64,000 bases of DNA from Planctomycetota bacterium (GTDB taxonomy: Bacteria > Planctomycetota > UBA8742 > UBA2392), in NCBI GenBank assembly GCA_003576915.1, contig QEVF01000006.1, positions 1-64,000 on the forward strand, in the 5' to 3' direction. The notes below the pieces were generated by a model. The model had not been told where the DNA came from. It was given only the letters and a program-made list of their open reading frames with translations, and searched no databases. This document shows positions 1-64,000 of this stretch, one piece after another. How positions within the stretch are numbered: position 1 is the stretch's first letter; each line of letters starts with the position of its first letter. The translations under genes were made by a program, and so were the position numbers.

Positions 1-34
1 CATCTGCGACATGAACCCGATATGCTGCGCGCCA

Positions 35-2728
35 TCAGCGGGCGCGGCGGCGCTTTGGGCGCGGGGCAAAGGCGGGGCCTGAGCCGATGCCCGCGGGGCG
101 CCTTGGGTTGTCGTCCTCCCAGTCTTCTTCGTTGCCCGGCGGCACGAGCGCTTGCGGGCCCTTGCCTATCAAATCCTTGCGGCCCGCCTCGCGCAGGGCC
201 TTGCGCACGCGGCCCTGGAACTCCGGCCGCCTGAACTGCATGAGCGCGCGCTGCCGGCGCTTCTCGCGCATCGTCGTGGGCGTATAGACATACTGCATCG
301 TTTCGGGGTCGAAGCCGCTATAGAACATCGCCGTCGCCGGCGTCATGGGCGTGGGAATGAAATCCTGCACCTGCTCGGGCGACCAGTTGTTCTTCTTGAA
401 ATACTCGGCCAGGGCAATCTGCTCTTCCATGGTGCAGCCGGGGTGGCTGCTCACAAAATAGGCCACCAGATACTGCTCCTTGCCCACGCGCCTGCTGGCC
501 TCCACAAAGCGCTGCCTGAATATCTCATATTTCGCAAAGCCGGGCTTCCTCATGCGCGCCAGCACCGCGTCGCTGGTGTGCTCCGGCGCCACCTTCAAGT
601 GGCCCGAGGTATGATGGGCCGCAAGATTCTCGATGTATTCGTCGCCGCAGCCTTTGGTCGTCTTCTCGTCGATCAGCATGTCGTAACGGATACCGCTTGC
701 TATGAACGCCTTCTTCACGCCCTTGACCTTGCGCACACGGCTGAGCATCTCCACCTGCCGGTCCAGATGCTGGCGCAGGGCGGGGCAGGGGTCGGGCAGG
801 AGGCAGTCACGCTCCTTGCAGGCCCCCAGCGTCTGCTGCACACTGCAATAGTTGCCGTACATGTTGGCCGTGGGTCCCCCCACATCGCTGATGTACCCCT
901 TGAAGCCGGGCATGCGCGTAATGGCCTGTGCCTCGCGCTCGATGCTCTCGATGCTCCGGCTCGTAATCGTGCGCCCCTGATGCATCCAGATGGCGCAGAA
1001 CGTGCATGAACCCATGCAGCCGCGATGGGTCACAATCGTGTGCTGCGTCGTCAGCCATGCGGGGACACCCCCCTGGGCCTCATAATCCGGGTGCGGCAGG
1101 CGGGTGTAGGGCAAGTCGTACCAGCGGTCGAGTTCAGCCTCGCTCTGCAGGCGCGCGGGCGGCATCTGGATCACGTGCAGGGAGCCCGCGGGCTGCACCA
1201 GGGGCTTGCCGCGCACGGGGTCCTGCTCGTCATAGATCTGCTTGAATGTGATGGCGTAGTTCTTGCGATATGCGGGAATGGCGTGCGGGCCGGTGTCCTG
1301 GCGTTCCTGAACGCGATCTGCCTCGCCATCACGGGGCGGATTGCGGGAATCACCGTTCTCCCGATCCCTGACGGGGGGTACCTGATGCTTCGGCGGCAAC
1401 AGCGTCTCGTAGGCCATCGTGAACTGGGCCTTGCCGAAGCGCTGCACGAAACCCGGCGCATCAAGAAACGAGACGTCCTTTCGAACGTAGGCCGTGCCCC
1501 GCACGTCATTGATCTCGTGCAGCTTTTCTCCGGCCTGGAGGCGATGGGCAATCTCGACGATCTGAGTTTCGCCCATGCCGAACACCAGCAGGTCGGCGTT
1601 GCTGTCCAGCAGGATGCTGCGGCGCACACGGTCGTCCCAGTAGTCGTAGTGGGCAAAGCGGCGCTGGCTGGCCTCCATGCCGCCGATGATCAAGGGCACC
1701 TTGCCGAAGGCGCGGCGAATCAGGTTGCAGTAAACAATCGTGGCGCGCGGCGGGCGCTTGTCCGGACGGCCGCCGGGCGAATAGGGGTCGTCGCTGCGCG
1801 GCAGCTTGTGGGCCGTGTAGGCGTTGAGCAGGCTGTCGAGGTTTCCTGCGCTGACCAGAAAGGCGAGCCTGGGCGTGCCAAGCCGCCGGATGTCGTTTTC
1901 ATGGCGCCAGTCGGGCTGGGCAATGACTCCGACCTTGAAACCCGCCCATTCCAGCACGCGGGATATCACGCCGTTGGCGAAGCTGGGATGGTCCACATAG
2001 GCGTCGCCGGTGACCAATATGAAGTCGCATTGCGTCCAGCCCCGCGCTTCCATGTCGGCGCGAGTAGTGGGCAGGAACCTGGAGCGATCCATGGCCGGGG
2101 CCGCGGGAACGGCTTCCGTCTCGTTGCCCGGCACGTTTGACCCCGTGCCGGAGCCCTGTTGCGAGGCGTAGAACTCCGCGGCCAGGCGCGCGGCGTATTC
2201 CTGGGCGCGGGCCGCTTTGGCCTCGAGGTCGGACTCGCCGGCGTTGCCGAGGGCCTTGCGCGAGGCCAGATACCTTTCCAGGTCGCCGTATTCGACGCCG
2301 GGAGACTGCTCGGCCGTTGCGTTCTGGGCGTATGCCACGGGGTCGCCGCGGCTGGCCTTGAGAATCTGGCGCTCTTCGGCCAGCCAGCGGCGGTTGGCTT
2401 CGGCCTGGGCCTGGCGTTCGTGGGCGGGCACGGCATGGCCGTCCGGGGTGACGCGTCCGGCCTCAAGGTCAACGGGGTCCACGTGGCCGCCGCGCTCAAG
2501 GCGGTCAAAGGGCTTGCCGACCTGGGGCTTGTAGGCGCCGGGCGTGTGGTCGCCGGCGTGCATCTGCAAGTGAGAATGAAGTCTGGGCGCGGAGGCGCCG
2601 GGGGCGTCGCTCATGGCTGTCTCGGGGCTTGCGCCCTTCTGTAGCGGCACTGCGGGCATCCCCGCCGCCGCTGGACCGACCGAAGGAGCGGCACTCTGTC
2701 GCCCCTTGGGCCTAATTTGCGCGTGCAA
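35..2728 (-). CDS. ygiQ: YgiQ family radical SAM protein
   Basis: Radical SAM enzyme of the YgiQ family; the substrate of this family is not established. The CxxxCxxC cluster motif is visible as CMGSCTFC (about C571, C575, C578 of 897). The conserved core begins at FLPTTRADMEARGW and includes DAYVDHPSF, PLIIGGMEAS and LKVAPEHTSD, all typical of YgiQ. The ORF opens about 212 residues before that core. An internal ATG at 2092 (MDRSRF) would give 685 residues, closer to the usual family start, so the N-terminal extension is uncertain, although part of it looks helical and protein-like. The C-terminus is a basic PKRRRAR tail. It is divergent from the SRPBCC gene, whose start lies 42 bp from the upstream start. 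Confidence 0.93.
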   Translation of the reverse strand: MHAQIRPKGRQSAAPSVGPAAAGMPAVPLQKGASPETAMSDAPGASAPRLHSHLQMHAGDHTPGAYKPQVGKPFDRLERGGHVDPVDLEAGRVTPDGHAVPAHERQAQAEANRRWLAEERQILKASRGDPVAYAQNATAEQSPGVEYGDLERYLASRKALGNAGESDLEAKAARAQEYAARLAAEFYASQQGSGTGSNVPGNETEAVPAAPAMDRSRFLPTTRADMEARGWTQCDFILVTGDAYVDHPSFANGVISRVLEWAGFKVGVIAQPDWRHENDIRRLGTPRLAFLVSAGNLDSLLNAYTAHKLPRSDDPYSPGGRPDKRPPRATIVYCNLIRRAFGKVPLIIGGMEASQRRFAHYDYWDDRVRRSILLDSNADLLVFGMGETQIVEIAHRLQAGEKLHEINDVRGTAYVRKDVSFLDAPGFVQRFGKAQFTMAYETLLPPKHQVPPVRDRENGDSRNPPRDGEADRVQERQDTGPHAIPAYRKNYAITFKQIYDEQDPVRGKPLVQPAGSLHVIQMPPARLQSEAELDRWYDLPYTRLPHPDYEAQGGVPAWLTTQHTIVTHRGCMGSCTFCAIWMHQGRTITSRSIESIEREAQAITRMPGFKGYISDVGGPTANMYGNYCSVQQTLGACKERDCLLPDPCPALRQHLDRQVEMLSRVRKVKGVKKAFIASGIRYDMLIDEKTTKGCGDEYIENLAAHHTSGHLKVAPEHTSDAVLARMRKPGFAKYEIFRQRFVEASRRVGKEQYLVAYFVSSHPGCTMEEQIALAEYFKKNNWSPEQVQDFIPTPMTPATAMFYSGFDPETMQYVYTPTTMREKRRQRALMQFRRPEFQGRVRKALREAGRKDLIGKGPQALVPPGNEEDWEDDNPRRPAGIGSGPAFAPRPKRRRAR

Positions 2729-2770
2729 GTTTATCCGGGCGGGCGATAATCACAAGCACAGGAGACAATC

Positions 2771-3331
2771 ATGGGCGACGACAAGAAGAAGGGCGGCATC
2801 GGCGTGGTCAAGCTGCTGGTGTACGGCGTGCTGCTGGTCGCGGCTTGCGGCGGCGGCCTGTACATTTATGGCAGTTCGATTCCGGAGGAGCATCTGGCGT
2901 CGAGCAGCATCGAAGTCGACCGTTGGCCCCTGGAGTGCTACGACCTGGTGGCCGACGCGCAGAACCTGCCCAAGTGGGCCTCCAGCGTGAAAGAGGTCCG
3001 CGACTTCAAGAAGGAGGGCGACAAGCTGACCTACACGCAGATCGTCAGCGGCAACATGGAGCTGATCACGACCCAGACCAACGGTTTTCGCCCCAACGAG
3101 ATCACGATTGAGGTGCGCGAGGCCGGTGACACGTTCAGCGGCAAGTGGACCTTCAAGTTCACGTCGATCAAGGACGGCAAGGGAACCAAGGTCACCCTGA
3201 CGGAAATGGGCAAGACGCCCAACCCCCTGATGCGCGCCATCGGCAGCTTCATGATGAACCCTGAAGATACGATCAAGCAGTACCTGCAGGACCTCAAGAA
3301 GCAGGCCGAGAGCAGGAAGCCGTCTTCGTAA
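2771..3331 (+). CDS. Membrane-anchored SRPBCC/polyketide-cyclase-like protein
   Basis: 186 residues. After a short charged start (MGDDKKKGG) there is one transmembrane segment at about residues 12-32, then a domain of about 145 residues shaped like the SRPBCC (START/Bet v1/polyketide cyclase) fold. The segment around WPLECYDLVADAQNLPKWAS matches the usual start of that fold (first strand, helix, then a W/P-rich turn), and it ends in the long C-terminal helix that closes the pocket. Such domains bind hydrophobic ligands; the ligand here is unknown. The start follows AGGAGACAATC, a good ribosome binding site. Fold assignment is by pattern, not search. Confidence 0.75.
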   Translation: MGDDKKKGGIGVVKLLVYGVLLVAACGGGLYIYGSSIPEEHLASSSIEVDRWPLECYDLVADAQNLPKWASSVKEVRDFKKEGDKLTYTQIVSGNMELITTQTNGFRPNEITIEVREAGDTFSGKWTFKFTSIKDGKGTKVTLTEMGKTPNPLMRAIGSFMMNPEDTIKQYLQDLKKQAESRKPSS

Positions 3332-3398
3332 TTGATCACCGCGAAGGCTTGTAAGAGCGCCGAGGGGAATTTCAGCGGGCTGGAAAGGCAGAAAGTCG

Positions 3399-3836
3399 AT
3401 GGCGGTCAAGCGGATGGACAATGTGGGCATCGTCGTGGAATCGTTGGACACTGCCATCTCTTTTTTCACGGAACTTGGCCTGGAACTCGAGGGACGAGCC
3501 ACGATTGAAGGAGAGTGGGCGGGACGCATCACCGGATTGCGCGACCAGCGCGTCGAGATCGCCATGATGCGCACGCCTGACGGCCACAGCCGAATCGAGA
3601 TCTCTCGTTTTCTCGAGCCACAGGTGATCGCCGACCACCGCGCCGCCCCGGTGAACTCGCTCGGGTACCTGCGTGTCATGTTTGCCGTGGACGACATCGA
3701 CGATACGCTCGCCCGCCTTCGGAAGCGCGGCGCGCAGCTCGTCGGCGAAGTGGTCCAGTACCAGGATATGTACAAACTCTGCTACATTCGGGGGCCTGAA
3801 GGACTGCTGATCGGAATCGCCCAGCAACTCAACTGA
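3399..3836 (+). CDS. VOC family (glyoxalase/bleomycin-resistance-like) protein
   Basis: 145 residues covering one vicinal-oxygen-chelate unit pair: MDNVGIVVESLDTAISFFTE opens the first beta-alpha-beta-beta-beta module, and the second module carries LRVMFAVDDIDDTLARL and ends in YIRGPEGLLIGIAQQL. Potential metal ligands are present (E in IEISRFLEP and the final PEG segment), but the substrate cannot be read from sequence; the family covers lyases, dioxygenases and resistance proteins. It is not clearly in an operon: 67 bp follow the SRPBCC gene and ffh has its own candidate promoter downstream. Confidence 0.85.
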   Translation: MAVKRMDNVGIVVESLDTAISFFTELGLELEGRATIEGEWAGRITGLRDQRVEIAMMRTPDGHSRIEISRFLEPQVIADHRAAPVNSLGYLRVMFAVDDIDDTLARLRKRGAQLVGEVVQYQDMYKLCYIRGPEGLLIGIAQQLN

Positions 3837-3897
3837 GCGCCGTCGGCCGCCCGTACGCTCGACCAAGCCGATGCGCGACTGCTTTTCCTTCGCGCCC

Positions 3898-3925
3898 TTC
3901 GCGCCTTCGCGTTTGTTGGTACACT
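3898..3925 (+). promoter_or_regulatory. Candidate extended -10 promoter for ffh
   Basis: TGGTACACT at 3917-3925 reads as an extended -10 (TGn plus TACACT), with a weak -35 TTCGCG at 3898-3903 and a 16-bp spacer. The predicted start lies about 43 bp before the ffh ATG. A short direct repeat of CTTCGCGCC lies upstream. This is sequence resemblance only. Confidence 0.35.
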
Positions 3926-3974
3926 GCCGCGCGAATCGCGGGCAGGGTTAGCCTTGCCCCTACAGGGACCACGC

Positions 3975-5447
3975 ATGTTCGACAACATTGCCAAGCGCTT
4001 TGGCGAAGTCTGGAGGAAGATCTCCGGCAACGCCGAAATCACCGAAGCCAACATCCAGGACGCCGTGCGCGCCATCCGCACCGCGCTGCTGGAAGCCGAC
4101 GTCAGCCTCAAGATCGCCAAGGATTTCACCGAGCGCGTGAGAGAGAAGGCCCTGGGCGAGCAGGTGCTCAAGGGCGTGCGCCCCGGCGAGCAGTTCGTCA
4201 AGATCGTTCACGACGAGCTGGTCAACATGATGTCGGCGCCGGAAACCGTCGACGACAAGGGCCGCGCCCGCCTCAACCTGCGCGGCGACCGCCCCACCGT
4301 CATCATGATGTGCGGCCTGCAGGGCTCGGGCAAAACCACGACCTGCGGCAAGCTGGCGCTCTACCTCAAGCGCGTGTTCAAGAAGACCCCCCTGCTGGTC
4401 GCCGCGGACCTGCAGCGCCCCGCCGCCGTGGACCAGCTTGAGGTGGTCGGCAAGGGCATCCAGGTGCCGGTGTTCGCGGACCGGGCCAGCAACCCCGTCA
4501 AGGTCTGCAACGACGCCCTGGCCTTTGCGAAGAAAAACGGCCACGACGTCGTCATCCTCGACACCGCCGGCCGCCTGCACGTGGATGAAGACCTCATGAA
4601 CGAGGTCAAGAAAATCGCTGACACGACCCACCCCGACGAAGTCTTTTTCGTCTGCGACGGCATGACCGGCCAGGACGCCGTGAAGTCGGCCAAGGCCTTT
4701 GACGAAAAGCTGCCGCTGACGGGCGCGATCCTCACCAAACTCGACGGCGACTCGCGCGGCGGCGCGGTCATGACCGTGCGGGCCATCACAGGCAAGCCCG
4801 TGCGATTTGTGGGCGTGAGTGAAAAGGCCGACGGCCTGGAGGTGTTCCACGCCGACCGCGTGGCGGGCCGCATCCTGGGCATGGGCGACGTGGTCACCCT
4901 GGTTGAGAAGGCCCAGAAGGCGATCAACGAAGAACAGGCCATGGAGCTTGAACGCAAGCTCATGGAAGATGAATTCACGCTGGAGGACTTCCTGGGCCAG
5001 ATCAAAGCCATCAAACAGATGGGCCCCATGAAGGACCTGCTGAAGATGATCCCCGGCGCGGCAGAGCTGCCCCTGGACCAGATCAACGAAAAGGGCCTCG
5101 ATCATGTGGAGGCCATCATCAACTCCATGACGCCCAAGGAACGGCGCCTGCCCGACCAGCTCAACCCGGGCCGCAAGCGGCGCGTGGCTGCGGGTGCGGG
5201 GCGCAGCATTGAGGAAGTCAACCGCCTGCTCAAGGCCTTTGAGCAGATGCGCAGCATGGTACAGGGACTCAAGAACCAGGGCCTGATGGGCAGGGCGACG
5301 GCCTGGAAACTGAGCCGCGACAAGAAAAAGATGCTGTCCGAACAGGCCAAGTCGGCGGGCGGCAAGAAGCGCGCCAAGGCGAACCTGCGCCGCCCCGCGG
5401 CGGAGGACTTCGCCGACTTCCGCAACAAGTTCAAGGTCGATCTGTAG
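3975..5447 (+). CDS. ffh: Signal recognition particle protein Ffh
   Basis: 490 residues. Ffh is the SRP54 GTPase that binds signal sequences of nascent membrane proteins and hands the ribosome to FtsY. The N-domain (FDNIAKRFGEVWRKISG) is followed by the G-domain with P-loop GLQGSGKTTTCGKLA, DTAGRLHVDEDLM and TKLDGDSRGG, then a methionine-containing M-domain with the RNA-binding stretch RKRRVAAGAG and SIEEVNRLLKAFEQMRSM. The start is placed at MFDNIAKRF because homologues begin here; the frame is open a few codons further upstream. The partner SRP RNA was looked for nearby and not found. Confidence 0.97.
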   Translation: MFDNIAKRFGEVWRKISGNAEITEANIQDAVRAIRTALLEADVSLKIAKDFTERVREKALGEQVLKGVRPGEQFVKIVHDELVNMMSAPETVDDKGRARLNLRGDRPTVIMMCGLQGSGKTTTCGKLALYLKRVFKKTPLLVAADLQRPAAVDQLEVVGKGIQVPVFADRASNPVKVCNDALAFAKKNGHDVVILDTAGRLHVDEDLMNEVKKIADTTHPDEVFFVCDGMTGQDAVKSAKAFDEKLPLTGAILTKLDGDSRGGAVMTVRAITGKPVRFVGVSEKADGLEVFHADRVAGRILGMGDVVTLVEKAQKAINEEQAMELERKLMEDEFTLEDFLGQIKAIKQMGPMKDLLKMIPGAAELPLDQINEKGLDHVEAIINSMTPKERRLPDQLNPGRKRRVAAGAGRSIEEVNRLLKAFEQMRSMVQGLKNQGLMGRATAWKLSRDKKKMLSEQAKSAGGKKRAKANLRRPAAEDFADFRNKFKVDL

Positions 5448-5845
5448 GGCCCGTCGGAGGGGCAGGGGTTCGCCGCCGGGCCAGGCTGGCCGGCCGGAGC
5501 AGGTTCTGCGAGGAACCGGCGGCCAGCCGGAGAAACATGAACCTCGCATCCCGTCACCGCCCCGTATCGCCGGTAACGCTGACGCCGCCTTCCAGGCCCC
5601 TGGGCAGGCGATGACCAACTCTGGCCCGCTGTTTGCAAGACCTCCGCTGCGGGAGCCCTGTCAAGCCACATGGGTATCCGACAGGGCATTTGTGCTTTGG
5701 ACGGTGTATATTGGTGATGCGGACGGGGGGTCCCGCCCGCAGAGGCAAAGCCTGCGTTGCCCTGAAGGCCGCGCAGGCCCTGCCCCTACCAACCTACCCC
5801 GGTCTCCGTCCCCGTTGGCGCCCCAAAACGCCAGGAGAGCAAAGC
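5448..5845. other. Intergenic region ffh to pilin-like gene
   Basis: About 400 bp without a convincing gene. A long imperfect hairpin at about 5484-5529 pairs GGCTGGCCG with CGGCCAGCC around an inner GGTTC/GAACC stem; it has no T-tract. An ORF open across the right half is just the upstream extension of the pilin frame. TATATT at 5707-5712 resembles a -10 but lacks a good -35. CTGCCCCTACC near 5788 resembles TTGCCCCTACA just before ffh. Confidence 0.5.
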
Positions 5846-6484
5846 ATGCGTAGAGGCTTCACACTGGTCGAACTGATGGTGGTCATTGCGATCATCGGGC
5901 TGCTGGTCAGCGTTCTGGCCACGGCCACTCTTCCCAAGATGCGCAAGGCCAGCAGCGAGATGGACAAGATTCAGATGAAGGACTGCTTCGATGAACTGAC
6001 GCGGGCCTTCATTGATGAGGGCAACAAGAAGCGGATGCGCCTGGAGAGCATTCAGGAGAAGAAGGGGCACGAGTTCTGGGAGGCCATGTTCCGGCACAAG
6101 ATTCTCGGGCGCGATGTGCTGCGCCGCCTGGTGAGCAAGGGGGGCACCGATGCCGCGGCCGATTCACGCTGGCTGGACGAGGAGCACGGGCGCCTTCCCG
6201 TCGACGCCTGCTCCTGGACGGCGCCGCGGGTCCGGAACTACTTTCAGGTGTTGAGCGCGCGGGGCAAGGAGAAGTCGGTCGTCTTCACGTTCAACAGCCG
6301 CAACTGGAACAACTACCCGGACCAGGGAGCGCTGGTGATGTGGTCCGGAGGCGAGGCCGAAGTGCCGGAGTACGTCACGCCGGAGCTTTTGAAGGACTGG
6401 GGGTGGGACATCTCGCCCGAAGACTGGGGCAACCCCACCACCCTGTTTGGCGCCAAGATGCCCTTTGACGGCACTTGGGATTAG
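5846..6484 (+). CDS. Type IV pilin / type II secretion pseudopilin-like protein
   Basis: 212 residues starting MRRGFTLVELMVVIAIIG, the prepilin cleavage/methylation signature: cleavage after the G by prepilin peptidase, then FTLVE with the conserved Glu at +5 and a hydrophobic helix used for assembly. Start ATG 5846 is preceded by AGGAGA and by a frame lacking pilin character. The C-terminal domain (about 180 residues) is rich in charged and aromatic residues (WNNYPDQGALVMW, WGWDISPEDWGNP) and has no motif I recognise. It could be a minor pilin or pseudopilin. No assembly ATPase or peptidase lies near, so it is an orphan here; planctomycetes carry many such scattered proteins. Confidence 0.85.
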   Translation: MRRGFTLVELMVVIAIIGLLVSVLATATLPKMRKASSEMDKIQMKDCFDELTRAFIDEGNKKRMRLESIQEKKGHEFWEAMFRHKILGRDVLRRLVSKGGTDAAADSRWLDEEHGRLPVDACSWTAPRVRNYFQVLSARGKEKSVVFTFNSRNWNNYPDQGALVMWSGGEAEVPEYVTPELLKDWGWDISPEDWGNPTTLFGAKMPFDGTWD

Positions 6485-6806
6485 GCTGGGGACCGGCCGG
6501 CTGCCGCGTAGCACCGGCCACTGCAATGGAGGATTTCCGGAGTACCCGCAGGGAGAGGGTCTTCTGCCTGCGGTCATCAAGGAGTATCCGAAATGGTCGA
6601 TCCCTGCTTGAAGTAGGTTCTCGCTTTGCTGGCGCGCTGGCGAGTTTCCAGTCGAGTGGGGATCGATCGTTTCTTGAGGGCCTTGCACCCCGGGGCCGCC
6701 TCTCCTACACTCAGTTCTCCCCCTGCAGGTTGTTGCGTAGAAAGCTGGAAGGGATCGGCTCTTGAGAGCCCCAATTCCCCTGTTTGCGCCCTGCACTGAG
6801 GTCTCG
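6485..6806. other. Intergenic region with hairpin and palindrome
   Basis: 322 bp between the pilin-like gene and the lipoprotein. CCGCAGG (6546-6552) pairs with CCTGCGG (6567-6573), and the flanks (ATTTCCGGAGTAC versus GTATCCGAAAT) extend it imperfectly. GGCTCTTGAGAGCC at 6757-6770 is a perfect 6-bp inverted repeat with a 2-bp centre, about 37 bp before the next start and operator-like. A 96-codon open frame here has no protein-like features. Confidence 0.45.
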
Positions 6807-7469
6807 ATGCGCCCAATTTTCTTCTGCCTTGTCATCGCCCTGACGGCGATGCTTTCCAGCGCCTGTGGTGACTACGCCAACTCCCTCAAGGGCGACGTCA
6901 AGCCGCCCCAGGCCAGCGGGCCCAACCCCAACAACCTTCCCAACCCCAACACCGTGCCCAAGCCGGGCGGGGGTCTGGGTTATACGGTCAACCTCAGCCC
7001 GGTTCTTATCAGCGAAGTCCTGGTAAACCCCGGCGCCTCCCAGGGCAGCCAGTACGTCGAACTCCTCAACAGTTCCCTCCTCAGCTCTGACATCGGCGGC
7101 TGGGTCATCACCGACGGCAACTCCACTTTCACCTTCCCCTTCGGCTTCCAGATTTCCGCCGGCAGCCGCGTGCTGGTCCAGTTGGGCACCCACGGCGCGG
7201 CTACGGGCAGCGTGCAGTTTGCCCCAAGCTTCAACGCGCTGCCGGTGAACCAGGGGTCCCTGGCCCTGCTGCGCAGCGGCAACGAGGTCATTGATTTCGT
7301 GCAGTGGGGCGGCTCACCCAACAGCTACGAAGGCGCAGCGGCATCGTACTTCGTGTGGCCTGCCGGCGACTTCCTAGCCGTGGCCCCCACCGGCGAGAGT
7401 TACAATTTCGTCGGCGGCACAGTGGGCTCTTCGGCCTGGGCCATCTCCCCGGCCACGCCCGGCCAGTAG
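6807..7469 (+). CDS. Lamin-tail-domain lipoprotein
   Basis: 220 residues. A lipoprotein signal peptide (MRPIFFCLVIALTAMLSSAC) ends in a lipobox with Cys20. A low-complexity Asn/Pro-rich linker (about residues 35-60) follows, then a lamin-tail domain (LTD): ISEVLVNP, QYVELLNSS, GGWVITDGN and LVQLGTHG are the hallmark strands of this Ig-like fold, found in exported nucleases and cell-surface proteins. No nuclease module is attached. The start is the ATG after GAGGTCTCG; the ORF opens 15 codons earlier, but that would put the signal peptide inside. It is likely envelope-anchored with unknown partner. Confidence 0.8.
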   Translation: MRPIFFCLVIALTAMLSSACGDYANSLKGDVKPPQASGPNPNNLPNPNTVPKPGGGLGYTVNLSPVLISEVLVNPGASQGSQYVELLNSSLLSSDIGGWVITDGNSTFTFPFGFQISAGSRVLVQLGTHGAATGSVQFAPSFNALPVNQGSLALLRSGNEVIDFVQWGGSPNSYEGAAASYFVWPAGDFLAVAPTGESYNFVGGTVGSSAWAISPATPGQ

Positions 7470-7487
7470 ACTTTCATCGCCTGACAA

Positions 7488-7508
7488 CGGCCCGGCACTG
7501 CCGGGCCG
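7488..7508 (+). terminator. Hairpin terminator after lamin-tail gene
   Basis: CGGCCCGGC (7488-7496) pairs perfectly with GCCGGGCCG (7500-7508) over a 3-nt loop and is followed by CTTGCGTT. It lies 19 bp after the stop codon. The T-run is poor, so efficiency is uncertain. Confidence 0.55.
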
Positions 7509-7611
7509 CTTGCGTTGGGGGGTTTGTTCAAAGTTCGCGCGGCAGTTTTGCCGAAACGGTCCTGCAGGCCCAGTGCCGCGGCCTGGCGTCGCGCCCGCGC
7601 CGAGGACCGAC

Positions 7612-8808
7612 ATGCAGCATTCGCTGAGAAACGCCTACCTCATCAATGTACTCGCCCTTGTGGGTGTGGGCGTGGTGATGGTGTTCTCGTCCAGCGCGAT
7701 CTCGGTGCTGCCCGGCGGCGAAGGCGACCCCTTCATCTTCATCAAGCGTCACCTGACCTTCCTGGCCCTGGGGCTGGGCGCCATGGCGGTGCTGGCCAGA
7801 ACGGACTATCACCAGCTCGCTCGCTTCGCCAAGCCGCTTTACCTGCTGGGCCTGGTGCTGCTGGTGCTCACGCTGGTGCCGGGCATCGGCACGTCATTCA
7901 ACGGCGCCTCGCGCTGGATTCGCTTTGGCGGCGTGGGCATCCAGCCCAGCGACTATGCCAAGTTCGCCCTGATTGTGGCCTGCGCCACTTTCGGCGCCGG
8001 CAACCGCGACATTGGAACGTTCAAGTCCGGCTTCGTTCCCGCCTGCCTGTTCATCGGCGCCTATTCGGTGGTGTGCATGGCGCAGCCCGACCTGGGCACC
8101 AGCCTGTTTCTTGCCGCCATCGGCTTTCTTGTGCTGCTGGCGTCGGGCCTGCGCCTGAGGCACCTGGCGCTGGTGGCGCTGCTGGGCATGCCCGTAGCGG
8201 TGGGCGTCATGTTCGTGAAGTTTGATCACGTCAAGGACCGCGTTCTGACGTTCCTCAATCCCGAGAAGGACCCCCTGGGCAAGGGCCACCAGGTCAAGCA
8301 ATCGCTCATCGCCATCGGCTCGGGCGGCCTTGAGGGTGAGGGTTTGGGCCAGAGCACCCAGAAGCTCTATTACCTGCCCGAGCAGGAGACGGACTTCATC
8401 TTCGCCGTGCTGGCCGAAGAGACGGGGTTTTTGGGCTCGGCCTTCACGCTGGCGCTCTTTGGCTCGCTCATGCTGTTGGGCATGCGCGTGGCGGCACGCG
8501 CACCGGACAGGCTGGGCAGCCTCATGGCCCTGGGCGTGACGGCCTCCATCGGCATCCAGGCCTGCATGAACATCGCCGTGGTCACCGCCAGCGTGCCGAC
8601 CAAGGGCATCGGCCTACCTTTTGTGAGTTTCGGCGGCAGCGGTTGTTTCTTTTATCTCTGTGCCGTGGGCGTGGCCTTGAGTGTGGCACGCCAGGCTGTC
8701 AGCAGCGACAAGGCAGAGCAGTTGATGGCGCAGGAAACCCGGGCGCAGCGCGAAGCGGAGAGTCTGCGCGCCAGCGTCCGGGCGCGACGGCTGATTGCCG
8801 CCGCCTGA
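7612..8808 (+). CDS. ftsW: FtsW/RodA/SpoVE family glycosyltransferase
   Basis: 398 residues, polytopic SEDS protein that polymerises lipid II together with a class B penicillin-binding protein. Visible SEDS signatures: GASRWIRFGGVGIQPSDYAK, AQPDLGTSLFL, YYLPEQETDFIFAVLAEETG and PTKGIGLPFVSFGGSG. About ten transmembrane segments are evident and the C-terminal tail (MAQETRAQREAESLRASVR) is charged. Start ATG 7612 follows GAGG at good distance; an open frame continues 34 codons upstream without membrane character. It heads a cell-wall cluster with murG, murC, murB and ddl, which favours FtsW over RodA. No FtsI/PBP2 gene accompanies it. Confidence 0.94.
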   Translation: MQHSLRNAYLINVLALVGVGVVMVFSSSAISVLPGGEGDPFIFIKRHLTFLALGLGAMAVLARTDYHQLARFAKPLYLLGLVLLVLTLVPGIGTSFNGASRWIRFGGVGIQPSDYAKFALIVACATFGAGNRDIGTFKSGFVPACLFIGAYSVVCMAQPDLGTSLFLAAIGFLVLLASGLRLRHLALVALLGMPVAVGVMFVKFDHVKDRVLTFLNPEKDPLGKGHQVKQSLIAIGSGGLEGEGLGQSTQKLYYLPEQETDFIFAVLAEETGFLGSAFTLALFGSLMLLGMRVAARAPDRLGSLMALGVTASIGIQACMNIAVVTASVPTKGIGLPFVSFGGSGCFFYLCAVGVALSVARQAVSSDKAEQLMAQETRAQREAESLRASVRARRLIAAA

Positions 8809-8885
8809 TTCACCTTTCCGGGAACGCGCAGGCCCGCAACGATTTGTTCGAAGGCGGGAGTGACGTTCCTCCATACGGCTGCCGC

Positions 8886-8918
8886 CGGTTGCGGGACCGT
8901 CCGATTTGCCCGCAACCG
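8886..8918. other. Hairpin between ftsW and murG
   Basis: CGGTTGCGGG (8886-8895) and CCCGCAACCG (8909-8918) form a perfect 10-bp stem with a 13-nt loop, extendable outward with one bulge. There is no T-tract, so it is more likely a processing or stability element in the ftsW-murG transcript than a terminator. Confidence 0.5.
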
Positions 8919-8959
8919 CGGCAACGCCGACTTTCGCGCCCCCCGGGGCGGAGATCACC

Positions 8960-10099
8960 ATGACACCCAAGATCGCACTCGCGGGCGGCGGCACCGGCGG
9001 GCACATCGCCCCCGCTATCGCGCTGGCCGATGAAATCGCCGCGCGCTGGTCGAGCCGGAGCGTGCTCTTCCTCTGTAGCGGCAATGAACTTGAGCGCGAG
9101 ATGATCGGCAAGGCCGGCTACCGCTACGAGGCCCTCCCCATCGCGCGGCCCGGCTCCAGCCTCAAAAGCAAGACCAAGACCGTGTTCTCCATGCTCAGCG
9201 CCGTGCCCGCCGCGCGCCGCGCCCTGAAACAGTTCGGCGCCACGGGTCTCATCGGCGTGGGCGGATATGCCTCGCTGCCCGGCGCCTTTGCCGCCAGTTG
9301 GATGCACATTCCCGTCGTCCTGCTGGAGGCCAATGCCGTCCCCGGCAAGGTCACCCGCACCGCCGCGCGCTGGGCCCGCGGCTGCTACGCCCACCTGCCC
9401 CTGACGCGCAAGCTCGATTGCCCCGTGCAGGTGCTCGGCAATCCGGTGCGCCGGGCATTCTCGCAGGCGCCCGGCAAACTGGCCGCGCGCGAGCGCCTGG
9501 GTCTTGATCCGGTCCTGCCCACCCTGCTGATCATCGGCGGCAGCCAGGGCGCGCAGGCGCTCAATGCCGTCACCCTGGCCGCCCTGCCCGAACTGGCCTG
9601 CTACCGCGGCCGCTTCCAGGCCCTGCACATCACCGGCGCCCAGGACCAGGCCGCCGCCCAGGCCGCCTGGCAGCAGAGCGGCATAGCCGCGCGCGTGGTG
9701 GCCTTTACTCACGAACCGGAACTTTTCATGGCCGCCAGCGACATCGCCCTGACGCGGGCGGGCGCCTCCACCATCAGCGAGCTGCTCGCCCTGGGCGTGC
9801 CGCAGCTTCTGGTGCCCTATCCCAGCGCAGCGGATAACCATCAGCAGGCCAATGCCGAGCATGTGGCGCGCTCGGGCGCCGGGGTGCTCATCAGCGAGAG
9901 CGGACTGAATGCGGCGCGCCTGTGCGAACTCGTCGCCCGCTATGTGATTCTGGCCAGCGCAAGGGAGAACCTGGCCGCGGGCGCCAGGCTCATGGCCCCG
10001 CAGGACGCCACCGCCCGCATCCTCGATCGCGCCCTGGCCGATTTCGGCTTCAGCGCCGCGGCAGCCCGCGCCGATGAACCCATCAGCCGCGCCGCCTGA
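8960..10099 (+). CDS. murG: Lipid II synthase MurG
   Basis: 379 residues. MurG transfers GlcNAc from UDP-GlcNAc to lipid I at the inner face of the membrane, giving lipid II. The N-terminal GGGTGGHIAPAIALA loop and the C-terminal UDP-GlcNAc site (ALTRAGASTISELLALGVPQ, then PYPSAADNHQQANA) are textbook. GGSQGAQALN marks the interdomain loop. The start is ATG 8960 after GGAG; the frame is open 18 codons further upstream, but homologues begin just before the Gly-rich loop. It lies 151 bp downstream of ftsW and 41 bp upstream of murC. Confidence 0.96.
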   Translation: MTPKIALAGGGTGGHIAPAIALADEIAARWSSRSVLFLCSGNELEREMIGKAGYRYEALPIARPGSSLKSKTKTVFSMLSAVPAARRALKQFGATGLIGVGGYASLPGAFAASWMHIPVVLLEANAVPGKVTRTAARWARGCYAHLPLTRKLDCPVQVLGNPVRRAFSQAPGKLAARERLGLDPVLPTLLIIGGSQGAQALNAVTLAALPELACYRGRFQALHITGAQDQAAAQAAWQQSGIAARVVAFTHEPELFMAASDIALTRAGASTISELLALGVPQLLVPYPSAADNHQQANAEHVARSGAGVLISESGLNAARLCELVARYVILASARENLAAGARLMAPQDATARILDRALADFGFSAAAARADEPISRAA

Positions 10100-10140
10100 A
10101 GCGCGGCAGCACACCTTGAGGCGCGCACGCGCAGGCCAAC

Positions 10141-11529
10141 ATGGATTTCGCCAACAAGACCATTCACTTCATCGGCATCGGCGGTGCGGGTGTCAGCGGG
10201 CTGGCGCGTGTCGCGCTTGAAGCGGGCGCCTGGGTCAGCGGCTCGGACATCAAGGCATCGGCCACCACGCAGGCGCTGGAGGATCGGGGCGCCCGTGTGT
10301 TCATCGGCCAGCGGGCCGAGAACCTGCCCCCGCACATTGACTTCGTCGTGGCCACCGCCGCCGTGCGCGCGGGTAACCCCGAACTCGACGAGGCCGTGCG
10401 GCGCGGGCTCACCGTCATGAAATACGCCCAGGCTCTGGGCGAGTTGACACGCGGCCGCGCCAACATCTGCGTGGCGGGAACCCACGGCAAGACCAGCACG
10501 ACGTCCATGCTGGCGCAGATGCTGCGCGGCCAGGGCGCGGGCTGGATTGTCGGCGGCGAGCCCCTGAATCTTGAGGCCAGCGCGCGCTGGGGCACGTCTC
10601 CCCACTTCGTGATGGAGAGCTGCGAGTATGACCGCAGCTTCCTTCACCTTCATCCCTCACTCGTGCTGCTGAACAACATTGAGGCCGATCACCTCGACGT
10701 TTACGGTGACATTGAGGGCGTCGAGCGCGGCTTTGCCGACTTTGTCGCGCGCCTGCCCCGGCACGGCACGCTGGTTTACAACGCGGACGATGCGCGCTGT
10801 GTGCGCGTGGCGCGCCAGGCGCCTTGCCGCCGCGTCAGCTTCGGCGAAGCGGAAGGCGCTGATTGGCGCCTGACGGGCCTGGATGCCGGCTCGGGACTTG
10901 CCCGGGCCGACGTGTGGTGCCAGGGCGAGCGCATCGGCGCCCTGAGCCTGAACGTTCCCGGCCAGGTCTACGCCTTCAACGCTTTGGGCGCGCTGGCCGC
11001 CGCCCATTGGGCTGGCGCGGACAGCGCCGGCGCGCTGGAAGCTTTGAGTGAGTACCGCGGCGTGAAGCGCCGCTTCGAGATGCTGGGCCGCTTCAAGGGC
11101 GCGCCATTGATTGACGACTACGCCCACCACCCCAGCGCCGTGAAGCAACTGCTGCAGGCCGCGCGCGACGCCTTTGCCTCGCGCCGCCTCGTGGCCGTGT
11201 TCCAGGCCCACCAGTATCAGCGGCTCAACGGCTTCTTCGAAGAGTTTGTGCAGGCCCTGGCGCTGGCGGACCGCGTGCTGGTCATGCGCACTTACGCCGC
11301 GCGCGAACAGGGCGTAATTCCCGGCATTCCTGAACAGGCCCTGTGCCGTGAACTGCAGGCGCTGGGCGTGGATGCGCTGGCCCTGGAACACTTCGGCGAG
11401 GCCGCCGCGGAACTTGACGCGTCAACTCAGGCGCGTGACGCGCTGGTGTTCATCGGCGCCGGAGACGTGAACGAGATCGCCCTGGGCCTGCTGGCGCACG
11501 GACCCAGCCTGACGAGGAGCGCGGCATGA
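10141..11529 (+). CDS. murC: UDP-N-acetylmuramate--L-alanine ligase MurC
   Basis: 462 residues; ATP-dependent ligase adding L-Ala to UDP-MurNAc, the first step of the stem peptide. The N-terminal Rossmann domain starts with IHFIGIGGAGVSGLA, the ATP P-loop is GTHGKTSTTSM, the central domain holds ESCEYDRSFLHL and NIEADHLD, and the C-terminal domain opens with RRFEMLGRFKGAPLIDDYAHHP. Length and domain order are normal for MurC. The stop overlaps the murB start by 4 bp (ATGA), implying translational coupling. Confidence 0.96.
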   Translation: MDFANKTIHFIGIGGAGVSGLARVALEAGAWVSGSDIKASATTQALEDRGARVFIGQRAENLPPHIDFVVATAAVRAGNPELDEAVRRGLTVMKYAQALGELTRGRANICVAGTHGKTSTTSMLAQMLRGQGAGWIVGGEPLNLEASARWGTSPHFVMESCEYDRSFLHLHPSLVLLNNIEADHLDVYGDIEGVERGFADFVARLPRHGTLVYNADDARCVRVARQAPCRRVSFGEAEGADWRLTGLDAGSGLARADVWCQGERIGALSLNVPGQVYAFNALGALAAAHWAGADSAGALEALSEYRGVKRRFEMLGRFKGAPLIDDYAHHPSAVKQLLQAARDAFASRRLVAVFQAHQYQRLNGFFEEFVQALALADRVLVMRTYAAREQGVIPGIPEQALCRELQALGVDALALEHFGEAAAELDASTQARDALVFIGAGDVNEIALGLLAHGPSLTRSAA

Positions 11530-12434
11530 CTGCACTGAAGGCCTTTCCCGCGAGGCTGCGGCGCGAGGTGGTGCCGCAGCGACCCCTGGCCCCGCTGACA
11601 ACGATGCGCATCGGCGGGCCGGCGGAGTATTACGTGGAGGCCCACAGCCTGCGCGACGCCCTGGACGCGCTCAACGCCTGCCGCCTGGCGGCCCTTCCGC
11701 TGCATGTGCTGGGCGGCGGTTCGAACCTGCTGATTGACGATGCGGGCGTGCCGGGCCTGGTGCTGAACCTGAAACCGCTGACGCGCATCCAGCCGTACGG
11801 CAGCAAGGTCGTCGTCCAGGCAGGGGCGAGCCTCACGGCGCTGGTGGCGGCCTGCGCCCGCGCCGGCATTGCCGGGCCGGAGGGGCTGGCGGGCATTCCG
11901 GGAAGTGTGGGCGGCGCACTGGCCATGAACGCCGGCGGGCGCTACGCCGAGATCGGCGAGTTCGTGGACCGCGTGCTCTGGCTCTCGCCCGGGGGCAGCC
12001 TGACCTACCTTTACCGCGAAGAGATCCAGTTCGCTTACCGTCAGAGCAGCCTGCGCCAGGGCATCGTGCTGGAGGCCATTTTGGAGGGTCGGCCGGGCCA
12101 GCCCTCCGAGCTTCTGGCGCGCATGAAACAGATCATGGAGCAGAAGCTCGCAGCCCAGCCCTACCGCGCGCACTCGGCCGGCTGCGCCTTCACCAATCCG
12201 CCGGGCCAGAGCGCGGGGCGGCTGATCGACCTGGCCGGCTGCAAGGGCCTGCAGGTGGGCGGCGCCAGGGTGAGCGAGCAGCACGCCAACTTCATCGTCA
12301 ACACGGGCGAGGCCACCTTTGAGGACGTCACGGGCCTGATGGCGCTGGTGCAAAAGCGCGTGCAGGACGCGCACGGAGTCCAACTTATCCCTGAAGTCAA
12401 GGCGTGGCCGCAGCCGATGATAGTGGCGGCATAA
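11526..12434 (+). CDS. murB: UDP-N-acetylenolpyruvoylglucosamine reductase MurB
   Basis: 302 residues; FAD- and NADPH-dependent reductase forming UDP-MurNAc. The FAD-binding PCMH domain shows TTMRIGGPAEYYVE, LGGGSNLLI and GLAGIPGSVGGALAMNAGGRY. The C-terminal domain has the catalytic-loop region SAGCAFTNPPG, where the usual proton-donor Ser/Cys is Cys, then AGRLIDLAGCKG and HANFIVN. The shorter form without the extra loop suggests a type II MurB. It overlaps murC by 4 bp, so the two are translated together. Confidence 0.95.
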   Translation: MTALKAFPARLRREVVPQRPLAPLTTMRIGGPAEYYVEAHSLRDALDALNACRLAALPLHVLGGGSNLLIDDAGVPGLVLNLKPLTRIQPYGSKVVVQAGASLTALVAACARAGIAGPEGLAGIPGSVGGALAMNAGGRYAEIGEFVDRVLWLSPGGSLTYLYREEIQFAYRQSSLRQGIVLEAILEGRPGQPSELLARMKQIMEQKLAAQPYRAHSAGCAFTNPPGQSAGRLIDLAGCKGLQVGGARVSEQHANFIVNTGEATFEDVTGLMALVQKRVQDAHGVQLIPEVKAWPQPMIVAA

Positions 12435-12497
12435 CCTTCATGGCGCTTGGGCGCCAACCACACAGCCCCATGGCGGGGCGAGACAAAGGCAAGGGTC

Positions 12498-12782
12498 ATG
12501 GAAAAGGAAAAGAGCATCAGCCTCGACGAGTTCATCTTCCGCAAGCTGCAGCCGCTGCGCATCCTGAAGAGCTACATGGTCGGGGAGCTTGAACTCACGG
12601 AAGGCGACGACGTGCGCCTGAGCCGCCAGGACTTCGACAACATCGTGTCCACCCTGGACATCTTCCTGGAAGAATACGACCGCGTCAGCTCCTTCCGCGG
12701 CCGCAAGGCCATCGGCCAGTCCGAGAAGAAGACGTCGTTCCTCGATGCCGCCAAGCCCCAGGCCATCAAGACCATCGCCTAG
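12498..12782 (+). CDS. Small conserved-looking protein of unknown function
   Basis: 94 residues, acidic to neutral, with no signal peptide or membrane segment: MEKEKSISLDEFIFRKLQPL, then VGELELTEGDDVRLSRQDF and a lysine-containing tail. Predicted mostly helical. It sits 63 bp after murB and before a PilZ-like gene inside the cell-wall cluster, same strand, so it is probably co-transcribed. I do not recognise the family. The start is ATG 12498 after AAGGGTC; the frame is open 17 codons further upstream. Confidence 0.6.
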   Translation: MEKEKSISLDEFIFRKLQPLRILKSYMVGELELTEGDDVRLSRQDFDNIVSTLDIFLEEYDRVSSFRGRKAIGQSEKKTSFLDAAKPQAIKTIA

Positions 12783-12883
12783 CAGTCCTGCACTGCCGCG
12801 GGTTTACCCGCTCAAAGCGCGCCGGCGGGGGTGCCTTGCACCCTCGCCACGCCGCGCGCCTTCGTCTCCGGACTGGAGCTGCC

Positions 12884-13273
12884 ATGTCCAATCACCGAGC
12901 CACTCTCGAGGCCATCAAGCGCACGCGCGCTGCGCGCCGCCTCATGGCCCAGAAAAACGACCCCTCCATCTCCTGCCGCCGTGAATTCAGGCGCGAGGAG
13001 ACAAACCAGGTCGTCGAGTTCTGCCTGTTTGACCGCGAGGGCCGCCGCGTCGCGCGCGGCAATGCCGTCCTGCTCGACTACTCGCCGCACGGGGCAAAGA
13101 TCGGCCATGTGCGTTTTGACGAAGGCTTCTGGCCCGACGGCGAATTCAGCGTGAGCATGCGCATCACGGGCGGCCAGTTCGAGGGCGTGCATGCCCACGG
13201 CCTGCCCCTGCGCTTTGCCACCACCAGCGCGAGCCTGGCGATCCGCTTCGACGCGCTTTACGTCAAGCTCTAG
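12884..13273 (+). CDS. PilZ-like domain protein
   Basis: 129 residues. A basic N-terminal helix (about residues 1-25) precedes RREFR (R32-R36, fitting RxxxR), and 28 residues later comes DYSPHG (D65, S67, G70, fitting the [D/N]xSxxG motif). These two motifs with this spacing are the cyclic-di-GMP-binding signature of PilZ domains; the remaining strands fit the beta-barrel. If correct, it could link c-di-GMP to cell-wall synthesis or to the flagellar motor genes encoded 15 kb away. The start ATG 12884 follows GGAG. The barrel C-terminus is short, so this is a motif-based call. Confidence 0.6.
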   Translation: MSNHRATLEAIKRTRAARRLMAQKNDPSISCRREFRREETNQVVEFCLFDREGRRVARGNAVLLDYSPHGAKIGHVRFDEGFWPDGEFSVSMRITGGQFEGVHAHGLPLRFATTSASLAIRFDALYVKL

Positions 13274-13321
13274 GCGCAACCCCCTTTCAGTTTCGTGCGC
13301 ACGCACGCCCGGGAGATGTCC

Positions 13322-14281
13322 ATGCTTCGCATCGCATTGCTGTTCGGCGGCACTTCCACCGAACGTGAGGTCAGCCTCAAGAGCGGCAGCGAGGTCTATG
13401 CCGCGCTCAAGCGCATCGGCCACACCGTCATTCCCATCGACTACAACGGGCACAACTTCGACGAAGTGGACAAGGCGAGGCCGGACTTCGTGTTCATCGC
13501 CCTGCACGGGGGCGAAGGCGAGGACGGCACCGTGCAGCGCTGGCTTGAAGAACGCAAGCTGCCCTACTCCGGCAGCGGTCCCTGCGCCTCCCGCATCGCC
13601 ATGGACAAGGAACTGTCCAAGGCCGAATTTCTCGCCCACCGCGTGCCCACGCCGCCCGCGGAAGTTGCCGAGCGCTTTGACGCCCGCTACCGCCTGCGCC
13701 GCATGGCGCGTCGCATCGGGCTGCCCCTGGTCGTCAAGCCCACCAACCAGGGTTCAAGCCTGGGGGTGACCATCGTGCGCGACCTGGCCGCGGCCGACGA
13801 AGCCCTGGAGCGCGCCCTGGCCCTCAACAGCCGCGTGATGGTCGAGCGCTGCATCGAGGGACGCGAGCTCACCGTGGGCGTGATCGGCAGCCGCGCCCTG
13901 CCCGTGTGTGAGGTCGTGGCCCAGGCCGAGTTCTTCGACTACGAGGCCAAGTACGGCCACAACGCGCCCACGCGCTACGTCGTCAACCCTGATCTGGCGG
14001 GCCCCACCATCAAACTTGCCCAGCACTACGCCAAGCGCGCCCATGCCGCGCTGCGCTGCCACGCCTATTCGCGCGTGGACATGATGCTGGACAGAGAAGG
14101 CGAGCTCTGGGTGCTGGAAGTGAACACCCTGCCCGGCATGACCGACCACAGCCTGCTGCCGAAAATGGCCGCGGCCGAGGGCATCGGCTTTGACGAACTG
14201 GTGCAGGAACTGATCGACGTTTCCATGGAGCGACGCCGCCAGCGCGAGAGCGACCGCATCACTCGCGTCCTTGCGGCCTGA
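13322..14281 (+). CDS. ddl: D-alanine--D-alanine ligase
   Basis: 319 residues; ATP-grasp ligase making D-Ala-D-Ala for the pentapeptide. The N-terminal segment FGGTSTEREVSLKSG, the central ALHGGEGEDGTVQRWLE and YSGSGPCASRIAMDK, the ATP-binding VVKPTNQGSSLGV and the metal-binding VLEVNTLPGMTDHSLLPK are all present. The start is taken at the ATG closest to LRIALLFGG, with GGGAG upstream; an open frame from GTG 13295 adds nine residues. It is 48 bp after the PilZ-like gene and 10 bp before the ftsQ-like gene. Confidence 0.95.
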   Translation: MLRIALLFGGTSTEREVSLKSGSEVYAALKRIGHTVIPIDYNGHNFDEVDKARPDFVFIALHGGEGEDGTVQRWLEERKLPYSGSGPCASRIAMDKELSKAEFLAHRVPTPPAEVAERFDARYRLRRMARRIGLPLVVKPTNQGSSLGVTIVRDLAAADEALERALALNSRVMVERCIEGRELTVGVIGSRALPVCEVVAQAEFFDYEAKYGHNAPTRYVVNPDLAGPTIKLAQHYAKRAHAALRCHAYSRVDMMLDREGELWVLEVNTLPGMTDHSLLPKMAAAEGIGFDELVQELIDVSMERRRQRESDRITRVLAA

Positions 14282-14291
14282 GGAGAACACC

Positions 14292-15377
14292 ATGCCACGC
14301 ACCCCCACGGCACAGAGAGGCACCCGGGCCACGCGCGCATTCGGCCGCCTTGGCGCGGGCGCGCTGGCCATGGGACTGATCGGCGCGGCATGTTCCACGG
14401 CTTTGAAGCTGGTCTCCGGCGTGCTGCCTTCGCGCCAGTTCGCGCTCGGCGTAGCCTCCCGCGTCTGGACGAGCCGGAGCACGCGCCGCATCGCGGGACT
14501 CGTGGGCGCCATTGCCGTGCTGTGCGGCCTGTGCTGGCTGCTGCAGGGCGGATTGCGCCGCCATGCGCGCCATCAGATTGACCCCGGGCGCATCGAGCTT
14601 GCGGCCGCGCCGTCCTGGGCCAAGCCCGAACTGGCCGCCCGCATCAAGGGCGAAATCGAGGCCGACCTGCGCGCCGAGCTGGCCCGGCTTGCCCCCTCCG
14701 ATGCCTTCGACAGCGACTTGCCGGAGCAGGTGCATGCCGCGCTGGCACGCAGTGCCTGGGTGCGCAGCGTGATCAGCGTCAGGCGGCGCTTTCCCGTCGA
14801 TGCCCAGTCCCAGTCAGAACTGGTACCCAAGCTTGAAGTGCGCACGCCGGCGCTGTGTGTGGCCACCGCGGAAGCCTGGCTGCTGGTGGACGCCGATGGC
14901 GTGCGCCTGCCCCTGAGCATCAAAGCCGGCAGCGAACGCAGCCAGGACGAACTGAACGCCCTGCTGTCGGGGCTGACACGTCCCATCCGGGTGGTGGAAG
15001 GTGTGACCAGCAGCCCGCCCGCGCCGGGGAAAAAGTGGGAGAGCGAGGAGATCGTGGCGGCCCTTTCCATGGAGCGCGTGCTGCGCGAATGCGAAATGGA
15101 CGCCGTGCTGCCCATCGCCCGCATGCGGCTGGTGGGCGTTCCCACCCACGCCGACGCCCGCGGCCGCGTTCGCTACGCCCCGGCGGGAGGAGTCGTGCTG
15201 CTGCCCGACGCGGGCGTACTGCCCCAGACCCAGCTTATGTGGGGTCGCCCCCCGGCCCACGCCGGCATGATGGAGCCCTCGGTCAACGAGAAGCTCAGTG
15301 AAATCAAGCGCCTGCTGAAGGAACCGGACACGCTGCAGGGCAAGGCCATCGATCTGGCCTCGCGCCGCCAGTCGTGA
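14292..15377 (+). CDS. FtsQ-like cell division protein (tentative)
   Basis: 361 residues with a basic N-terminus, a first hydrophobic stretch (about 20-35), a clear transmembrane helix (about 67-88) and a large extracytoplasmic part. A POTRA-like segment reads VHAALARSAWVRSVISVRRR, then VRTPALCV and WLLVDADGVRLPL, the usual FtsQ order (entry helix, wall-facing strands, DxDGxxL). The position directly after ddl is also where ftsQ sits in many genomes. Start ATG 14292 follows AGGAG, 10 bp after ddl. The similarity is weak, so DivIB/FtsQ identity is inferred from architecture and context. ftsA and ftsZ do not follow; the next gene is convergent. Confidence 0.6.
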   Translation: MPRTPTAQRGTRATRAFGRLGAGALAMGLIGAACSTALKLVSGVLPSRQFALGVASRVWTSRSTRRIAGLVGAIAVLCGLCWLLQGGLRRHARHQIDPGRIELAAAPSWAKPELAARIKGEIEADLRAELARLAPSDAFDSDLPEQVHAALARSAWVRSVISVRRRFPVDAQSQSELVPKLEVRTPALCVATAEAWLLVDADGVRLPLSIKAGSERSQDELNALLSGLTRPIRVVEGVTSSPPAPGKKWESEEIVAALSMERVLRECEMDAVLPIARMRLVGVPTHADARGRVRYAPAGGVVLLPDAGVLPQTQLMWGRPPAHAGMMEPSVNEKLSEIKRLLKEPDTLQGKAIDLASRRQS

Positions 15378-15379
15378 CA

Positions 15380-16963
15380 TCAGTGCTTGACCGCCGCTGA
15401 AGGCGGCTGGGCGTGCACCTTGCGCTCCGGCGCAGCCTTCTCGCGGTACTCCACCACGCGCTCGGCCACTTCCTCGAGCAGGCCGGCCTTGCGCTGGCTC
15501 GACCAGATCTCCAGCTCCGCCTCATACTCGTTGTCCAGGTCCAGCAGGATGGACTTGGGCGTCACGCGCACGCGCAGGTCGCGCACGCGGGCGTCGTGGT
15601 GCCGGTCCAGGCCGTCGGCCACGCGCAGGATGCCCGCAAGCCAGCGCACGACGGAACGCTGCCTGGGCGAGAGCGCCGCGTAATTCTCGTGCTTCATGCT
15701 GGGGTCGCTGCGGCGGTGATAGCGCGCGACATTGGCGATCATGGCGATTTCATCCTGCGTGAAGCCGGTCAGCTCGGCATTGCGGATGATGTAGTAGCTG
15801 TGCTTGTGCATGGAGCCGTAGTTCACGGCGCGCCCCACCTCATGCAGCAGACCGGCGGCCTCCAGCAGGCCGCGCTCATGCTCACCCAGCTTGTGCAGCG
15901 CCGTGATCTGGTCGAAAATGCGCAACGCCAGGTGCGTGACGTGGTCGGTGTGGGCGCGGGGAACGGCAAAGCGGTCGCCAAAGCGCACCAGCGCCTCGCG
16001 CCGCGCGCGGTGAAACTCGCGCTCCAGTCGGGTGTCGCGGGTGTGGCGCAGCAAAAGGTCAAGCAGGACACCGTCGCGCAGCCCGCGCTTGGAGGGCCTG
16101 ATCGCGTCCAGATGAAAGGTTTTCATGATGTATTTGAGCACGGCCGCGCCCGCCACAATGATGTCGGCGCGGTTGCCGGCCATGCCCGGCAGCGCCTTGC
16201 GGTCCTCCAGTTTCATCTGGCGCAGGCGGCGGTGGAAGCTTGAAACGGAGGCGTAGCGCACGGCGCTGGCGGTGCTGCTGGGGTAGAGTTCGCGCTGGGC
16301 CAGAATGCTCTCGCAGATGGCGTTGATGGTGCCCGCCGTGCCAATCGCCAGTTCATAGCTGCGCCGGGCCATCATGCCCACATTGTTGCGCAATTCGGAA
16401 TAGACGTAGTCCTTGAGCCTGCGGTGATCGTCCGAGGAAACGGGGTCCGAGGAGACGAAGTTTTCGGTCAGGCGCACGGCACCCAGCGCCAGGCTGCACA
16501 GGTCTTTGAGGTCGCCTCCTTCCCGCACCGAAATCTCGCAGGAGCCGCCTCCCACGTCGATGAACAGCACGCTGCCCTGTGCCGCGTTGACGTCAAGGGA
16601 GGTGCCCACCTGGATCAGGCGCGCTTCCTCGCTGCCGGAAATGACCTCGAGCGAGATGCCCGTGCGCTCGCGGATTTCCTCGATCACGGAGTGGCGGTTG
16701 GGCGCTTCGCGCATGGCGCTGGTGGCGACGGCGCGGTACTGCTTGACGCCGTGGCTCTCGAACAGCTTTTCAAATCGGGTGAGCACGGCGGCGGCGGCGC
16801 GCACGGTCTCGCGGCTGATGGGCTTGCCGCGGAACACGCCCACGCCCAGGCGCACGGCTTCGCGCTCGTCGCACAGCGTTTCGATGGTGGCGGGCGCCTC
16901 GCAGCGCGCGACCTTCAACTTGATCGCGTTGCTTCCCACATCGATGACGCCGTACACGGGCAT
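15380..16963 (-). CDS. Ppx/GppA family phosphatase with HD domain
   Basis: 527 residues; exopolyphosphatase/guanosine pentaphosphate phosphatase family, acting on polyphosphate or (p)ppGpp. The ASKHA core shows YGVIDVGSNAIKLKVA (phosphate 1), VATSAMREAPNR, FIDVGGGSCEIS (phosphate 2) and AIGTAGTINAI. The C-terminal part has an HD-like segment with LLHEVGRAVNYGSMHKHSYY and ARYHRRSDP. Length fits the long Ppx class. It lies 10 bp downstream of the aminotransferase gene, same strand, so an operon is likely. Convergent with the ftsQ-like gene, with stops 2 bp apart. Confidence 0.93.
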   Translation of the reverse strand: MPVYGVIDVGSNAIKLKVARCEAPATIETLCDEREAVRLGVGVFRGKPISRETVRAAAAVLTRFEKLFESHGVKQYRAVATSAMREAPNRHSVIEEIRERTGISLEVISGSEEARLIQVGTSLDVNAAQGSVLFIDVGGGSCEISVREGGDLKDLCSLALGAVRLTENFVSSDPVSSDDHRRLKDYVYSELRNNVGMMARRSYELAIGTAGTINAICESILAQRELYPSSTASAVRYASVSSFHRRLRQMKLEDRKALPGMAGNRADIIVAGAAVLKYIMKTFHLDAIRPSKRGLRDGVLLDLLLRHTRDTRLEREFHRARREALVRFGDRFAVPRAHTDHVTHLALRIFDQITALHKLGEHERGLLEAAGLLHEVGRAVNYGSMHKHSYYIIRNAELTGFTQDEIAMIANVARYHRRSDPSMKHENYAALSPRQRSVVRWLAGILRVADGLDRHHDARVRDLRVRVTPKSILLDLDNEYEAELEIWSSQRKAGLLEEVAERVVEYREKAAPERKVHAQPPSAAVKH

Positions 16964-16973
16964 GGCAGGCTCC

Positions 16974-18131
16974 CTATCGCTTGAGCTTCACGGCCAGTTC
17001 GCGCAGGATTTCGACGGCGCGCGCCAGTTTGTCGTCCTGCGCCGCATAGCTGATGCGCAGGTGCGTGTCGCGCGATGAGCAGGCGCTGCCCGGCACCACC
17101 AGCAGCTCGCGCTCGATGCAGGCCGCGATGAAGGCATCCAGTTTTACGCCCTCGGGCAACGCGGGAAAGGCATAGAAGGCGCCGCGCGGCTGCGTGAGGG
17201 CAAAACGGTCCCTGAGACCCTCGTACACCAGTTCGCGTTTGCGCCTGTAATCCGCCAGGTGGCCGCTGAAGTCCAGGTTCAGTCCGGCCAGCACGGCGTG
17301 CTGGGCGGGGCTGGGCGCGCACACGAAGGTGAATTGCTGAACGATGTAGCAGCGCTCAATGAAGTCGCGCGGACCCAGCATCCAGCCCATGCGCCAGCCC
17401 GGCATGCCCATGCTCTTGCTCGCGCCCGAGAGCACAAGGCAGTTTGAAGTGAACTCACGCACGCTGACGTGGCGGCCCTCGTAGATGAAGTCTTCGTAGA
17501 TTTCGTCGCTGATGACGACGAGGCCCCGCTCATCGGCGAGGCGGGCGAGGTCACGCGCCTGGGCCTCATCCAGCGTCGCGCCCGTCGGATTGCTCGGGCT
17601 GTTGACGACCATGGCGCGCGTGCGCGGCGTGATGGCGGCCTCCACGCGCTCGGCCGTGAAGCGGAAATCGGGGTAGGTGTTGACGGGCACCGCGCGCGCG
17701 CCCACGAGCGACGCCAGGTGCCGGTACATCACGAAATAGGGATCGGGGATGATGACTTCGTCGCCCGGGTTGAGCAGCGCCAGAAAACTCAGCATCAGCG
17801 CACCGGCCACCCCCGAGGTCACGATGACTTCATCATGCTCGACGCCCTTGAAGCGCAGGGCATAGCGACGCTTGAGGGCCGCGCGCAGAGGCTCTATGCC
17901 CTGCGTAACGGTGTAGCGGTTGCGCCCGGAAAGGATGGCGGCGGTGGCCGCCTGCTTGATTTCGTCGGGCACGTCGAAGTCAGCCTGACCGATGGACAAG
18001 TCGATGGGGTTCTTCATCGACTGGCCAAGCTCAAAGAACTTTCTGATGCCGCTGGGCTGCAGCAGGTGAATGCGATCGGCGATTTCGAAGGGTTGGCGCG
18101 GCACGCAGCGCAACTGTAGCGGGCAAAGCAA
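16974..18131 (-). CDS. Class I/II pyridoxal-phosphate aminotransferase
   Basis: About 385 residues. Family features: IHLLQPSGIRKFFELGQSM and NPIDLSIGQADFDVP at the N-terminus, SGVAGALMLSFLALLNPGDE, VVNSPSNPTGATLDEAQ, VISDEIYEDFIY and SGASKSMGMPGWRMGW, which contains the PLP-binding Lys in SGASKS. C-terminal GAFYAFPALPEG and LVVPGSACSSRDTHLRISYA are also typical. Substrate is probably aspartate or an aromatic/alanine-type amino acid but cannot be fixed. The start is uncertain: TTG at 18131 or GTG at about 18104 are the only options before the conserved N-terminus, and neither has a strong ribosome binding site. Confidence 0.92.
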   Translation of the reverse strand: MLCPLQLRCVPRQPFEIADRIHLLQPSGIRKFFELGQSMKNPIDLSIGQADFDVPDEIKQAATAAILSGRNRYTVTQGIEPLRAALKRRYALRFKGVEHDEVIVTSGVAGALMLSFLALLNPGDEVIIPDPYFVMYRHLASLVGARAVPVNTYPDFRFTAERVEAAITPRTRAMVVNSPSNPTGATLDEAQARDLARLADERGLVVISDEIYEDFIYEGRHVSVREFTSNCLVLSGASKSMGMPGWRMGWMLGPRDFIERCYIVQQFTFVCAPSPAQHAVLAGLNLDFSGHLADYRRKRELVYEGLRDRFALTQPRGAFYAFPALPEGVKLDAFIAACIERELLVVPGSACSSRDTHLRISYAAQDDKLARAVEILRELAVKLKR

Positions 18132-18193
18132 TGGCGGCCAAGGCGCAAGTTGGGCCGCACAGCGCAGGCGTCGTGCGCCAATTCACAAACGAA

Positions 18194-18220
18194 GCGGAGC
18201 GGCCTTGGGGGCCGCTCCGC
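18194..18220 (-). terminator. Terminator of the small basic protein gene
   Basis: GCGGAGCGGCC (18194-18204) and GGCCGCTCCGC (18210-18220) form a perfect 11-bp stem with a 5-nt loop. Read on the minus strand it is followed by TTCGTTTGTG. It lies 18 bp after the stop of the small basic protein gene. Confidence 0.75.
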
Positions 18221-18237
18221 GCAGTTCGGCTGAAACT

Positions 18238-18414
18238 TCAGGCCTTCTTGGCCTTGACCTTGCCGTGGACTTTCGTCTTGGGCAGGCCCGTGACGTCGTC
18301 GCCTTCCTTCCAGCGGCGCTCGACGGTGAGCTGCGCGATGCGCTCCTGGCGCTTGAGTACGCTGCGGTTCTTCGTGGCGAGCGTGTTGACCTTCAGCGAT
18401 GCGTGGCGCGACAT
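18238..18414 (-). CDS. PVC-type small basic protein
   Basis: 58 residues, very basic (MSRHASLKVNTLATKNRSVL, then KRQERIAQL and GLPKTKVHGKVKAKKA). The layout MS..SLK....RNVL.R.ERI..L....W.EG..V.GLPK.K matches what I remember of the 'small basic protein' family of Planctomycetes, Verrucomicrobia and Chlamydiae (TIGR04137 as I recall). Its function is unknown, though its basic nature suggests RNA or ribosome association. ATG 18414 follows AGAGGAAACGAC, an excellent ribosome binding site, so this short reading is preferred over a 129-codon open frame upstream. It has its own terminator at 18194-18220. It is the clearest lineage marker in the window. Confidence 0.85.
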   Translation of the reverse strand: MSRHASLKVNTLATKNRSVLKRQERIAQLTVERRWKEGDDVTGLPKTKVHGKVKAKKA

Positions 18415-18819
18415 GTCGTTTCCTCTTCGAATCCGGGCGGGGAATGATAACGAGCGCGGCCGCGTCGTCAAGCAACCAGCCCCCGACGGTTGTGAAAGAG
18501 TCAGCGGCCGGAGATGACGCCCGCCGTCGCCGACCCATGTGCGAGTGATGGCGGACTCGTTGGGGGCGGGCCCCCGGAGAATTCTCAAAAAAAGTATGAG
18601 AGGACGACAAGGATGTCGCCACACCATATGTTGTGCTTTACAACTCGTAATCTACGATGCATGGTTTACGTCTGGAGTTTATCGGAAGTTGCTTCTGAGT
18701 CTAATCTTGCGCTGACAACTTTCGTAATTGACGAATCGTAAAGCATGGAGTATAGATTGGGTGGCGACACGCGAGCAACGCGCGCTTGCCAACACCTGTT
18801 ACCAGCCTCGGAGATGCCA
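18415..18819. other. AT-richer intergenic region
   Basis: About 405 bp between two divergent genes. The stretch 18590-18770 is visibly AT-richer than its surroundings and holds the promoter at 18728-18756. Two related 20-25 bp segments occur: ACAACTCGTAATCTACG near 18640 and ACAACTTTCGTAATTGACG near 18715, which could be a repeated regulator site. I see no gene. Confidence 0.5.
18728..18756 (+). promoter_or_regulatory. Sigma-70-type promoter
   Basis: TTGACG (18728-18733), a 17-bp spacer and TATAGA (18751-18756) make the best match to the consensus -35/-10 in the window. The predicted start is about 18763, some 57 bp before the ATG of the next gene. It also shows that the upstream start at 18745 cannot be the real start. 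Confidence 0.7.
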
Positions 18820-19218
18820 ATGCCCGCCATCAAGTCGGATGCAAAGCAGTCTGAACGTCTTCTCAACATCGACTGGGGGCAGCCCCAAAGCGGCCGACAG
18901 CAGCCCGTTGCCGCTGCCCAGGCGCCGGCGAAGCTTTCCGCCCAGGTGCGCGTGCGCATCGACGACGTCTTTGCACAGATCAACGCCTACCGCGCCATTG
19001 TGGACTCCGGCATCAACACCGAGAGCCTGCTCGCCCAGAGCCTGATATCCCAGGCCAACGCCATCTTCAATCAGGCTTTCATGAACCTTCAGGCAATCCA
19101 CGGCTTTGAAACCGTGTACGCCGACACCCCTGTTGAGCACGCCAACATCGACGACGTCACGGACCTCGTCATTGCCGAAGTGCTCAAGCTCCAGAGCATC
19201 CTCAACCCCCAGGCATAA
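18820..19218 (+). CDS. Unknown 132-residue protein
   Basis: Starts MPAIKSDAKQSERLLNIDWG, then a Gln/Ala-rich stretch (about 20-40) and a long helical region: VRIDDVFAQINAYRAIVDSG, then LLAQSLISQANAIFNQAFMN, ending DLVIAEVLKLQSI. The heptad-like, Asn/Gln/Ser-rich helices recall flagellin-type or coiled-coil assembly helices, but I cannot assign a family. Soluble, no signal peptide. The start is ATG 18820 because GGAG lies 6 bp upstream and the promoter at 18728-18756 excludes longer readings. It is a separate transcription unit with its own strong terminator (19303-19337). Confidence 0.7.
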   Translation: MPAIKSDAKQSERLLNIDWGQPQSGRQQPVAAAQAPAKLSAQVRVRIDDVFAQINAYRAIVDSGINTESLLAQSLISQANAIFNQAFMNLQAIHGFETVYADTPVEHANIDDVTDLVIAEVLKLQSILNPQA

Positions 19219-19302
19219 CCCATGACCTGGGCAGGCCTCCCCTCTTCACGTTGTCGCGCCTCTGCCCGCAGTCTCCTCCCACCTGCCCAGGCCATAGAAC
19301 TC

Positions 19303-19337
19303 AGCGCAGAAGCCGCTCCGGCTTCTGCGCTCGTTTT
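19303..19337 (+). terminator. Strong intrinsic terminator
   Basis: AGCGCAGAAGCCG (19303-19315) and CGGCTTCTGCGCT (19319-19331) form a perfect 13-bp stem with loop CTC, followed by CGTTTTG. It ends the unit of the 132-residue protein before the LysM gene. Confidence 0.88.
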
Positions 19338-19463
19338 GAAGGCCTGACTCCCACACAACTTGCCCAAATCGCGCTCAACTTCTTCGGGCCCTTTCGCCGA
19401 ATAACCACTGCCGCCCAGCCGTCGCGGTACAGACCTCACCCGCCACTCCAGACCAGGATCGCC

Positions 19464-20237
19464 ATGCGCAACAACATCCTCACCCTGCTCGTCGGTTTCG
19501 TTGTTCTCGTGGCCTCGGTCATGCTCGTGAAGCTCGGCCTTGACCGCATGACCAGCGCGGAAGCCGCGCCCAACGACGAATTCGCCCAGCTCAGCGTGGA
19601 TCTCAAGCGCCGCGAAATCCTGTACAAGGTCCAGCCCGGCGACACGCTCTGGGGCCTGGCCGACCGCTTCTACGGCAACGGGCGGCGCTGGAACGAGATC
19701 GCCCGCGCCAATGACATCCGCGAAGGCCAGGGCCTGGCCAGCGGCGCCATGATCAAGATCCCGCTGGCCGGCACGGCCGAGACCATCGCCGAGCCGGTCC
19801 TGGCCAGGTCCGATGAGCCCGCCCCTGCCAGCTACGACGAACCGGTGCGCCCCGGCCAGCCGCGCTTTGGCATTGATGACGCCGCCATGGGTGTGACCCT
19901 GTGCCAGGCTGACCCGGTGGCCTTTCCCGCCGGCGCCCTGTGCGTCGCGCGCATGGGCGAGGATCTCTGTGTCACGCTCGTGGTTTTCCATGCCGGCGAC
20001 ACCACAGGCGAGCCCGTGGCCAGCTATGCCGCGCCCAAGGGTGACGTGCTGCGCGGCATCTTTGCCAAAGACATCGATGAAGACGGCACACAGGAGCTCT
20101 TCACGGTGTGGCAGCGCGGCGACCAGAGCGGCACTTCAAGAGTTTTCCGCATCGACAGCGGCGAAGTTTCGCTGATCTGTGAGACGCCCGACGACCCCGT
20201 CGCCGTGTGGCGCGAGCGCGAAGCGCGCGGCAAGTAG
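19464..20237 (+). CDS. Membrane-anchored LysM protein
   Basis: 257 residues. An N-terminal signal anchor (MRNNILTLLVGFVVLVASVM) is followed by a LysM domain at about residues 50-98: YKVQPGDTLWGLADRFYGNG, RWNEIARAND and IKIPL, which bind peptidoglycan sugar chains. The C-terminal 130 residues contain Cys pairs and a dockerin- or FG-GAP-like KDIDEDGTQELFTVW segment, possibly a calcium site. It is likely an envelope protein bound to the wall. The start is ATG 19464 after AGGA; the frame is open 71 codons upstream but that would cross the terminator. Confidence 0.88.
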   Translation: MRNNILTLLVGFVVLVASVMLVKLGLDRMTSAEAAPNDEFAQLSVDLKRREILYKVQPGDTLWGLADRFYGNGRRWNEIARANDIREGQGLASGAMIKIPLAGTAETIAEPVLARSDEPAPASYDEPVRPGQPRFGIDDAAMGVTLCQADPVAFPAGALCVARMGEDLCVTLVVFHAGDTTGEPVASYAAPKGDVLRGIFAKDIDEDGTQELFTVWQRGDQSGTSRVFRIDSGEVSLICETPDDPVAVWREREARGK

Positions 20238-20283
20238 CGGACAGACGTTGCAGCCGGGCCCGTACCCAGACTGGAGACAGAAC

Positions 20284-21051
20284 ATGGCAACGCTCGTAGT
20301 GGACGCCGTGGCATCGGCGCGTCTATCGCGCCAGTTCGAGCAGGCGCTGCGCCGGTCACCGGCGCGCGACGCGGCCGCCGAGGCGCGGCGCTTTGTGGGC
20401 TACCTCTGTGACCGTCTGGAGCGCAACAACCGGGCCCTGTGCGTGGGGCCCGTGGAGGGCCGCCCGGGAGCCTACGAGGCCGGGCGCGCCGCCCGCCAGG
20501 GTGAGAGCGTGCTGCTGACCTGCATGTTCCTGCTCGACGACCTGGCCTGGCGCGTGGGTCGCCAGACCATCTGCGAGCACCTGGCCGCCACCAACACTCT
20601 GGCCGGTCGCGCCCTGGCGCGCCGCCTTGAAATGCGTCCGAACCACGAACTGCGAATTGCTTCGGTGCGTTTTTGCGTGTCGGGAGCCCAGACGCGGGCC
20701 ATTGAGGCCGCCACAGTGGCTGCGCCCCATGCCGGCACGGGTGCCGTGCAGGCAACGCTGGCCTTCAACGGCAATTACCCCGGACGGCTGTGCATTGGCC
20801 TTTGCGTTGAAAACGCCGGGGTGCGCACCGCCCACTTCGTGGCCGCCCACGCCCGGCTCTACGCGCGTTATGCCCGCTCCGAGGCCTTTGTGCCGGCCAA
20901 CGGCGACGCTTTCGGTTTTCTGGAGCGCGTGGCGGGCTGCGAAGGTCAGGTGTTGGCCATGCGCGGCTTTGAAATCATGGATCTGCTCCGAGGCGTGGAC
21001 CCCCGGGGGCGGGACCCGCTGGAGGCCAAGGTGATCTGCCGGCTGGTGTAG
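20284..21051 (+). CDS. Unknown 255-residue protein
   Basis: No family recognised. It begins MATLVVDAVASARLSRQFEQ after GGAGACAGAAC, 46 bp downstream of the LysM gene, same strand. It is Ala/Arg-rich with Cys-containing segments (GYLCDRLERNNRALCVGP, LLTCMFLLDDLAWRVG, GLCVENAG) and ends DPLEAKVICRLV. There is no signal peptide or transmembrane helix. The middle (ATLAFNGNYPGRLCIGLCVE) looks like strand-rich globular protein. A clean terminator follows at 21080. Confidence 0.65.
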   Translation: MATLVVDAVASARLSRQFEQALRRSPARDAAAEARRFVGYLCDRLERNNRALCVGPVEGRPGAYEAGRAARQGESVLLTCMFLLDDLAWRVGRQTICEHLAATNTLAGRALARRLEMRPNHELRIASVRFCVSGAQTRAIEAATVAAPHAGTGAVQATLAFNGNYPGRLCIGLCVENAGVRTAHFVAAHARLYARYARSEAFVPANGDAFGFLERVAGCEGQVLAMRGFEIMDLLRGVDPRGRDPLEAKVICRLV

Positions 21052-21079
21052 CGCCGCGCCGGCGCGATGTTGAGCCCCT

Positions 21080-21113
21080 GGCGCCCCGCCCTTTCGCGCG
21101 GGGCGCCTGCTTT
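21080..21113 (+). terminator. Intrinsic terminator
   Basis: GGCGCCCCGC (21080-21089) pairs with GCGGGGCGCC (21098-21107), a perfect 10-bp stem with an 8-nt loop, followed by TGCTTTCT. It lies 28 bp after the preceding stop. Confidence 0.75.
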
Positions 21114-21128
21114 CTACCATCCCGCGCC

Positions 21129-21842
21129 ATGATCGAGGCCGCCAGGCTCGAAACTCTTTCGGTCGTGGTCCCCGCGTACAACGAGGGCAGGACGATCACG
21201 CAGATTCTCGACCGCGTGGCGGCCCTGCGCCTGGGACTGCACATCGAGCTGATCGTGGTCGATGACGGAAGCAAGGACGACACCGCCGACGTCGTGCGCG
21301 CCTGGGCGCAGAAGGCGCACGAGGGGCTCAGCGTGCGCGTGATCTCCAAGCCCAACGGCGGCAAGGGCTCGGCCGTGCGCAAGGGCATTGAAGTCTCCAC
21401 GGGCGATTACGTCATCATCCAGGACGCCGACCTCGAGTATGACCCCGAAGACTACGCGCGCCTGCTCGAACCCATGCTCGCCGGCGACGCCGACGTGGTG
21501 TACGGCTCGCGCGTTCACGGGCCGGACAAGCGCGGCCAGGCCAAGTTCTTCTATGGCGGACGCCTGGTCACAGCCGTGACCAACCTGCTCTATGGCAGCC
21601 ACCTGAGTGACGAACCGACCTGCTACAAGCTGTTCCGCGGCCCTTTGCTGCGCTCCATTCCCCTGACCTGCACCGGATTTGAATTCTGCCCCGAGGTCAC
21701 CGCCAAGGTTCTGCGCGCGGGCAAACGCATCGCCGAAGTGCCTATCCGCTATCACCCCCGCAGCATTGAGGAAGGCAAGAAGATCCGCGCCATGGACGGC
21801 TTCTGGGCCCTGTGGGAACTGCTGAAGTGGCGCCTGTTCTGA
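21129..21842 (+). CDS. Family 2 glycosyltransferase (dolichyl-phosphate mannose synthase-like)
   Basis: 237 residues. GT-A fold motifs: SVVVPAYNEGRTITQIL, IELIVVDDGSKDDT, KPNGGKGSAVRKGI and the metal-binding QDADLEYDPEDY (D-x-D). YGSRVHG and GFEFCPEVTAKVLRAG, then VPIRYHPRSIEEGKKI, are typical of the polyprenyl-phosphate mannose/glucose synthase subgroup. No C-terminal membrane helices are present, so it is the soluble, membrane-associated type. The acceptor is presumably an undecaprenyl phosphate; the sugar is unknown. It starts 15 bp after a terminator region and 36 bp before the next gene. Confidence 0.9.
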   Translation: MIEAARLETLSVVVPAYNEGRTITQILDRVAALRLGLHIELIVVDDGSKDDTADVVRAWAQKAHEGLSVRVISKPNGGKGSAVRKGIEVSTGDYVIIQDADLEYDPEDYARLLEPMLAGDADVVYGSRVHGPDKRGQAKFFYGGRLVTAVTNLLYGSHLSDEPTCYKLFRGPLLRSIPLTCTGFEFCPEVTAKVLRAGKRIAEVPIRYHPRSIEEGKKIRAMDGFWALWELLKWRLF

Positions 21843-21878
21843 CGTGGACTTTCGCTGCATCCTCGCCACAATCGGGAC

Positions 21879-22229
21879 ATGATTGACTCCGCCGCACCCC
21901 GCACCCATGAAGAAGCCCGGGAGCCCAAGCTGCCCCTCTCGGTGGACGATCCCATCTGGTATGCCGAACTGCTCATAGACCACGTTGAACTGCGCAAGTT
22001 CTACAAGGCGCGCAAGATCAGGTGCTTCGGCTGCGCCGTGGGTGAAGTGGAGTCGTTCAAGGAAGGCTGCGAGGTGCACGGCAGCGGCCCCTTTGGCGGC
22101 TTCGACGCCGCAAAGCTGGTGGCTGAACTGAACGAACTGGGGCGCAAGCACCCCTTCAGTGAGAAGACGGCCGTTGAACTGGGTCTCGTGCGGCGCCTCA
22201 TCGAATGGGCCTTTCCCGACAAGGCGTGA
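21879..22229 (+). CDS. DUF1858-like redox-disulfide domain protein
   Basis: 116 residues. The central segment KIRCFGCAVGEVESFKEGCE, followed by HG and VAELNELG, matches the layout of DUF1858 ('hybrid-cluster-protein-associated redox disulfide domain'): a CxxC/CxGC pair, a Glu-rich helix, then a short helix. A preceding helix (WYAELLIDHVELRKFYKARK) and a C-terminal helix (TAVELGLVRRLIEWAF) frame it. Two cysteines in CFGC could form a redox disulfide or hold a cluster. Its 3' end overlaps the longest open frame of recG, so the two genes may be coupled. Motif-level call. Confidence 0.6.
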   Translation: MIDSAAPRTHEEAREPKLPLSVDDPIWYAELLIDHVELRKFYKARKIRCFGCAVGEVESFKEGCEVHGSGPFGGFDAAKLVAELNELGRKHPFSEKTAVELGLVRRLIEWAFPDKA

Positions 22230-22261
22230 CGCCGCGCGATCTGCGCCTTACTCTGGCGGCC

Positions 22262-24304
22262 ATGCAAGAGCTTCTGCAACCGATCTCCGATGCACTGGCC
22301 GTGTCGCGCCGGCTGCTGGAGCCCCTTGCGCGCCTGAAACTCCTGCGGGTCATCGACCTGCTGAACCATTTCCCGCGCGGCTACAGCCAGCGCGCCAGCG
22401 TCAAGGACCTCAAGGCCGGCATGCACGCCAGCATCGTGGCGCGGGTGATCAGTGCCTCCAACAAGGCCACCAAGAAGCGGCGCCTCAAACTGACCGAAGC
22501 GCTGCTCGACGACGGCAGCGGGCTGATCAAGGCCGTGTTCTTCAACCAGCCCTGGCTGGTGTCGCGATTGGTCCCCGACACGGTGCTCAGGCTCAGCGGC
22601 CTTGTGGACTACAACTACGGCGAGTGGTCCATCAAGCCCGCCCACTGGGAGTTCGCCGACAAGTCCGAGCTGACCTCCAGCCAGGCCGCGCCCCTGATTG
22701 CCGAGTACCCCCTCGTCGAGGGCATCGGCAACGACGACCTGACGGGGCTCGTAGCCCTGGCCCTGCCGCGCTTTGCGCCCCTGGTGCCGGATCTGCTGCC
22801 TGATGAGCTGTCGCGACGGCTGCGGCTGATGCCCCAGGCCGAGGCCTACGCCCAGGCGCACGCCCCCGCGGACAGCAAGCGTCTGCAAGCCGCGCTTTTG
22901 AGCCTGAAGTACCGCGAGTTCTTCCTGCTGCAGGTGGGTCTGCGGCTGCGGCGGCGCAGCGAGGCCGCCGATGAGACACTCATGATCAGCGTGGATGACG
23001 ACCTGCGGCAGCGTGCGCGCAGGTACTTCCCCTTTGAGATGACCGGCGCGCAAAAGCGCGTGTGCCGGGAAATTGAAACGGATCTCACCCATGCCGGCCG
23101 CATGCACCGGTTGCTGCAGGGCGATGTGGGCTCGGGCAAGACGGCCGTCGCGCTGTACGCCAGCCTGCTGATGGTCGGATCGGGCTTCCAGTGCGCCTGG
23201 CTGGCGCCCACGGAAGTGCTGGCCCGCCAGCACCTGGCCAGCCTGACGCGCTACCTGGCGGGCACCAGAGTGAAGATCGGGCTGTTGCTGGGCGGCATGC
23301 CCAAAGCCGCGCGCTCGGGGCTGCTGGGCGAACTGGAGGCGGGCAGGCTGCACATCGTGATCGGCACCCACGCGCTGCTGGAGGACGACGTGAAATTCGC
23401 GCGCCTGGGCCTGTGCGTGATCGACGAGCAGCACAAGTTCGGCGTGAATCAGCGCGCCCAGATCCGCCGCAAGGGGCCGCGCCCGCACCTGCTTGCCATG
23501 AGCGCCACGCCCATTCCCCGCACCCTTTCCATGACGCTGTACGGCGGTCTTGACGTGTCAATCCTGGACGAGCTTCCGCCGGGGCGCATGCCGGTGCGCA
23601 CGGAGTGGGTGCACCGCTCGCGAGAGCAGGCGGCTTACGAGAAAATCCGGCGCGAAATCGCCGCGGGCGGGCGGGCCTACTTCATCTATCCGCTGGTCAA
23701 CGAAAGCGAGAATGTCGAGGCCAGGAGCGCCATCGAGTTCGCCGAGCGCCTGAAGAACGAGCACTTTCCCGAGTTCCGCGTGGGGCTGGTTCATGGCCAG
23801 ATGTCGGGCGAGCAGAAGGAAGAGGTGATGGCGCGCTTTCGGGCCGGCGAGATCGAGATTCTGGCCGCCACCGTGGTCGTCGAGGTCGGCGTGGACGTGC
23901 CCGAGGCCAACGTGATGGTGATTGAAAACGCCGAGCGCTTCGGCCTGGCCCAGTTGCACCAATTGCGCGGGCGCGTGGGCCGCGGCCAGCGCCAGAGCTT
24001 CCTTTACCTGTTCGGAGACCCGCGCACGGAGGACGCTATCAAGCGCCTCAACGCCCTGTGCGCGACCAACGACGGCTTCAAGATCGCCGAGGAAGACCTC
24101 AAGATGCGCGGCTTTGGTGACTTCGCCGGAACGCGGCAAAGCGGCGTGCCCAAGCTGCACGCCGGCGACTTCGAGAAAGACCTCGATGCCCTGATCCAGG
24201 CACGCAAGGACGCCGCCCTCTTCGGAGCTGCGATCAGCGAGGAGAAAACCCGGGATTGCCTGGAGCTTCACTTCGGGCGCGAGTTCCGCCTCATGGACGT
24301 CTAG
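22262..24304 (+). CDS. recG: ATP-dependent DNA helicase RecG
   Basis: About 680 residues. RecG reverses stalled forks and branch-migrates Holliday junctions. The N-terminal wedge/OB domain (RVIDLLNHFPRGYSQRASVK) is followed by the helicase core with Walker A LLQGDVGSGKTAVALYA, DEQHKFGVNQRAQI, the SAT box MSATPIPRTLSM, ATVVVEVGVDVPEAN and QLRGRVGRGQ. The C-terminal segment KMRGFGDFAGTRQSGVP is the RecG TRG-like end. The start is set at ATG 22262, where homology begins; the frame is also open from 22205, overlapping the upstream gene. Confidence 0.96.
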   Translation: MQELLQPISDALAVSRRLLEPLARLKLLRVIDLLNHFPRGYSQRASVKDLKAGMHASIVARVISASNKATKKRRLKLTEALLDDGSGLIKAVFFNQPWLVSRLVPDTVLRLSGLVDYNYGEWSIKPAHWEFADKSELTSSQAAPLIAEYPLVEGIGNDDLTGLVALALPRFAPLVPDLLPDELSRRLRLMPQAEAYAQAHAPADSKRLQAALLSLKYREFFLLQVGLRLRRRSEAADETLMISVDDDLRQRARRYFPFEMTGAQKRVCREIETDLTHAGRMHRLLQGDVGSGKTAVALYASLLMVGSGFQCAWLAPTEVLARQHLASLTRYLAGTRVKIGLLLGGMPKAARSGLLGELEAGRLHIVIGTHALLEDDVKFARLGLCVIDEQHKFGVNQRAQIRRKGPRPHLLAMSATPIPRTLSMTLYGGLDVSILDELPPGRMPVRTEWVHRSREQAAYEKIRREIAAGGRAYFIYPLVNESENVEARSAIEFAERLKNEHFPEFRVGLVHGQMSGEQKEEVMARFRAGEIEILAATVVVEVGVDVPEANVMVIENAERFGLAQLHQLRGRVGRGQRQSFLYLFGDPRTEDAIKRLNALCATNDGFKIAEEDLKMRGFGDFAGTRQSGVPKLHAGDFEKDLDALIQARKDAALFGAAISEEKTRDCLELHFGREFRLMDV

Positions 24305-24385
24305 CAGGGCGCTGAAATCGGCCTGCTCACGCAAGCCATGGACGGCTTGCGCATTTCAGGCGGCTGAAAGGTCCCCTGAAATGAA

Positions 24386-24414
24386 GGTTGGGCCGGATTC
24401 ACTTCGGCCCAACC
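24386..24414. terminator. Hairpin between convergent recG and phzF-like genes
   Basis: GGTTGGGCCG (24386-24395) and CGGCCCAACC (24405-24414) form a perfect 10-bp stem with a 9-nt loop. A second hairpin lies at 24330-24351 (CGCAAGCC/GGCTTGCG), itself flanked by CTGAAAT/ATTTCAG. Neither has a good T-run, but they sit between two 3' ends, where bidirectional terminators occur. Confidence 0.5.
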
Positions 24415-24525
24415 GGGATGAAAGAGGCGGCCGGACGCCACTTTTTCAACGACCTGCCGGCAGGGCGCAGAAAGAGGCCTTCTCGGGAGCTGATCGACCC
24501 TCCGGCGCGGCCAGGACACGAACTG

Positions 24526-25302
24526 TCAGATCTCGATGCGGCCCTCCAGATACTTCACCGCGTGGCCCGCCATAAGCACCCGATCCTTTGAGAGCTCGCA
24601 GAACAGCTCGCCACCTCTGGCGCTGACCTGAAGCGCGTGAAGCTTGTGCCTGCCAGTCTGCTCGGCCCAGTAGGGCACAAGGGTGCAGTGCGCAGAACCC
24701 GTGACGGGGTCTTCATTGACACCATGACCGGGCGCAAAAAAGCGCGACACGAAGTCCACGTCGCGGCTCCTGGCTGTCGCGATCACCATGCGGTCCAGCC
24801 GCGCCAGGGCCGCGAAATCGGGCTTCAGGTCCCGCACCTGCCGCTCGCTTTCGAACACGCAAAGGTAGTCCCGCGCGGCCAGCACCTTCGCGGGTTCGGC
24901 CCCCAGGGCCAGCGCCAGGCCCGTTGGAGCCTTGACCTTGCGCGGGGGGCGGGCCGGGAAGTCCAGCACCAGCAGGTCGCGGCGCCTCGACACCATCAGG
25001 GGTCCGCTGCGGGTCTGGAACTGAACGGCCTCGTTTCTGTAGCCGCGCTCGTGGAAGAGCACCCAGGCCGAGGCCAGTGTCGCATGGCCGCAGAGGTCGA
25101 TTTCCAGGGTGGGAGTGAACCAGCGCAATTCGTAATCATCGCTGCGCCGCACGAAGAAGGCCGTCTCGGACAGGTTGTTCTCGGCCGCGATGTTCTGAAG
25201 CAGGGCGTCGTCGAGCCATTTTTCGAGGGGAACGACGGCCGCGGGGTTGCCCTTGAAGACCCGGCTTGCGAAGGCGTCAATCTGATAGAGGGGAAGTTGC
25301 AT
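24526..25302 (-). CDS. PhzF family epimerase/isomerase
   Basis: 258 residues. The PhzF fold (two pseudo-symmetric diaminopimelate-epimerase-like halves) is visible: QIDAFASRVFKGNPAAVVPL, the catalytic-Glu segment ENNLSETAFF, RWFTPTLEIDLCGHATLASA and, in the second half, RFFAPGHGVNEDPVTGSAHC. The reaction in vivo is unknown for most members; some isomerise a phenazine precursor, others are amino-acid racemase-like. The start is placed at MQLPLYQIDAF, preceded by CGGAGATGCC; the frame is open 39 codons upstream. Convergent with recG and divergent from the msrBA gene. Confidence 0.9.
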   Translation of the reverse strand: MQLPLYQIDAFASRVFKGNPAAVVPLEKWLDDALLQNIAAENNLSETAFFVRRSDDYELRWFTPTLEIDLCGHATLASAWVLFHERGYRNEAVQFQTRSGPLMVSRRRDLLVLDFPARPPRKVKAPTGLALALGAEPAKVLAARDYLCVFESERQVRDLKPDFAALARLDRMVIATARSRDVDFVSRFFAPGHGVNEDPVTGSAHCTLVPYWAEQTGRHKLHALQVSARGGELFCELSKDRVLMAGHAVKYLEGRIEI

Positions 25303-25437
25303 GGCATCTCCGGAGGCGGAACTTGCCAAGGCGGCGGGCCGCCGGCCTGACTGGAATTGCGGGATGAAGCCGCTTGCTTCTGGTGTTCTACAAGCCGTAA
25401 TCAGGAAGGTTGAAGGCAAAACACCAAGGGAGGGCGC

Positions 25438-26589
25438 ATGACCTCAGACGCATGGATGACGTCCCTGTTGCTGGCCTTCATGCTGGCGCTGGTTGCGGGC
25501 TGCTCGGGCAAGCCCGAGCCAGATCCCCAGTCCAACGCCCGCACCGCCAGAGAGGAAGGAGCCGGTGCTGCCGGTGCCGCTTCCCGGGAGGAAAAGCCTG
25601 TGGCCGCCAGAAAGAGCCGCACCTACGAAAAACCCTCGGACGCCGAACTGCGCAAACGGCTGACCCAGCGGCAGTACGAGGTCACGCAGGAGAGCGCGAC
25701 GGAGCCGCCCTTCAAGAACGAATACTGGGACAACCACGAGCACGGCATTTACGTGGACATCGTCACGGGCGAGCCGCTGTTTTCGTCATTGGACAAGTTC
25801 GATTCGGGCTGCGGCTGGCCCAGCTTCACCAAGCCCATCAAGGGCACAAAGATCGTCGAGAAGGACGACTTCACCCACGGCATGACCCGCACCGAGGTTC
25901 GCAGCGACAAGGGCGACAGCCACCTCGGCCACGTATTTGATGACGGCCCGCGCGACAAGGGCGGCCTGCGCTACTGCATCAACTCGGCCTCGCTCAAGTT
26001 CATCCCCCTGGCGCAGATGGAAGCGGAGGGCTACGGCGAGTTCCTTCAGCTCTTCGTGGACGCCGGCGTATACAAGCCCAAGGCCGAGTCCGCCAAGCCC
26101 GTGAAGGAAGAGCGAGCCTACCTGGCCGGAGGGTGCTTCTGGGGCATGGAGGAAATCATCCGCAAGATCCCCGGCGTGATCACCACCAACGTGGGTTACA
26201 CCGGAGGCAAGACCAAAAACCCCACCTACAAGGAGGTCTGCTCGGGCCTGACGGGCCACGCCGAAGCGGTGGAAATCGTGTTTGACGCCCATCGCATCAG
26301 CTACGAAGAGATTCTCGGCTACTTCTTCCGCATGCACGACCCCACCACCCTGAACCGACAGCACAACGACGTGGGAACCCAGTATCGCTCAGCGATCTTC
26401 TACCTGAGCGATGAACAGAAGAAGACCGCGGAGGCGGTCAAGGCAAGGGTTGACAGGTCCGGCAAGTGGAAGAGTCCCCTCGTCACGGAGATCGCCAAGG
26501 CCGGTGAGTTCTACCCGGCCGAGGATTTCCACCAGGACTACCTTCAGAAGTACCCCAACGGCTACAACTGCCATTATCTGCGGGACTGA
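25438..26589 (+). CDS. msrAB: Lipoprotein methionine sulfoxide reductase, MsrB-MsrA fusion
   Basis: 383 residues. A lipoprotein signal peptide ending LALVAGC is followed by a charged linker, then MsrB (about 64-207) and MsrA (about 226-380). MsrB shows [18 protein letters not shown] and the catalytic RYCINSASL (C180), reducing Met-R-sulfoxide. MsrA shows GGCFWGMEE (C233), TGHAEAVE and [18 protein letters not shown], reducing Met-S-sulfoxide. The order is B then A; the neisserial PilB type has A before B. Zinc CxxC pairs of many MsrB proteins are not obvious. A lipid anchor implies repair of oxidised envelope proteins. ATG follows GGGAGGGCGC. A 20-bp inverted repeat ends the unit. Confidence 0.96.
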
Positions 26590-26598
26590 CGGACTCTC

Positions 26599-26642
26599 GA
26601 TCAAAGAAAGAAGCGGCCCGATGGCCGCTTCTTTCTTTGATC
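26599..26642. terminator. Bidirectional terminator, 20-bp perfect inverted repeat
   Basis: Arms 26599-26618 and 26623-26642 are perfectly complementary over 20 bp with a 4-nt loop (CGAT). The A-rich left arm and T-rich right arm (CTTCTTTCTTTGATC) give T-rich tails in both directions. It sits between the 3' ends of the msrBA gene and the minus-strand sigma-like gene, 9 bp after the msrBA stop, and should serve both. Confidence 0.9.
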
Positions 26643-26658
26643 TTCACGCCGGCAGAAT

Positions 26659-27024
26659 TCAGGCGCCGGACTCCTGGGTCGATTCCTCACCACCGACGAG
26701 GTCGCGGATCTCCCCCAGAATGGCCTTGCGCACGGCCAGCGAGCCGAACTCCTCAAAGCTCACGCCGCTGTCGGGGTCGTAGCTGTTGAGGGCCTCGAGA
26801 AAGCCAACGACTCCTGCCTGATAGAAGTCGTTCTCCTCAATGGCGCGAAACAGAATCTCGGAGATGTTGTCGTTGTTGGCGCGCACGATGTCGAAGTAGA
26901 ACTCCGTGAGCTCGTTCTTCGCCCCGGCGTCGTTGCGATCCCGGAACTTGTGCCACAGTTCGCTGAGTTTCTTGCCCTCGTGCGTGTGGGTTGCCGCGCC
27001 CCGCGGGCTCGCGGTCTCGTCCAT
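26659..27024 (-). CDS. Truncated sigma-factor-like protein (region 2 only)
   Basis: 121 residues. LWHKFRDRNDAGAKNELTEF, then FYQAGVVGFLEALNSYDPDS, GVSFEEFGSLAVRKAILGEI and RDLVGG align with sigma-70 region 1.2/2 of the FliA/WhiG class (compare the LIQAGxxGLxxAxxxFDPxxGxxFxxYAxxRIRGAILDxLR pattern). It stops about where region 3 should begin, so regions 3 and 4, which contact the -35, are missing. It may be a regulator, an anti-sigma partner or a remnant. The start is ATG 27024; GTG at 27051 would overlap the upstream stop (GTGA) and is an alternative. The flagellar motor operon begins 1.5 kb away. Confidence 0.7.
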   Translation of the reverse strand: MDETASPRGAATHTHEGKKLSELWHKFRDRNDAGAKNELTEFYFDIVRANNDNISEILFRAIEENDFYQAGVVGFLEALNSYDPDSGVSFEEFGSLAVRKAILGEIRDLVGGEESTQESGA

Positions 27025-27047
27025 CGCGTCTTCTTCGTTCACGTCGT

Positions 27048-27248
27048 TCACGGCTTTGTCCCGCCTTCCCCGGAATCCATGGTCCTGGCACTGAGGCCGC
27101 CCAGCAGGCGCCCCGCCAGCATTCCGCCCAGCATGGCCGCCAGCGTGGCCACGCCCGTCGTCACAAACCCCCACTGGGCAAAGAGCCCCGCAAAGAGCGT
27201 GGCTGCCCCGGCCACCAGGGCCAGCGTCACCGCGAGCTTCTCGGGCAT
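27048..27248 (-). CDS. Small two-helix membrane protein
   Basis: 66 residues, MPEKLAVTLALVAGAATLFAG then GFVTTGVATLAAMLGGMLAG: two hydrophobic segments of about 20 residues each separated by a short loop, with a polar C-terminus (SARTMDSGEGGTKP). No known family. ATG 27248 follows GGGAGCAAC. Its stop touches a possible GTG start of the sigma-like gene. It starts 49 bp after the amidohydrolase stop, so the three minus-strand genes are probably one operon. Confidence 0.6.
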   Translation of the reverse strand: MPEKLAVTLALVAGAATLFAGLFAQWGFVTTGVATLAAMLGGMLAGRLLGGLSARTMDSGEGGTKP

Positions 27249-27297
27249 GTTGCTCCCTTTCGAGTCTAGCAGCACCCCCCCGGCCGTGAAGCGGGGG

Positions 27298-28482
27298 TCA
27301 GTCCAGCGCCAACTGGGCCAGGATGGCGGCGCCCAGGCTCAGGCAGGACTCGTCCACGTTCATGCGCGGCGAGTGCAGGGGCTCGCAGATGCCCTTGGCG
27401 CGGTTGCCGCTTCCCAGCAGGAAAAAGGCCCCCGGTTTGCGCTGCAGGTAATACGAGAAATCCTCTCCCCAGGTCATGGCCGGTTGCTCCACGTTCACGT
27501 TCTTCTCCCCCACCACCGCCGCCGCCGCGCGCGCCACGCGGGCCACCCCTGAAGCATGATTGACAATGCTGTCGTAGCCCCGCTCGAAGTTGAAGGACAC
27601 CTTCAAACCGTGGGCCTTGCCGGCGGCATCGGCCATGGCCCACATGCCGTCCTCCAGCAGCTTGCGCACCTCTTCGTCAAAGGTGCGCACCGTGCCCTGC
27701 AGGAATGCCGCGTCCGGGATGATGTTGTGGGTCGTGCCGGCGGTAAGTTGAGTCACGCTCACCACGGCCGGCACGCCCGGGGCGACGCGGCGGGACACCA
27801 GGGTCTGCAATTGCAGCACCAGAGCGCAGGCAGCGGGTAGGGGGTCGATGGTCTCATGGGGCCGCGATGCGTGGCCGCCCCTGCCCGTCAGCGTGATACG
27901 GAAGCTGTCCGCCGCGGCCGTCAAGGCCCCCGTGCGGGTGGCCACCTGACCGACCTCAAGCTGGGGGTTGTTGTGGAGGCCGTAGACTTCATCGACTCCT
28001 TCGAGGCAGCCCCGTTCAATCAGCCCCAGTGCACCGCCCGGAGGCGTTTCCTCGCTGGGCTGAAAGATGAAGCGCACGTTGCGCTTGAGGCGGTCTTTTG
28101 CGGCCAGCAGCAGCTTCGCGGCCCCCAGGGCGCAGGTCATGTGGGTGTCGTGCCCGCACATGTGGGCCACGCCCGCGTGGGCGCTGCGCCACGGCACTTC
28201 GTTCAGCTCCGTGATGGGCAGGGCATCCATATCCGCGCGCAGGGCCACGCGCTGCCGCGCGCCGGGAACATCGAGATCGGCGATGAAGCCTTCGCCCCAG
28301 AGATTGCGCCGCACCCTCAGCCCCATTCCTTCGAGCACACCGGCACAACGCGCGGCTGTCTGCTTCTCCTGCAACGACAGCTCGGGGTGTTGATGCAGCT
28401 CGCGCCGGGTGGTGACGAGCCATTCACTGATCTGACGGGCCTGTTCAAGCATGGCAGCGGACTCCACGTTTGCACCCATCAT
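27298..28482 (-). CDS. M20 family amidohydrolase/peptidase
   Basis: 394 residues. The M20D subgroup (hippurate/IAA-amino-acid/N-acyl-amino-acid hydrolases) is indicated by RRELHQHPELSLQE, ALRADMDALPI, HMCGHDTHMT, FIFQPSEETPPGGA, HASRPHETIDPL, MTWGEDFSYY and a C-terminal HSPRMNVDE. Metal ligands (His and Asp in CGHD, Glu in PSEE, His near the C-terminus) are in place. The natural acyl-amino-acid substrate is unknown. The start is the first Met; it lies 105 bp upstream-divergent from the flbD gene. Confidence 0.92.
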   Translation of the reverse strand: MMGANVESAAMLEQARQISEWLVTTRRELHQHPELSLQEKQTAARCAGVLEGMGLRVRRNLWGEGFIADLDVPGARQRVALRADMDALPITELNEVPWRSAHAGVAHMCGHDTHMTCALGAAKLLLAAKDRLKRNVRFIFQPSEETPPGGALGLIERGCLEGVDEVYGLHNNPQLEVGQVATRTGALTAAADSFRITLTGRGGHASRPHETIDPLPAACALVLQLQTLVSRRVAPGVPAVVSVTQLTAGTTHNIIPDAAFLQGTVRTFDEEVRKLLEDGMWAMADAAGKAHGLKVSFNFERGYDSIVNHASGVARVARAAAAVVGEKNVNVEQPAMTWGEDFSYYLQRKPGAFFLLGSGNRAKGICEPLHSPRMNVDESCLSLGAAILAQLALD

Positions 28483-28508
28483 AGCGGCAACGGGGCGTGC
28501 CGCGCGCG

Positions 28509-28560
28509 GGGTGGATTTTAGCGTTTTTCTTGTTTACATGTTTTATAGTTTTGCTACTTT
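28509..28560 (+). promoter_or_regulatory. AT-rich probable promoter region of the flagellar operon
   Basis: A sharp AT-rich island (GTGGATTTTAGCG, then TTGTTTACATG and TTTATAGTTTTGCTACTTT) immediately before flbD. TTGTTT (28530-28535) with TACTTT (28555-28560) gives a 19-bp spacer. It does not match sigma-54 or sigma-28 consensus well. It is called from composition and position only. Confidence 0.3.
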
Positions 28561-28587
28561 TCACTTCTGTGCGCAGGGAGGCGGGCC

Positions 28588-28791
28588 TTGATCCGTGTCA
28601 CCAAACTCAACGGAACACCATTTCTGGTCAATGCCGACCTGATCGAGTCCGTGGAGGCCACGCCCGACACCGTGCTGGTGCTGACCACGCGCAACCGCGT
28701 GATGGTGCGCGAGTCGATGGATGAAGTGCTCCAGCGGGTGATTGCCTACCACCGCGCCCTTCGAGTCATGCCTGACCCAGCGAGCTACTAG
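28588..28791 (+). CDS. flbD: FlbD/SwrD family protein
   Basis: 67 residues: MIRVTKLNGTPFLVNADLIE, then ATPDTVLVLTTRNRVMVRES and a short helix. This is the FlbD/SwrD small-protein layout (I..T.LNG..F.VN.DLIE.IE..PDT.I.L..G.K..V.ES...V). In Bacillus SwrD increases flagellar motor torque and lies next to motor genes, as here with motA 2 bp downstream. The start is TTG 28588, chosen because AGGGAGG sits at the right distance and homologues begin MIxVT. It heads the flagellar motor operon. Confidence 0.9.
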   Translation: MIRVTKLNGTPFLVNADLIESVEATPDTVLVLTTRNRVMVRESMDEVLQRVIAYHRALRVMPDPASY

Positions 28792-28793
28792 CC

Positions 28794-29576
28794 ATGGACC
28801 TCGCCACTCTCTTTGGTCTTGTGTTCGGCACCATCTGCATTGTGGTATCGATTCTGATTGGCGGCGGGTGGGCGCCCAGCGCGCTGATGGACTTCGTGGA
28901 CGCGCCCTCCATCTTCATTGTGGTGGGCGGCACCCTGGCGGCCCTGGCCATAGCCCATCCCATTTCCGACATCAAGCGGCTGGTGCCGCTGTTCATGCGC
29001 AGTGTCAAGTCGCCCAGCAACAACACCTTTGAGCTGATCGAGAAGATTGTCCACTACTCCGACACCGCGCGCCGCAACGGCTTGCTTTCCATTGAGCACG
29101 CCATGGAACCCGGCGACGACCCTTTCCTGCGGCGCGGCCTGCGCTATGCCGTGGACGGCATGGATCGCGAGCAGATCGAGGCCTCCATGGAGGCCGAACT
29201 TGAGAGCATGGGCTCGCGCCACAGCGGCGGCAAGCGCGTGTTTGACACCATCGCGGGCATGGGCCCGGCCTTTGGCATGCTGGGCACCCTGATCGGCCTG
29301 GTAGCCATGCTCAAGAACATGAGCGACCCCAAGGCCATCGGCCCCAACATGGCCATTGCCCTGATCACGACGTTCTACGGCGCCTGCATCGCCAACCTCC
29401 TGTTCGCTCCGGCCGCCACCAAGCTCGCCATTCGGCACGAAGAGGAAGAGCTCAACAAACGCATCATCATTCAGGGCGTGCTGGGTATTCAGGCGGGCGA
29501 GAATCCCCGCGCGCTCAAGAGCCGGCTGCTGGTCTTCCTCGCACCTCAGTTGCGCGGCAGCGACGAGGAGGCCTGA
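28794..29576 (+). CDS. motA: Flagellar motor stator protein MotA
   Basis: 260 residues; MotA/PomA, the stator subunit that with MotB carries ions across the membrane and pushes the rotor. Four membrane segments are visible, two near the N-terminus and two after about residue 155. The conserved APSIFIVVGGTLAALAIAHP, the cytoplasmic EPGDDPFLRRGLRYAVDG and the C-terminal AGMGPAFGMLGTLIGLVAML pore segment match the family. It starts 2 bp after flbD and ends 2 bp before motB. Confidence 0.95.
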   Translation: MDLATLFGLVFGTICIVVSILIGGGWAPSALMDFVDAPSIFIVVGGTLAALAIAHPISDIKRLVPLFMRSVKSPSNNTFELIEKIVHYSDTARRNGLLSIEHAMEPGDDPFLRRGLRYAVDGMDREQIEASMEAELESMGSRHSGGKRVFDTIAGMGPAFGMLGTLIGLVAMLKNMSDPKAIGPNMAIALITTFYGACIANLLFAPAATKLAIRHEEEELNKRIIIQGVLGIQAGENPRALKSRLLVFLAPQLRGSDEEA

Positions 29577-29578
29577 CC

Positions 29579-30433
29579 GTGGCCAAGCACAAGTGCAATT
29601 GCCCGCCTCCCGCGCCGGTCTGGCTCACATCCTGGAGCGACCTGACCACGCTGCTGCTGACCTTCTTCGTGCTGCTGGTCAGCATGGCGTCCTTTGACAC
29701 GGTCAAGTTCGCCGAGGTGCTGGGCAGCGTCAACTCGACGCTGGGCGTGGGCGCAAACATCCCCACCAAGCTCGACCCCAGCTCGACGGAGGCCTTCTTC
29801 GTGCAGATCGTGCGGGCCTCGTCTCTGCGCAAGAAGACCCCGGACGGCGGCTACCAGCAAAGCCTCGCCGGCGAAGAAATCACCGTTACCAGCCACCGCG
29901 ACAGCTACATCGTCAAGTTCTCCGAGACCCAGTTTTTTGAGCGCTTCAAGGTCCAGCTCACGCCCGAGGGCAAGCGGCGTTTGGCCGCCCTGGCCCAGAA
30001 ACTGAAAGACAGCGTCAATGTCGTCTACGTCACGGGGCGCGTATCCGCCGACGAAAACGCCACCCAGTTCGAAGCCGTGCTTCAGACCGTGCAACTGGCC
30101 GACGGCACGGCGGTGCGGGTGCTGGCCACGCCCATGGAAACGTTCACGCCGCAAAGCGGCGGGGCCGGGCTGAAGGAAAGCGCGATGGTGCTGATCCAGT
30201 CTCGCGACGAGCTGGCCGCCAGGCGCGCCGAAGTGGTGGCCGGGTTCCTGGAGGCCTCGGGCGTGTCCCGGCGCCGGCTCCGCGAGATCGCCGGCGACGA
30301 GCGGCGCCTGCCCGCCGAAGAGATGTTCGAGCGCAGCAACGACGCCGGCAACTTCGTGTTCACCTACGGGGGCCCGGACAGCGGGCGCACCGTGGAAATC
30401 GTGGTGACCGGTGAAGTGGTGATGGACCGATAA
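29579..30433 (+). CDS. motB: Flagellar motor stator protein MotB
   Basis: 284 residues with a GTG start. A short Cys/Pro N-terminus (MAKHKCNCPPPAPV) leads to the stator helix WLTSWSDLTTLLLTFFVLLV containing the ion-carrying Asp (WSD). The periplasmic OmpA-like domain (about residues 100-284) has QFFERFKVQLTPEGKRRLAAL, SRDELAARRAEVVAGFLEAS and the closing VEIVVTGEV. The usual OmpA peptidoglycan-binding NxxLSxxRAxxV stretch appears as RDELAARRAEVV. An insertion around 150-195 is longer than usual. Spacing to motA is 2 bp. Confidence 0.93.
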   Translation: MAKHKCNCPPPAPVWLTSWSDLTTLLLTFFVLLVSMASFDTVKFAEVLGSVNSTLGVGANIPTKLDPSSTEAFFVQIVRASSLRKKTPDGGYQQSLAGEEITVTSHRDSYIVKFSETQFFERFKVQLTPEGKRRLAALAQKLKDSVNVVYVTGRVSADENATQFEAVLQTVQLADGTAVRVLATPMETFTPQSGGAGLKESAMVLIQSRDELAARRAEVVAGFLEASGVSRRRLREIAGDERRLPAEEMFERSNDAGNFVFTYGGPDSGRTVEIVVTGEVVMDR

Positions 30434-30448
30434 CTCATGGAGGACCCC

Positions 30449-31009
30449 ATGGCAACCGCCGTCGCACAGCCGCCCAAGGCCGGCAAGGAAGCCCAGGCCG
30501 GCAAGTCCGAAGAGAAACCCGTCGCCAAGGGCAAGGAACCGCTTTGGAGCCGCACGGGCCTGATCATCATGGTGGCCGTATGGCTGGTGACGATCGGGCT
30601 GGGGCTGGGCGGTGTTCTTCTGTTCGCCTCGGCGCCCAGCGCCACGAGCGCAGGCCTGGACAAGGGCAAGGGCCAGGGCGCCCGCGCCTACGGCATCATT
30701 GAGCGCGTGCAGGTCGCCATCCCCGACCAGGAAGGCGGCATGCGCACCGTCAGTTTCAACCTGCTGCTCGACTTCGGCGAACACGACGCCAAACTGCGCC
30801 CCGAGCTCGAACAGGCCAACTTCAAGGCCGCCATCTCCTATCAGGCCGAAGAACTTCTGCGCGGCTACAGCGCGCGCCAGGTGGCCGAGCGCAACTTCGC
30901 GCGGGAGTTCGGCGCCGCGCTGCGCAAACACCTCAATGAACTGTATGCGCGCGAAGGCAGGGAGTACGTGCGCGAAGTTCTGGTCCAGAACCTTTCCATC
31001 AGCGGGTGA
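30449..31009 (+). CDS. fliL: FliL-like flagellar basal-body protein
   Basis: 186 residues. A Lys-rich cytoplasmic tail, one transmembrane helix (LIIMVAVWLVTIGLGLGGVL, about 36-55) and a periplasmic FliL/stomatin-like domain with RTVSFNLLLDFG, SYQAEELLRGYSARQVAERN and EYVREVLVQNLSI. FliL surrounds and stabilises the stator. The start is ATG 30449 because GGAGGACCCC lies just upstream; ATG 30437 would include that site. It is between motB and fliN in one operon. Confidence 0.85.
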   Translation: MATAVAQPPKAGKEAQAGKSEEKPVAKGKEPLWSRTGLIIMVAVWLVTIGLGLGGVLLFASAPSATSAGLDKGKGQGARAYGIIERVQVAIPDQEGGMRTVSFNLLLDFGEHDAKLRPELEQANFKAAISYQAEELLRGYSARQVAERNFAREFGAALRKHLNELYAREGREYVREVLVQNLSISG

Positions 31010-31012
31010 ACC

Positions 31013-31432
31013 ATGAGCGAGGAACTACTGCAGGCTCCCGCGGCCGGGGCCGCCAAAGTGGACGTGCCGGCGGTCATGATGGCGCTGGCCCGGGAGTTGC
31101 CGCCCGCGCCGCCCAAGGCCGCCGAGGTCCCGGCGCAGAAGCCCGACTTTGAAAGCATTGAGCCCGCGCCGGCCTCTGCGCAGAGCCACGACATCGCGCT
31201 GCTGGAAAACGTGAACGTGCGCGTGCAGGTGCTGCTGGGCAGGGCGCGGCTGACTGTCGAGGAAATCCTGCGCCTGGGGCAGGGTTCCGTCGTCGAGCTG
31301 GACCGGCTGGCGGGCGAGCCCCTGGACATTCTGGTCAATGACAAGCTCGTGGCTCACGGCGAGGTGCTGGTGCTCAACGGCAACTTCTGCGTGCGCGTGA
31401 CGGACATCGTCGAGCAGGAAACGCCGAAGTGA
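31013..31432 (+). CDS. fliN: Flagellar motor switch protein FliN
   Basis: 139 residues. A Pro/Ala-rich N-terminal 60 residues precede a SpoA/FliN domain: LLENVNVRVQVLLGRARLTV, EEILRLGQGSVVELDRLAGE, PLDILVNDKLVAHGEVLVLN and NFCVRVTDIV, a close match to FliN C-ring proteins. FliN forms the lower C-ring and the export gate docking site. fliM and fliG are not in the window, so the rest of the flagellum is encoded elsewhere. The stop is 11 bp from a convergent small gene. Confidence 0.92.
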   Translation: MSEELLQAPAAGAAKVDVPAVMMALARELPPAPPKAAEVPAQKPDFESIEPAPASAQSHDIALLENVNVRVQVLLGRARLTVEEILRLGQGSVVELDRLAGEPLDILVNDKLVAHGEVLVLNGNFCVRVTDIVEQETPK

Positions 31433-31443
31433 CGCGCCCGCCT

Positions 31444-31659
31444 TCAGTGGCGCTGAACCCTCACGTCCAGCACGCCCGGAATCTCCTCGACGCTGCGCAG
31501 CAGCGTCGTCTCGTCGTCGAGGTTGGGCGCCTTGATCTCGATGCGCACCGTGCCGTCCGCGGCCGGCGCCGAAACCAGCCTCACGCCCTTCGTCGCGCGC
31601 AGCAGCTCCAGCACCGAAGCCCTGTAATCCGTGTCAAATGACAGCAGGAACTGGGTCAT
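31444..31659 (-). CDS. Small ferredoxin-fold-like protein
   Basis: 71 residues: MTQFLLSFDTDYRASVLELL, RATKGVRLVSAPAADGTVRI, then DDETTLLRSVEEIPGVLDVR. The beta-alpha-beta-beta-alpha-beta order with a terminal IPGVLDVRV strand resembles ACT-like, NapD or AsnC-type ferredoxin-fold modules, which bind small ligands or signal peptides. No family can be fixed. It lies 9 bp downstream of the DAHP synthase gene on the same strand, so it may be co-expressed with it; a regulatory role toward aromatic synthesis is conceivable but unproven. Confidence 0.6.
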   Translation of the reverse strand: MTQFLLSFDTDYRASVLELLRATKGVRLVSAPAADGTVRIEIKAPNLDDETTLLRSVEEIPGVLDVRVQRH

Positions 31660-31668
31660 GGCGCGGCA

Positions 31669-32706
31669 TCACCCCGAATGCGCCGCCTTGAACACCGCCT
31701 GCATGCGCGGCGCCAGTTGGGCAAAGGACTTCAGGTCCAGGGCCTGGGCGCCGTCACTCAGGGCGTGGGTGGGGTCGTTGTGGACCTCCAGCATCACGCC
31801 ATCGGCGCCGCCGGCCGCGGCCGCCAGCGCCATGGGCCCCACATAGCGCGCATCGCCCGTGCCGTGGCTGGGATCCACAATGACCGGCAGGTGGCTCACG
31901 TTCTTGAGCACCGGCACGATGCCCAGGTCCAGGGTGTGCCGCAGGTGGTGCGCAAAACTCTTGATACCCCGCTCGCACAGCACGACCTGGCGGTTTCCCC
32001 CGGCCAGAATGTAGTCCGCCGCCATGAGCAGTTCGTCCAGCGTCGCGCTCATGCCGCGCTTGAGCAGCACGGGCTTCCGGGAGCGCCCGGCGCGGCGCAG
32101 CAGTTCGAAGTTCTGCATGTTGCGCGCCCCGATCTGGAGCATGTCGGCGTGGTCTTCCAGCAGATCGAAGCTGCGTTCATCCACGGCCTCCGTGACGAAG
32201 CACAGCCCGGTCTGCCCGCGGATCTCATCCAGAAGGCTGACGCCCTTGTCGCGCAGGCCCTGGAAGGAAAAGGGGCTGGTGCGCGGCTTGAAGATGCCGC
32301 CGCGCATGATTGAAACGCCGGCCTTTTTCAGGGCGCGGGCGATCTCCAGACCCTGATCGAGCGACTCAAAGCTGCAGGGTCCCGCGATCACGGCCAGGTT
32401 CCTGCCGCCGATCTTGACGCCGCCGACACTGACCACCGTGTCCGCCGGCTGGAACTCCCGGCTGGAGAGCTTGTAGGCCGTGCGGATGTGGGCGATGCGA
32501 TCGACGCCGGGCAGCTTGCGCACCTCTTCGTCGGTCAGTTTCGAGGGCGCCGAATGCGGGGCGTGGACGCTGAACATCACGGGACCCGAGCCGTTGCTCT
32601 TTTCGACATTGAGCCCGGCTTCAATCACCATACGGGCCACGGCTTCAACCTGAAGGGGCGTGGCTTTGGCCTTCATGAGAATGAGCATGGAGTGACTGGC
32701 TTTCAT
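31669..32706 (-). CDS. aroF: DAHP synthase (3-deoxy-7-phosphoheptulonate synthase)
   Basis: About 345 residues, first enzyme of the shikimate pathway (PEP plus erythrose 4-phosphate). It is the class I-beta type with an N-terminal ferredoxin-like regulatory domain (LILMKAKATPLQVEAVARMV) followed by the barrel: AVIAGPCSFESLDQ, MRGGIFKPRTSPFSFQGL, QIGARNMQNFELLR, KPVLLKRGMSAT and PVIVDPSHGTGDAR with metal-binding residues. The N-terminal domain resembles that of Thermotoga DAHP synthase, which mediates feedback inhibition. The start is uncertain: ATG 32706, ATG 32688 (just before LILMK) or an upstream TTG; none has an ideal ribosome binding site. Confidence 0.95.
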   Translation of the reverse strand: MKASHSMLILMKAKATPLQVEAVARMVIEAGLNVEKSNGSGPVMFSVHAPHSAPSKLTDEEVRKLPGVDRIAHIRTAYKLSSREFQPADTVVSVGGVKIGGRNLAVIAGPCSFESLDQGLEIARALKKAGVSIMRGGIFKPRTSPFSFQGLRDKGVSLLDEIRGQTGLCFVTEAVDERSFDLLEDHADMLQIGARNMQNFELLRRAGRSRKPVLLKRGMSATLDELLMAADYILAGGNRQVVLCERGIKSFAHHLRHTLDLGIVPVLKNVSHLPVIVDPSHGTGDARYVGPMALAAAAGGADGVMLEVHNDPTHALSDGAQALDLKSFAQLAPRMQAVFKAAHSG

Positions 32707-32849
32707 CCTGAGGATGCCCAAGGCATCCCTGCTGCCCCCCAAAGGGTTTCCGCCATGGACTGTCCCAGCCCGGACAGCCCAAGCATGATAATGTCGGCGC
32801 GCGCCGCAAGGTAGCTGTAATCGTCCGGCATGAATTGAGGCACACTTCC

Positions 32850-34958
32850 ATGGCGGCAGTCCGCCCCAACAGCCCCCCGCCAGACGGCACTCCCCGCCTG
32901 GCCGCGCGCCTGAAGTTCGAGCGCTATGTCTTCATCGCGTTCTTCGCGGCCATGACCATGCTGGCCGTAGGCATGCTCGTGGAGTACCACCGGCAGCAGG
33001 ACGAACTGCTCTCGGCTCGCCAGGAGGGCGAGGACCTCAACCTGGCCCTGCGCCAGAGCCGCCAGCGCAACGACTCCGACCGCGCCCGCCACGATCAGAC
33101 CCTGGGGGAGTTGCGGGCTGCCCTGGCCGAGTCAGGCGAGCGCGAATCCCGGCGCAGCCGCGACCTCGGCCTGGCGCTGCTGCAACTGGCGCTCGATGAA
33201 GCCCAGGCGGGGGCTGCGGGCCGCGCCCGGGGTCGCGCGCTGCTGGAGGAGGCCGAGCGCTACGGCGCCGGCCCTTACGCGCCCCTGGCCCGCTGGGCGC
33301 TGCTTGACGCGTCAAGCCCGCTCGCGCCGCCGGTGGAGAAGGCCGCGTTCTTCGCCGCCGCCGTGAGCCAGAACGGCGCCCTGCTGGCCGTGGCGCGCGC
33401 GGCGCACATCGAAATCTTCAACCTGCGCGAGGGCCGCCTCCAGGCCCTCATCGCTCACCCCGCACAGGCGGGCCAGCCTTCCGCCCTGGCGCTGAGCGCC
33501 GAGTGTCTCGTGGCGGGTTACGCCTCAGGCCTGCTGGCGGTCTGCCGCCTGGCCACGCCCGCGAACTGGCAGACGGCGCGGCAGGCTGCCGGGGTACGCC
33601 TGGCACAGTTGAGCCCGTCGGGGGCTCGCCTGGCCCTGCTCGATGAGCTCGGCACCCTGCGCCTGCTGGACACCGCCCGTCCGGACAGCCCCCTGATCGA
33701 GGTGCGACTGGATGAGCGGGTGCGCGCCTTTGCCCCCCTTGATGACGCCGCGCGCCCGCTGCTGGCCGTCACCGCTGACGGCTCCCTCTGGGAAATCCGC
33801 TCCCCCACCGAGCATCGCCAGACGCGGCTTGCGCCATCGCCTCTGCGCCGCGCCGCCTGCCTGGTGCTGGGGGCGCTGGTGTTTGTGGCGGCCGAGGGCA
33901 ACGAAGGGCTGGCCATCTTGGAGTGCGGCGAGGGCAGCAGCGTGAAGCGCCACGCCCTGGAGGGGCCCTGGGCCTCGGTGGCCGGCATCCAGTTCTTTCC
34001 CGACGGCACACTTTGCCTGGCCGACTCCCTGGGGCGCATCTATGAGTATGACCCGCGCGGCCATGCGCTGGCCTCCTATCGGCTCGGCGCCGACGAGGCG
34101 CCGGTGTTTGTCGCGCGTGCGGGAGTGTTCACGCTGGGGCTTACGGCCGACGGCGCGTTTTCCTGCCGCTTTGAGCCGGAGCTGCATCGGCGCGGCCAGT
34201 ACGTGGCCCGCCACCCCCAGGAGGCCACGGCCACCAGTCAGGGCTTTGCCTGCGAGGCCCTGGGAGTGTGGCCGGCTGCGCTGCGAAGCTGGATCGCAAC
34301 GACGGCCCTGACGCAGGCGCAGCCGGCCGGACGCCACGCCTGCGGCGTGCGGGGCGCCGAAGTTTCCGTGGGCGCGTCGCGCTTCAACGCTTCGGGCCGC
34401 CTGCTTTGCGCCTTTGCTTCGGGGGCCGCCCTGCTCAAGCCCGCCGGACGCAGACTGCTGCTTCTGAGCCCCGGCGGCCAGCAGCATGAACTGGCCCTGC
34501 CCGCAGGCGTAGAGCCGGACGCTGCCTGGGCCGCGGCCGAAGCCGAAGTCGCTTTGCTCAACTGCGGCGGCAGTCTGTATCTGGCCCAGGTGCGCGAGGG
34601 CCGCCTGCAGGACCTCAAGCGCAGCACAAGGGGCCCGGCCGCCATCGACGCCAGGGGCGCCGTCGTGGCCTCGACCACACTCAACGAAATCGTCGTGGCC
34701 CGCGCCCAGCCTCCGGCCCTGGAACTGCACATCAGCCTCGATGCGCCCCCGCGCTTTGTCGGCCTGATGTTTGGCGGAAGCCTGTTGGCGGTGCTTGAAG
34801 CCGATGGGGTGCTGGCTTTTTTTGACGCGGCCAGCGGCCGCCGGCTGCTTTCGGTCGAGCCGGCCTCGCCGCAGCGCGACTTCCTTTCGGTGGCGTGCTC
34901 GGATCAGGAGCTGTTCTTCGTGCACGAACAGGCCCTGCGCGTTTTGAGCCTGCGCTGA
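32850..34958 (+). CDS. Membrane-anchored beta-propeller-like protein
   Basis: 702 residues. One transmembrane helix (about 26-44, FIAFFAAMTMLAVGMLVEY), a coiled coil (about 45-110, rich in Q/E/R), then a long region of repeating strands with WD40/PQQ-like turns such as GVRLAQLSPSGARLALLDEL, GTLRLLD, LLAVTADGSLWEI and FFPDGTLCLADSLGRIYEYD. No catalytic motif is seen. Such long membrane-anchored propellers are common in planctomycete-like genomes. The start is ATG 32850 after GAGG; TTG 32835 also opens the frame. The stop is one base from the convergent gene's stop. Confidence 0.7.
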   Translation: MAAVRPNSPPPDGTPRLAARLKFERYVFIAFFAAMTMLAVGMLVEYHRQQDELLSARQEGEDLNLALRQSRQRNDSDRARHDQTLGELRAALAESGERESRRSRDLGLALLQLALDEAQAGAAGRARGRALLEEAERYGAGPYAPLARWALLDASSPLAPPVEKAAFFAAAVSQNGALLAVARAAHIEIFNLREGRLQALIAHPAQAGQPSALALSAECLVAGYASGLLAVCRLATPANWQTARQAAGVRLAQLSPSGARLALLDELGTLRLLDTARPDSPLIEVRLDERVRAFAPLDDAARPLLAVTADGSLWEIRSPTEHRQTRLAPSPLRRAACLVLGALVFVAAEGNEGLAILECGEGSSVKRHALEGPWASVAGIQFFPDGTLCLADSLGRIYEYDPRGHALASYRLGADEAPVFVARAGVFTLGLTADGAFSCRFEPELHRRGQYVARHPQEATATSQGFACEALGVWPAALRSWIATTALTQAQPAGRHACGVRGAEVSVGASRFNASGRLLCAFASGAALLKPAGRRLLLLSPGGQQHELALPAGVEPDAAWAAAEAEVALLNCGGSLYLAQVREGRLQDLKRSTRGPAAIDARGAVVASTTLNEIVVARAQPPALELHISLDAPPRFVGLMFGGSLLAVLEADGVLAFFDAASGRRLLSVEPASPQRDFLSVACSDQELFFVHEQALRVLSLR

Positions 34959-34959
34959 A

Positions 34960-35784
34960 TCAGAGCGAGACCTTCAGGTCGCAGCCCAACTCGCAGGCCA
35001 GGAACATGGCCTGAAAGAACGCCTTGTATTCGCGGATGGTGGCGTCGTCGTCCCTCTGGGAGACGGCGCGCAGGCCGTTGCGCGCCACGGGCCGGTCCCC
35101 TTCACGGTGCTCAAACACGCGCAGATCGGCGAAGTCCGAGATGGGCCGATCCAGGGGCAGACCCGCCGCATAAAGGTCAAAGACGCCCAGCAGGAAGCGG
35201 GCGTGGCGCGCGCTGATGGTTTCCGTCATGAAGAGCAGCTCGAACACCTGGTTCACGCTGAGCTTGCCGCCCGAGCCGTAGCGGCGCGTCAGCGCCTTGC
35301 GGCTCTCGAAGAAGATGTCGGGCACGCGGCGCATCTCCGCCACCCGGTGGCCCACCACGCCGTTGCTGGCCAGATAGTTGAGCAGCAGCTTGGGCGTGGG
35401 GTCCTCGGCCGCGCCATGGATCAGGCCCATGAGCCAGGCCTCCCCCCGCAGGCTGATGGGCAGGTGGATCTCGCCCCGGCAGCCAAAGGCGTGGGCCCCC
35501 ACACGGGCGGGGCATTGCTCACAGAGCGGGGCATGGCGATCCAGCTCTTCGAAGCGGGCGAGAATCTCGGCGGCCGTGGTGACGGCCAGGGAGGCCTTGC
35601 CCGCGCGATCCTTGACCGTGAGGTTGACCCTCACGCCATCGGCCGGCACCCCCGGGTCCTTTCGGCGCGCCTTGTTCAGGGCCTCATTGGCCCGGTCGCG
35701 CTGATAGAGCAGGCGAAGCATCTTGGAAGCGCGCACATGCGGCTTCACGCGACAGGCAAGGTCCACGAGGTAGGTGATGGCCAT
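34960..35784 (-). CDS. Unknown protein with Cys cluster
   Basis: 274 residues, soluble. It begins MAITYLVDLACRVKPHVRAS and has basic helices (about 15-45). The segment LCEQCPARVGAHAFGCRGEI (C-x2-C and a later C, with H) could bind metal. A following stretch reads HLPISLRGEAWLMGLIHGA and the end has DDDATIREYKAFFQAMFLAC. It lies 2 bp after the aldehyde dehydrogenase gene and is probably translated from the same mRNA. I do not recognise a family. Confidence 0.65.
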   Translation of the reverse strand: MAITYLVDLACRVKPHVRASKMLRLLYQRDRANEALNKARRKDPGVPADGVRVNLTVKDRAGKASLAVTTAAEILARFEELDRHAPLCEQCPARVGAHAFGCRGEIHLPISLRGEAWLMGLIHGAAEDPTPKLLLNYLASNGVVGHRVAEMRRVPDIFFESRKALTRRYGSGGKLSVNQVFELLFMTETISARHARFLLGVFDLYAAGLPLDRPISDFADLRVFEHREGDRPVARNGLRAVSQRDDDATIREYKAFFQAMFLACELGCDLKVSL

Positions 35785-35786
35785 GT

Positions 35787-37205
35787 TCAGGTCTTGATAA
35801 CCAGCAGACGCGGCTCTGTGAAGGCCTCAATGGCGTACTTGGGGCCCTCCCGCCCCAGCCCCGAGCCCTTGATGCCGCCATAGGGCATCTGGTCCACGCG
35901 ATAGGTGGGCACGTCGTTGAGTATCACCCCGCCTACTTCGAGCGTCTCAAAGGCCTGAAGCGCCAGGGGCAGCGAGCGCGTGAACACTCCGGCCTGCAGC
36001 CCGAACTCACTGGAGTTGGCAGCCGCCAGCGCCGCTTCAAAATCGTGATAGCGCGCAAACACCGTCACGGGACCAAAGACTTCCTCACAGCAGACTTTGG
36101 TCGTCTCCGGCACGTCTGTAAGCCAGGTGGGACGGTAGAACTGGCCGTCGCGCGCTCCGCCGCACAGCACGTTGGCGCCCTGCCTCACCGCTTCCTGCAC
36201 CCAGCTTTCAACGCGCAGGGCCGCGGCTTCGTCAATCAGCGGGCCCACCAGCACGTCTTCGTGGGCCGGATCACCCACACCCACGCGGGCCGTCAGTTCA
36301 AGCAGCCGCGCCAGAAGCTTGTCCGCGATTTTTTCGTGGGCGAAGACGCGCTGGACCTTGATGCAAACCTGCCCGGCATTGGCAAAGGCTCCGGTCACGA
36401 TGCGCTGGGCCGCGACCTCGAGGTCGGCGTCGGGCTCGACAATCACGGCGGCGTTTCCGCCCAGCTCCAGCAGCAGGCGCTTGCGGCCGGCCACGGCGGC
36501 CAGTTGCCAGCCTACTCTCGCGCTGCCCGTGAAACTGACCACGGCCGCCCGGTCGTCGCGCACCAGCGACTCGGCCACGTCGTTGGCACAGGGCAGAATC
36601 GAAAAGGCACCCTCCGGCAGGCCGAGACCCGCGAGGATGCGGCCCAGCATCAGCGCCGTGAGCACGGCCTGCGGCGCGGGCTTGAGAATCACAGGACACC
36701 CGGCTGCGATGGCGGGCGCCACTTTGTGAGCCACCAGATTGATGGGAAAATTGAACGGGGTAATGGCAACAACTGCGCCTCGCGGAAAGCGCTTGACCAG
36801 CCCCAGGCGTCCCTCGGAACTGGGCAGCGTGTCCAGGGCCACGACTTCACCGACGTTGCGCTTGGCTTCTTCCGCGGCGATCTCAAAGGTGCTGACCGAG
36901 CGCTGCACTTCGCCCCGCGAAAGGCTGACGGGCTTGCCCGTCTCGGCCGTGATGATGTGGGCCAGTTCCTCCTGGCGCGCATGAATCTGCTCGGCCACGC
37001 GGCGCAGCACGGACTCCCTCGCGCCCGAAGACAGACGCGCCATCCTGGAACGCGCGTGGGACGCCGCGGAGAGTGCCGCGGCGGCATCGTTGCGGCCTGC
37101 CAGGCACACCTCGCCCAGGTCCTGGTGGTCATAAGTGTTGCGGTGGCGGAACGTACTTGGCGTCGTCACTTCCGCGCCCGCAAGAAACAAAGGATGCGTC
37201 GTCAT
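35787..37205 (-). CDS. NAD(P)-dependent aldehyde dehydrogenase
   Basis: 472 residues of the ALDH superfamily, oxidising aldehydes to acids. Signatures: AVVAITPFNFPINLVAHKVA, CPVILKPAPQAVLTALML, VVSFTGSARVGWQL, LLLELGGNAAVIVEPDAD, the catalytic-Cys segment GAFANAGQVCIKVQRVFAHE, and EEVFGPVTVF. The general-base Glu is in LELGG. Substrate class is probably lactaldehyde/glyceraldehyde-type or general aliphatic, not fixed by sequence. It heads the minus-strand pair with the 274-residue unknown. ATG 37205 is a clear start. Confidence 0.94.
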   Translation of the reverse strand: MTTHPLFLAGAEVTTPSTFRHRNTYDHQDLGEVCLAGRNDAAAALSAASHARSRMARLSSGARESVLRRVAEQIHARQEELAHIITAETGKPVSLSRGEVQRSVSTFEIAAEEAKRNVGEVVALDTLPSSEGRLGLVKRFPRGAVVAITPFNFPINLVAHKVAPAIAAGCPVILKPAPQAVLTALMLGRILAGLGLPEGAFSILPCANDVAESLVRDDRAAVVSFTGSARVGWQLAAVAGRKRLLLELGGNAAVIVEPDADLEVAAQRIVTGAFANAGQVCIKVQRVFAHEKIADKLLARLLELTARVGVGDPAHEDVLVGPLIDEAAALRVESWVQEAVRQGANVLCGGARDGQFYRPTWLTDVPETTKVCCEEVFGPVTVFARYHDFEAALAAANSSEFGLQAGVFTRSLPLALQAFETLEVGGVILNDVPTYRVDQMPYGGIKGSGLGREGPKYAIEAFTEPRLLVIKT

Positions 37206-37356
37206 GGTGTCTCTCGGTGTCGTGAATCCGCCGCATACTAAGCCATTAACCCCCGCGGCTCAAAGCGTGTCTTTGCGGGCGCCACTGGGCGACCGGCGTC
37301 ACGGGACGGCGCTTTCTCCTTTGACAGAAGCCCCCCGCCGCGGGACCCTGCGCCCC

Positions 37357-37980
37357 ATGTTTCCCGACCGCTTTCTGCCCGCCGTTGTCGTGTTTGCGCT
37401 GCTGGCGTTCGGGGCCATTTTGTCGGCGGCTCCCTGGCGAGCCGACCTCGGCCTTGATTCCGGCAAGGCACTGCTGCTGGCCCTGCTCCACATCGAGCTG
37501 GCCCTGACCCTGCTGCTGCCCGGCCCGAGGCGCCCGGACAGCCGCCGTGCCCTGTTCATGCAGGGCGCCTGGCTCCTGGCCTGTGCCGCCGCGTCTTCGG
37601 CTGCCCTGCTGTGTTTTGCCTACCGGGCACAGCCTGAGGTCGTGCTGAAGGCGCGCGGGCTGGCGCTGGCCTGCTGGGCGGCGGCATTTGGCGTCAGCGC
37701 GCTGGGGCATGCCCTGCAATCCAGGCTTGGCGGCCCCTGGGAGTTGCGCCTGCGGCTGATCTGGCTGTCCGTCGCCGCCCTGCCTGCGCTGTGGCACTAC
37801 TTCGCGCTCGAGTACGCCCAGCGCAGCCTGCTGCACCTCAGGCCGCTTTCGCCCCACTGGCTGCTGGCCGCCTTCCCCGACGGCGCCTGGACGGAGCTCG
37901 AGTACTGGCCCCTGGTCGCCCTGGCCGCGACATGCTGGCTCGCCGCGGCCATATTGACACGTCAAGGGTCCCAGCCATGA
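37357..37980 (+). CDS. Six-helix integral membrane protein
   Basis: 207 residues; strongly hydrophobic with about six membrane segments, starting FLPAVVVFALLAFGAILSAA, then LLLALLHIELALTLLLPG and others, each about 20 residues. Trp- and Leu-rich loops. No family recognised. ATG 37357 is chosen as the first Met before a hydrophobic segment; the frame is open 74 codons upstream but without membrane or ribosome-binding support. The stop overlaps the next start (ATGA), so the two proteins are made together and may form one complex. Confidence 0.6.
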   Translation: MFPDRFLPAVVVFALLAFGAILSAAPWRADLGLDSGKALLLALLHIELALTLLLPGPRRPDSRRALFMQGAWLLACAAASSAALLCFAYRAQPEVVLKARGLALACWAAAFGVSALGHALQSRLGGPWELRLRLIWLSVAALPALWHYFALEYAQRSLLHLRPLSPHWLLAAFPDGAWTELEYWPLVALAATCWLAAAILTRQGSQP

Positions 37981-39488
37981 TGCCGCGTGCGCCGGTTCTG
38001 GCCCTGCTGATGCTCTGCGCCGCCGCCGCGCCTGCCCAGGCCATTGATGCCGCGCGCAGCGGCCTGCTCAGCGCCCCGCGCGCGAGGCCCGGCTGCTTTG
38101 CCCCTCTGCGTCTGGTGTTCGAGGCGCCGCCGGGGGCGACCGGTGCGCTGATCGAGTCCGTCAGCCCCGGCGTAGTCTTGACACGTCAGGTCAACGTCTC
38201 GGGGACCGGCGCCACCGAAGCCCGCATCCCCTGGTTTGTCGGGGCGGGCAGCTTCGTGCGCGTCACCATCGGCGGGGCCAGCGCCGAGTTCACGCCCCCC
38301 ATGCCCGCGCGGCCGCAATTGCCTTCCTACGGGCGACACTACACCGCCGTGTTCGCCCCGGACCCCGCAGCCGCGCGCGATGCCCTGAAGCCGGGCGACG
38401 AATGGCCCTGCGACTTCTTCACGGACAGCGAAGCCTTCAGCGACTGGCGCATGCTTGACGGCTACGACGCCGTGCTGCTGTTCAATCCCGGTTCGGCCGC
38501 CTGGCCCGCGGGGCTGGCCCAAGCCCTCAGCGACTTTGCCAGCCTCGGCGGCGCCATTCTCACCACGGACCACTTTGCGCCTCCCAAAGCATCGGCCCCG
38601 ACGACCCTGGTGCTGGGCGATGTCGCCTTCTCCCGCCAGTACTGCGGCGCCGGGGCAGTCTATCGTGTCCGGCACGCTTCCTTGCTCGCGGCGCCACAGC
38701 CTGGCCTGGCCTTGACGGCCGCATTGCGTGACCACCGCTGGCAGGGGGCCCCGACGCCCCCCTCCGGCCCTGCGCCGTCACGCGCCGTTTCCGAACCCCA
38801 CGCGCGCGGCTGGCTGGTGCCGCTGCCGCCCCACGAACCTTCGGCGCCGCCGCTGTTTTTCGCGCTATGCGGCTTGCTGCTGCTGGCGTCACTGCTGGGA
38901 CCCGTGCTGGCGGCCAGACTTTCCAAACGGGCCTGGCCGGGCGCCATCTGCGTGGTGCTGGCCGCCCTGGCCGTCGCCTGGCCTGCCGCGCTGCAACCCG
39001 GCCCGCCCCTGACCATCGAGGCCAGCGAGGTCGAGCTGATCGTGGGGGATGTCGCCTCCCGGCGCAGCTTTGTGACGGCGCCCATGCCTGAAGGCAACTC
39101 CCTGGTTTGGACCGTCAACCTCGACGGTCCCGGCCCGCGCCTGCTGCCGCGCCAGGCGCCTGCGCGGGTGGAGTATGGCGCCTGGATGGTGGACGAACCC
39201 GACTCCCAGCCCCTGAAGACCAAGCCGGTTGCCTACGAACTGAGGGCCGGCAGCATCGCCGGCGAAATGTTCCGCAACTTCGCGGCGCGGGCACGACGCG
39301 GCCAGACCAGCCTCGACGATGGCCAGGCCCTGGTGCTTGACTGGTGGCTCGAAGCCAGCGCCTATCGAGGCCGTGACGCTGCTTTGCGTGGCGCCGAGAC
39401 TGAGACCCGGCCTTTGGCGGGGTGGGACAACGCCCAATGGCGTTTCAGGGGCGCGATTTCCGTCACCCCACTGAGGCAGGACCGCTGA
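37977..39488 (+). CDS. Exported protein with GATase-like domain and membrane helices
   Basis: 503 residues with a signal peptide (MMPRAPVLALLMLCAAAAPA), a beta-rich N-terminal part, then a flavodoxin/GATase-like stretch (LDGYDAVLLFNPGSAAWPAG, LSDFASLGGAILTTDHFAPP) recalling the class I glutamine amidotransferase-like domains found in aerotolerance-type membrane clusters. Two hydrophobic segments follow (about 280-330). It overlaps the preceding gene by 4 bp (ATGA). The function is unknown; the pair may be a membrane-associated sensor or transporter. Confidence 0.6.
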   Translation: MMPRAPVLALLMLCAAAAPAQAIDAARSGLLSAPRARPGCFAPLRLVFEAPPGATGALIESVSPGVVLTRQVNVSGTGATEARIPWFVGAGSFVRVTIGGASAEFTPPMPARPQLPSYGRHYTAVFAPDPAAARDALKPGDEWPCDFFTDSEAFSDWRMLDGYDAVLLFNPGSAAWPAGLAQALSDFASLGGAILTTDHFAPPKASAPTTLVLGDVAFSRQYCGAGAVYRVRHASLLAAPQPGLALTAALRDHRWQGAPTPPSGPAPSRAVSEPHARGWLVPLPPHEPSAPPLFFALCGLLLLASLLGPVLAARLSKRAWPGAICVVLAALAVAWPAALQPGPPLTIEASEVELIVGDVASRRSFVTAPMPEGNSLVWTVNLDGPGPRLLPRQAPARVEYGAWMVDEPDSQPLKTKPVAYELRAGSIAGEMFRNFAARARRGQTSLDDGQALVLDWWLEASAYRGRDAALRGAETETRPLAGWDNAQWRFRGAISVTPLRQDR

Positions 39489-39559
39489 TTTTGCAGGGAA
39501 GCTAGCCGCGGCAATGCTGCATTTCCTATACTCGCGGCCTGAGGTTCTTGAGGCCAAAC

Positions 39560-41689
39560 GTGTTCAACCTGCGTGGCATGACACCCTGCCGCTTTCCGGA
39601 GGAAGACGGCACCGAAGGCGCGCAATCCGGCGCGGGAAAGCCTGACAAGAGTACCGCCCACGTGCGGCCCTCTTACCCCGTCAAGGCGCCCGAAGGCCGC
39701 ATCACGCGCCGCGCTGAGCCCGCGTTGCCGCAACGCCGCATGCCGGGAACGGACAAGCAGGTTTCCAATGGCAGCATTTCTGTGCAGCCCGCCGCAGATT
39801 CGGACACCGTCACGGACCTGACCGACAGGCCGACGGCAGCGCCCGCGGCTCCGGCGCCCGCTGCACCCGCACCCGCACCCGCACCCGCACGCGCCATTTC
39901 CACGCCCGCCGCCCCGCGCCAGCGCACGCCGGAGGAGATTGCCGCGGCCAAGGAGGCCGCCATCCTGGCCGCGCGTCAGGCCGCCCGTCAGGCGCCCAAA
40001 GCCGATGAAATCTCCACCCGCCCCACGGAACGCACCACGCGGGAGTCCATGCAGGCGCGGCAGGGAGTCCCGATTACCGAGAAGGTCAGCCCCAAGCCCA
40101 GCGATTCGGGCCCGCTCAGACCGTTTTCACGCGGGGTCAAGGCGAGCGAGGCGCCCACGATGCCGCCCCATCGTGTCGCGCCGTCTTCGCCCGTGCAGCA
40201 CATTCCCAAGCCGCCGGCTCCGGCACAGCCGCCCAGGCCCATGACGGTGCCAAAGAGCGACGCCTTCGCCCCGGCCAAGCCTGCCATCCCCACCGTCAGC
40301 CTCACGCCGCCGGGCGAGGAAACGGAACTGCGAGGCAACGTTGCCCCCGTCCGGGCCCCGGCACCTTCCAGCGCGCCCATAAGCCCTCTGGAAGAAACTC
40401 AGGACATGGACCCCGCAGAGGTCGAGAAGCCGCCCTTGATCAATGGCGATGAGAGCCCCCGCATCTCCTTTGGCCAGGCCGCCCTGAATCTCAAGCTGGT
40501 CACCGCGGCCCAGATTCAGGAATGCGTGAACATCCAGCGCATGCAGATGACCAAGGGCCAGCGCGTGACCCTCCTGGGCCAGATCCTGCTCGAGCGCGGC
40601 TACCTCGACAAGGCCGGGATCGACCGTGTCAAGAGCTATCAGCAGGTGTTTCAGTTCGGAAACAAGATCCCCGGCTACCAGATCGTGGAGAAGCTGGGCC
40701 AGGGCGCCATGGGCGCCGTGTTCAAGGCCAGGCAGTTGCGCATGGAGCGCTTCGTGGCCATCAAGGTGTTGCAGCCTGAGCTGGCGGCCAATCCCACGAT
40801 CAAGGCGCGATTCCTTCAGGAAGCCCGGGCCAGCGCGCGGCTGAACCACCCCAACGTCATCGTGGGCATCGACGCCGGTGAAGTCGGCGGGCTGTCCTAC
40901 TTCGCCATGGAGTACGTGGAGGGCAAGACGCTGCACCAGCTGGTGAAGGAACGGGGACCCATGGACGAACGCCAGGCCCTTGAGGTCATTGTGCAGGTGT
41001 CCAAGGCGCTGGAGCACGCCGAGAAGCACTCGCTTGTGCACCGTGACATCAAGCCCGACAACATCATGGTCACCCGCGAGCGCGTGGCCAAGCTGCTGGA
41101 CCTTGGGCTGGCAAAGATGCGCGTCGAGGGCGACGTGGGCCAGAGCAAGGGCATGGCAGTGGGCACGCCCAACTACATCTCGCCCGAGCAGGCCATGGGC
41201 CGCAGCGACATTGACACCCGCGCGGACATCTACTCCCTGGGCGTGACGCTGTTCTTCGTGCTGACGGGGCGCGTGCCTTTTGAGGGGCCGCCGGAAGTGG
41301 TGATGTACCGGCACATCCATGAGCCCCCGCCGCACCCCAAAAACTTCCGGCCGGACCTCAGCGACAGCGTCTGCACGCTGATGTTCACGATGATGGCCAA
41401 GCGCCCGGAAGACCGGCCTGCCAGTGCCGGACAGGTGGTCAGCGACATCGAACACCTGCTCCGCACGGGCAAACTGCCCGGACTCTTTGACAGCGGTGCG
41501 CCGGCGGCGCCCCTGCGCGTGAACAAGAGCGGCGGCGCGCTTGTAGTCAAAAAGCGCCTGCCCAACCTGCATGGCTACGGCATGCCGGGAGCCCACACCA
41601 ACTTGCCGCCGAGCCCGCCGCCAAGCGATGATCCCAACGCGCCAAGGCTCCCTCGCAAGCGCCGCAAGCACTTCGGCTCGGGGTGGTAA
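39560..41689 (+). CDS. Ser/Thr protein kinase with long N-terminal region
   Basis: About 709 residues. A Pro/Ala-rich disordered region (about 1-295, including runs of APAPAPAPA) precedes a GspE-N/MshEN-like module (about 300-365: ALNLKLVTAAQIQECV, LGQILLERGYLDKAGIDRV), a c-di-GMP/regulatory-type fold. The kinase domain follows (about 373-635): loop GQGAMGAVFKA, VAIKVL Lys, HRDIKPDN (about 493-500), DLGLAKM in place of DFG, and GTPNYISPEQA. DLG is frequent in planctomycete kinases. The Lys-rich end follows a second disordered stretch. No membrane segment is visible. The start is set at GTG 39560, preceded by GAGG; TTG 39548 and ATG 39578 are alternatives. Confidence 0.92.
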   Translation: MFNLRGMTPCRFPEEDGTEGAQSGAGKPDKSTAHVRPSYPVKAPEGRITRRAEPALPQRRMPGTDKQVSNGSISVQPAADSDTVTDLTDRPTAAPAAPAPAAPAPAPAPARAISTPAAPRQRTPEEIAAAKEAAILAARQAARQAPKADEISTRPTERTTRESMQARQGVPITEKVSPKPSDSGPLRPFSRGVKASEAPTMPPHRVAPSSPVQHIPKPPAPAQPPRPMTVPKSDAFAPAKPAIPTVSLTPPGEETELRGNVAPVRAPAPSSAPISPLEETQDMDPAEVEKPPLINGDESPRISFGQAALNLKLVTAAQIQECVNIQRMQMTKGQRVTLLGQILLERGYLDKAGIDRVKSYQQVFQFGNKIPGYQIVEKLGQGAMGAVFKARQLRMERFVAIKVLQPELAANPTIKARFLQEARASARLNHPNVIVGIDAGEVGGLSYFAMEYVEGKTLHQLVKERGPMDERQALEVIVQVSKALEHAEKHSLVHRDIKPDNIMVTRERVAKLLDLGLAKMRVEGDVGQSKGMAVGTPNYISPEQAMGRSDIDTRADIYSLGVTLFFVLTGRVPFEGPPEVVMYRHIHEPPPHPKNFRPDLSDSVCTLMFTMMAKRPEDRPASAGQVVSDIEHLLRTGKLPGLFDSGAPAAPLRVNKSGGALVVKKRLPNLHGYGMPGAHTNLPPSPPPSDDPNAPRLPRKRRKHFGSGW

Positions 41690-41806
41690 TGACGGCCGGG
41701 CGATGGAGTGTTCGAGAGATGGCGAGATGGTAAAAGCAATCATGCTTCTGACGATTGCCCCCGGCTGCTGCGATCTCTTCCTCTCTCAAACACAATCTCC
41801 ACATCC

Positions 41807-42475
41807 ATGGCCGGCCTCTACATCATCCTTGAAGGCATCGACGGCACGGGCAAGAGCACCGTGGCGCGCTTGGTGGCTGACTCCCTGCGCGCCGCCGGCC
41901 GCGAGGTCGTGCTTACCGGCGAGCCGACCAATGCCCCCTGCGGCAAGCTGATTCGCGAGCGCCTTTCTGACAAGCGCATCAAGACCACGGCCCAGGAGTG
42001 GCTAGGTCTGTTTGTGGCGGACCGCCGGGTTCACATTGACACTGTGGTGCGTCCGGCGCTGGAAGCCGGCAAAGTCGTCATCCAGGACCGCAGCATGTAC
42101 TCGACGCTCGTTTACCAGGGACAGATGGGGATTGCGGACAAGGAAATCATGGCCCGCCACGATGGCTGGCACCCCAGGCCTGACCTGCTTGTCATCCTTG
42201 ACATCGCGCCCAGGTTCGGGCTGGCGCGCACGGTCAAGCGCACCAAGGGAATTGGCCAGCGCTGGACGCGGCAGAAGAGCCAGGTGTACATGTTCAAGGA
42301 CGGCGACGGCCCGCAGACGACAGAGAAGCTGCGCTTCCAGCAGGGCCTCAGAAAGCGCTATGCGCGCATCAAGGGCGAGAACGTGCTGCACGTCGAGGTC
42401 CGCGAGCTTGCCCCCGAGCAAGTCCGCGACGCGATACTGGCGAAGCTGGCGGAATCAAGCAGGCGTTTGACCTGA
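41807..42475 (+). CDS. tmk: dTMP kinase (thymidylate kinase)
   Basis: 222 residues; phosphorylates dTMP to dTDP using ATP. P-loop EGIDGTGKST, DR box IQDRSMYSTLVYQGQMG and LLVILDIAPRFGLART are all typical; the lid region VKRTKGIGQRW is short and basic. The start is ATG 41807, just before LYIILEGIDGTGKST, without an obvious ribosome binding site, although the longer open frame from 41708 is not protein-like. The next gene was once a restriction enzyme; see the region after it. Confidence 0.95.
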   Translation: MAGLYIILEGIDGTGKSTVARLVADSLRAAGREVVLTGEPTNAPCGKLIRERLSDKRIKTTAQEWLGLFVADRRVHIDTVVRPALEAGKVVIQDRSMYSTLVYQGQMGIADKEIMARHDGWHPRPDLLVILDIAPRFGLARTVKRTKGIGQRWTRQKSQVYMFKDGDGPQTTEKLRFQQGLRKRYARIKGENVLHVEVRELAPEQVRDAILAKLAESSRRLT

Positions 42476-43418
42476 ACAACACGAATCAACTTCAAACGGG
42501 CTCAATCCCAGACGGATGGCCCAACGACGTACTCCAAGGCCTGCGAAGACCGGGACGAAAGGAGTTCCGCCTGCAGGACGTGTACTCATTCCGTGCTGAA
42601 CTCGCCTCTTTGCACCCGGGAAACAATCACTTTGAGGACAATATCCGCCAGCAGCTCCAGGTACTGCGTGATGCGGGCCTCGTTGAATTCTTGAACCAGC
42701 GCGGGACTATCGGATGCCTAGACGGCCACCAGAAAGGCGCTGGTCGACTGCATGTTCGTCGATAGTAATGAAGCCCCAGAGTGGAGAGGCGCACGCATGC
42801 TGGGCATGGGTTCTTGCGCAAAACACCTGGTCCGTTGGCTTCATTCTGCGCAACGGGCGCATCAACGGGCTAACCTGGAGGGTTGTTGCATCGTGGCGCG
42901 AACGACGAGCCGACTCTTCCGCCGCATGTCCTTACAACCCAGTCGTCCTCCAGCCATGAGGATGTCCCAGCGTCGAATGCCTATGATCCAGCAGCGCCTC
43001 TGGTCATTGTCGAGATCAAAGGCGGCCGACTCCGCCTCTCCCAGATCGCTTCGGCGGCGAGCCTCTCGTTCTTGACTTCGCCGTAAGCGACTGCGCAAGC
43101 ACCCCACTGCGACTTTGGGCCTCGGAGTCCAATGCGCGCAGAAATCTGGCCGACGGCACGCCTTCTGTGGTCAGGTTTCCCGAACCCAGACAGTTAACGA
43201 CGCTCAGTCCTGTTACAGCAGCATGGCGTGCAGCATGTCGGCGGCAAGCTTGGCCCATTTGCCTCCCAAGGACAAAAGTTACTATTTTGGACCAATGCTC
43301 AGGCCAGGTCGATTTAGAAGGCAGGTGGCAGGGAAGCTCGATCTATGGTTCTCTCGCACTAAGCGGCCGCCCCTGACCTCGGCATCGCTATGGTCCGAAA
43401 TCTGAGCAGGGAGCAACC
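42476..43418. other. Apparently lower-GC degenerate region after tmk
   Basis: About 943 bp that look less GC-rich than the flanks, with only short, unconvincing open frames on both strands and several stop-rich stretches. The only recognisable piece is the restriction-enzyme C-terminal fragment at 42553-42720. The rest (42720-43418) shows no known motif in any frame I read. It looks like decayed foreign DNA. Confidence 0.6.
42553..42765 (+). pseudogene. C-terminal winged-helix remnant of a restriction endonuclease (DpnI/Dam-replacing type)
   Basis: Reading GRKEFRLQDVYSFRAELASL, then HPGNNHFEDNIRQQLQVLRD and AGLVEFLNQRG gives a near-perfect fit to the C-terminal winged-helix module of DpnI-like and Dam-replacing type II restriction enzymes (FTLQDVYSF..EL..L.P.N.H...KIRQQLQVLRD.G..EFLG.G.Y). 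The catalytic PD-(D/E)xK part that should precede it is missing: upstream is the end of tmk. No partner methylase is nearby. The frame continues to 42765 without conserved residues. I read it as a truncated, non-functional remnant. Confidence 0.72.
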
Positions 43419-43688
43419 ATGCACCTCGCCGAATTGTCTGACTGGAAGTGGCTCGCCAGCTACGCATTCATAGGCGTCACGGTGTTCGGGGGCGGTTATG
43501 CAGTACTGAATGCGCTGCTGCCAGCGAGCTTGCAGTCACGCATCGGATTCGTGTCATTTCGTTTGAACAACTCGCCCAACGCGATCTCCGCCAGCAGTCT
43601 GTACGGTAGATTTCTGCTGTTGTTTCTTGGAGGAATCCCACTGATGATCGGGATCGCAGTGGCTCGAGGCGAGATACGCCTCTTCTAG
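43419..43688 (+). CDS. Small membrane protein
   Basis: 89 residues with two hydrophobic segments, WLASYAFIGVTVFGGGYAVL (about 9-30) and FLLLFLGGIPLMIGIAVARG (about 65-84), separated by a polar stretch with many Ser/Asn. ATG 43419 follows GGGAGCAACC, a good ribosome binding site. Composition is less GC-rich than most of the window, matching the degenerate region before it. No family recognised; possibly part of the same acquired segment. Confidence 0.55.
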   Translation: MHLAELSDWKWLASYAFIGVTVFGGGYAVLNALLPASLQSRIGFVSFRLNNSPNAISASSLYGRFLLLFLGGIPLMIGIAVARGEIRLF

Positions 43689-43741
43689 CACTGACGAGTC
43701 CAAGTCCTCATGGAGCCACTGGCGCGCCTTTGCGCATATGA

Positions 43742-43759
43742 AACCTGGTAGTCCAGGTT
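43742..43759 (+). terminator. Weak hairpin after the small membrane gene
   Basis: AACCTGG (43742-43748) pairs with CCAGGTT (43753-43759) over a 4-nt loop. It lies about 54 bp after the stop. There is no T-run, so function is uncertain. Confidence 0.35.
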
Positions 43760-43791
43760 CGACAGCGGCCTTCGCTCGGCCAAGCCCCTCC

Positions 43792-43819
43792 TTGACGGCT
43801 TGCTTTGCCGTTCTACCCT
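43792..43819 (+). promoter_or_regulatory. Candidate promoter of rpmB
   Basis: TTGACG (43792-43797), a 16-bp spacer and TACCCT (43814-43819) give a moderate match, the -10 being weak. The predicted start is about 20 bp before the rpmB ATG. Confidence 0.4.
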
Positions 43820-43846
43820 TTGCCGCTCCAATTGACGGAGATGGTC

Positions 43847-44101
43847 ATGTCCAGGCAGTGCGAAATCTGTGGCAAGAAGGTGGTGGCCGGCGGAAGCATC
43901 CGCAGGCGCGGCTTGGCCAAGAAGCTCGGCGGCGTCGGTAGCCGCGTCATTGCGCGCAACAACCGCATGTTCCGCCCCAATGTTCACCGCATGCGCGCCG
44001 TGGTAAACGGCGCCATCAAGCGCATCACGGTGTGCTCAAGCTGCGTGCAGGCCGGCAAGGTCACCAAGCCGGTCAAACGCAGCTTCGAGAAGGCGGCCTA
44101 A
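43847..44101 (+). CDS. rpmB: 50S ribosomal protein L28
   Basis: 84 residues. SRQCEICGKKVVAGGSIRRR, NNRMFRPNVHRMRAVVNG and KRITVCSSCVQAGKV fit the zinc-type L28: a CxxC pair near each end (CEIC and CSSC) would bind one zinc. L28 sits near the tunnel of the large subunit. ATG 43847 follows GGAG at good distance; the ATG at 43841 lies too close. It has its own terminator. Confidence 0.93.
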   Translation: MSRQCEICGKKVVAGGSIRRRGLAKKLGGVGSRVIARNNRMFRPNVHRMRAVVNGAIKRITVCSSCVQAGKVTKPVKRSFEKAA

Positions 44102-44121
44102 AGGCCTTCGTGAGTCCTTCC

Positions 44122-44158
44122 GGCGCAAAGGGAGTCCCCTCCCTTTGCGCCTTGGTTT
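44122..44158. terminator. Terminator after rpmB (bidirectional candidate)
   Basis: GGCGCAAAGGGAG (44122-44134) and CTCCCTTTGCGCC (44139-44151) form a perfect 13-bp stem with a 4-nt loop, followed by TTGGTTTTC. The other side (GGAAGGACTC on the minus strand) lacks T, so it mainly serves rpmB. It lies just before the stop of a convergent gene. Confidence 0.85.
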
Positions 44159-44845
44159 TCAGACAGTATCCACGGTGGCCGCGCCCGAGGCGTACTGGGC
44201 CAAAACGGCCCAGGCATCCAGCGGCTGGGCCACGTCCTGGAGGCGTTTGAGGTGCTTGGCCGCACCGGAGTTGTCGCCCTCGCGCTTGGCCCTCAGATGC
44301 CGCGCAAAGTGAACGGGCGCGAGCTCGCGCAGGTCCGGGTTCTTGACCAGAAAGCTGGTCCAGCCTGCGCTCTTCTGCCAGTACTGGCTCCAGGCCCCCT
44401 TGAGGTCCTTGACCTTCACCAGCGAGTCAATCCACTTCTGCGCGTCCGCTTCGCGCCACGCCCACTCATAACAGATCGCCGGCAGCAGCCAGATCGTCAA
44501 GGGCAGGGTGTTCTTGCGCAGCTCCTCACACACAGCGCGGCAGGCATCCTGCTCTTTCTGGCCGCCATAGATGCTGCGCACGGCATGGGAAACCAGCCGC
44601 AACTGGCGGCCTTGTGCGAGCTGTTCGGGGGTGCCGTACTCCTGATTGGCCCAGTCGGCGGCGTCCAGGTCGGTCATGGCCTGGGCGGTGTCACCGGCCA
44701 TCAGGAACACCAGGGCATGGGCGGTGTAGGCCGGCCCGAATTCGCGGAACTCCTGGCAGATCTCGTTGAGAGCTTCGGCCGCCGCCGAGAGATCTCCCTG
44801 GGCAGCTTTTGCCAGCGCCTGCGAAGTGCGTTCTTTGGGCTCCAT
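44159..44845 (-). CDS. TPR-like protein of unknown function
   Basis: 228 residues, soluble and helical. TSQALAKAAQGDLSAAAEAL, ALVFLMAGDTAQAMTDLDAA and similar helix-turn-helix units fit two or three tetratricopeptide-like repeats; later parts are more divergent (WLLPAICYEWAWREADAQKW). The start is ATG 44845 after GAGGCC; the frame is open 19 codons upstream. No partner recognised. Convergent with rpmB. Confidence 0.6.
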   Translation of the reverse strand: MEPKERTSQALAKAAQGDLSAAAEALNEICQEFREFGPAYTAHALVFLMAGDTAQAMTDLDAADWANQEYGTPEQLAQGRQLRLVSHAVRSIYGGQKEQDACRAVCEELRKNTLPLTIWLLPAICYEWAWREADAQKWIDSLVKVKDLKGAWSQYWQKSAGWTSFLVKNPDLRELAPVHFARHLRAKREGDNSGAAKHLKRLQDVAQPLDAWAVLAQYASGAATVDTV

Positions 44846-44890
44846 GGCCTCTTCGTTACGCGGGCATGGGTCACAAATCAAGCCTTGGCG

Positions 44891-44929
44891 AAACAAACAC
44901 AAGCGCCGGCCCCGTGGGCCGGCGCTTGT
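44891..44929 (-). terminator. Terminator of the PPC-like lipoprotein gene
   Basis: CAAGCGCCGGCCC (44901-44913) and GGGCCGGCGCTTG (44917-44929) form a perfect 13-bp stem with a 3-nt loop. Read on the minus strand it is followed by TGTTTGTTTC. It is 15 bp after the stop at 44944. Confidence 0.88.
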
Positions 44930-44943
44930 TCGCTTGCCGCGGC

Positions 44944-45732
44944 TTACTTCACGTCAATCTCAACGATATAGCTGCCGTATCCCGTGCCTGCCGCGCAGAC
45001 CAGCATGTAGTTGCCGGCGGTGAGGTTCAGGTTGGTGACCACAGGATCGGCCAGCCCCGCGGGGTCAAGGAAGAGGACTTCCTGCCCGTACTGGTCTACC
45101 AGCTGGATATTGCCGTCAAAGTTGCCGCTGACCCAGATCATGGCCAGGTCCACGGCGGTGTCGCTGGTCAAAGTGAAGAAGTAGCTGTCCATGTCCGTGG
45201 GGTCATTGATGTAGCCACCGCTGTCTGTGTAGAGGGTGTGACGCGCCAGCACGCCGAAGTCCAGACCGCCCAGCGAACCCACCACGATGTCCAGGTCGTA
45301 CATGCCCTGGCTGTCACCGACTCCGCCCACCACAATCACGTAGCTGCCCGCCTGAAGTTCAGTGACGATCACTGCGTAGGCTCCGGGGCCACCGTTGTTG
45401 TCGCCGATCAGGAACTGGAATCCGCCCGTGTACAGGTCCACCCAGGGGTCAAGTGACCCGCCCGAGGTCACGCTGATCATGACTGTGCTTTGCTGGACCA
45501 GGGACAGCGTGAAGCCGTCCTTGTCCGCAAAACTGTCGATGTCCTGGGTCGAGAAGTCGTGCTCGAACTGGTTGAAGGTCCCGAAGCTGACACCGCCGGA
45601 CGGCACGTAGTTCACATAGTCGAAATCCGGATCGTAATCCTCTTCTTCCTCCCAACCGTCGTGGCAGGCGCTGAGCAGAAGCACCGGCGCGGCCAGAAGG
45701 GCAATCGCGGCAAGTTTGATGGTCTTGAACAT
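44944..45732 (-). CDS. PPC-like exported lipoprotein
   Basis: 262 residues. The lipoprotein signal (FKTIKLAAIALLAAPVLLLS, then AC) is followed by a very acidic stretch (EEEEDYDPDFDYVNY) and two beta-rich units resembling bacterial pre-peptidase C-terminal (PPC) domains: FEHDFSTQDIDSFADKDGFT, SYFFTLTSDTAVDLAMIW, GNIQLVDQYGQEVLFLDPAG and LNLTAGNYMLVCAAGTGYGS. They often bind surfaces or substrates. It starts at ATG 45732 after GGGGGAAATGCC. The terminator at 44891-44929 follows. Confidence 0.75.
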   Translation of the reverse strand: MFKTIKLAAIALLAAPVLLLSACHDGWEEEEDYDPDFDYVNYVPSGGVSFGTFNQFEHDFSTQDIDSFADKDGFTLSLVQQSTVMISVTSGGSLDPWVDLYTGGFQFLIGDNNGGPGAYAVIVTELQAGSYVIVVGGVGDSQGMYDLDIVVGSLGGLDFGVLARHTLYTDSGGYINDPTDMDSYFFTLTSDTAVDLAMIWVSGNFDGNIQLVDQYGQEVLFLDPAGLADPVVTNLNLTAGNYMLVCAAGTGYGSYIVEIDVK

Positions 45733-45873
45733 GGCATTTCCCCCTGTGACTGCGGGGGCAGAATCCCCCGCACCATCATTGTGACGCATCCAGGGGCCGA
45801 TGGTTCGGAAATCCGGCTTGGGGCAGGCGCTGTCGGCCCTCCGGCACGCCCTTGCCAGTTTACTGGCAGGGCG

Positions 45874-45908
45874 CCAAAGACAAGGGCGCGGTGAACATCG
45901 CCGCGCCC
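45874..45908 (-). terminator. Terminator of the isochorismatase-fold gene
   Basis: GGGCGCGG (45884-45891) and CCGCGCCC (45901-45908) form a perfect 8-bp stem with a 9-nt loop; on the minus strand the stem is followed by TTGTCTTTGG. It lies 20 bp after the stop at 45929. Confidence 0.7.
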
Positions 45909-45928
45909 GAAACCACCGTGACGATGGC

Positions 45929-46534
45929 TCAGCCCTTTTTGGCGCGCTCCCAGCGCTGGCGCAGGGGCATGTAGTCCTTGATCACACGCGACTCGCCAAT
46001 GAGCTCCTTGAGGATGTCGATGGCCTTCTCGTGGTATCCCAGGCCGCGGTGGCTTCCGCAGAACTGACTGAACACAATGGGCTCGATGCCGCGCTCGAAG
46101 CAGTCCACGGCGGTCTTGAGGACGCTGGTTTCAGTGTCAGCGCCGACGATGTAGAGGCCGGTATTGTCAAGTTCGAGCTGCGAGAGCAGCTCTTCGAGGT
46201 CGGGTGTGAAGGCCGTGTAGATGTTCTTGGTGATCAGGTAGCGCCTGGCGCCCCAGTTTTCGCCCAGATTGACAGTGCCGTACTCAGTCAGGGGCGGCAC
46301 GTTGCCCATGACCTCCGAGATCTCGGGGGCCATGCCCGCCTCGCCCACCTCCGTCATGAACTTGCTCTCAAGCAGGCGGCGCGCGGGGCTGTCTGGGGTG
46401 TTCACGTAACGAGTGAAGATGATGGGGTCAAAGAGCTGCGCCTTCACGATGCTGGCAATGCCGCCCGGGATGAAGCGGTTGTACTCGGTGATGTTGCCGC
46501 GCTGGACGTCAACGACGATGAGTGGACGCTGCAT
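45929..46534 (-). CDS. Isochorismatase-like hydrolase lacking the catalytic Cys
   Basis: 201 residues with the cysteine-hydrolase fold: VVDVQRGN gives the catalytic Asp (D9), ITKNIYTAF gives the Lys (K103, KxxYxAF) and IVGADTETSVLKTAVDCFE occupies the place of the Cys loop. There the usual T-x-x-C-V reads T-E-T-S-V, so Ser137 replaces the nucleophile; Cys145 lies eight residues on. Homologues with Cys hydrolyse amides; those without may be inactive or isochorismatase-type. The function is open. ATG 46534 follows GGGGGAAAACC. Confidence 0.8.
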   Translation of the reverse strand: MQRPLIVVDVQRGNITEYNRFIPGGIASIVKAQLFDPIIFTRYVNTPDSPARRLLESKFMTEVGEAGMAPEISEVMGNVPPLTEYGTVNLGENWGARRYLITKNIYTAFTPDLEELLSQLELDNTGLYIVGADTETSVLKTAVDCFERGIEPIVFSQFCGSHRGLGYHEKAIDILKELIGESRVIKDYMPLRQRWERAKKG

Positions 46535-46749
46535 GGTTTTCCCCCGTCAAGGATGGGCGAATCCTAGCGCCTTGGCTCGGCCATGGGTAGGGGCGACATG
46601 GCCTTGGGGATGTTCGCGCAGGGGATTGTGGATTTAGCGCCGGGGCGACAGCCCCGCGTTTGCGCACGGCGCGGCCCAAGCTATCCTCACGCGCGGAGCG
46701 GATAGCGGACATGACGGCCCCCAGGGCCGTTCAAGCACGGAGACGAATC

Positions 46750-47658
46750 ATGGCAATTGCGAAAGTGGCGGTCATCGGCTGCGGCCTCATGGGCAGCGGC
46801 ATTGCGGAAATCTGCGCCAAGGCCGGGTTGAAGACCGTGGTGCGCGAGGTCAGCGAGGACTTCCTGAAGAAGGGCGCAGAACGCGTCCAGGCGTCCCTGG
46901 CCAAGGCGATGCAGCGCGCCATCGAGAAAGACAAGCAGGACCCCACCCAGGCCCAGATCGCCATGGCCCAGGCCCTGGGCTGCCTGCAGTTCACCACACG
47001 CCTCGAAGACTGCAAGGATGCCGACCTCGTTATTGAGGCCATCATCGAGGACAAGACGCAGAAGCAGGACCTGTTCAAGCAACTGGACGCCCTGTGCAAG
47101 CCGGGCGCCATCCTGTGCACGAATACCAGCAACATTTCGATCACGGAACTGGCCAGCGTCACCAAGCGCGCCGACAAGTTTGCCGGCCTGCATTTCTTCA
47201 ACCCCGTGCCGGTGATGAAACTCGTGGAGGTCATCCGTGGCGTGCTGACCAGCGAAGCGACGCTCGGCGAACTCAAGGGTTTTGCCGAGAAGGTCGGCAA
47301 GACCAGCATCATCGCCAAGGACACCTGCGGCTTTGTCGTCAACGTGCTGCTGGTGCCCTACCTGTTTGACGCCATCCGCCTGGTCGAGAACGGCGTGGCC
47401 TCCATCCGTGACATCGACACGGGCATGAAACTGGGGTGCGGCTACCCCATGGGCCCGCTGGAGCTGCTTGACTTCGTGGGCATTGACACGACCTACCACA
47501 TCAGCGTGAACATGTTTGAAGAGTTCAAGTCTGATCGCTATGCGGCGCCGCCGCTGCTCAAGAAGATGCATCTCGCCGGCCTGCATGGCCGCAAGACGGG
47601 CAAGGGCTTCTACGACTACACGGACCCCAAGAACCCCGTGCCCATGAAGCTGTCGTAG
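46750..47658 (+). CDS. 3-hydroxyacyl-CoA dehydrogenase
   Basis: 302 residues; NAD-dependent oxidation of 3-hydroxyacyl-CoA in beta-oxidation or the reverse butyrate pathway. The Rossmann motif GCGLMGSGIAEICAKAG, then VIEAIIED, NTSNISITELAS, the catalytic His segment FAGLHFFNPVPVMKLVEVI, and DTCGFVVNVLLVPYL; YPMGPLELLDFVGIDTTYHI belongs to the C-terminal domain. The start is ATG 46750 after GGAGACGAATC; the frame is open 30 codons upstream. A small G/C hairpin (46641-46656) lies before it. It is an isolated single gene here. Confidence 0.95.
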   Translation: MAIAKVAVIGCGLMGSGIAEICAKAGLKTVVREVSEDFLKKGAERVQASLAKAMQRAIEKDKQDPTQAQIAMAQALGCLQFTTRLEDCKDADLVIEAIIEDKTQKQDLFKQLDALCKPGAILCTNTSNISITELASVTKRADKFAGLHFFNPVPVMKLVEVIRGVLTSEATLGELKGFAEKVGKTSIIAKDTCGFVVNVLLVPYLFDAIRLVENGVASIRDIDTGMKLGCGYPMGPLELLDFVGIDTTYHISVNMFEEFKSDRYAAPPLLKKMHLAGLHGRKTGKGFYDYTDPKNPVPMKLS

Positions 47659-47734
47659 CACTCGGATTCTGGCGCACGGAACGCCGATGACTGACGGCCA
47701 AGAGGGTACTTTGCCCCCTTGGCCCGTTGGTGTA

Positions 47735-49222
47735 TCAGGGCGCAAAGGCGATGAATCCTCGACGGACGTGCTCGGAAAGCCATTGCGCGGAGCGTGCGCG
47801 CAAGGCGAGAACCTCGGGGTCCCCGGATTCGACGGCAAGCAAACCAAGCGCATTGCGGTGGTGAATGGCAAGCCAGAGGAGATCAAGCGTGATGTGCCGA
47901 GGCAATGTGTCCAGGTACTGCTGTGCGGCCTGATGGCACGTCCAGGCTCGACGCTTGTCACCGCGCAGTGAATGGAACTGCGCTTCGAGGGCCGGAACCA
48001 GACCTGTAGCCCGCGCTCTGGAAGCGAATGCCGGGGCGACGGACTGCCAGTCGGCACCACGGGCCTGGCGTTCAAGGGCCCTGAGAATAGCGCGGGGCCA
48101 AGCGAGCACGGGCAACATCTCGCGGGGTGTCCGGCCCGGGAGGTCCTCGGCAAACTTCAGCGCGCGTCGCAGCAGGGCGGCATCGGCGCGCAGGCAGGCA
48201 AACTCCAGCAGAATTTCCGCTGTGGTGGCGGGAGAAACTGCACCAGGCGCATACAGGTCGGGAGCGAACTCAAAGCCGGCCATGGGTGCCATGAGCCCCG
48301 CCAAAAGCAGAGCGCGCAAGAGGGCGGGGTAAGCGCTTGACCTGCGCCGCTCCCCCAGCAGCGGCGCGTGAGCCTGCATCTGGACCAAACCCTCGCGCAA
48401 CTCCCCCAGGCCCGCCAGTATGCGTCCTCGCAGAAACGCGAGATCGTGAAAGACCTCCGACTCCTCGCGATCGCGCGCGAGCTCCAACGCCGCCGAGCAC
48501 ACGCGAAACGCCTCACGCAGCCGCCCCTGCCCGCGCAACGTCACGCAGTAACGGCGAATCACGTCGCAGTCCTCGTCGCTTATCTCACGTGAGTTGATCA
48601 GGCTGGAGAGGGCCAGTTTGCGCTGAAATGCCAGTGCGCCATCCGCGTTTCGAGCCAGAAACTCCGCCCGTGCCGATGTCTCCATAAGGCGACGCGTCAG
48701 ACCTTCGTCGTCACAAAGGCGCGCCACTTGCGTAGCCGCTTTGCGCAGGTCGGTAACGCGCTCGAGGTCGAACTTGCGTAACGCAGAGTCCAGATCGTTG
48801 AGCAACTGCCGGAAAATCGGTCGGCTGTGCTCGTTAAGCCGCTTGCGCAGTTCCTCGTACCGGACCAGCGCGTCGTTGAGTTCCCGCAGCACGCGCAGGT
48901 GGTGCTTGCCCTGCAGGGCGCCCAGCCGCATCCGCGCGACGGCGTTCATGGCCTCGACCAGCTCAAGCATGTTGCCTGCCATGCGCTGGGTACCGGCGGA
49001 AATATCCGCCATGTAGGGCGCGCCCTCGCCCGTGAGCAACCAGGCTGGATTGACACCCAGGCCTTGAACCAGCGCGCCACAGAAGTCTCCGGGCAGTTTC
49101 GTACCGGAGGCATAGCGGTTGACGTTGGACAGGGAGTATCCCGTCTTGCGGGCAACTTCCGACTGAGAGTGCGTTTTCAGAAGCTCCTGGAAGCGTGCGG
49201 AGAGGGCCTGTTGTGCAGCCAT
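47735..49222 (-). CDS. CI-type HTH transcriptional regulator with large helical C-terminal part
   Basis: 495 residues. The N-terminal helix-turn-helix (about 18-70) has HSQSEVARKTGYSLSNVNRY and the segment GVNPAWLLTGEGAPY, characteristic of phage CI-like Xre repressor domains. The remaining 400 residues are almost all helical and Arg/Leu/Ala-rich (for example LNEHSRPIFRQLLNDLDSAL), like TPR or alpha-solenoid sensor domains. It is transcribed divergently from the P-domain/Ig protein, which may be its target. The start is ATG 49222; a promoter lies at 49256-49283. Confidence 0.85.
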   Translation of the reverse strand: MAAQQALSARFQELLKTHSQSEVARKTGYSLSNVNRYASGTKLPGDFCGALVQGLGVNPAWLLTGEGAPYMADISAGTQRMAGNMLELVEAMNAVARMRLGALQGKHHLRVLRELNDALVRYEELRKRLNEHSRPIFRQLLNDLDSALRKFDLERVTDLRKAATQVARLCDDEGLTRRLMETSARAEFLARNADGALAFQRKLALSSLINSREISDEDCDVIRRYCVTLRGQGRLREAFRVCSAALELARDREESEVFHDLAFLRGRILAGLGELREGLVQMQAHAPLLGERRRSSAYPALLRALLLAGLMAPMAGFEFAPDLYAPGAVSPATTAEILLEFACLRADAALLRRALKFAEDLPGRTPREMLPVLAWPRAILRALERQARGADWQSVAPAFASRARATGLVPALEAQFHSLRGDKRRAWTCHQAAQQYLDTLPRHITLDLLWLAIHHRNALGLLAVESGDPEVLALRARSAQWLSEHVRRGFIAFAP

Positions 49223-49255
49223 GGTGGGCTCGCAATTCCGGGGAGCATGGAAGGC

Positions 49256-49283
49256 ATTATCGCAAAAACGCAAGCAAGTTCAA
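49256..49283 (-). promoter_or_regulatory. Promoter for the CI-like regulator
   Basis: On the minus strand, TTGAAC, a 16-bp spacer and GATAAT give a good -35/-10, with the start predicted about 27 bp before the regulator ATG. The near repeat TATGGGTACC/TATGGTA at 49311-49326 between the two genes could be an operator. Confidence 0.6.
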
Positions 49284-49367
49284 CATCATGTGTTTCCACT
49301 TCATCGCATTTATGGGTACCTATGGTAAGCGGCGGCAGACGCCGAGAACCACCAACCGGAGAACCCC

Positions 49368-51965
49368 ATGAGGCTTGCCTGGCTTGTTGCACTCTGTGCC
49401 ATTCTGAATCTCTTCGTGACTTCGGCCCGTGCCCAAACTTTCACAAGCAGTGGCGCCGTCGCCATTCCCGACACCCCTTCCAACGGCGTAGAAAGCGCCA
49501 TTGCGGTGTCCGGAGTCTCCACGGGCTCCCTCTATCCCCGCATGCGCGTGACCCTGACCATCACCCACGGGGCCTGCGACCACCTGGACATATTCCTCCT
49601 TCCACCCGGCGTCAACTGGCCCGGCGGCGTGATATCGGCAACGTCGCAAGCAACCGCGATTGGCGCGGGCGTCATTGAACTGAGCACCGACAACATGGGC
49701 GGCGGCGCGAACTACACCGGCACTCAGTTCGTCGTCAGGGGCGACAACAACTTTGACCCCACGGCGTCGGCAACACCCATCACGTCTGCGACCGCCCCGG
49801 CCACAGGACTGTTCACTCCCGAAGGCCAGCACCTCTTCGGCACGGCAATCTACTTCATGGGTGCCAATGGGTCGTGGCGCTTGGCCATTATCGACGACAC
49901 ACCCGGCGTTTCCGGCACGCTGGTGACCTGGTCCATTGAATTTGGCGTGCCGACCACGGCCGAGGCGGCCCTGCTGGACTTCGGCGCAAACAACAGCCAG
50001 TACGCAACCTCGGGCGAAATCGCCAACGGCACAACCTACAACGTGCCCTTTACAGCCAAGACCGGCAGCACGCAAGCCGTCAGGCTGTACTGGTGCAACT
50101 TCGGATCCGTCGTCTTGAGCGCTAACTCGCCGGTCATAAGCAACATGTCCAACTGCTCAGCGACCCTCTCCGGTACCGGCCCGTTGCCGGCCGCTACAGC
50201 CCCCGGTACCTACGCGGCACTGGTGTTCAGTGTGACTCCCACCAGTCCTGGCACCTACAGCTTCGTGTTCACCTGCTCCACAGGAGACCTCAATGAATCC
50301 CCCTACTCCTTCGCTGTTACAGGTGCGGCCCTCGCCTTGCCTTCCATTCCGGAGATTCAGGTGGAGCGACCCAACGGAGCGGTATTGGCAGACGGAGGTA
50401 CCGATTTTGTCGGAGCCACTTCGCCGGGCACGCCCCTGACTTTGACTTACACCGTCAGAAACAGATCCGCGTACAGCCTGTCGCTTACTACACCCCTGGC
50501 GGCACCCGCCTCCACTGTCAATTGTTCGGCGGTCGTTACGACGCAGCCTCCGGCCATCGTGGGACCGGGGTACAACGTCACTTTTGCCATGGAGGTCGTA
50601 CCAGCGGCGCCCGGCGTCTGGTCATTCACCTGGTCGTTGTGGAACAACGACCCGGACGAAGACCCCTACGACCTGACCGTCACCGGTACGGCTGTGGCTC
50701 CTCCACCGGAGTGCGATGTCTACCGCGGCACGGCCGTGGCCGACGGCAGCGTCGACACCTTGGGCGCATCGACGGTAGGCGTTCCGGTGACGCTCTCCTA
50801 CGTCATTGCCAACACCGTGCAGCACAGCACCCTCACGCTTGGCGCCATGGTCGTGGGCGCCACAGCTTCCAATTGCAGCGCCACCATTGTCGTCATGCCC
50901 GCCGTCAGCATCGCAGGCGGAGCGACGGACCTCCTTGTCATCGAACTCACGGCCTTGGGGGCGGGCCCCTTTTCCTGCAGCGTCAGCTTCACTAACAACG
51001 ACTCCAACGAGAACCCGTACGACTGGACCATCGCCGGCACCGCAACGCCTCCTCCACTCCCCGAGTGCGACGTTTGGCGAGGATCGCTTGCCATCGCCGA
51101 CGGTTCCGTTGACACCCAGGGCGCGCTAGCGGCCACCGTGCCTCACACCGTGACCTACACCATTGAAAACAGCGGCACGGCCGCCCTGATCCTCAATGGC
51201 GCGCCGCAACTTGTGGTTGTCACCCCGGGCAGCAATGTGATCGCATCAGTCACCATTTCTCCGTCCGCCACGGTGGCTGCGCAGGGCACGACGCTCGTTG
51301 AGATCACCTTCACCGTTCTCGCCAACGGCCCGTTTGACTTTCAAATCAGCTTCGACAGCAACGACACCGACGAAAACCCGTACCAGTGGACTGTGTCCGG
51401 CAATGGCACAGCAGCTCCCGAAATCGGCGTCACGCGGGACCAGGTGACCGCGAGCGTGGTGGTATACGACGGCGGCGACGATGACATCGGCGATGGCGTC
51501 AGCGGCAGTCCCCTGACGCTCACCTACAGCATCGCCAACACAGGCAACGCCCCGCTGAACCTCACCTTGCCCGTATCTGTCACTGGAGCATCAAATTGCA
51601 CCGTAGCTGTCACAGCGCAACCCAACGCTGTCGTCCCTGCGGGCAGCAGCACCACACTGGTATTTGTGGTGACGCCGCTGACCGCCCAATCCTTCAGCTT
51701 CTCCGTCAGCATTGCCAACGATGACCCCAATGAGAATCCCTACAACTGGACCGCCCGGGGCCAGAGTACATCCATCGGCGGCTTCAGCGGCGAAGCCGGT
51801 GGTGGAGGTGGATGTTCAACCGGGGACGGAACTCCTTGGACGCCGCTGATGCACGTCGGCCTCGTCTTGTTGGTCATGGTTGCCGCCCGAAGGCGCCGCC
51901 ACACCCCCGCCGGAGGATCAGCTCAAACGCCGTCATCTCCACCACGGCGTCCCACTGCCTGTTGA
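49368..51965 (+). CDS. Large exported protein: P-domain, Ig-like repeats and MYXO/Synerg-CTERM-like tail
   Basis: 865 residues. A signal peptide (MRLAWLVALCAILNLFVTSA) is followed by a proprotein-convertase P-like domain (about 30-195: IPDTPSNGVESAIAVSG, RMRVTLTITHGACDHLDIFL, GSWRLAIIDDTPGVSGTLVT) and five Ig-like units, each ending in a related ENPYxWTVxG motif (SPYSFAVTG, DPYDLTVTG, NPYDWTIAG, NPYQWTVSG, NPYNWTARG). The C-terminal tail (about 811-844) is GGGGGCSTGDG, a hydrophobic helix and RRRR, a sorting-tag layout as in MYXO-CTERM or Synerg-CTERM proteins. The Arg-rich helix ends 21 residues before the stop, an unusual extension. It is probably cell-surface anchored. Confidence 0.85.
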   Translation: MRLAWLVALCAILNLFVTSARAQTFTSSGAVAIPDTPSNGVESAIAVSGVSTGSLYPRMRVTLTITHGACDHLDIFLLPPGVNWPGGVISATSQATAIGAGVIELSTDNMGGGANYTGTQFVVRGDNNFDPTASATPITSATAPATGLFTPEGQHLFGTAIYFMGANGSWRLAIIDDTPGVSGTLVTWSIEFGVPTTAEAALLDFGANNSQYATSGEIANGTTYNVPFTAKTGSTQAVRLYWCNFGSVVLSANSPVISNMSNCSATLSGTGPLPAATAPGTYAALVFSVTPTSPGTYSFVFTCSTGDLNESPYSFAVTGAALALPSIPEIQVERPNGAVLADGGTDFVGATSPGTPLTLTYTVRNRSAYSLSLTTPLAAPASTVNCSAVVTTQPPAIVGPGYNVTFAMEVVPAAPGVWSFTWSLWNNDPDEDPYDLTVTGTAVAPPPECDVYRGTAVADGSVDTLGASTVGVPVTLSYVIANTVQHSTLTLGAMVVGATASNCSATIVVMPAVSIAGGATDLLVIELTALGAGPFSCSVSFTNNDSNENPYDWTIAGTATPPPLPECDVWRGSLAIADGSVDTQGALAATVPHTVTYTIENSGTAALILNGAPQLVVVTPGSNVIASVTISPSATVAAQGTTLVEITFTVLANGPFDFQISFDSNDTDENPYQWTVSGNGTAAPEIGVTRDQVTASVVVYDGGDDDIGDGVSGSPLTLTYSIANTGNAPLNLTLPVSVTGASNCTVAVTAQPNAVVPAGSSTTLVFVVTPLTAQSFSFSVSIANDDPNENPYNWTARGQSTSIGGFSGEAGGGGGCSTGDGTPWTPLMHVGLVLLVMVAARRRRHTPAGGSAQTPSSPPRRPTAC

Positions 51966-52009
51966 CACCAGGACGTGTAAAGGAGATCCCGGGCCTGCCT
52001 CCACCGGGC

Positions 52010-52453
52010 CTACTTTCCCCAGAGTTCCAACTGGGCGCGGCCGCCGCGGGGCAGATTCTTGTAGCGGAACTCCACCTTGCGGATCACCCGCTGCCCGCCC
52101 GGCAGGTCAATCACGCGCGAGCGCGTGTCTTCCGTGAAGATCAGGCGCGTGCGCGGCGAGAACTTGTCGCCGTCGCCGAACGTCACCTCCACGTCGAAAA
52201 GCTCCAGTCCGCTGTGCTCGCACTTCAGGGCTATGCGCGAAAAGCGCCCCTCCGACGCCGTCACCATGATCGTGTCCCGGTCCGCCCCGGCCTTGTAGTT
52301 CACCCAGCGTTCGCCCAGCTTGTCCCAGCCGGACATCGCGTCGGCCCGGGCATCGCGCATGTCGTCGCGCACTTCTTCCTTCACCGTGTTCTTGCCGCAC
52401 CCCGCCACCAGGCCGAGGCAAAGCACCAGCAGCACCGCCCATCGTGCAGTCAT
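52010..52453 (-). CDS. YaaI/DUF2541-like lipoprotein
   Basis: 147 residues. A lipoprotein signal (RWAVLLVLCLGLVAGC) is followed by a spacer with KEEVRDDMRDARADAM and one domain (about 43-147): LGERWVNYKAGADRDTIMVT, GRFSRIALKCEHSGLELFDV, RVIDLPGGQRVIRKVEFRYK and AQLELWGK. This matches the domain of E. coli YaaI-type DUF2541 proteins and is related to the three copies in the neighbouring gene (52513-53670), from which it may derive by duplication. The function is unknown. Confidence 0.8.
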   Translation of the reverse strand: MTARWAVLLVLCLGLVAGCGKNTVKEEVRDDMRDARADAMSGWDKLGERWVNYKAGADRDTIMVTASEGRFSRIALKCEHSGLELFDVEVTFGDGDKFSPRTRLIFTEDTRSRVIDLPGGQRVIRKVEFRYKNLPRGGRAQLELWGK

Positions 52454-52474
52454 TGCGTCTCCTCAAAGAGTGAT

Positions 52475-52499
52475 TGAAGGGGCGCGCCAGGCGCGCCCC
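52475..52499 (-). terminator. Terminator of the three-copy DUF2541-like gene
   Basis: GGGGCGCGC (52479-52487) and GCGCGCCCC (52491-52499) form a perfect 9-bp stem with a 3-nt loop. On the minus strand TTCAATCAC follows. It lies between the two DUF2541-like genes and may reduce read-through into the lipoprotein gene. Confidence 0.6.
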
Positions 52500-52512
52500 C
52501 GAAGTGAAGAAC

Positions 52513-53670
52513 TCAGGCCTTTTTGCCGTACACGTTGATGGTGGCGCGACCCTCGCCGCCCTTGATCTTGCTCTTGTACTTGAACACGATCTTCTGGATG
52601 CGGCGGGACTTGCCCGGCAGGTCAATGTCGCGGCTGCGCGTGTTCTCGTCAAATTCCAGTCGCGTCTTGACCTCGTGCTTGTCGCCGTTGGCGAAGGTCA
52701 CCTCGATATCCCACATCTCAAGGTTGCCCTCCTCCACTTCAACGCGGAAGGAACTGAAGAGCCCTTCGCCTTCGCAGTTCAGGGTGTCCTTGTCGGCGAT
52801 GAAGTCCACCTTGCGCGAACCCAGGTGTTCCCAGCCCGGGAAGCGGTCTTTGGGTTCCTTGGGCGTAGGCTGTCCCGCGCCCTGCTTGCCGTAGAGGCGG
52901 ATGGTGGCCTTGCCGTCACGGATGCGGCTCTTGTACTTGAACGTCACGCTCTTGATCACGCGGGCATCGCCGGGGAAATCAAAGTTGCGCGAGCGCGACC
53001 CCTCCTTGAACTCCGCCCGCGCCTCCGGCGACCAGGTTTCATCATTGCCGAAGGTGAACTTGATGTCCCACATCTCCACTTCACCGTCTTCGCAGGTGAT
53101 CAGCGCGCCCGTGAAACGGCCATCCCTGGCGCCCACCTCAATCGTGTCCTTGTCGGCCAGGAAGTCGACGCGGCGCGTGCCAAGGTGCTCAAAACCCTTG
53201 TACTGCAGGGGTTTGTCCTCGAAGTCCTTGCTCCCCGCCGTTCCGGGGCCCTTGCCGTAGACCTCAATGGTGGCCTTGCCGCGCTTGAGCTTGGAGCGGT
53301 ACTTGAAGGTGATTTCCTTGATGATGCGGGCTTCGCCAGGCAGGTCGATCTGGCGTGAGCGCGAACCCTCCTGGAACTCGGCGCGCACCTCCGGCGAGAA
53401 ACTTTCGCCGTTGCCGAACTCGATCTTGATGTCGTGCATGACCAACTCGCCGTCATCGACGGACAGCATGATGCTGTTGAAGCGGCCTTCCTTGGCGGTG
53501 ACGTCAATCGTGTCCTTGTCCGCCCCGAAATCGACCTTCTTGCTGCCTATGAGTTCATAGTTCGGAAACTTCGGCGCCATCATCATCTGCGCCTCCAAGG
53601 GTTGGCTCGTATGGCTGGCCAGACCCATGGCTACCGCGGCGGCAAACGCCCATCCAAAAAGCTTACGCAT
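52513..53670 (-). CDS. Exported protein with three tandem YaaI/DUF2541-like domains
   Basis: 385 residues with a signal peptide (MRKLFGWAFAAAVAMGLASH) and three copies of a roughly 105-residue domain (about 37-140, 158-262, 278-383). Each has LIGSKKVDFGADKDTIDV- or LGxRxVDFxADKDT-type starts, an EGRF/DGRF core, a W/H-DI-KxxFGN strand, an EGSRSR or ENTRSR turn and FKY(R/K)S plus YGK ends. Copies are clearly homologous but not identical. ATG 53670 follows GAGGAGACA. The function is not known. Confidence 0.85.
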   Translation of the reverse strand: MRKLFGWAFAAAVAMGLASHTSQPLEAQMMMAPKFPNYELIGSKKVDFGADKDTIDVTAKEGRFNSIMLSVDDGELVMHDIKIEFGNGESFSPEVRAEFQEGSRSRQIDLPGEARIIKEITFKYRSKLKRGKATIEVYGKGPGTAGSKDFEDKPLQYKGFEHLGTRRVDFLADKDTIEVGARDGRFTGALITCEDGEVEMWDIKFTFGNDETWSPEARAEFKEGSRSRNFDFPGDARVIKSVTFKYKSRIRDGKATIRLYGKQGAGQPTPKEPKDRFPGWEHLGSRKVDFIADKDTLNCEGEGLFSSFRVEVEEGNLEMWDIEVTFANGDKHEVKTRLEFDENTRSRDIDLPGKSRRIQKIVFKYKSKIKGGEGRATINVYGKKA

Positions 53671-53926
53671 TGTCTCCTCTTTCGTTGTTGGGCCGGTCCC
53701 CCCGGCCTCAGCCCCTATTGCCAGCAGCACAGCATCGAACCCCCCACATCCAAAAGGTTGCGGAGATTTCATACAAACCGTACGAAACACCGGAGAAGGT
53801 GCGACCTGTACTCAGCATGGGACAAGATAGACTTGACCTGTGCGGACTCAATGGGGCGCTTTGGCACCGGACGATTGGCCCGAACTTTGAAGTGCACATT
53901 CCGCCTGGCGGAAACACAATCGGCAC

Positions 53927-55018
53927 ATGCTCGGCTACCTCGAGTTTCCCAATTGGAATCCGGTCGTCATTGACCTCACCTGGCTGCTGCCCAACGCAGC
54001 CCTGCGCTGGTATGGCCTCACTTACGTCATCAGCTTCGCCTTTGGTTATGCCGCGCTCTGGTTCATGCAAAAGCGCGGCTATTTGCGCATTGCGGCCGAT
54101 GACGTGGTGAACTACATGATCGTCGGGGTCATCGGTGTGTTCGCCGGCGGCCGCCTGGGCGAGATCCTGTTCTATCAGTTCGACTACACGTTCCTGAGCG
54201 ATCAGCCGTGGTCGGAGCGCCTGGTCAATGTCTTCCGGGTGTGGGACGGCGGCATGAGTTTTCACGGGGGGCTCATCGGCGTGACCCTTGCCGTGCTGCT
54301 GTTTTCACGCTACCGCAGGCAGAACTTTTTCAACGTCATGGACGGCTGCACCCAGTTCATGCCCTTCGGCATCGCCTGCGTTCGCTTTGGAAACTTCGTG
54401 GGGGGGGATCTCTACGGCCGCGTCATCACCGATGAAGCCGGACGCGCCATCTATGACGGGTCACGTCTTCCATGGTACGCCATGAAGTTCCCCACGGACC
54501 CCGAGGCGCTGACCCTGATTGCACGCCAGGTGCCTTCAGACACCTGGCGCGACCACAGCCCACTGCCGGTGGCGCCGGACGTCTGGGCCAGGGTCGAGCC
54601 CTTTGTGCCGGGGCGTTACCCGAGCCAGCTCTTGCAGATGCTGCTGGAAGGGCTTTTGCTCTGGTTCACGCTCATCTTTTTCAGGCGCTATTGCCGCAAG
54701 CCGGGCATGCTGGCCTCGCTGCTGTGCGTGTTTTATGGCGTTTACCGTTTCCCCGTGGAGTTCCTGCGCGAGCCCGACCCTCACCTCAACCCCTCCGCCG
54801 AGGGACTGAGCAATTTCAGCGCCCGCGTGCTGCATGCCCTACAGCTCACCATGGGTCAGGCCCTCTGCGTAGGGCTGATTCTCTTCGGCCTTGTCATGTT
54901 CTTCTATTGCTGGCGCAGCAACCGCTCCGGCACCCCCTACAGTGACGACGAGCTTCGCATGCGCGCCTTCACGAAAAAGGCGGCCCCGCAAGGAGCCGCC
55001 TCACTCGCCAAGCCCTGA
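53927..55018 (+). CDS. lgt: Prolipoprotein diacylglyceryl transferase Lgt
   Basis: 363 residues; attaches diacylglycerol to the lipobox Cys of prolipoproteins in the inner membrane. Seven or so membrane segments are visible. Signatures: LRWYGLTYVISFAFGY, FAGGRLGEILFYQ, WDGGMSFHGGLIGV (active-site His), GIACVRFGNFVGGDLYGR, the segment YPSQLLQMLLEGLLLW and YRFPVEFLREPDPHL. It would serve the many lipoproteins in this window. The loop after GDLYGR is longer than usual (about 60 residues). The C-terminal end overlaps a minus-strand terminator. Confidence 0.95.
   Translation: MLGYLEFPNWNPVVIDLTWLLPNAALRWYGLTYVISFAFGYAALWFMQKRGYLRIAADDVVNYMIVGVIGVFAGGRLGEILFYQFDYTFLSDQPWSERLVNVFRVWDGGMSFHGGLIGVTLAVLLFSRYRRQNFFNVMDGCTQFMPFGIACVRFGNFVGGDLYGRVITDEAGRAIYDGSRLPWYAMKFPTDPEALTLIARQVPSDTWRDHSPLPVAPDVWARVEPFVPGRYPSQLLQMLLEGLLLWFTLIFFRRYCRKPGMLASLLCVFYGVYRFPVEFLREPDPHLNPSAEGLSNFSARVLHALQLTMGQALCVGLILFGLVMFFYCWRSNRSGTPYSDDELRMRAFTKKAAPQGAASLAKP
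54973..55001 (-). terminator. Terminator for the HEAT-repeat gene, inside the lgt 3' end
   Basis: AGGCGGC (54978-54984) and GCCGCCT (54995-55001) make a 7-bp stem with a 10-nt loop. On the minus strand it is followed by a run of five T (54977-54973). It falls inside the last codons of lgt but serves the gene ending at 55025. Confidence 0.7.
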
Positions 55019-55024
55019 AAAATC

Positions 55025-56173
55025 CTACTTCTCGCGGGCCACGGCCATCTCCAGCAGGGGCAGAACCTGCCGGGCGGCCTTGCGCACGGCTTCGGCGCCT
55101 GATGCGTCCTCCGCCAGCTTGCGCACCTCGCCCAGGCTGTCCTTCCACGCCACGACACACAGCGCGCTTGAGATGAACTCGACGTCCGCCGGAAAGTTGC
55201 GCAGGCAGGCCACAAGCAATGCCGCGCTGCCGGCGCGTATTTCACGGGCGATTTCAGCCTTTTCGGCCCCCCGTGCCTGCCATCCGCCGCTGTTGCCGAG
55301 GGTTCCCAGCGCAACGATCAACGCTCTGCGAAGGGCCACGGCCTCTTCACCCTCTCCGCCAAGTCCGGCACTCTCGAGGCGGGACCGGATGGAGGCCAGG
55401 GCCTTGACGTCGGCCATCCAACCCAAGGCCATGGCCGCGCCCTCGCGGACTTTCAGGGGCGTCGCGGCACTGCCGACAACGTCATCAAGAAGAGTCAGGC
55501 CCTCTGCCCCCGCGCACTGGGCGTAACTCACGGCGGCCAACGCGCGCAGCCCGTCGCTGTGGCTGCCGCTCTTCAGAACGTCCTCAAGCACGAAACGGGC
55601 CCGGCCGTCAGACTTCTCGCCCGGAACCTGCACCAGGGCCGCCAGGAGCGTTTCGCGTTCCAGCTGGCCAGCCTCGCCGCCGCTGAACTTGCGCTCAGGC
55701 AGTGTGAACACCAGGGCCTCCAGCAGCAGGGGCACAATGGAAGTTCCGGCGTGGGCGAAGTCGCGGTGGCAGGAGGGCTTGCCGTGACGGAACTGACGGT
55801 AAACCTCGGGGTCGATGCCGCGGGGCTGGTCCACGCTCTGGGCCAATTCGGGCTGACTGATGCGAAGTCGGCAGATTTCAGCGGCCAAAGCGCGCGTGTA
55901 ACGGTCCCGCGTCCAATGCTCGTCCTTTGCGGCGTGCTCCAGGGCCGCAAGAGCATCGCTGCCGAAAGCCAGCACCGCAGCACGCTTCTCACGCCAGGTC
56001 CTGGCGTCGCCCGCCTTGACGGCGGCGAGTTCGTCAAGCGCTTCCAGCAGCGCCGGCTCGTTGAACTCCGCCACCGGCAGGGAAGCGGGCTCCAAGGCCC
56101 AGGCAGCCTGAGGCGCGGCAAAGAAGGCAAGGAGGCCAAGACTGACGGCAGCGATGAATCGGTGGCTGAACAT
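55025..56173 (-). CDS. Exported HEAT-repeat protein
   Basis: 382 residues with a signal peptide (MFSHRFIAAVSLGLLAFFAA, cleavage near AWA). The rest consists of alpha-helical repeats: LRALAAVSYAQCAGAEGLTL, REGAAMALGWMADVKALASI and RRALIVALGTLGNSGGW are HEAT/Armadillo-like. It lies 42 bp after the PKD-PAD lipoprotein gene on the same strand, so both are likely one transcript and it may be its scaffold or adaptor. No enzyme motif. Confidence 0.8.
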   Translation of the reverse strand: MFSHRFIAAVSLGLLAFFAAPQAAWALEPASLPVAEFNEPALLEALDELAAVKAGDARTWREKRAAVLAFGSDALAALEHAAKDEHWTRDRYTRALAAEICRLRISQPELAQSVDQPRGIDPEVYRQFRHGKPSCHRDFAHAGTSIVPLLLEALVFTLPERKFSGGEAGQLERETLLAALVQVPGEKSDGRARFVLEDVLKSGSHSDGLRALAAVSYAQCAGAEGLTLLDDVVGSAATPLKVREGAAMALGWMADVKALASIRSRLESAGLGGEGEEAVALRRALIVALGTLGNSGGWQARGAEKAEIAREIRAGSAALLVACLRNFPADVEFISSALCVVAWKDSLGEVRKLAEDASGAEAVRKAARQVLPLLEMAVAREK

Positions 56174-56215
56174 GGCTGGTTCTCTTTGGCTTGGGGTCTG
56201 GAGAGGCGACCGGCC

Positions 56216-58519
56216 CTAGTCCCACCAGTTTCCGGCGGGGGGAGTGCGCACGTTGTTCGTGCCGCAGTGAATCTCGCCCAACAGGTCGTGGTAGGAGTAG
56301 AAGACGTCAACAAAGGTCACCTGCACCGGGTTGGAGGCCGTGCCCAGCGCCTCTAGGGCCGTCTTGGTGGCGGCCGCCCAGACATCGGTCGGCTGGTCCG
56401 GCCCTTCAGGATCCGGCACCACCAGATGGGTGGTGCCGTTGGCCAGGGGCAGTGAAACCAGGTTCGTCACGCCGGGGTTGAGGGCCGCGGCATAGTTGCT
56501 TCCGACGTTTTCAAACAGCACCGGCAACTCGACGAAGTCGGCGGCCGTCAGCCCGCACTGGGTGATGAGCTGTTGCTTGATGGTGTCGAGCTTGGCCTGG
56601 GCGTTGGTGTTGTACGTCATCAGCGCGGCATCACCGAGAATGGCATTGACTGTCGTCTGCCAGCCGTTGGTGGTGCGGCCCGCAAAGACGGTAAGGTTGC
56701 CGCCGCCGGAACTCTGTACGGTTTGAAGGATGTTGCGGGCCAGAGTGGGCGAGGCAAAGGCGACGGCCCACCCCCGGGCGCGGCTGGGCGCAGGCACGAA
56801 CGCGAGAAACTCGTCCACGTGGCCCACGGCCAACCAGGTCGCCGGAATTTCGAGCGAGGGCCCTTGCAGGGAGCAGGCCGTGAAGAACTGCTTGTACAGC
56901 GAGTCCATGGCGGTGTTGTCTGTGGTGGTGGAGCCCAGCAAGGTCGAAGGCCCCCCGGTGATAATGCGCCCCCAGGGGTAGTTCGTGGTGCCGTTGTTGT
57001 GAGGCGGCACGACTTCAAGGTTGCCGCCGTAGTTCTGCGAAACCTGCGTGCTGGCAAAGCGCTGGATGAAGTCAAAGTCCGGATCCCAGAGAATGTTCTG
57101 GCACCAGGCATCGACGGCACGGTAGCGGGCAAGCTGGAGCACACTGTCCACGCGGCGCCTACCGCCGGCGGAAGGCAGGAGCACGGTCATGGGCTCGCTG
57201 CTGTCCTGCAGCCAGCGATCGTTGCTGTAGCTGGAGCCCGGCACTTCCTGGTACGTGATGCCGGCGGAGTTGCACAAGGCCTGAATCGTGGTACGCGCCG
57301 CGGTGTTGTTCGAGGTGCCGCTCGTGATGCTTACGATGTAATAGCGGTCGGCCACCCACAGGTTGGTGTTCATGATGGGCGGCGCACAACGCAGGCGCAC
57401 CTGGTCCGTGCCAAGGCTGACGCTGGCGGCATCGCGCACGTCCAGGGTAAGAAACACAATACCGTCCCAGCTTGAGCTGAGGCGGCCACGACACTCAATG
57501 CCCAGCTCAATGTCGGCCGCCTGGACCGCGGCCACGGGCAGGGTGAAGCTGCCGCCCGTTGAATACACGGAGGTCCAGGTGCCTCCGTTGTTCTGGAAAA
57601 TCCGGACGTTACTCTGCGCTGCGGCGGGCGTCACGTTGATGGTGACACTGCCGCCGGAAGGCGCTCCGCTCATCTGGCGAATCACGATGCGCGCGAGATC
57701 AAGCGCGTCGGACGCACCATTCACCGCCGTGTCAGAATGATCAAGCTGCGCGTTGTTGTCGTCGTCGTCGATGTTCCAGTAGAAGACAGCGCCCCGCGTC
57801 GTGGACCAGGTCTCCTCGCCCGCCTCGTCGGCCGCGTTGTCCACGGACCCGTTGCGGTCTGTGTCCACATCAATGTCAACCGTCGTCGAGGGCGGAGTAT
57901 TGACCGTAATATACGCCGTGCGGGTGCGTACGTTGCTTCCGCCACTGTTGCTGGCCGTCAGCACCACGGTGTAGGTGCCGGCCGCGCTGTAAACGTGAGC
58001 AGGATTCTGAGCCGCGCTGTCGGCCGTGCCGTCATTGTTGAAGTCCCACGACCAGGCCGTGGCGTTCGTGGACTGGTCGGTGAACTGCACTGAACTACCC
58101 AGGGTTACGGTGGTAGGCGAAGCCACGAACTCCGCGACCGGCGGAGGGGGCGTCACCGTGATGTAAGCCATGCGCAGACGGGTGTTGATGCCGGCGGCGT
58201 TAGACACCTGTAGGGTGACATCGTAGATGCCGGGCGCCGTGTAGACGTGGCTGGGGTTCTGGCCGTAGTCTTCGGGCGTGCCATCGCTGTTGAAGTCCCA
58301 CTGCCAGCCAGTGGCGCCCGTGGAACCGTCCGTAAACTGCACCGGGCTTCCGACCTGTACGGTAAGGGGAGAAGCCGTGAACTCAGCGATTGGCAGGCTG
58401 GTCGTTGAACCGCCGCCACCCCCGCCGCCCCCGGAACTCCCGCCGCCGCAGCCGGCCAGCAGCAAGGTCACCACGGACAGCAAAGTCACGACACGGGCCG
58501 ACACGAATATCGCATGCAT
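56216..58519 (-). CDS. PKD-domain lipoprotein with protein-arginine deiminase (PAD) domain
   Basis: 767 residues. A lipoprotein signal (LAGC, Cys24) and a Gly-rich linker precede two PKD domains (about 43-124 and 127-206). An acidic segment, DIDVDTDRNGSVDNAADEAG and IDDDDNNAQLDHSD (about 214-265), resembles the calcium-binding middle domain of PAD enzymes. The C-terminal catalytic domain (about 380-767) has DRWLQDSSEPM (D439), NYPWGRIITGG, GHVDEFLAFVP (H567, D569) and EIHCGTNNVR (C752), matching the catalytic Asp, His, Asp and Cys of animal PADs. It would convert protein arginine to citrulline at the cell envelope. ATG 58519 starts it. Confidence 0.88.
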   Translation of the reverse strand: MHAIFVSARVVTLLSVVTLLLAGCGGGSSGGGGGGGGSTTSLPIAEFTASPLTVQVGSPVQFTDGSTGATGWQWDFNSDGTPEDYGQNPSHVYTAPGIYDVTLQVSNAAGINTRLRMAYITVTPPPPVAEFVASPTTVTLGSSVQFTDQSTNATAWSWDFNNDGTADSAAQNPAHVYSAAGTYTVVLTASNSGGSNVRTRTAYITVNTPPSTTVDIDVDTDRNGSVDNAADEAGEETWSTTRGAVFYWNIDDDDNNAQLDHSDTAVNGASDALDLARIVIRQMSGAPSGGSVTINVTPAAAQSNVRIFQNNGGTWTSVYSTGGSFTLPVAAVQAADIELGIECRGRLSSSWDGIVFLTLDVRDAASVSLGTDQVRLRCAPPIMNTNLWVADRYYIVSITSGTSNNTAARTTIQALCNSAGITYQEVPGSSYSNDRWLQDSSEPMTVLLPSAGGRRRVDSVLQLARYRAVDAWCQNILWDPDFDFIQRFASTQVSQNYGGNLEVVPPHNNGTTNYPWGRIITGGPSTLLGSTTTDNTAMDSLYKQFFTACSLQGPSLEIPATWLAVGHVDEFLAFVPAPSRARGWAVAFASPTLARNILQTVQSSGGGNLTVFAGRTTNGWQTTVNAILGDAALMTYNTNAQAKLDTIKQQLITQCGLTAADFVELPVLFENVGSNYAAALNPGVTNLVSLPLANGTTHLVVPDPEGPDQPTDVWAAATKTALEALGTASNPVQVTFVDVFYSYHDLLGEIHCGTNNVRTPPAGNWWD

Positions 58520-58551
58520 GCAGACACCTCGGACGCCGGAGCCTATGAACT

Positions 58552-58582
58552 ATAGTACGGCCCGAGGTGATCTTCTCACCAA
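58552..58582 (-). promoter_or_regulatory. Candidate promoter and operator before the PAD lipoprotein
   Basis: On the minus strand TACTAT (58557-58552) is a good -10; TTGGTG (58582-58577) as a -35 has a long 19-bp spacer. GGTGA (58566-58570) and TCACC (58576-58580) form an inverted repeat between them, a possible operator. Predicted start lies about 25 bp before the ATG. Confidence 0.4.
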
Positions 58583-58665
58583 CGATTCAGATTCCAACGG
58601 ACAATGAATTGCCCATGACACAGGGACCGGCCGCCCTCCCGCCAACTCCCTGCCTTCGAGCTGGT

Positions 58666-60174
58666 TTACTCGTCCGACGGGCGGCGCACGATCTCTGCCC
58701 AGTCCACCTCGACGCGGCTGCCCCTGGGGTCTGAGGCCCAGACCTGGAAGTTCTTGAAGGTGAACCCGATGCGGATGGGCGTTGTCTTGTCCAGCGTCCG
58801 AAACAGGTCCGTCAGGGGCAACTCCATTTCCATCCACTCGCCGACGCGGGCCGCCTTGAACGAACAGCGGTAGTTGCCGTCTTCCGCCGTGCCCATTTGC
58901 AGCAGCAATTCTTCCGGGGCGCGACTGACCCGCAGCCTCATGCGCAGCACGTCGCCTTTGCGCAGGCGCTGGGGCTGGCCAAGGTAAACGGACACCCCGG
59001 CCTCCGTTCCCTCACCGCGCCCCACCCCGTCAATGACCTCTCCTTTGTGGCGACGCTCAGGGGGGACCTGCTCAAAGTCCTCACGCCACAGCAGGCGCTG
59101 GGGCAAGCCGCGCAACATGGCGTGTTTGCGGGCCAGCGCTTCCAGGCTGGTGGCGGACGCACGGGAAAGCCCCTTGGCGGTCAGGGTGGCAGACTTCCCA
59201 GCGCCCACCAAGCCTCCGGGGGATTCCACCTGGCCCTGGAGGCAGGAGATTGACAATGAGTTCCTGCCCGCCTCAAAGAGGACCATGCCGGCCGTGACAA
59301 CGCTCAGGGCAGAGGCGGATACCGTCACTCGAGGCAGGTCCAGATTGTCGAGGAACAGGCTTTCGTCGATGAGTTCCAGTCCCTGTTCTTCGCTGCCCAG
59401 CGCTATCTCGCCGTCGAATCGCGCCAGCGCGCCCGAAACCAGAATCAAATCGGCCTGCCCCGTGGTCCGCAGGCGGGCACCCGCCCGGAGCTGTTCGCCG
59501 GCTTCGACGACGCGCCACTCCTCCGACTCCGCATAGCGCAACTTGAGGCCATTCTTGCGGCCAACTTCCTTTACAGTAGCTACGACGGCTCGCGGCAACT
59601 CCGCCTCAGGCGCCGGCCGTTCCTCGCTCCTGGGGGGCTCGGTGGATTCCGGACGCCGCACCTCGCCCTCCGGCGCCCTGGCAGGCGGCTGAGGCGGCAC
59701 CTCCGCGGGCGGCTTTTCTTCCCGTGCCGGGGGTTGGGGCCTTGGCCTCGGGTCGGCGGGCAGGTCCGGTAGCGGAGCCTCAGGTTCGGGCGACGCCTTG
59801 GCCGGGGGAACTTCGGGCGCGGGCACAATCTCCGCTGGTTCCTGCAGGTTCGGCGCAAGGACAGGGGCATTGGCCTTCGCCCCGCCCTCGGGAGCAGGCG
59901 CGAGGCGCGGCTGGTTCATGGCTATGATCACCGCGGCAAAGGCCGCCAGGACCAGCAGGGCCGCCAGCAAAGGTCCGGTGGCTGAACTGCGGCGCACCGG
60001 CCCAACGCCCATGCGTCTCCCGGCGGCCGGCAGGCTGCGACTGCGGCGCGGCCTTTGGGGCTGCTGCCTCTGCGCCGCGGCAAGAATACGGCCCGACAGG
60101 TCGGGCGCCGCCTCCTGTCCCACCACCTCGCGCAACGCGGCATCTAGGTAACGATCCCGGGCCTGTTCACTCAT
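58666..60174 (-). CDS. FecR-like transmembrane anti-sigma/signalling protein
   Basis: 502 residues. A short cytoplasmic helical part (SEQARDRYLDAALREVVGQE) like that of anti-sigma factors, one transmembrane helix (about 66-87), a long Pro/Glu-rich stalk (about 90-200), a FecR-like domain (about 205-330: GEQLRAGARLRTTGQADLIL, ALARFDGEIALGSEEQG) and a C-terminal beta-sandwich (about 360-502). Its ATG overlaps the sigma gene stop (ATGA), so they are translated together. It probably senses an envelope signal and controls the sigma factor. Confidence 0.75.
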   Translation of the reverse strand: MSEQARDRYLDAALREVVGQEAAPDLSGRILAAAQRQQPQRPRRSRSLPAAGRRMGVGPVRRSSATGPLLAALLVLAAFAAVIIAMNQPRLAPAPEGGAKANAPVLAPNLQEPAEIVPAPEVPPAKASPEPEAPLPDLPADPRPRPQPPAREEKPPAEVPPQPPARAPEGEVRRPESTEPPRSEERPAPEAELPRAVVATVKEVGRKNGLKLRYAESEEWRVVEAGEQLRAGARLRTTGQADLILVSGALARFDGEIALGSEEQGLELIDESLFLDNLDLPRVTVSASALSVVTAGMVLFEAGRNSLSISCLQGQVESPGGLVGAGKSATLTAKGLSRASATSLEALARKHAMLRGLPQRLLWREDFEQVPPERRHKGEVIDGVGRGEGTEAGVSVYLGQPQRLRKGDVLRMRLRVSRAPEELLLQMGTAEDGNYRCSFKAARVGEWMEMELPLTDLFRTLDKTTPIRIGFTFKNFQVWASDPRGSRVEVDWAEIVRRPSDE

Positions 60175-60674
60175 GGACGCAGCCTCTTTTCGATGCATTG
60201 GCGCAGGTGCTCCCGGGCGCGACGCAGCAGCGTTTTGGCACCCTCAGGATCCATGCCCAGAGAACGGGCGATGTCCGCGCGGGACGCCGCGCTGGAATAT
60301 TGAAGATCGATGGCGCGGCGCGCGCGCCCGGCCAGGGTTTTCAGGCACTCCCGCAAGGCCAGGCGATAGCGTTCGCCCTCGTCGTCGCCTTCGGCCGACT
60401 CCCAGGCTGCATCCAGCTCGTCGATGTTCCCGACGGACTCAAGTTTTGAATTGCGCCGCAGGGCCATGAGGTAGTGGTTGCGGGCCACGGTGCGCAGCCA
60501 CGCTGAAGTCTGGGAGCGGCTGCGCTGCTCCGGCGGGTGTTCAAGCAGCTTGAGGAAGGTCTCCTGGGTCAGGTCATCGGCCAGGGCCTCCGGACAACCC
60601 AGAAAGCGCAGGTAGCGCCAAACCGAAGCCTGATGCCGGCGCACCAGCTCAGTTAGGTCGATTTCCTCTGCCAT
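60171..60674 (-). CDS. ECF-type RNA polymerase sigma factor
   Basis: 167 residues. Region 2: LVRRHQASVWRYLRFLGC, ADDLTQETFLKLLEHPPEQR and SAWLRTVARNHYLMALRR. Region 4: LAGRARRAIDLQYSSAASRA and DIARSLGMDPEGAKTLLRRA (helix-turn-helix). Compact region 2 and 4 with a short linker is the ECF layout of planctomycetes. The start is set at ATG 60674 (MAEEIDLTELV); TTG 60716 also opens the frame. Its stop overlaps the FecR-like gene by 4 bp. Confidence 0.9.
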   Translation of the reverse strand: MAEEIDLTELVRRHQASVWRYLRFLGCPEALADDLTQETFLKLLEHPPEQRSRSQTSAWLRTVARNHYLMALRRNSKLESVGNIDELDAAWESAEGDDEGERYRLALRECLKTLAGRARRAIDLQYSSAASRADIARSLGMDPEGAKTLLRRAREHLRQCIEKRLRP

Positions 60675-60742
60675 GAGTGTCGCATTCACATACCGGAAAT
60701 GCGCGGCATGGCCCAAGGGGGTCAGGCAATTCGGGCCCGGCT

Positions 60743-60997
60743 TCAGGCGGCAACGGCCGTCTTCTTGAAGGCATGGTAGGTGGCTTCAAGAAAGTCCACG
60801 ATGGGACCGCGCAGGCGGTGCTCCGTCAACTGGTTCAGGGACTGGGCGCGCTCCTCCACCCAGTCGCGGTCCTTGCCGCGCGCCATGGAAACCGTGGGCT
60901 GCATGCCCAGCAGCATCTCAAAGAAGCTGGGAATGGCCTGATACTCCACCACAACCTGGTTGCGGGACTCGAACACATTGATGGCACGGTAACGCAT
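60743..60997 (-). CDS. Small unknown protein
   Basis: 84 residues: MRYRAINVFESRNQVVVEYQ, FFEMLLGMQPTVSMARGKDR, then DWVEERAQSLNQLTEHRLRG and a final helix. A strand-then-helix layout with a hydrophobic centre; soluble. It lies 68 bp upstream of the sigma gene on the same strand, with GAGGCGG before its ATG. No family recognised. Confidence 0.55.
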   Translation of the reverse strand: MRYRAINVFESRNQVVVEYQAIPSFFEMLLGMQPTVSMARGKDRDWVEERAQSLNQLTEHRLRGPIVDFLEATYHAFKKTAVAA

Positions 60998-61099
60998 AGG
61001 AACAGCCGCCTCGGGTTGAGCGCGAAGTTAGCGCCCAAGGCGACGAATGCAACCCCATTGCGGGCTCGCGGCGGCCCCCATCTCTGCTATGTTGTGCCC

Positions 61100-61891
61100 A
61101 TGATCGAAGTCGTGGACCTGCGCAAGACCTACGAGAGTCACGAAGCCGTGCGGGGCCTGACCTTCTCCGTACCGCCGGGCGAAGTCCTGGGGCTCGTGGG
61201 CCCCAACGGCGCGGGCAAAACCACCACCATGCGCTGCATCACCGGCATCATCCCCCCCACCGCAGGCCGTGTTCTGATCTGCGGGCGCGACGTGCAACTT
61301 GATCCCGTGGGCGCCAAGCAGGAACTGGCCTTCATTCCCGACGAGCCGCGCCTGTTTGAATACCTTACCGTCCGCGAGCACCTGGCCTTTGTGGCAAGGC
61401 TTTACGGAGTCAAGGACCCCAAAACCAGAGCCCGGGCGCTGCTTGAAGAGCTGGAACTCGCCGGCAAGGAAGATGCCCTGCCCAACACGCTTTCGCGCGG
61501 CATGAAACAGAAGCTGGCCATTGCCTGCGGGCTGATTCACGAGCCCCGCGCCATCATGTTTGACGAACCCCTGACGGGACTTGATCCCGTCGCCATTCGG
61601 CGCATCAAGGAGAGCATCCGCAAACGCGCGGCGGCGGGCGCGGCCATCATCATCTCCAGCCACCTGCTGAATCTCGTTGAAGCCATCGCCACGCGCATTC
61701 TGCTGCTGCAGCAGGGCCAGAAACTGCTGCATGGAACCATCGCCGAGATTCAGGCTGCGGTGCCTGACCTTCAGGGCCGTGCCGACCTCGAGGAGATCTT
61801 CATGCGGGCCACAGGCTACGAAACATCCGCCACCGCCTCGGGCCGCATGGTCGCCGCGCCCGAAACATCCGCCAGCCCGCCCACGCCATGA
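61100..61891 (+). CDS. ABC transporter ATP-binding protein
   Basis: 263 residues. Walker A GPNGAGKTTTMRCITG, signature LSRGMKQKLAIACGL, Walker B PRAIMFDEPLTGLDP and switch His in IIISSHLLN are all present. This is the ABC-2/drug-exporter class of ATPase that pairs with a separate membrane protein. The next gene overlaps by 4 bp (ATGA) and encodes the permease. The ORF is open far upstream from 60677, but the ATG at 61100, just before IEVVDLRKTY, is the evident start. Confidence 0.95.
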   Translation: MIEVVDLRKTYESHEAVRGLTFSVPPGEVLGLVGPNGAGKTTTMRCITGIIPPTAGRVLICGRDVQLDPVGAKQELAFIPDEPRLFEYLTVREHLAFVARLYGVKDPKTRARALLEELELAGKEDALPNTLSRGMKQKLAIACGLIHEPRAIMFDEPLTGLDPVAIRRIKESIRKRAAAGAAIIISSHLLNLVEAIATRILLLQQGQKLLHGTIAEIQAAVPDLQGRADLEEIFMRATGYETSATASGRMVAAPETSASPPTP

Positions 61892-63615
61892 CCCGGTCCG
61901 CGCTGCTCTATCTCGTGGCGCGGACCACGTTCAACTCCGTGAAGCACCGGCTGGCGCGTCTCAAACAGCCGCGCTACCTGTTGCCGACTTTGGCGGGTCT
62001 GGCCTACTTCTGGTTTGTATTCGGCATGCCGGGCCTGGGCCGGGGAGCGCGCGCGCCGGAAGTCGCCGACTTCGCGCCGACCATCCGCGCTCTGGCGGGG
62101 GCCGGCCTGCTGTTCTTCACGGTCACGGGCTGGATACTCGCCCCCAACCACGCCACCTTGATGATGAGCGAGGCGGAGGTCATGCAGCTTTGCACTGCGC
62201 CCCTGTCGCGCGCCCAGATCATCCGCTACCGCTGGCTGCGTGCACAACCGGCCACGCTGTTCATGGCCCTGGTGGCAGGTGCGCTTGCCCTCAAGCGCGA
62301 AGAACTCAACGCGATCTTCGCCGCCCTGGGAACCTGGCTCATCGTCAACGTCATGTTTCTCAATGGCATTGCCGCGGCGCTGTTTGCGGGCAAACTCAAG
62401 AGTCTTGGCGTCCGCGGCCTGAGCCTGCGCATCCCTGGCATCATGCTGGCGCTGGCCGTGGCGGCGGCCTTTGCGCCCAACTTCACTCCGCCGCCGTCCC
62501 TTCGGCAGTTCCGCGAAATCCCTGACTGGCTCTCCCATCTGTTCAACGACGGGCTGGCAGGCGCCATGCTCTGGCCCTTGCGCCAGCTGGCGCAGATGCC
62601 GGCAGCCACGGATTGGCCTGGGTTCGCCATGGGCGCGGGGGTGGCACTGGCCATGATGCTGGGTTTTGACCAGTTCGCCACGCGGCTCAACACACCGTTT
62701 GAGGAGTCAGCCCTTGAACTGGCCCAGAACGCGGGCCGCAGGCTCGAGGCCTTCCGCCGCGGCGGCATGAGTTCCATGAAGCTGGCCCAGATTCAGACGG
62801 TGAAGCCTTCACGACTGAGGCTTGCCGAGCAGGGTCCGGTCTGGCGGGCCATGCTATGGAAAGCGCTCGTGGGCCAGACGCGCGGTGTCTCCGCCCGCCT
62901 GATCTTTCCGCTGCTGGGGCTGGCCATCCTCTTTGGTGTCATCGTATTCAGCAGCGACCGGCCGGAGATCGTTGACGTGATGGTGATTTCGACGTTTTCA
63001 GTGCTGACAATCATGCTGGTAATCGCCGGCCCCCAGATGCTGCGCAATGACCTGCGCAGCGAGTTGCACCGGCTGGATTACCTGAAGTCGCTGCCCGTGC
63101 GGGGCCGCGACATCCTGCGGGGAGAGGTCTATGGCAGCGCCCTGCTTGTGGGCGCAGCCCTCGTGGGAATCGTCACCGCGGCCATGTTGCTGATCAGGAC
63201 CACTGAAGGATTGCACGCGCCCTGGCGTGTCACGATCATTGCGACTTCCGCGTCTTTCCTGCCACCGGTGGCAGCGATGTCCTTCGCCATTGAAAACGGG
63301 GCGGCCGTACTCATGCCTTCCTGGGTGGCACAGGCCCCGGGAAGCGGCGGGGTGGAACTGATGGGCCGGAATATGCTCATGGCCTTCCTTCGTTTGATAA
63401 TGCTGTCGTTGCTGCTGGCCGTCCCCGGCTCGGCGGCGGCGGTGCTGATGGCGGCGGGCGTGCTGGTGGCGCCCTCCGGGCTGGCGACCGCCATGGCCCT
63501 GGTGTTCGCCGGCGGGGTGGTCGGCGGGCTTTTGACGCTGCTTGAAGTGGAAGTGCTTCTGCGGTTCTTCGGGCGCCGCTTCGAGACCCTGGACCCGAGC
63601 CTCGAGAACATGTAG
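61888..63615 (+). CDS. ABC-2 type exporter permease
   Basis: 575 residues with about ten to twelve hydrophobic segments, for example YLLPTLAGLAYFWFVFGMPG, LFFTVTGWILAPNHATLMM, FPLLGLAILFGVIVF and VPGSAAAVLMAAGVLVAPSG. Conserved-looking segment MSEAEVMQLCTAPLSRAQII and QMLRNDLRSELHRLDYLKSL are as in ABC-2-like permeases. It overlaps its ATPase gene by 4 bp, so both form one exporter. Substrate unknown. Confidence 0.88.
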   Translation: MTRSALLYLVARTTFNSVKHRLARLKQPRYLLPTLAGLAYFWFVFGMPGLGRGARAPEVADFAPTIRALAGAGLLFFTVTGWILAPNHATLMMSEAEVMQLCTAPLSRAQIIRYRWLRAQPATLFMALVAGALALKREELNAIFAALGTWLIVNVMFLNGIAAALFAGKLKSLGVRGLSLRIPGIMLALAVAAAFAPNFTPPPSLRQFREIPDWLSHLFNDGLAGAMLWPLRQLAQMPAATDWPGFAMGAGVALAMMLGFDQFATRLNTPFEESALELAQNAGRRLEAFRRGGMSSMKLAQIQTVKPSRLRLAEQGPVWRAMLWKALVGQTRGVSARLIFPLLGLAILFGVIVFSSDRPEIVDVMVISTFSVLTIMLVIAGPQMLRNDLRSELHRLDYLKSLPVRGRDILRGEVYGSALLVGAALVGIVTAAMLLIRTTEGLHAPWRVTIIATSASFLPPVAAMSFAIENGAAVLMPSWVAQAPGSGGVELMGRNMLMAFLRLIMLSLLLAVPGSAAAVLMAAGVLVAPSGLATAMALVFAGGVVGGLLTLLEVEVLLRFFGRRFETLDPSLENM

Positions 63616-63627
63616 CTGAAAGCCGCG

Positions 63628-64000
63628 ATGAAACGTCCGTCTGAACGTGTGATCGTGCTGCTGATCGCGGCCATCCAGTTCATCAACATTCTCGAGTTCA
63701 TGATCGTCATGCCCCTGGGCCCGGACTTTGCCAGGTCCCTGGCCATTCCCACCAACCAGCTTGGGCTCATTGCGGGCAGTTACACCTTTGCGGGGGCGGT
63801 TTCCGGCATCATTGGCTCGTTCTTTCTCGATCGCTTTGACAGGCGCATCGCCCTGGCCTTTGCCATGGCAGGCCTCGTGGCCGCAACGGCCCTGGGCGGC
63901 CTGGCCGTGAACTTTGAGACCCTGCTGGGAGCCCGTGTGCTCGCGGGAGTCTTCGGTGGGCCCGCTACTTCCCTCGCCCTGGCCATCGTCTCAGACGTCA
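63628..64000 (+). CDS. MFS transporter, N-terminal part (window ends)
   Basis: At least 124 residues to the window end with no stop. MKRPSERVIVLLIAAIQFIN, then LEFMIVMPLGPDFARSLAIP, DRFDRRIALAFAMAGLV (MFS motif A-like G..DRFDRR) and ARVLAGVFGGPATSLALAIV give four hydrophobic segments typical of the first half of a major facilitator superfamily drug/sugar transporter. It starts 12 bp after the permease stop, so it may belong to the same unit. The gene is cut by the edge. Confidence 0.85.
   Translation, partial: MKRPSERVIVLLIAAIQFINILEFMIVMPLGPDFARSLAIPTNQLGLIAGSYTFAGAVSGIIGSFFLDRFDRRIALAFAMAGLVAATALGGLAVNFETLLGARVLAGVFGGPATSLALAIVSDV

Follow-up and report, generated by a model that had tools for sequence, protein, structure and literature searches.

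In animal protein-arginine deiminases (PADs), filling of the Ca2 site triggers assembly of the active site. The PAD reaction proceeds through attack of a thiolate on the guanidinium carbon, formation of a covalent tetrahedral adduct and rupture of the C-N bond (PMC9699117). The Ca1 residues and the Ca2 residues E351, D369 and N373 have been assigned in PAD4, in which the N373A substitution alone abolishes activity (PMC11402830). Whether binding proteins activate human PADs at low calcium has been discussed (PMC11402830, PMC9174705). The animal-type calcium switch has been argued to be absent from fungal and actinobacterial PADs, and the PAD_N domain is absent from bacterial PADs outside one cyanobacterial clade (PMC8826395). 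For bacterial and fungal PADs, functions were described as 'completely unknown' in a 2022 review (PMC9174705).

Here, we describe a PAD gene and its downstream neighbor in a 64,000-nucleotide stretch of planctomycete DNA (positions 1 to 64,000 of contig QEVF01000006.1, hereafter the window). The window corresponds to contig 46 in a draft genome of 3.9 Mb, in which PAD occurs once.

A planctomycete lipoprotein of the PAD family

The PAD open reading frame runs from 58519 to 56216, with an ATG start and a TAG stop. Its features in the window, with the basis for each, are:

56216-58519, minus strand: PKD-PAD lipoprotein gene, 767 amino acids (open reading frame; Pfam PAD, PAD_M and PKD; PDB PADs; orthologues)
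58448-58519, minus strand: predicted lipoprotein signal peptide with lipobox LAGC and putatively lipidated Cys24, then a Gly/Ser-rich tether (sequence; lipobox count in the family)
58154-58393, minus strand: PKD domain 1, a duplicate, most relatives having a single PKD (Pfam; 48/78 identical to PKD 2)
57902-58144, minus strand: PKD domain 2, the copy adjoining PAD_M (Pfam)
57560-57880, minus strand: PAD_M, residues 214-320, with Ca3-5 positions N249, D251, D253, D260, D271 and D274 (Pfam; alignment)
56219-57412, minus strand: PAD catalytic domain with D439, H567, D569 and C752 (Pfam; motifs; alignment)

The PAD profile PF03068 matched residues 370-767 over profile positions 3-395 of 395 (E=2.8e-65; 221.3 bits, curated cut-off 25), PAD_M (PF08527) passed its cut-off narrowly (E=9.4e-7; 29.0 against 24.8 bits), and two PKD stretches were recognized by Pfam. 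No Pfam PAD_N match was found in this protein at E<=1; its N-terminus consists of the lipobox, the tether and PKD. When the PDB was searched with phmmer, human PAD1 was matched over residues 213-767 (E=2.2e-47), followed by PAD4 (~1e-45), PAD3 and PAD2, with the PAD matches spanning E values from 1e-47 to 1e-40. None of the PAD models of NCBIfam matched the window protein. PF04371, the PPAD-type profile, had no match anywhere in the source genome, and a PPAD-type identity was therefore rejected.

We located the motifs DRWLQD, YPWGRI, GHVDEF and EIHCGTN at residues 434, 514, 566 and 749, respectively, and LAGC at residue 21. In an alignment of 27 rows (the window protein, 24 other bacterial PADs and human PAD1 and PAD4), the PAD4 residues D350, H471, D473 and C645 corresponded to D439, H567, D569 and C752 and were invariant in all 27 rows. 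Similarly, PAD4 W347, R372 and R374 corresponded to W436, R465 and R467. The Ca1 ligands Q349, E353 and E411 were kept as Q438, E442 and E502, as were the six PAD4 positions N153, D155, D157, D165, D176 and D179, which we take to be the Ca3-5 ligands. The Ca2 ligands E351, D369, S370 (presumably also a ligand) and N373 were lost, being replaced by S440, Q462, L463 and Y466, and replacement of the same kind was seen throughout the whole bacterial PAD family aligned. Thus, the window PAD probably lacks an animal-type calcium switch. We infer that the exported enzyme may meet enough calcium to dispense with it; the loss of these ligands could also leave the enzyme less active or inactive. The switch position, D388 in PAD4 and D389 in PAD2, is D481 in the window and N or E in some orthologues.

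Orthologues with 95, 72, 54 and 50% identity shared the lipobox, Gly/Ser-rich tether, PKD, PAD_M and PAD_C and kept all of the cited motif residues; their conservation down to 50% identity places the motif set far beyond chance. An AF2 model of the whole PAD, built on a shallow alignment of five orthologue sequences, had a pLDDT of 48.7. At the level of sequence, the window protein is confirmed as a true member of the protein-arginine deiminase family, and the gene is conserved and very probably functional. A preliminary description of the gene, which left out its strand, had given the four catalytic residues and their motifs exactly. The profile search, with PAD_C and PAD_M both over cut-off, bore out its assignment to PAD; the lipobox, the Pfam matches and the six kept Ca3-5 positions agreed with its picture of a lipoprotein with two PKD domains and a PAD_M carrying calcium positions. 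Its term 'animal-type' suits the family and the catalytic set but not the Ca2 site, whose ligands are lost, nor the position of the protein in a tree without cyanobacterial rows, apart from the human PADs. We infer, as it did, that envelope proteins may be citrullinated.

The LAGC lipobox at residues 21-24 was conserved in the family. It followed a hydrophobic stretch in 9 of the 9 family members with an intact N-terminus, as compared to 11% of shuffled N-termini, and at least one PKD was present in the same 9 of 9 and in L059, from another family. The nearest relative (95% identity) has two PKDs, like the window protein, and other relatives have one. Since the two window PKDs are identical at 48 of 78 positions, one copy probably arose by recent duplication. 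Among the more distant planctomycete PADs, L040, L045, L056 and L060 are lipoproteins but carry no PKD, so that export appears to predate the PKD fusion. PKD thus appears to be a family-level addition to exported PADs, and the PKD-lipoprotein form, as read from these sequences, is conserved within one planctomycete family. That PKD had replaced PAD_N, as first proposed, does not hold, because bacterial PADs outside one cyanobacterial clade are without PAD_N (PMC8826395).

Most matches in the search for relatives (L006-L039) covered the PKD part only and are uninformative on PAD; the relatives that matched over PAD were all from Planctomycetota. PAD was found in 24 of 392 sampled planctomycete genomes, including 10 of the 16 of its own family, and is therefore not a one-off. 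A search of freely available journal papers found no published PKD-fused, planctomycete or HEAT-paired PAD. Elsewhere, PAD was found in 3 of 289 genomes from the phylum to which a Verrucomicrobia bin belongs and in 2 of 68 from that of a Hydrogenedentes bin, with mostly weak or partial matches in both. A few Streptomyces and Embleya plasmids carry PAD homologues with 27-28% identity, and scanning of viral contigs found no PAD relatives. In a tree built on PAD_M-PAD_C, in which cyanobacterial rows were absent, the window protein, all of its family members, L056 and L059 formed one set (support 100/100), and the human PADs were placed elsewhere.

Several unusual forms were also seen. L062, L065, L066 and L067 (genomes G335 and G219) are divergent lipoprotein PAD-like proteins with a long insertion in the PAD domain, and G219 has a normal PAD in addition. 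PAD is C-terminal in the very large proteins L047 (G312) and L064 (G160), with open frames of 2452 and 1039 amino acids. In L131 and L132, from the phylum of the Verrucomicrobia bin, the PAD matches are split within frames of 1522 and 1264 amino acids, which marks these as large proteins whose PAD domain is interrupted by insertions. The PAD gene L082, on the Streptomyces plasmid NZ_CP108735.1, is flanked by genes for a response regulator and a histidine kinase, a hint of a connection with sensing in actinobacteria.

The partner gene downstream of PAD

The next gene starts 42 bp downstream of the PAD stop codon on the same strand, and no terminator-like site was found between the two in the window:

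55025-56173, minus strand: partner gene, 382 amino acids, with an N-terminal signal sequence and a predicted HEAT-type alpha-solenoid (homologues; AF2; neighborhood)

The window partner had no Pfam match; HEAT_2 exceeded its cut-off in the partners L088, L090 and L095. AF2 modeled the window partner as an all-helical solenoid (pLDDT 86.6, pTM 0.81), and the nearest PDB folds were HEAT-based alphaRep proteins, a modest resemblance (best E=7e-4, TM <0.5 by query length). The partner is thus predicted to be an exported HEAT-type alpha-solenoid. It is a previously unremarked companion of PAD, and although the core of the preliminary description was right, this most informative part, which it did not mention, directly adjoins the gene that it covered.

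We searched for the partner over the same 392 planctomycete genomes. Exactly 14 genomes contained a full-length match, each with E<=1.9e-26; all 14 had PAD, and in 14 of 14, across five taxonomic families, the partner lay directly after it. The next matches were short fragments of generic HEAT repeats (E>=3.5e-8). Homologues directly after PAD were present in the genus, the family and the families f5, f81, f13 and f41 of other lineages, and the six PAD-less genomes of the window's own family contained none (0/6). Co-occurrence gave Fisher p values of ~1e-19 overall and ~1e-6 outside family f1, which overstate the association because the genomes are phylogenetically related. On the tree, the partner-bearing rows required two changes, a value that 0 of 500 shuffles reached. 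In most loci the distance from PAD to partner lay between -4 bp, where the genes overlap, and 61 bp; L088 had a longer gap of about 150 bp. That the partner was never found without PAD in the 392 genomes provides a genetic handle on bacterial PAD function, and a first lead.

Among the 24 PAD genomes of the sample, 10 lacked a full-length partner. In one of these ten, G312, the contig ends at that point. In another, G011, PAD is a lipoprotein and is followed after 66 bp by a different exported protein of the HEAT_2 type (E=3.5e-48); behind the PAD of G219 comes an exported protein that matches HEAT_2 weakly. PKD was rejected as a defining element of the pair, which occurs without PKD in G161, G008 and G039.

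The loci supply their own control: the partner was kept beyond the genus, whereas lgt, the upstream sigma factor and the gene that follows the sigma factor were kept only within it. Just upstream of PAD, also on the minus strand, are a Sigma-70-family factor and then a 510-amino-acid protein without a Pfam match (58666-60198 and 60171-60716), conserved only in the genus. Similarly, lgt (53927-55018) was rejected as a lipoprotein-export link because it is adjacent only within the genus. Two adjacent minus-strand genes farther along (52010-52453 and 52513-53790) share one domain, as a single copy in the first, which is lipoprotein-like, and as about three tandem copies in the second; DUF2541, on the first gene, was the sole Pfam match of the pair. 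The plus-strand gene at 49368-51965 encodes an 865-amino-acid protein with choice-of-anchor D repeats, at the C-terminus of which GGGGGCSTG is followed by a hydrophobic segment and RRRR. This C-terminus scored 19.4 bits with MYXO-CTERM, just under the cut-off of 20, as did L005:13347-14870, and these Planctomycetota may thus have a sorting system of the myxosortase-like kind.

A candidate extracytoplasmic citrullination system

PAD and the solenoid probably form a two-gene extracytoplasmic citrullination system. After export and lipidation at Cys24, the lipoprotein would be kept at a distance from the membrane by the Gly/Ser-rich tether and the PKD domains. Its PAD_M-PAD_C enzyme would thereby be presented to the cell surface or the periplasm, both normally rich in calcium. 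There, it would deiminate peptidyl-arginine by standard PAD chemistry, with Cys752 as the nucleophile and His567, Asp439 and Asp569, using Ca1 and Ca3-5, and not the animal Ca2 switch, in a presumably calcium-dependent manner. The exported solenoid would most likely bind the enzyme or its protein substrate, as an adaptor, a substrate-presenter or a regulator. Because two exported proteins are co-encoded and co-inherited, and the first is an enzyme with proteins as its targets while the second belongs to a protein-binding class of scaffold, the most economical reading is that the solenoid binds the enzyme, the substrate or both. We counted in favor of such a system the PAD profiles, the catalytic and calcium residues, the lipobox and PKD, the adjacency, the co-inheritance and the predicted solenoid fold, and against it the 10 of 24 PAD genomes without a full-length partner, the loss of Ca2 and the pLDDT of 48.7 for the PAD model.

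The ten PAD genomes in which no full-length partner was detectable weigh further against the idea, which we consider unlikely, that the partner is an inhibitor, chaperone or immunity-like protein restraining an always-on extracellular deiminase. There are also no toxin-like delivery features, and PAD is anchored to its producer. Such a restraint would have its uses, as the low intracellular calcium that restrains animal PADs would fail outside the cell and the absence of the Ca2 switch residues would make another control on PAD useful; no partner was seen without PAD in the 392 genomes.

It is distinctly unlikely that the partner is instead a dedicated substrate, in which citrullination of solenoid arginines would alter its surface and binding. 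Partner proteins contained 6.4-12.4% arginine as compared to 0.5-5.9% lysine, 13 arginine columns and no lysine column were invariant among seven partners, and this reading, too, fits a partner confined to PAD genomes in the sample of 392. However, HEAT/PBS repeat motifs ordinarily contain arginine, and GC-rich genomes favor it over lysine, so that the enrichment may be without meaning.

The loss of the Ca2 ligands, at a site where N373A kills PAD4 (PMC11402830), would fit a PAD relative that is catalytically dead, as human PAD6 is (PMC11402830), or strongly altered, and that acts in binding at the cell surface. This reading appears quite improbable: unlike in PAD6, every catalytic residue and the Ca1 site show no variation within the family, actinobacterial and fungal-type PADs are likewise without Ca2 ligands (PMC8826395), and activity has been reported for bacterial and fungal PADs (PMC9174705).

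A nutrient or pH role, without any signaling or modification purpose, is very improbable: PAD is predicted to be exported and deimination releases ammonia, which could be gained from the peptidyl-arginine of scavenged extracellular protein, but the dedicated solenoid would be left unexplained and peptidyl-citrulline is a poor nitrogen route as compared to proteolysis.

For the two-gene citrullination system, a location outside the cell would largely remove the puzzle of the high calcium need of PADs. A partner that acts close to the Ca1/Ca2 region would be relevant to the possible activation of human PADs by binding proteins at low calcium. More tentatively, the pair may represent an unrecognized surface citrullination module, in which a tethered PAD without the Ca2 switch has a dedicated solenoid that sets its activity or target choice.

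Comparison with known systems

With animal PADI1-4 (PF03068, PF08527 and PAD_N), the window protein shares PAD_M-PAD_C, the catalytic D/H/D/C set, the counterparts of W347, R372 and R374, Ca1 and Ca3-5, as well as D481 at the position of D388 of PAD4, a marker of the animal/cyanobacterial clade. It differs in lacking PAD_N and the Ca2 ligands, and in its lipoprotein export, PKD and HEAT-type partner. The two-domain PADs of actinobacteria and fungi are similar to it in having PAD_M-PAD_C without PAD_N and no Ca2 ligands (Cummings 2021, PMC8826395). However, their triple-His linker between PAD_M and PAD_C, which reads HHH in Strep_L068, is absent from the window protein (N384-T385-N386), which also has the PKD/lipobox form and a separate tree branch. 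At the switch position, these PADs have glycine (PMC8826395) in contrast to D481, but two of the three actinobacterial rows in our alignment also read D, and the column is thus not clear-cut.

The Porphyromonas-type PPAD (PF04371, an agmatine-deiminase relative) is also an exported bacterial protein deiminase with the same reaction type, but it belongs to a different family. Centipede venom PADs are likewise of the PPAD type and not of the window PAD family (PMC7864903). Finally, the HEAT_2 and PBS-lyase HEAT solenoids (PF13646, PF03130) and the alphaRep designs resemble several partner members in fold and repeat profile, whereas the partner constitutes a distinct full-length family that occurs only beside PAD in the planctomycete sample.
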